Positions 1 through 5,523 of a stretch of DNA of 5,523 nt are shown one piece after another. Position numbers and translations under genes: made by a program. Origin of the DNA: Fidelibacterota bacterium (lineage in GTDB: Bacteria > Fidelibacterota > Fidelibacteria > Fidelibacterales > Fidelibacteraceae); assembly GCA_030629925.1 (NCBI GenBank), contig DAOVOB010000094.1, positions 1 to 5,523 on the forward strand, given 5' to 3'. Below the pieces are notes generated by a model. The model was not told the origin of the DNA, made no database searches, and worked only from the letters and a program-made list of their open reading frames with translations. Numbering within the stretch: position 1 is the stretch's first letter; every line of letters begins with the position of its first letter.

Positions 1-105
1 AGATTTATCGCGTCTCAAAAAAGAGGGTAAGAAAGTGTGAAGATGTCGATATGTCGATTTGTTGATAAGCCGATAAGAGATTGGAGACCAAAATGCTAGC
101 AAAAA
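1..105. repeat. Long direct repeat, copy 1 (left end outside the window)
   Basis: Positions 1-79 are identical to 169-247. After that the copies diverge over about 8 bases with a 1-nt indel, then agree again over CCAAAATGCTAGCAAAAA (88-105 against 255-272). The unit begins at the window edge, so it may extend further left and further copies may exist there. Inside it is a short internal repeat, ATGTCGAT twice in tandem with variation (about 43-58), followed by the related text TTGATAAGCCGATAAGAG. I see no coding potential. Confidence 0.9.
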
Positions 106-119
106 GCGAAGCTTTTTGC
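99..119. repeat. Perfect 9-bp hairpin, GCAAAAAGC/GCTTTTTGC
   Basis: GCAAAAAGC (99-107) and GCTTTTTGC (111-119) are perfect inverted repeats separated by GAA. The hairpin lies between the two long repeat copies. There is no clean T-run after it, since CGCCTATATC follows, so I do not call it a terminator. It begins inside the GCTAGC palindrome at 95-100. Confidence 0.75.
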
Positions 120-144
120 GCCTATATCCCAAAGAACTTTGTAG

Positions 145-164
145 CGCCACAGGATCCTGTGGCG
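145..164. repeat. Perfect 20-bp palindrome
   Basis: CGCCACAGGATCCTGTGGCG is perfectly self-complementary over all 20 bases. It sits just before the second copy of the long repeat begins (169). A perfect dyad without a loop fits a protein-binding site or a mobile-element end better than an RNA hairpin. Its core GGATCCTG also occurs inside the palindromic unit at 2683-2740 (2695-2702). Confidence 0.85.
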
Positions 165-168
165 GATT

Positions 169-271
169 AGATTTATCGCGTCTCAAAAAAGAGGGTAAGA
201 AAGTGTGAAGATGTCGATATGTCGATTTGTTGATAAGCCGATAAGAGGGTGAGGCCAAAATGCTAGCAAAA
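169..271. repeat. Long direct repeat, copy 2
   Basis: Second copy of the unit seen at 1-105, offset by 168 bases and exact over 169-247. The 89-bp segment between the identical blocks (80-168) carries the hairpin at 99-119 and the palindrome at 145-164. After this copy the sequence instead runs into a different GCTAGC-bounded structure (262-291), so the array appears to end here. Confidence 0.9.
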
Positions 272-319
272 AAACATGGCTTTTCGCTAGCCTTATTCTG
301 CTTTTCGAATTCTGCTAGC
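262..319. repeat. Cluster of GCTAGC palindromes
   Basis: GCTAGC occurs at 262-267, 286-291 and 314-319, with another at 95-100 in the preceding repeat. The first two can pair as an imperfect hairpin in which AAAA (268 onward) also faces TTTT (281-284). Three copies of one 6-bp palindrome within 58 bp of AT-rich sequence are unlikely by chance, but I cannot assign a function. Confidence 0.55.
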
Positions 320-416
320 GGTATACGCCAAACTGCTTAAAATTTCTTCAGCAAATATTTCAACAAACCATATGCAAACTTAGGATTTTATTATCATTTA
401 ATGAAAATGGTAGTTC

Positions 417-444
417 GAGATCCTTCGACTACGCTCAGGATGAC
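417..444 (-). repeat. Dispersed palindromic unit, copy A1 (minimal form)
   Basis: Read on the - strand this 28-bp unit begins GTCAT-CCT-GA and ends GA-AGG-ATCTC, with only GCGTAGTC between. ATCCT and AGGAT form a 5-bp stem (420-424 with 437-441 on the + strand), flanked inward by GA facing GA. It is the shortest of four related copies in the window (others at 655-705, 2683-2740 and 2768-2824). On the + strand it is followed by AATATT, as is copy A2. It is intergenic and not coding. Confidence 0.85.
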
Positions 445-468
445 AATATTCTTGCTTCCGCTCACTCC

Positions 469-486
469 TTACTACTTACTGTATTC
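469..486. repeat. 18-bp direct repeat, first copy
   Basis: TTACTACTTACTGTATTC here is identical to 712-729. Both copies lie shortly downstream of a GTCAT...ATCTC unit followed by AATATT, which suggests that a whole spacer module was duplicated and then diverged. Confidence 0.85.
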
Positions 487-654
487 CGACTTCCGGCTTG
501 CGCATCGCGTCTCTACACGATGGCGTTTATTTTGTCTTTTCGCTCTTTACTTTCTTCTCCGTACTTTCTTACTACAAAATATTTTATTTAATATGTTTTG
601 GAACAAAGTTTACACACACATAATCTTTTATCATTTTAAGGGATTTTAAAGTTT

Positions 655-705
655 GAGATCCTTCAGCTACGCTTGCCAAATAGCCTGCGCTCCGTTCAGG
701 ATGAC
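655..705 (-). repeat. Dispersed palindromic unit, copy A2 (with inner insert)
   Basis: Same ends as copy A1: on the - strand GTCAT-CCT-GA at one side and GA-AGG-ATCTC at the other. Here the middle is about 23 bases longer (roughly 671-693 on the + strand), carrying an insert that A1 lacks. The stem bases ATCCT (658-662) and AGGAT (698-702) are retained. The following AATATT and nearby 18-bp repeat match the A1 locus. Confidence 0.85.
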
Positions 706-711
706 AATATT

Positions 712-754
712 TTACTACTTACTGTATTCTGGCTTCTGGCTTCTGGCTTCTGCC
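712..754. repeat. 18-bp repeat (second copy) running into a TTCTGGC heptamer tandem
   Basis: Positions 712-729 repeat 469-486 exactly. From 727 the heptamer TTCTGGC occurs three times exactly (727-733, 734-740, 741-747) and a fourth time with one change (TTCTGCC, 748-754). The tandem starts at the same place where the first module reads TTCCGACTTCCGGC, so it looks like a local slippage expansion of that text. Confidence 0.8.
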
Positions 755-818
755 TGCTGTATTCTGCTTAACCTACTATGCTAAATTGCGTTTTTAGCTT
801 CGAAGGGCTGTTTTCCAG

Positions 819-850
819 CTTTTGCCTTTTGTCCTTTGCCTTTTGCCTTT
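819..850. repeat. Low-complexity pyrimidine tract (TTTTGCC repeats)
   Basis: Degenerate tandem repeats of CTTTTGCC and TCCTTTGCC. Very similar text occurs at 5316-5346 before the kinase gene. The open frame that starts inside it (TTG at 822) has no ribosome binding site, so I treat the tract as spacer sequence. Confidence 0.7.
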
Positions 851-940
851 GGGTTTGGTTTCCCTCTTTCTTCCTTTGTGTAAGGTGGTTAGAAAAATTC
901 CACATTTTATTGCTAATCATTCAAAAAAATCAAGAAATGA

Positions 941-997
941 ATTGAAAATGATTGAAAATTTGTGCAAATTGAAAAGATTGATAAATAATTGTACTAA
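941..997 (+). promoter_or_regulatory. Candidate promoter region of the deacetylase gene, weak
   Basis: ATTGAAAA occurs three times (941-948, 951-958, 968-975) just upstream of the gene at 1040. The third copy offers a -35-like TTGAAA (969-974) with TACTAA (992-997) 17 bases further on. An alternative -10-like box is AATAAT (984-989). None matches a sigma-70 consensus well, and the organism's consensus is unknown. A promoter is expected here because about 1 kb of gene-free sequence precedes the gene. Confidence 0.25.
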
Positions 998-1039
998 ACA
1001 GATTTTGGACAGAAAAACCTATAACGAAAAGGAGCGAGC

Positions 1040-1837
1040 ATGAAGTTTTTACGCCGCACAGGAGAAGACGTAAAAAGTGTTGATAATTTAAAAGGTTTAT
1101 TTCCAGATTGGAAAGAAAATGAAACTTGGTTGTTCATCGGACCACACGATGATGATATTGTATTAGGTTCGGGTATTACTATGAAATCCGCCATTGAAGC
1201 GGGTGTTGATGTTTATGCGCTTGTAACCACAGATGGTGGTATGGGCTATTGCCACATGGAACAGGAAAAAACCATTGGTAAGATCCGACAGGAAGAAACC
1301 ATTGATTCTTTTAAGATCATGGGCCTTGATGAAGATCATTTCTTTTTTGCTGATTTCCCTGATTGTGACACCACCTCTTTTGTCGGCCGTCGTGCAGCTA
1401 AAGCCGGCGATCCTGCGATTGAAGGTTATACCGGACTACAAAACGCATTCACATATTATATTCGTAAGGTTAAACCGACTCGTATATTTTTGCCTACAGG
1501 CGAAGATCTGCACCCGGATCATAAGATCGTCTATCAGGAAGTTCTTATTTCCATGTTCCATGCCGGTGGTAATATCTGGCCGGAACTCGGTGAACCGACC
1601 CCACCGCCCGTAGCTTATGAATTTGGTGTCTACTGTGATTTTGCCGGGGCACCCAATCTAAAGATCGAAGCAAGCGAAGAAGTATTCCAAACAAAATTGA
1701 ATGCTATTCTTGCTTATAAATCTCAAGAACAAATCGCATCATTGGTCGAAGGCGTTAAGGCCGGCGGACCATTTGAATATATTCGCGAGATCGAGTTTAG
1801 ATTCTACTCAGTGAACAATTATAAGGATCTATTCTAA
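1040..1837 (+). CDS. PIG-L (LmbE-like) family metal-dependent deacetylase
   Basis: A 265-residue cytoplasmic protein with no signal peptide or membrane segment, close to the usual size of bacterial PIG-L/LmbE proteins. These are typically Zn-dependent enzymes that remove N-acetyl groups from sugars or sugar conjugates. The first motif is GPHDDDIVLG (34-43), corresponding to the common AHPDDE: His36 and Asp39 are the expected metal ligands and Asp38 the expected catalytic base. The second is HPDH (158-161), giving the third ligand, His161. The Glu that normally follows the two Asp is Ile40, and the Pro after His36 is Asp37, so this is a variant subfamily. The ATG has AAGGAG at 1029-1034 with 5 bases spacing. 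A terminator follows the gene. The substrate cannot be read from the sequence; the neighbouring SIS protein and ROK kinase suggest an N-acetyl amino sugar. A hydrolase acting on another amide is possible. The family call is secure; the substrate is inference. Confidence 0.9.
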   Translation: MKFLRRTGEDVKSVDNLKGLFPDWKENETWLFIGPHDDDIVLGSGITMKSAIEAGVDVYALVTTDGGMGYCHMEQEKTIGKIRQEETIDSFKIMGLDEDHFFFADFPDCDTTSFVGRRAAKAGDPAIEGYTGLQNAFTYYIRKVKPTRIFLPTGEDLHPDHKIVYQEVLISMFHAGGNIWPELGEPTPPPVAYEFGVYCDFAGAPNLKIEASEEVFQTKLNAILAYKSQEQIASLVEGVKAGGPFEYIREIEFRFYSVNNYKDLF

Positions 1838-1853
1838 GAACTATATGAACAAG

Positions 1854-1884
1854 GGCGTCCGTCAGTTGACGGACGTCTTTTTTT
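1854..1884 (+). terminator. Intrinsic terminator after the deacetylase gene
   Basis: A 10-bp stem, GGCGTCCGTC (1854-1863) with GACGGACGTC (1868-1877), contains one G-T wobble and an AGTT loop, and is followed by seven T (1878-1884). This is a textbook intrinsic terminator, 16 bp past the stop codon. Its T-run directly adjoins the ribosome binding site of the next gene (1885-1889), so the 57-bp gap has no room for a separate promoter after it. Partial read-through, or an attenuator role, is therefore likely. Confidence 0.9.
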
Positions 1885-1889
1885 AGGAG
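1885..1889 (+). promoter_or_regulatory. Ribosome binding site supporting a TTG start
   Basis: AGGAG lies 5 bases before TTG at 1895. It begins immediately after the terminator's T-run. There is no ATG or GTG in frame nearby. The first in-frame ATG (Met27) would cut through the CGDDD segment at the start of the fold, so TTG is the best start. Confidence 0.75.
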
Positions 1890-1894
1890 CTTTT

Positions 1895-2674
1895 TTGGAA
1901 CTTCTCGCATTAAGAAGATTTACACAAGGATCCGGGAAAAAAATACTGTTTTGTGGTGATGACGATATCGATATGGCTGCGATATATCTTGCAGCTATCA
2001 TTCACGCGGAAGGATACGACATGGATTATATCCCATCCGCTTTATCCTTTCCCCAAAATATCAATATTCCTGCTTACGATTTGATCATTCTATCCGATTA
2101 TCCTCGCGAACAAATAAAGGATGAACAGCTTGAAGAGATCGCTGATTTCACTAAAGAAGGCGGTTCACTTTTAATGATCGGTGGTTGGGAATCATTTACA
2201 GGTCTAAATATTGAATATAAGAATTCTCCCATTGAAGCTATTTTGCCGGTTATTTTAAGTGAAAAAGATGATCGTAGAAATTATGATCAGGGAATTATTG
2301 TAACCCCAATAGATATATATCATCCTGTATGCAAGGGATTGGATTGGCAGCGACCTGCTGTGATCGGCGGTTATAATGAATTTGAACCTAAAGATAATGC
2401 TACCTGTATATTGTGTGGTAAAAAAATAAAGATCACATCCGAAGATAAAGTGATCAAAACAGAAGTGGATGAAGAAGAAATACCCCTCTTGGTACTGGGT
2501 ACAGCCGGAGAAGGCAAAACTGCCGCTTTAGCTTTTGACCTGGCACCGCATTGGGTAGGTGGTTTTGTGGACTGGGGAACCGGTCGCAAACATGTTGATT
2601 TTGAAACAGGTTTCATTGAAGTGGGGGATATGTACTATCGCTTCGTTGCAAACCTCTTGAAAAGTATGTTCTAA
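1895..2674 (+). CDS. Glutamine-amidotransferase-fold protein (DUF1355/PF07090-like), probably no amidotransferase activity
   Basis: A 259-residue soluble protein. It opens with a strand and a turn rich in Asp (ILFCGDDDID, 17-26), then a long helix, a second strand ending YDLIILSDYP (61-70), and KEGGSLLMIGGWESFTG (87-103). That last segment aligns with the nucleophile-elbow region of class I glutamine amidotransferases. In active enzymes a Cys follows the glycine; here the stretch reads IGGW, with no Cys. The C-terminal part PLLVLGTAGEGKTAALAFDLAPHW (197-220) matches the pattern I recall for PF07090, where a Gly-rich turn precedes a conserved Asp and a His-Trp. ThuA-like and trehalose-utilisation proteins share this fold and often sit in sugar operons. 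A short insertion, CILCGKK (171-177), holds a CxxC pair. No function can be assigned. It follows the deacetylase through a terminator and precedes the PFK-type gene, so a role in the same sugar pathway is plausible. The fold call is fairly sure; the family is from memory. Confidence 0.72.
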   Translation: MELLALRRFTQGSGKKILFCGDDDIDMAAIYLAAIIHAEGYDMDYIPSALSFPQNINIPAYDLIILSDYPREQIKDEQLEEIADFTKEGGSLLMIGGWESFTGLNIEYKNSPIEAILPVILSEKDDRRNYDQGIIVTPIDIYHPVCKGLDWQRPAVIGGYNEFEPKDNATCILCGKKIKITSEDKVIKTEVDEEEIPLLVLGTAGEGKTAALAFDLAPHWVGGFVDWGTGRKHVDFETGFIEVGDMYYRFVANLLKSMF

Positions 2675-2682
2675 ATTGAATT

Positions 2683-2740
2683 GTCATCTCGACCGGATCC
2701 TGTCCCGAAGTTTCGGGAACGGGAGAAGCGGAGAGATCTC
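2683..2740 (+). repeat. Dispersed palindromic unit, copy B1
   Basis: Begins GTCAT-CTC-GA and ends GA-GAG-ATCTC. ATCTC (2686-2690) can pair with GAGAT (2733-2737), so the variable triplet CTC is matched by GAG. The middle holds its own perfect hairpin, TCCCGAA-GT-TTCGGGA (2703-2718). It lies 8 bp after the stop codon of the amidotransferase-like gene. No T-run follows either hairpin, so it is not an intrinsic terminator. Confidence 0.85.
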
Positions 2741-2767
2741 AAACATTCAACTTATAGTGAAGATTTT

Positions 2768-2824
2768 GAGATTTCTCCACTACGTTCAGTATCTTAACAG
2801 ACACTGAACTTCGGTCGAAATGAC
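2768..2824 (-). repeat. Dispersed palindromic unit, copy B2 (inverted partner of B1)
   Basis: On the - strand the unit begins GTCAT-TTC-GA and ends GA-GAA-ATCTC. The stem is ATTTC with GAAAT (on the + strand 2771-2775 with 2817-2821). The middle carries a different hairpin, GTTCAGT (2784-2790) with ACTGAAC (2803-2809), extended by TCT/AGA across one mismatch. Copies B1 and B2 face each other tail to tail. TGTCATCTCGACCG (2682-2695) and CGGTCGAAATGACA (2812-2825) are complementary except for one base, so the whole 144-bp block can fold on itself. Confidence 0.85.
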
Positions 2825-2825
2825 A

Positions 2826-2941
2826 GGAAATAGATCCTTGAGATTGAGTATGATCATATCCACAGGACGAAAGCTTTATCAAGTTGATCCTGTTATCATG
2901 TCTCAAAGGAATCATGTCTAACTTTAAAGGAGCAAGCATAA
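2826..2941 (+). promoter_or_regulatory. Leader of the PFK-type gene with duplicated ATCATGTCT motif
   Basis: ATCATGTCT occurs at 2895-2903 and 2911-2919. Each copy is followed by an AAAGGA: the first at 2905-2910, the second at 2926-2931 inside the real ribosome binding site (AAGGAG, 2927-2932). This looks like a small local duplication of the translation-initiation region. I could not find a promoter with convincing -35 and -10 boxes. Confidence 0.35.
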
Positions 2942-4144
2942 ATGAAAGGAATTGCTGTCGTAGCACAAACCGGTGGACCTACAGCTGTGATAAATTCAAG
3001 TCTGGCCGGAATTATCTCACAATGTCTTAAAGAGGATAATGTTGAAGAAGTTTGGGGATGTTATTTTGGCATGAAAGGTTTACTGGAAGAAGATTTTATT
3101 GATCTGAGCAATGCACCTGTCGATCTGCTTCAACAAACACCCGGATCTGCTCTTGGATCCTCGCGCATTAAACTAAATTCTGAAAATATACCACGTGTTT
3201 TTGAAGTTTTTAAAAAATATAATATCCGCTACTTTTTCGGTATTGGCGGCGACGATACACAATTAAACGTTTATGAAGTTGAAAAATATTGCAAAGAGCA
3301 AGGATATGAACTGTCTGGCATGGGTTGTCCAAAAACTGTTGATAATGACCTGCCTTTGACCGACCATACTCCCGGATTCCCTTCTGCGGCTCGTTATACG
3401 GCACTATCTGTCTTTCAGGGCGGCCGTCTTACCCGGGATATGCAAAAGGTCGACCAATTCGTTATTTATCAGACCATCGGACGTTCAGCAGGATGGTTGG
3501 CAGCCGCACCTTATGGTTTTAAAGAAAAAGAATCGGATCCGCCTCATATCATCCTGATGCCTGAAACTCCTTTCAATGAAGATAAATTTGTCGCCTTCTT
3601 CAAAGAATGTTATGAAAAGTACGGTTTTGTTTCAATTATTACCGGTGAAGGTGTAATGGATGAGGATGGCAATCCGGTTTCTGCAACGAAAGTGAAAGAT
3701 GATTTCGGTAACAAAGAATTCGGTGCCATGGGTGGCGTCTCGGTTGGAATGGAGATCCATAAGATCATTACAAAACATTTCCCTGATATGCGCGGTGAAT
3801 TTCAAGTAACGGAATCTTTGCCCATGTGCGCGGATGACCGTACCGTTGATATCGATGTAAAAGAAGCCTTTGAATTGGGTGTTAAGGCCGTAGAATTGGC
3901 TGCCAATGGCGAATCGGGCTACATGACTACGATAGAACGCCTCGAAGGTCCTGAATACAAGACGCAGATCGGCAAAGTTCCCCTATGCGATGTAGGTGGA
4001 AAACAAAAACCGATCCCTGCCAAATACATTGCTGAGAACGGTATGGATATGACTCCGGCATTTAATGAATATATTCGTCCCTTACTGGGTGAAAAACCTA
4101 AATACGCTGATCTTAGTGTATTAAAAACAGTCGATAAGAAATAA
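2942..4144 (+). CDS. Phosphofructokinase-family protein, diphosphate (PPi)-dependent type
   Basis: A 400-residue cytoplasmic protein covering the whole PFK fold. It starts with the nucleotide/diphosphate loop TGGPTAVIN (10-18), continues with GIGGDD (100-105), PKTVDND (130-136) and GRSAGW (180-185), and has the PE pair at 207-208. Asp105 in GGDD and Lys131 in PKTVDND replace the two Gly of ATP-dependent enzymes, the accepted mark of PPi-dependent PFK. Asp134 and Asp136 are the expected catalytic and metal-binding residues. In the C-terminal half, where the PPi-type family usually has a segment like LQRxAxH before the SxTDxxEA helix, this protein reads SLPMCADD (292-299), so the Arg that binds the 6-phosphate appears to be Met295. 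The substrate may therefore differ from fructose 6-phosphate (tagatose-, sedoheptulose- or another sugar phosphate). AAGGAG at 2927-2932 lies 9 bases before the ATG. The gene ends in tandem stops TAA-TAA-TAG, 21 bp from the SIS gene, so the two are probably cotranscribed. Family certain; PPi use likely; substrate open. Confidence 0.9.
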   Translation: MKGIAVVAQTGGPTAVINSSLAGIISQCLKEDNVEEVWGCYFGMKGLLEEDFIDLSNAPVDLLQQTPGSALGSSRIKLNSENIPRVFEVFKKYNIRYFFGIGGDDTQLNVYEVEKYCKEQGYELSGMGCPKTVDNDLPLTDHTPGFPSAARYTALSVFQGGRLTRDMQKVDQFVIYQTIGRSAGWLAAAPYGFKEKESDPPHIILMPETPFNEDKFVAFFKECYEKYGFVSIITGEGVMDEDGNPVSATKVKDDFGNKEFGAMGGVSVGMEIHKIITKHFPDMRGEFQVTESLPMCADDRTVDIDVKEAFELGVKAVELAANGESGYMTTIERLEGPEYKTQIGKVPLCDVGGKQKPIPAKYIAENGMDMTPAFNEYIRPLLGEKPKYADLSVLKTVDKK

Positions 4145-4165
4145 TAATAGATCAAGGAAAGTAAA

Positions 4166-5182
4166 ATGAAATTATCAGAACAAAAATATGCCAAATACGC
4201 TCTATGTAAAGAGATGCTGGAAACAGTGGATGTTATCCGCAACTTTAAAACAAAAGATCTCAGCAAGGCAGTTGAATCTTTGAAAACAACAGGTAAACTA
4301 TTTATGACAGGCGAAGGTTCATCGCGAATTTTCCCTGCAAAACATACGATCAACCTGATCCAGAAAAACGGTTTTGGCATTACCGCCTATACGGAAGGCT
4401 CACGTCAGGCTGCTGAACTAAAATTGAAAGAATTTACTATTTTCGGTGCTTCAAATTCAGGTAAGACCAAAGAAGTGATCTCTCTTTTTAAGAATAAAGA
4501 AGCTGCAGGCAAATTTGCCTTGATCGCACATGAGGATACACCTCTTGGAGCTATCTCCGATGATGAATTTATATTAAATTGCGGAAATGAAGATGCTGTT
4601 GCAGCGACTAAATCCGTTATTGAACAGGCACTTTTCTATCATCAATTAATGAAAACCTTTATTGGTGCTTCTGCAGACCCATGTTCAGCTACCGTGGATG
4701 AATTGGCTGATAAATCTAAAGAAGTACTTGAGATGGAAATTGATCCTGAATTGATAGCAGCCATTTCTAAAGCTGATGTTATTTATTTTGCCGGTCGTAA
4801 TGTAGGTGTTGCGGAAGAAGCCGCACTGAAAACAAATGAAATTACCCGCAAAAAATCAGCTTATCTTGAAGGAACTTACGCAGTACATGGTATTGAAGAA
4901 GTGATGACAGAAAATGAAGTCGTGATCTTGGTCGATCCGTACAAAGAAGAAGAAGAAAAGTTCAAAGAAGTTTTGGTTGATGGGGTAGGTATGAAAGTAA
5001 TCGCCATTTCTGATCATGATACCATGTTCCCGACCATTAAAATTCCTTCAATGGGCTGCCATGATGCATATTTGCAGTTACAAGCTTGTTGGAATGTTCT
5101 AGTTGAAGTGGGTATCGCATGTGGTGTTGATCTTGATCATCCGACCCGCGCACGAAAAGTCGGAAATGAGTTTATAGGATAA
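4166..5182 (+). CDS. Double SIS-domain sugar-phosphate isomerase/deaminase, GlmS-isomerase-like
   Basis: A 338-residue cytoplasmic protein with two SIS (sugar isomerase) domains, about 40-165 and 195-320, and no N-terminal amidotransferase domain. Domain 1 has MTGEGSSR (47-54) and SNSGKTKE (96-103), the usual sugar-phosphate-binding Ser/Thr loops, then AVAATKS (144-150), like the ASTKA segment of GlmS. Domain 2 has AGRNVGVAEEAALKTNEI (209-226). Aligned by eye to E. coli GlmS, Lys222, Glu225, His241 and Lys331 fall on Lys485, Glu488, His504 and Lys603, with the same Glu-to-His spacing of 16. The isomerisation machinery thus looks intact. Without a glutaminase domain to supply ammonia, such proteins typically run as amino-sugar-6-phosphate deaminases (GlmD, AgaS, FrlB types). 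ATG with AAGGAA at 4154-4159. Probably cotranscribed with the PFK-type gene. The exact sugar (glucosamine, galactosamine, fructosamine derivative) is undetermined. Confidence 0.9.
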   Translation: MKLSEQKYAKYALCKEMLETVDVIRNFKTKDLSKAVESLKTTGKLFMTGEGSSRIFPAKHTINLIQKNGFGITAYTEGSRQAAELKLKEFTIFGASNSGKTKEVISLFKNKEAAGKFALIAHEDTPLGAISDDEFILNCGNEDAVAATKSVIEQALFYHQLMKTFIGASADPCSATVDELADKSKEVLEMEIDPELIAAISKADVIYFAGRNVGVAEEAALKTNEITRKKSAYLEGTYAVHGIEEVMTENEVVILVDPYKEEEEKFKEVLVDGVGMKVIAISDHDTMFPTIKIPSMGCHDAYLQLQACWNVLVEVGIACGVDLDHPTRARKVGNEFIG

Positions 5183-5384
5183 GAAGATAGTAGTTAGTAG
5201 CCAGTAGATAGAAGCAAGAAGGAAGAAGCTGGAAGATAGGAGGGTAAGAGAATTGGTTAAATGAATCGTTATAAGTTTTAAAATCAAAGTTTTTTACTTT
5301 TTACTTATAACTTAACTTTTGCCTTTATCCTTTTGCCCTTTGCCTTACAATATGAAAAAAATAAATAAACATAAAGGAAAACTA
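5183..5384. other. Simple-sequence spacer before the kinase gene
   Basis: No gene. First comes a purine-rich run with repeated AGTAG (5183-5250), which read on the other strand resembles the CTACT/CTTCTGG text at 469-500 and 712-754. Then a weak inverted repeat GTTATAAGT (5268-5276) with ACTTATAAC (5303-5311), separated by 26 bases. Then a TTTTGCC-type tract (5316-5346) like the one at 819-850. No T-run-bearing hairpin follows the SIS gene, so I cannot place a terminator. Confidence 0.7.
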
Positions 5385-5523
5385 ATGAAGTATTACGTAG
5401 GTATTGATTTTGGTGGTACAAATATGAAAATAGGTATTATCAATGAAGAAGGATCAATTATCATTAAAAATTCGTGTGTAACTGATCCAAATAAAAGCGG
5501 TGATGATATTATAAAACATATTG
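5385..5523 (+). CDS. ROK-family sugar kinase, N-terminal 46 codons only (cut by window end)
   Basis: The visible part begins MKYYVGIDFGGTNMKIGI (1-18) and continues to NEEG (20-23). Asp8 and the GGTN that follows form the phosphate-1 loop of the ASKHA kinase fold, and the pattern GIDFGGT is typical of ROK glucokinases and related N-acetylhexosamine or glucosamine kinases. The ATG is preceded by AAGGAAA (5374-5380). The reading frame is open to the last base. The ROK zinc-binding Cys cluster and sugar-binding Glu and His lie beyond the window, so specificity cannot be judged and a ROK repressor is not excluded, though such repressors usually carry a helix-turn-helix before this motif, which is absent. 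The gene lies 202 bp after the SIS gene, same strand. By context it could phosphorylate the free sugar whose phosphate the SIS and PFK-type proteins use. Confidence 0.85.
   Translation, partial: MKYYVGIDFGGTNMKIGIINEEGSIIIKNSCVTDPNKSGDDIIKHI

Follow-up and report, generated by a model that had tools for sequence, protein, structure and literature searches.

The CGTC-tagged REPs form a super-family that, in the available text of Di Nocera et al. (2013, PMC3733652), has no dedicated transposase and is unlinked to tyrosine transposases. The units analysed here have in common with these repeats, as far as that text describes them, the CGTC/TGTC tag, A-T pairing at the first two stem positions, dispersal and inverted dimers, and they too are without a link to a tyrosine transposase. 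They differ from the published form in their tail, which is CT (ATCTC in our sequence) where the CGTC-tagged REPs have CCA, although one locus considered below (L428) does have CCA. They also differ in their stem, which in the published form is of 8-9 bp with a loop of 4-5 bases and is here interrupted by G·A/GNA modules and closed by a triloop or a nested hairpin.

Units in the window

The window (the whole stretch of DNA analysed, 5,523 nucleotides from a Fidelibacterota bacterium) contains four units, at 417-444 (- strand), 655-705 (-), 2683-2740 (+) and 2768-2824 (-), and direct reading of the sequence found all of them at the positions first given. As the original prediction had it, each starts with GTCAT and finishes with ATCTC, the three-base arms are complementary in all four (CCT/AGG, CCT/AGG, CTC/GAG and TTC/GAA, respectively), and GA stands opposite GA inside the triplets. 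T precedes GTCAT in every case, and the units have a tag of the kind by which the CGTC-tagged REPs are recognised in the available text (unpaired CGTC, TGTC or CCTC at one end). The first two positions of the stem are likewise A-T pairs in all four; outside the window these pairs are built into the search patterns and provide no independent count.

The unit at 417-444 is a short form, GTCAT-CCT-GA-G-C-GTA-G-T-C-GA-AGG-ATCTC, with a C-GNA-G triloop in which N is T and an extra T on the 3' arm. The other three were parsed among the long units. Inside GA versus GA, the unit at 655-705 has an A-T pair, GGA versus GTA and a further hairpin; that at 2683-2740 a C-G pair, GGA versus GAA and an inner hairpin; and that at 2768-2824 a C-G pair, GAA versus GTA and an inner hairpin. 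The initial description is to be corrected here: the last two units are the left and right halves of a single inverted doublet (2683-2824, no strand assigned), REPIN-like and without a gene, with the GTCAT ends outward and 27 bp between the units (2741-2767, also without strand). This spacer together with its feet (ATCTCAAA ... TTTTGAGAT) is able to pair.

Arms and interior of the units

The pattern GTCATNNNGA...GANNNATCT has 83 matches in the window's genome and none in the reversed control (40+43 for GTCATNNNGAN{4,34}GANNNATCT, 0+0 for the reversed pattern), a count that is not due to chance. Elsewhere, a genome can hold hundreds of copies or about a thousand (G044, G051, G059 and G060 have 57 to 1031 pattern matches). 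The unit finder is blind to other arm classes, such as the TGC/GCA units recognised by eye around L522. In 158 matches the base preceding GTCAT is T 108 times and C 41 times (GTC itself belongs to the search pattern), and ATCT is followed by C (108), T (23), A (17) or G (10), the window having ATCTC.

The search pattern leaves the triplets free and does not require them to be complementary. They are complementary at 65 of the 69 distinct places in the window-genome contigs examined, with seven triplet types; 5000 shuffles gave 19.2 on average and never more than 33. Across many phyla, 148/156 short-unit matches from 118 loci are complementary, with 13 triplet types (mean of 21.9 and maximum of 36 in 2000 shuffles); the unit at 417-444 matches the short-unit pattern used for this count. 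Complementarity, on which the original prediction had been staked beforehand, thus lies above chance both in the window's own genome and across phyla. In a pairing test 98.5% of cells were paired, and the score was 0.540 versus 0.190 for shuffled data and at most 0.199 when slid; two pair measures were not clearly above shuffles (double-change pairs 420/500, pair types 12/500). The proposal of dispersed, REP-like units with real covariation holds; copy boundaries are mostly sharp, and inverted doublets are frequent. No description of such covariation had been thought of at first, but it is not wholly new to repeats of this kind, compensatory changes being common in the Pseudomonas fluorescens REPIN hairpin according to the available text of Bertels and Rainey (2011, PMC3116915).

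The middle of the units had been described as variable, and it does differ in length and in hairpins between copies, but it is not free, as most copies obey a grammar of modules that begins with tandem G·A and a covarying pair and continues with either a C-GNA-G triloop or GNA/GNA bearing another hairpin. Within the genus, GNA or GNA/GNA was found in 20/24 short and 80/111 parsed long units (14 long units did not parse), and 14/26 long units from the cross-phylum loci have the GNA modules. The arms, then, change jointly while the interior purine modules (GA versus GA, GNA) recur. The parse and, except for the cleaned set, the strand counts that follow include 91 distinct interiors from other genomes, a set from which duplicates and matches that were not unit-like were omitted, in uncounted number, and which was not used for triplet complementarity. 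The strand test showed no clear preference, with G·T versus A·C counts of 5 vs 3 in the cleaned set, 58 vs 39 in symmetric folds and 25 vs 13 inside helices. An apparent G·T excess of 51 vs 7 on the second helix was rejected as an artefact, the position being a C/T bulge with no pair.

The GIY-YIG gene between the units

When the 433 genes lying at most 400 bp from a unit were clustered, the largest cross-locus cluster was a GIY-YIG family (6 genes in 5 loci), which also makes up 3 of the 13 genes flanked by a unit on either side. The next largest clusters, of five members each, lie on five viral contigs that have these genes in common.

Small stand-alone GIY-YIG genes of this linked type number 37 and occur in 17 of 22 unit-bearing genomes; those of Hymenobacter are mutually non-independent, and ten fetched loci with no small GIY-YIG reading by motif stand outside the count. 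Sixteen of the 37 are bracketed by units within 600 bp, invariably with + on the left, - on the right and GTCAT outward (16/16), and one or more bracketed genes occur in 13 genomes. The bracketed genes are about 100 codons long, and their two brackets have an identical triplet in 11 cases and differing triplets in 5. At least one flanking unit accompanies 27/37 genes, and 10/37 have none within 600 bp. As controls, 4/412 other genes in the window's genome, 0/100 other ORFs of 70-150 aa, 5/518 genes in loci chosen for a unit, 0/47 genes at Y1 loci and 0/28 Y1 genes are bracketed. Five of six small GIY-YIG genes of other types lack a unit within 600 bp; the exception (L460), mis-sorted by motif, reads like the linked type and is bracketed. 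In a second set, of 14 strong GIY-YIG matches in the window's phylum, 5 are bracketed and 11 have at least one flanking unit, while 2 of 7 genes with two-sided units are not GTCAT-outward. Viral contigs are a weak replicate (1/39 GIY-YIG genes bracketed, 5/39 with a unit on any side).

Gene and units are not always found together. The linked type was not found in 5/22 unit-bearing genomes; G044, G051, G059 and G060 (57 to 1031 pattern matches) lack any intact match to a small GIY-YIG gene, and G053 gave weak matches in longer frames only. Within the phylum, G033 has 68 pattern matches and no strong GIY-YIG match, and the Kiritimatiellae genome G057 has six GIY-YIG genes, none of them bracketed. 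In the phylum, carriers of the gene have modestly more units than other genomes (median 13 vs 4, p = 0.024); a sharper cut at 16 units (p = 0.0005) and the 100-bit line were both picked after the data had been seen.

PF01541 scored above cut-off in all five proteins scanned. Seventeen aligned GIY-YIG proteins have invariant Y, Y-x-G, R, H, E and N, which we take to be the catalytic residues of the domain (putative here), and the protein of the window's own genome has a confident predicted structure (mean pLDDT 93.3).

The contigs of this genome that were examined hold 15 doublets, all in the order + then -, with spacers of 28-30 bp (measured from ATCT) in 12 of them. The genome also carries a composite of 498 bp (contig C29, 3281-3778) with a GIY-YIG gene within and inner ends ATCTATTCATGA / TCATGAATAGAT; these match the inner ends of doublets without a gene in the genus, the gene-less ATCTATTCA doublets being those compared. 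The sister species G006 carries, on contig C128, a GIY-YIG composite whose ends have the order, arms (CTC left, TTC right) and feet (ATCTCAAA / TTTGAGAT) of the window doublet; in the intergenic region of G006 that is orthologous to the doublet's own, the doublet is missing. Doublets are present or absent between G006 and G000, where junctions are too diverged to place, and no clean empty site with a readable junction or target-site duplication was found in that comparison.

Composites elsewhere measure from 405 bp upward, some having inverted repeats of about 53 bp. An alignment of the L452 and L455 copies covers 417 bp, starting at AGAACGTCAT and stopping at ATGACGTTCT; some copies at different places have the composite in common and different sequence outside it. 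At L428, units of the published CGTC form (GTCATCCCGGCGAAGGCCGGGATCCA, with C before and the CCA tail) flank a GIY-YIG gene on both sides. The nearest outward units are up to 1334 bp apart in some composites, which means that a bracket does not always amount to a single element.

The bracketing of GIY-YIG genes by units in several genomes makes it likely that a very small mobile element has the covarying REP-like hairpins as its structured ends, ends that, we infer, the predicted GIY-YIG nuclease would recognise by their shape and not by the sequence of the stem, and would cut. The composite with the gene would be the autonomous form; doublets without it (such as 2683-2824) would be derived from it in the manner of MITEs, and a single unit would be a solo end. 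The GTCAT strand would fold once single-stranded or extruded, the GIY-YIG domain would nick close to the feet, and the element might be copied elsewhere through repair or replication. Stem letters would be free to drift as long as the fold was kept, giving covariation.

Homing endonucleases occur among single-domain GIY-YIG proteins, and the gene could instead be a homing-type passenger that cuts REP doublets already present and inserts itself into the spacer, another enzyme spreading the doublets. A weak, sub-cut-off match of 2/5 proteins to the NCBIfam group I intron endonuclease model would fit such a passenger, as would the unit-rich genomes without the gene and the five brackets with differing triplets. 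We find it unlikely, as it requires a second, unseen mover, the inner ends of the composites match those of gene-less doublets in the genus, and at L457 the inverted repeats extend about 31 bp beyond the units, as expected of one element.

Other explanations and known systems

Compensatory change had been taken to imply selection, or copying as a folded molecule. The data are consistent with this but do not force it, since template switching during replication, by correcting imperfect palindromes, also keeps arms complementary and needs neither selection nor a shape-reading enzyme. The outer arms are nearly strictly Watson-Crick with few half-changed states, and G·T is not clearly above A·C in the cleaned set, both as template switching would have it. 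We nevertheless regard it as a rather improbable account, as it leaves unexplained why the ends GTCAT and ATCT are fixed, why G and A recur in the unpaired modules and why there is a link to a single gene family. Template switching and a mobile element with structured ends are compatible and could act together.

The units might also work as RNA, for example at the 3' ends of mRNAs, covariation then reflecting selection on transcripts. Single units between tandem genes are on the coding strand in 38/47 cases in cross-phylum loci (several may share a locus, and genes come from a simple ORF rule), but coding strands are mostly lagging-strand templates, so that this bias also fits single-stranded DNA, and in the window's genome it is not significant (8/12). 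Moreover, doublets carry one unit per direction, the window units are not followed by the T run of an intrinsic terminator (GAAC, AAAC, AAAC and AAAA are found instead) and an Rfam scan of the window at gathering threshold gave no match. An RNA role therefore seems very unlikely.

The suggested link to RAYT (TnpA-REP, a Y1 HUH transposase) is unsupported. It would suit REP-like units that form REPIN-like doublets, the extra pyrimidine on one arm (T107, C45 among 156 short matches), the AA facing GC in some copies, as in Escherichia coli REPs (available text of PMC8266576), and the three Y1 genes of the window's genome. PF01797 was searched in this genome, its genus and 20 unit-bearing genomes, and the flanks checked: none of the 28 Y1 genes in the latter has a unit within 600 bp (two loci have one within 1.5 kb), 1/23 Y1 loci in the genus has a clear unit, and the three own Y1 genes carry other hairpins or inverted repeats. 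A Y1_Tnp match is absent from 7/20 unit-bearing genomes, which hold 57 to 378 pattern matches, and from 2/10 genomes of the genus (drafts); two own Y1 profiles matched nothing in 120 cross-phylum loci or 50 viral stretches. With 0/28 within 600 bp and genomes without Y1, RAYT/Y1 was rejected as a dedicated neighbour, and mobilisation of the units by RAYT is most improbable.

A literature text search (covering few subscription journals) did not find six literal unit sequences, and searches there pairing GIY-YIG with repeats, repetitive extragenic palindromes, TIR/MITE or REPIN/mobile element returned nothing relevant among the matches listed. We put forward, tentatively, that this may be a bacterial mobile element of a new class, in which inverted ends read by their shape (with tandem G·A and GNA loops, the letters of the stem being free) enclose a single GIY-YIG gene of about 300 bp, and whose gene-less doublets and solo ends make up the CGTC/TGTC-type REPs. 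If so, it would supply a mover for these REPs, for which none was found in 2013 (PMC3733652, available text), and the gene partner now makes the mover question one that can be tested at the bench. The enzyme would mean a chemistry unlike that of the HUH Y1 enzymes with which REPs have been associated until now. Conservation of shape, not of sequence, would explain hundreds to about 1000 copies per genome, presence in many phyla and escape from sequence-based repeat finding.

Compared with the CGTC-tagged REPs in their available description, the units add nested hairpins, strong covariation and a GIY-YIG partner. With the REPIN/RAYT system (available text of PMC3116915 and of Quentin et al. 2018, PMC6006769) they have in common inverted doublets as the copied unit, compensatory hairpin changes and structured ends around one small gene, but the foot there is GTAG/GTGG and here GTCAT, and where a cognate Y1 gene is flanked by the repeat in that system, the units here have no Y1 neighbour and a GIY-YIG partner. 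The ends of IS200/IS605 elements (IS608; PMC8266576, available text) are similar in their imperfect hairpin, unpaired base and strand-specific shape, but the units here are without a Y1 transposase and their ends are an inverted pair. The protein has, by sequence, the same domain as UPF0213 and other small GIY-YIG proteins (PDB 1zg2, 1ywl). Finally, gene-less doublets with the ends of a gene-bearing element (the composites of C29 and of G006) resemble MITEs, with a GIY-YIG gene and no DDE transposase.

Covariation of the units within and between genomes

The four units of the window (417-444 and 655-705 on the reverse strand, 2683-2740 on the forward strand, 2768-2824 on the reverse strand) were re-read and agree with the original prediction. 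All four are intergenic; the reading frames of the window we take to encode a PIG-L-like protein, a phosphofructokinase, a SIS-domain protein and one protein without recognised identity. A direct repeat, AGATTTATCGCGTCTCAAAAAAGAGGGTAAG..., is also present in two copies near the contig start (1-85 and 168-250). The draft genome (1.458 Mb, 257 contigs, 72.65% complete) has 175 matches to GTCATN{8,38}NNNATCTC versus 29 for the reversed control, and 83 versus 0 for the stricter GTCATNNNGAN{4,34}GANNNATCT. In the contigs of this genome that were examined, GTCAT(N3)GA..GA(N3)ATCT[CA] occurs at 69 distinct places; the triplets are complementary at 65 of them, where they fall into seven types, and, allowing wobble, at 2 more.

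Scanning a species-level genome collection with GTCATNNNGANCGNAGNNGANNNATCT yielded at least 120 stretches whose source titles cover more than 10 phyla, those listed including Bacteroidota (many Hymenobacter), Clostridia, Verrucomicrobia, Chloroflexi, Kiritimatiellae, Planctomycetes, Proteobacteria and Saccharibacteria. Among the matches listed, 156 had 20 bases of flank: triplets are complementary in 148 (13 triplet types), the pair that follows further in is Watson-Crick in 150, the loop N is A in 67, C in 44, T in 30 and G in 15, and the extra base of the 3' arm is T in 107, C in 45, A in 2 and G in 2. With each locus represented once (120 rows, of which 66 are distinct, among the matches listed), pairing reaches 98.5%, with a covariation score of 0.540, versus 0.190 for shuffled and at most 0.199 for slid alignments. 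In this same set from the matches listed, the 4 double-change pairs are no excess (420 of 500 shuffles reach 4) and the 11 pair types no clear one (12 of 500 reach 11). The proposed compensatory changes in the stems are borne out by the cross-phylum complementarity and by this score; the accompanying remark that covariation had not been described needs qualifying, as compensatory changes have been published for REPINs (PMC3116915).

Short units are laid out as GTCAT-NNN-GA-X-C-GNA-G-b-X'-GA-N'N'N'-ATCT. Parsed into modules, the 149 distinct interiors of the genus comprise 24 short, 111 long and 14 unparsed ones. G-N-A is present in 20 of the 24 short units, and GNA faces GNA around a further hairpin in 80 of the 111 long units, in 14/26 at the cross-phylum loci listed and in 4/17 in viral stretches; GA facing GA and AA facing GC also occur as internal modules. 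In DNA, C-GNA-G minihairpins are unusually stable. The purine modules are confined to one strand, which suggests that the GTCAT strand is the one that would fold; wobble pairs show no clear strand preference (5 G·T versus 3 A·C). Minihairpins of this kind are treated in general terms in PMC10527192.

Genes neighbouring the units

Y1 transposases, the partner suggested by the original prediction, are rejected as neighbours on flank counts: a clear unit is found at only 1 of 23 Y1 loci in the genus of the window, and in 20 unit-bearing genomes none of 28 Y1 genes has a unit within 600 bp, two loci having one within 1.5 kb. A Y1 match is absent from 7 of these 20 genomes, two of the seven being Hymenobacter isolate drafts that carry 183 and 378 pattern matches. 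Y1 genes in the genome of the window bear other hairpins or inverted repeats. One (L031, contig C19, about 1350-2080), which has the subclass 1.2 motif Y-x-x-x-Q-x-x-HH, lies inside its own hairpin array (e.g. GGACCCCTACGGGGTCC); Quentin et al. 2018 (PMC6006769) give no REPs for this subclass. In a RAYT-like gene (L033, contig C67, 1165-1782), about 90 bp with GCCACGCTATAGCGTGGC-type hairpins are inserted in frame, and the ortholog in the sister species G006 (L203) is without this insert. Another Y1 gene (L032, contig C243, 839-1444, plus flanks) sits between inverted repeats around TGACTCAATTTTCTTAACTTTT, an arrangement similar to that of the TIRYT genes (Di Nocera et al., PMC3733652).

When the 433 genes that lie up to 400 bp from a unit at the loci examined were clustered, the biggest cross-locus cluster encoded a stand-alone GIY-YIG domain (6 genes in 5 loci); 13 genes have units on either side, and 3 of them are members of this cluster. 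A targeted search of 22 genomes, followed by examination of the flanks of the matches, gave 37 small GIY-YIG genes of the linked type in 17 genomes. Units lie on at least one side of 27 of them, and 16, spread over 13 genomes, are bracketed (a unit within 600 bp on both sides), all with GTCAT outward. The corresponding control counts of bracketed genes are 4 of 412 for the remaining genes in the genome of the window, 0 of 100 for short ORFs, 0 of 47 for genes at Y1 loci and 5 of 518 for genes in loci chosen for containing a unit. The bracketed genes come from Hymenobacter, Prevotella (L423), an alphaproteobacterium (L428), a clostridium (L437) and the genus of the window. A second set, of 14 strong matches from the phylum of the window, has 5 bracketed and 11 flanked by a unit on one side or both, L511 and L514 being bracketed by perfect-stem CCTGAA...TTCAGG units; in viral contigs bracketing replicates poorly. 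At L429, L436 and L437, GIY-YIG ORF calls extend backwards across the adjoining unit, giving recurrent spurious peptides such as CHPERSEG.

Several genomes have many units and no clear partner: an intact small GIY-YIG match was not found in G044, G051, G059 and G060, nor a strong small one in G033 (phylum of the window), and the matches in G053 are weak and in longer frames. Across 61 genomes, the median number of units is 13 in carriers (>100 bits) versus 4 in the others (p = 0.024); both the threshold of 100 bits and a sharper cut-off were set post hoc. Of 16 more unit-bearing genomes, mostly isolates, 13 match the gene profile, 8 of them above 100 bits, one of these 8 matches containing a stop.

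Doublets and composites

Neighbouring units are inverted with GTCAT outward in 15 of 15 pairs in the examined contigs of the genome of the window and in 33 of 50 at the cross-phylum loci listed, and the feet of such doublets are complementary (ATCTCAAA/TTTGAGAT and ATCTATTCA/TGAATAGAT). Alignments begin within 12 nt of GTCAT in 77 of 93 in-register unit pairs of this genome and further upstream in the other 16. The window doublet (2683-2824) is missing from the orthologous G006 region, where other hairpins are found, one with a GTAGGGGC foot. In the intergenic region upstream of the phosphofructokinase gene (L155-L158), relatives carry other dispersed sequences, among them TATCCTGTTATCCTGTC tracts and hairpins placed between their copies. 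The clostridial genome G053 (contig C2, 49101-52995) has long unit arrays, spaced by tens of bases and mostly in one direction.

Composites are doublets enclosing a GIY-YIG gene. That on contig C29 of the genome of the window consists of a unit (3281-3308), the gene (3396-3695) and a second unit (3729-3778), 498 bp in total, with inner ends ATCTATTCATGA / TCATGAATAGAT. On contig C128 of G006, a CTC unit with foot ATCTCAAA is followed by the gene and then by TTTGAGAT with a TTC unit; order, arms and feet agree with those of the gene-less window doublet. In Hymenobacter, the alignment of copies L452 and L455 extends for 417 bp and ends there, and inverted repeats of about 53 bp are present in L457. 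Measured between the nearest outward units, the 16 brackets range from 405 to 1334 bp in length (10 of 16 below 545 bp). The composites at L457 and L149 lie within longer near-palindromes (CCCAACCAGGCC/GGCCTGGTTGGG; GAGGAAT/ATTCCCTC), a possible hint of hairpin targets.

Proposed mechanism and known systems

The covarying fold, the recurrent purine modules, the doublets, the mostly sharp boundaries and the GIY-YIG bracketing are the observed elements of a model in which the GIY-YIG protein would recognise and cut folded or cruciform ends. Composites would then be the autonomous form and doublets their derivatives, and the letters of the stem would drift under recognition of shape. Less probable alternatives are that the GIY-YIG gene is a homing passenger, that template switching keeps the arms complementary, that the units function as RNA, or that RAYT moves them.

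Among known systems, our units share the tag and the first stem pairs with the CGTC REPs described in 2013 by Di Nocera et al. (PMC3733652), whereas stem, loop and tail differ, and the present units are therefore kept out of the four published families. According to that paper, none of its tyrosine transposase genes has CGTC REPs at the flanks. At the alphaproteobacterial locus L428, however, units of the published CGTC REP form adjoin a GIY-YIG gene. The literature listings searched yielded no report of a GIY-YIG link to such repeats.
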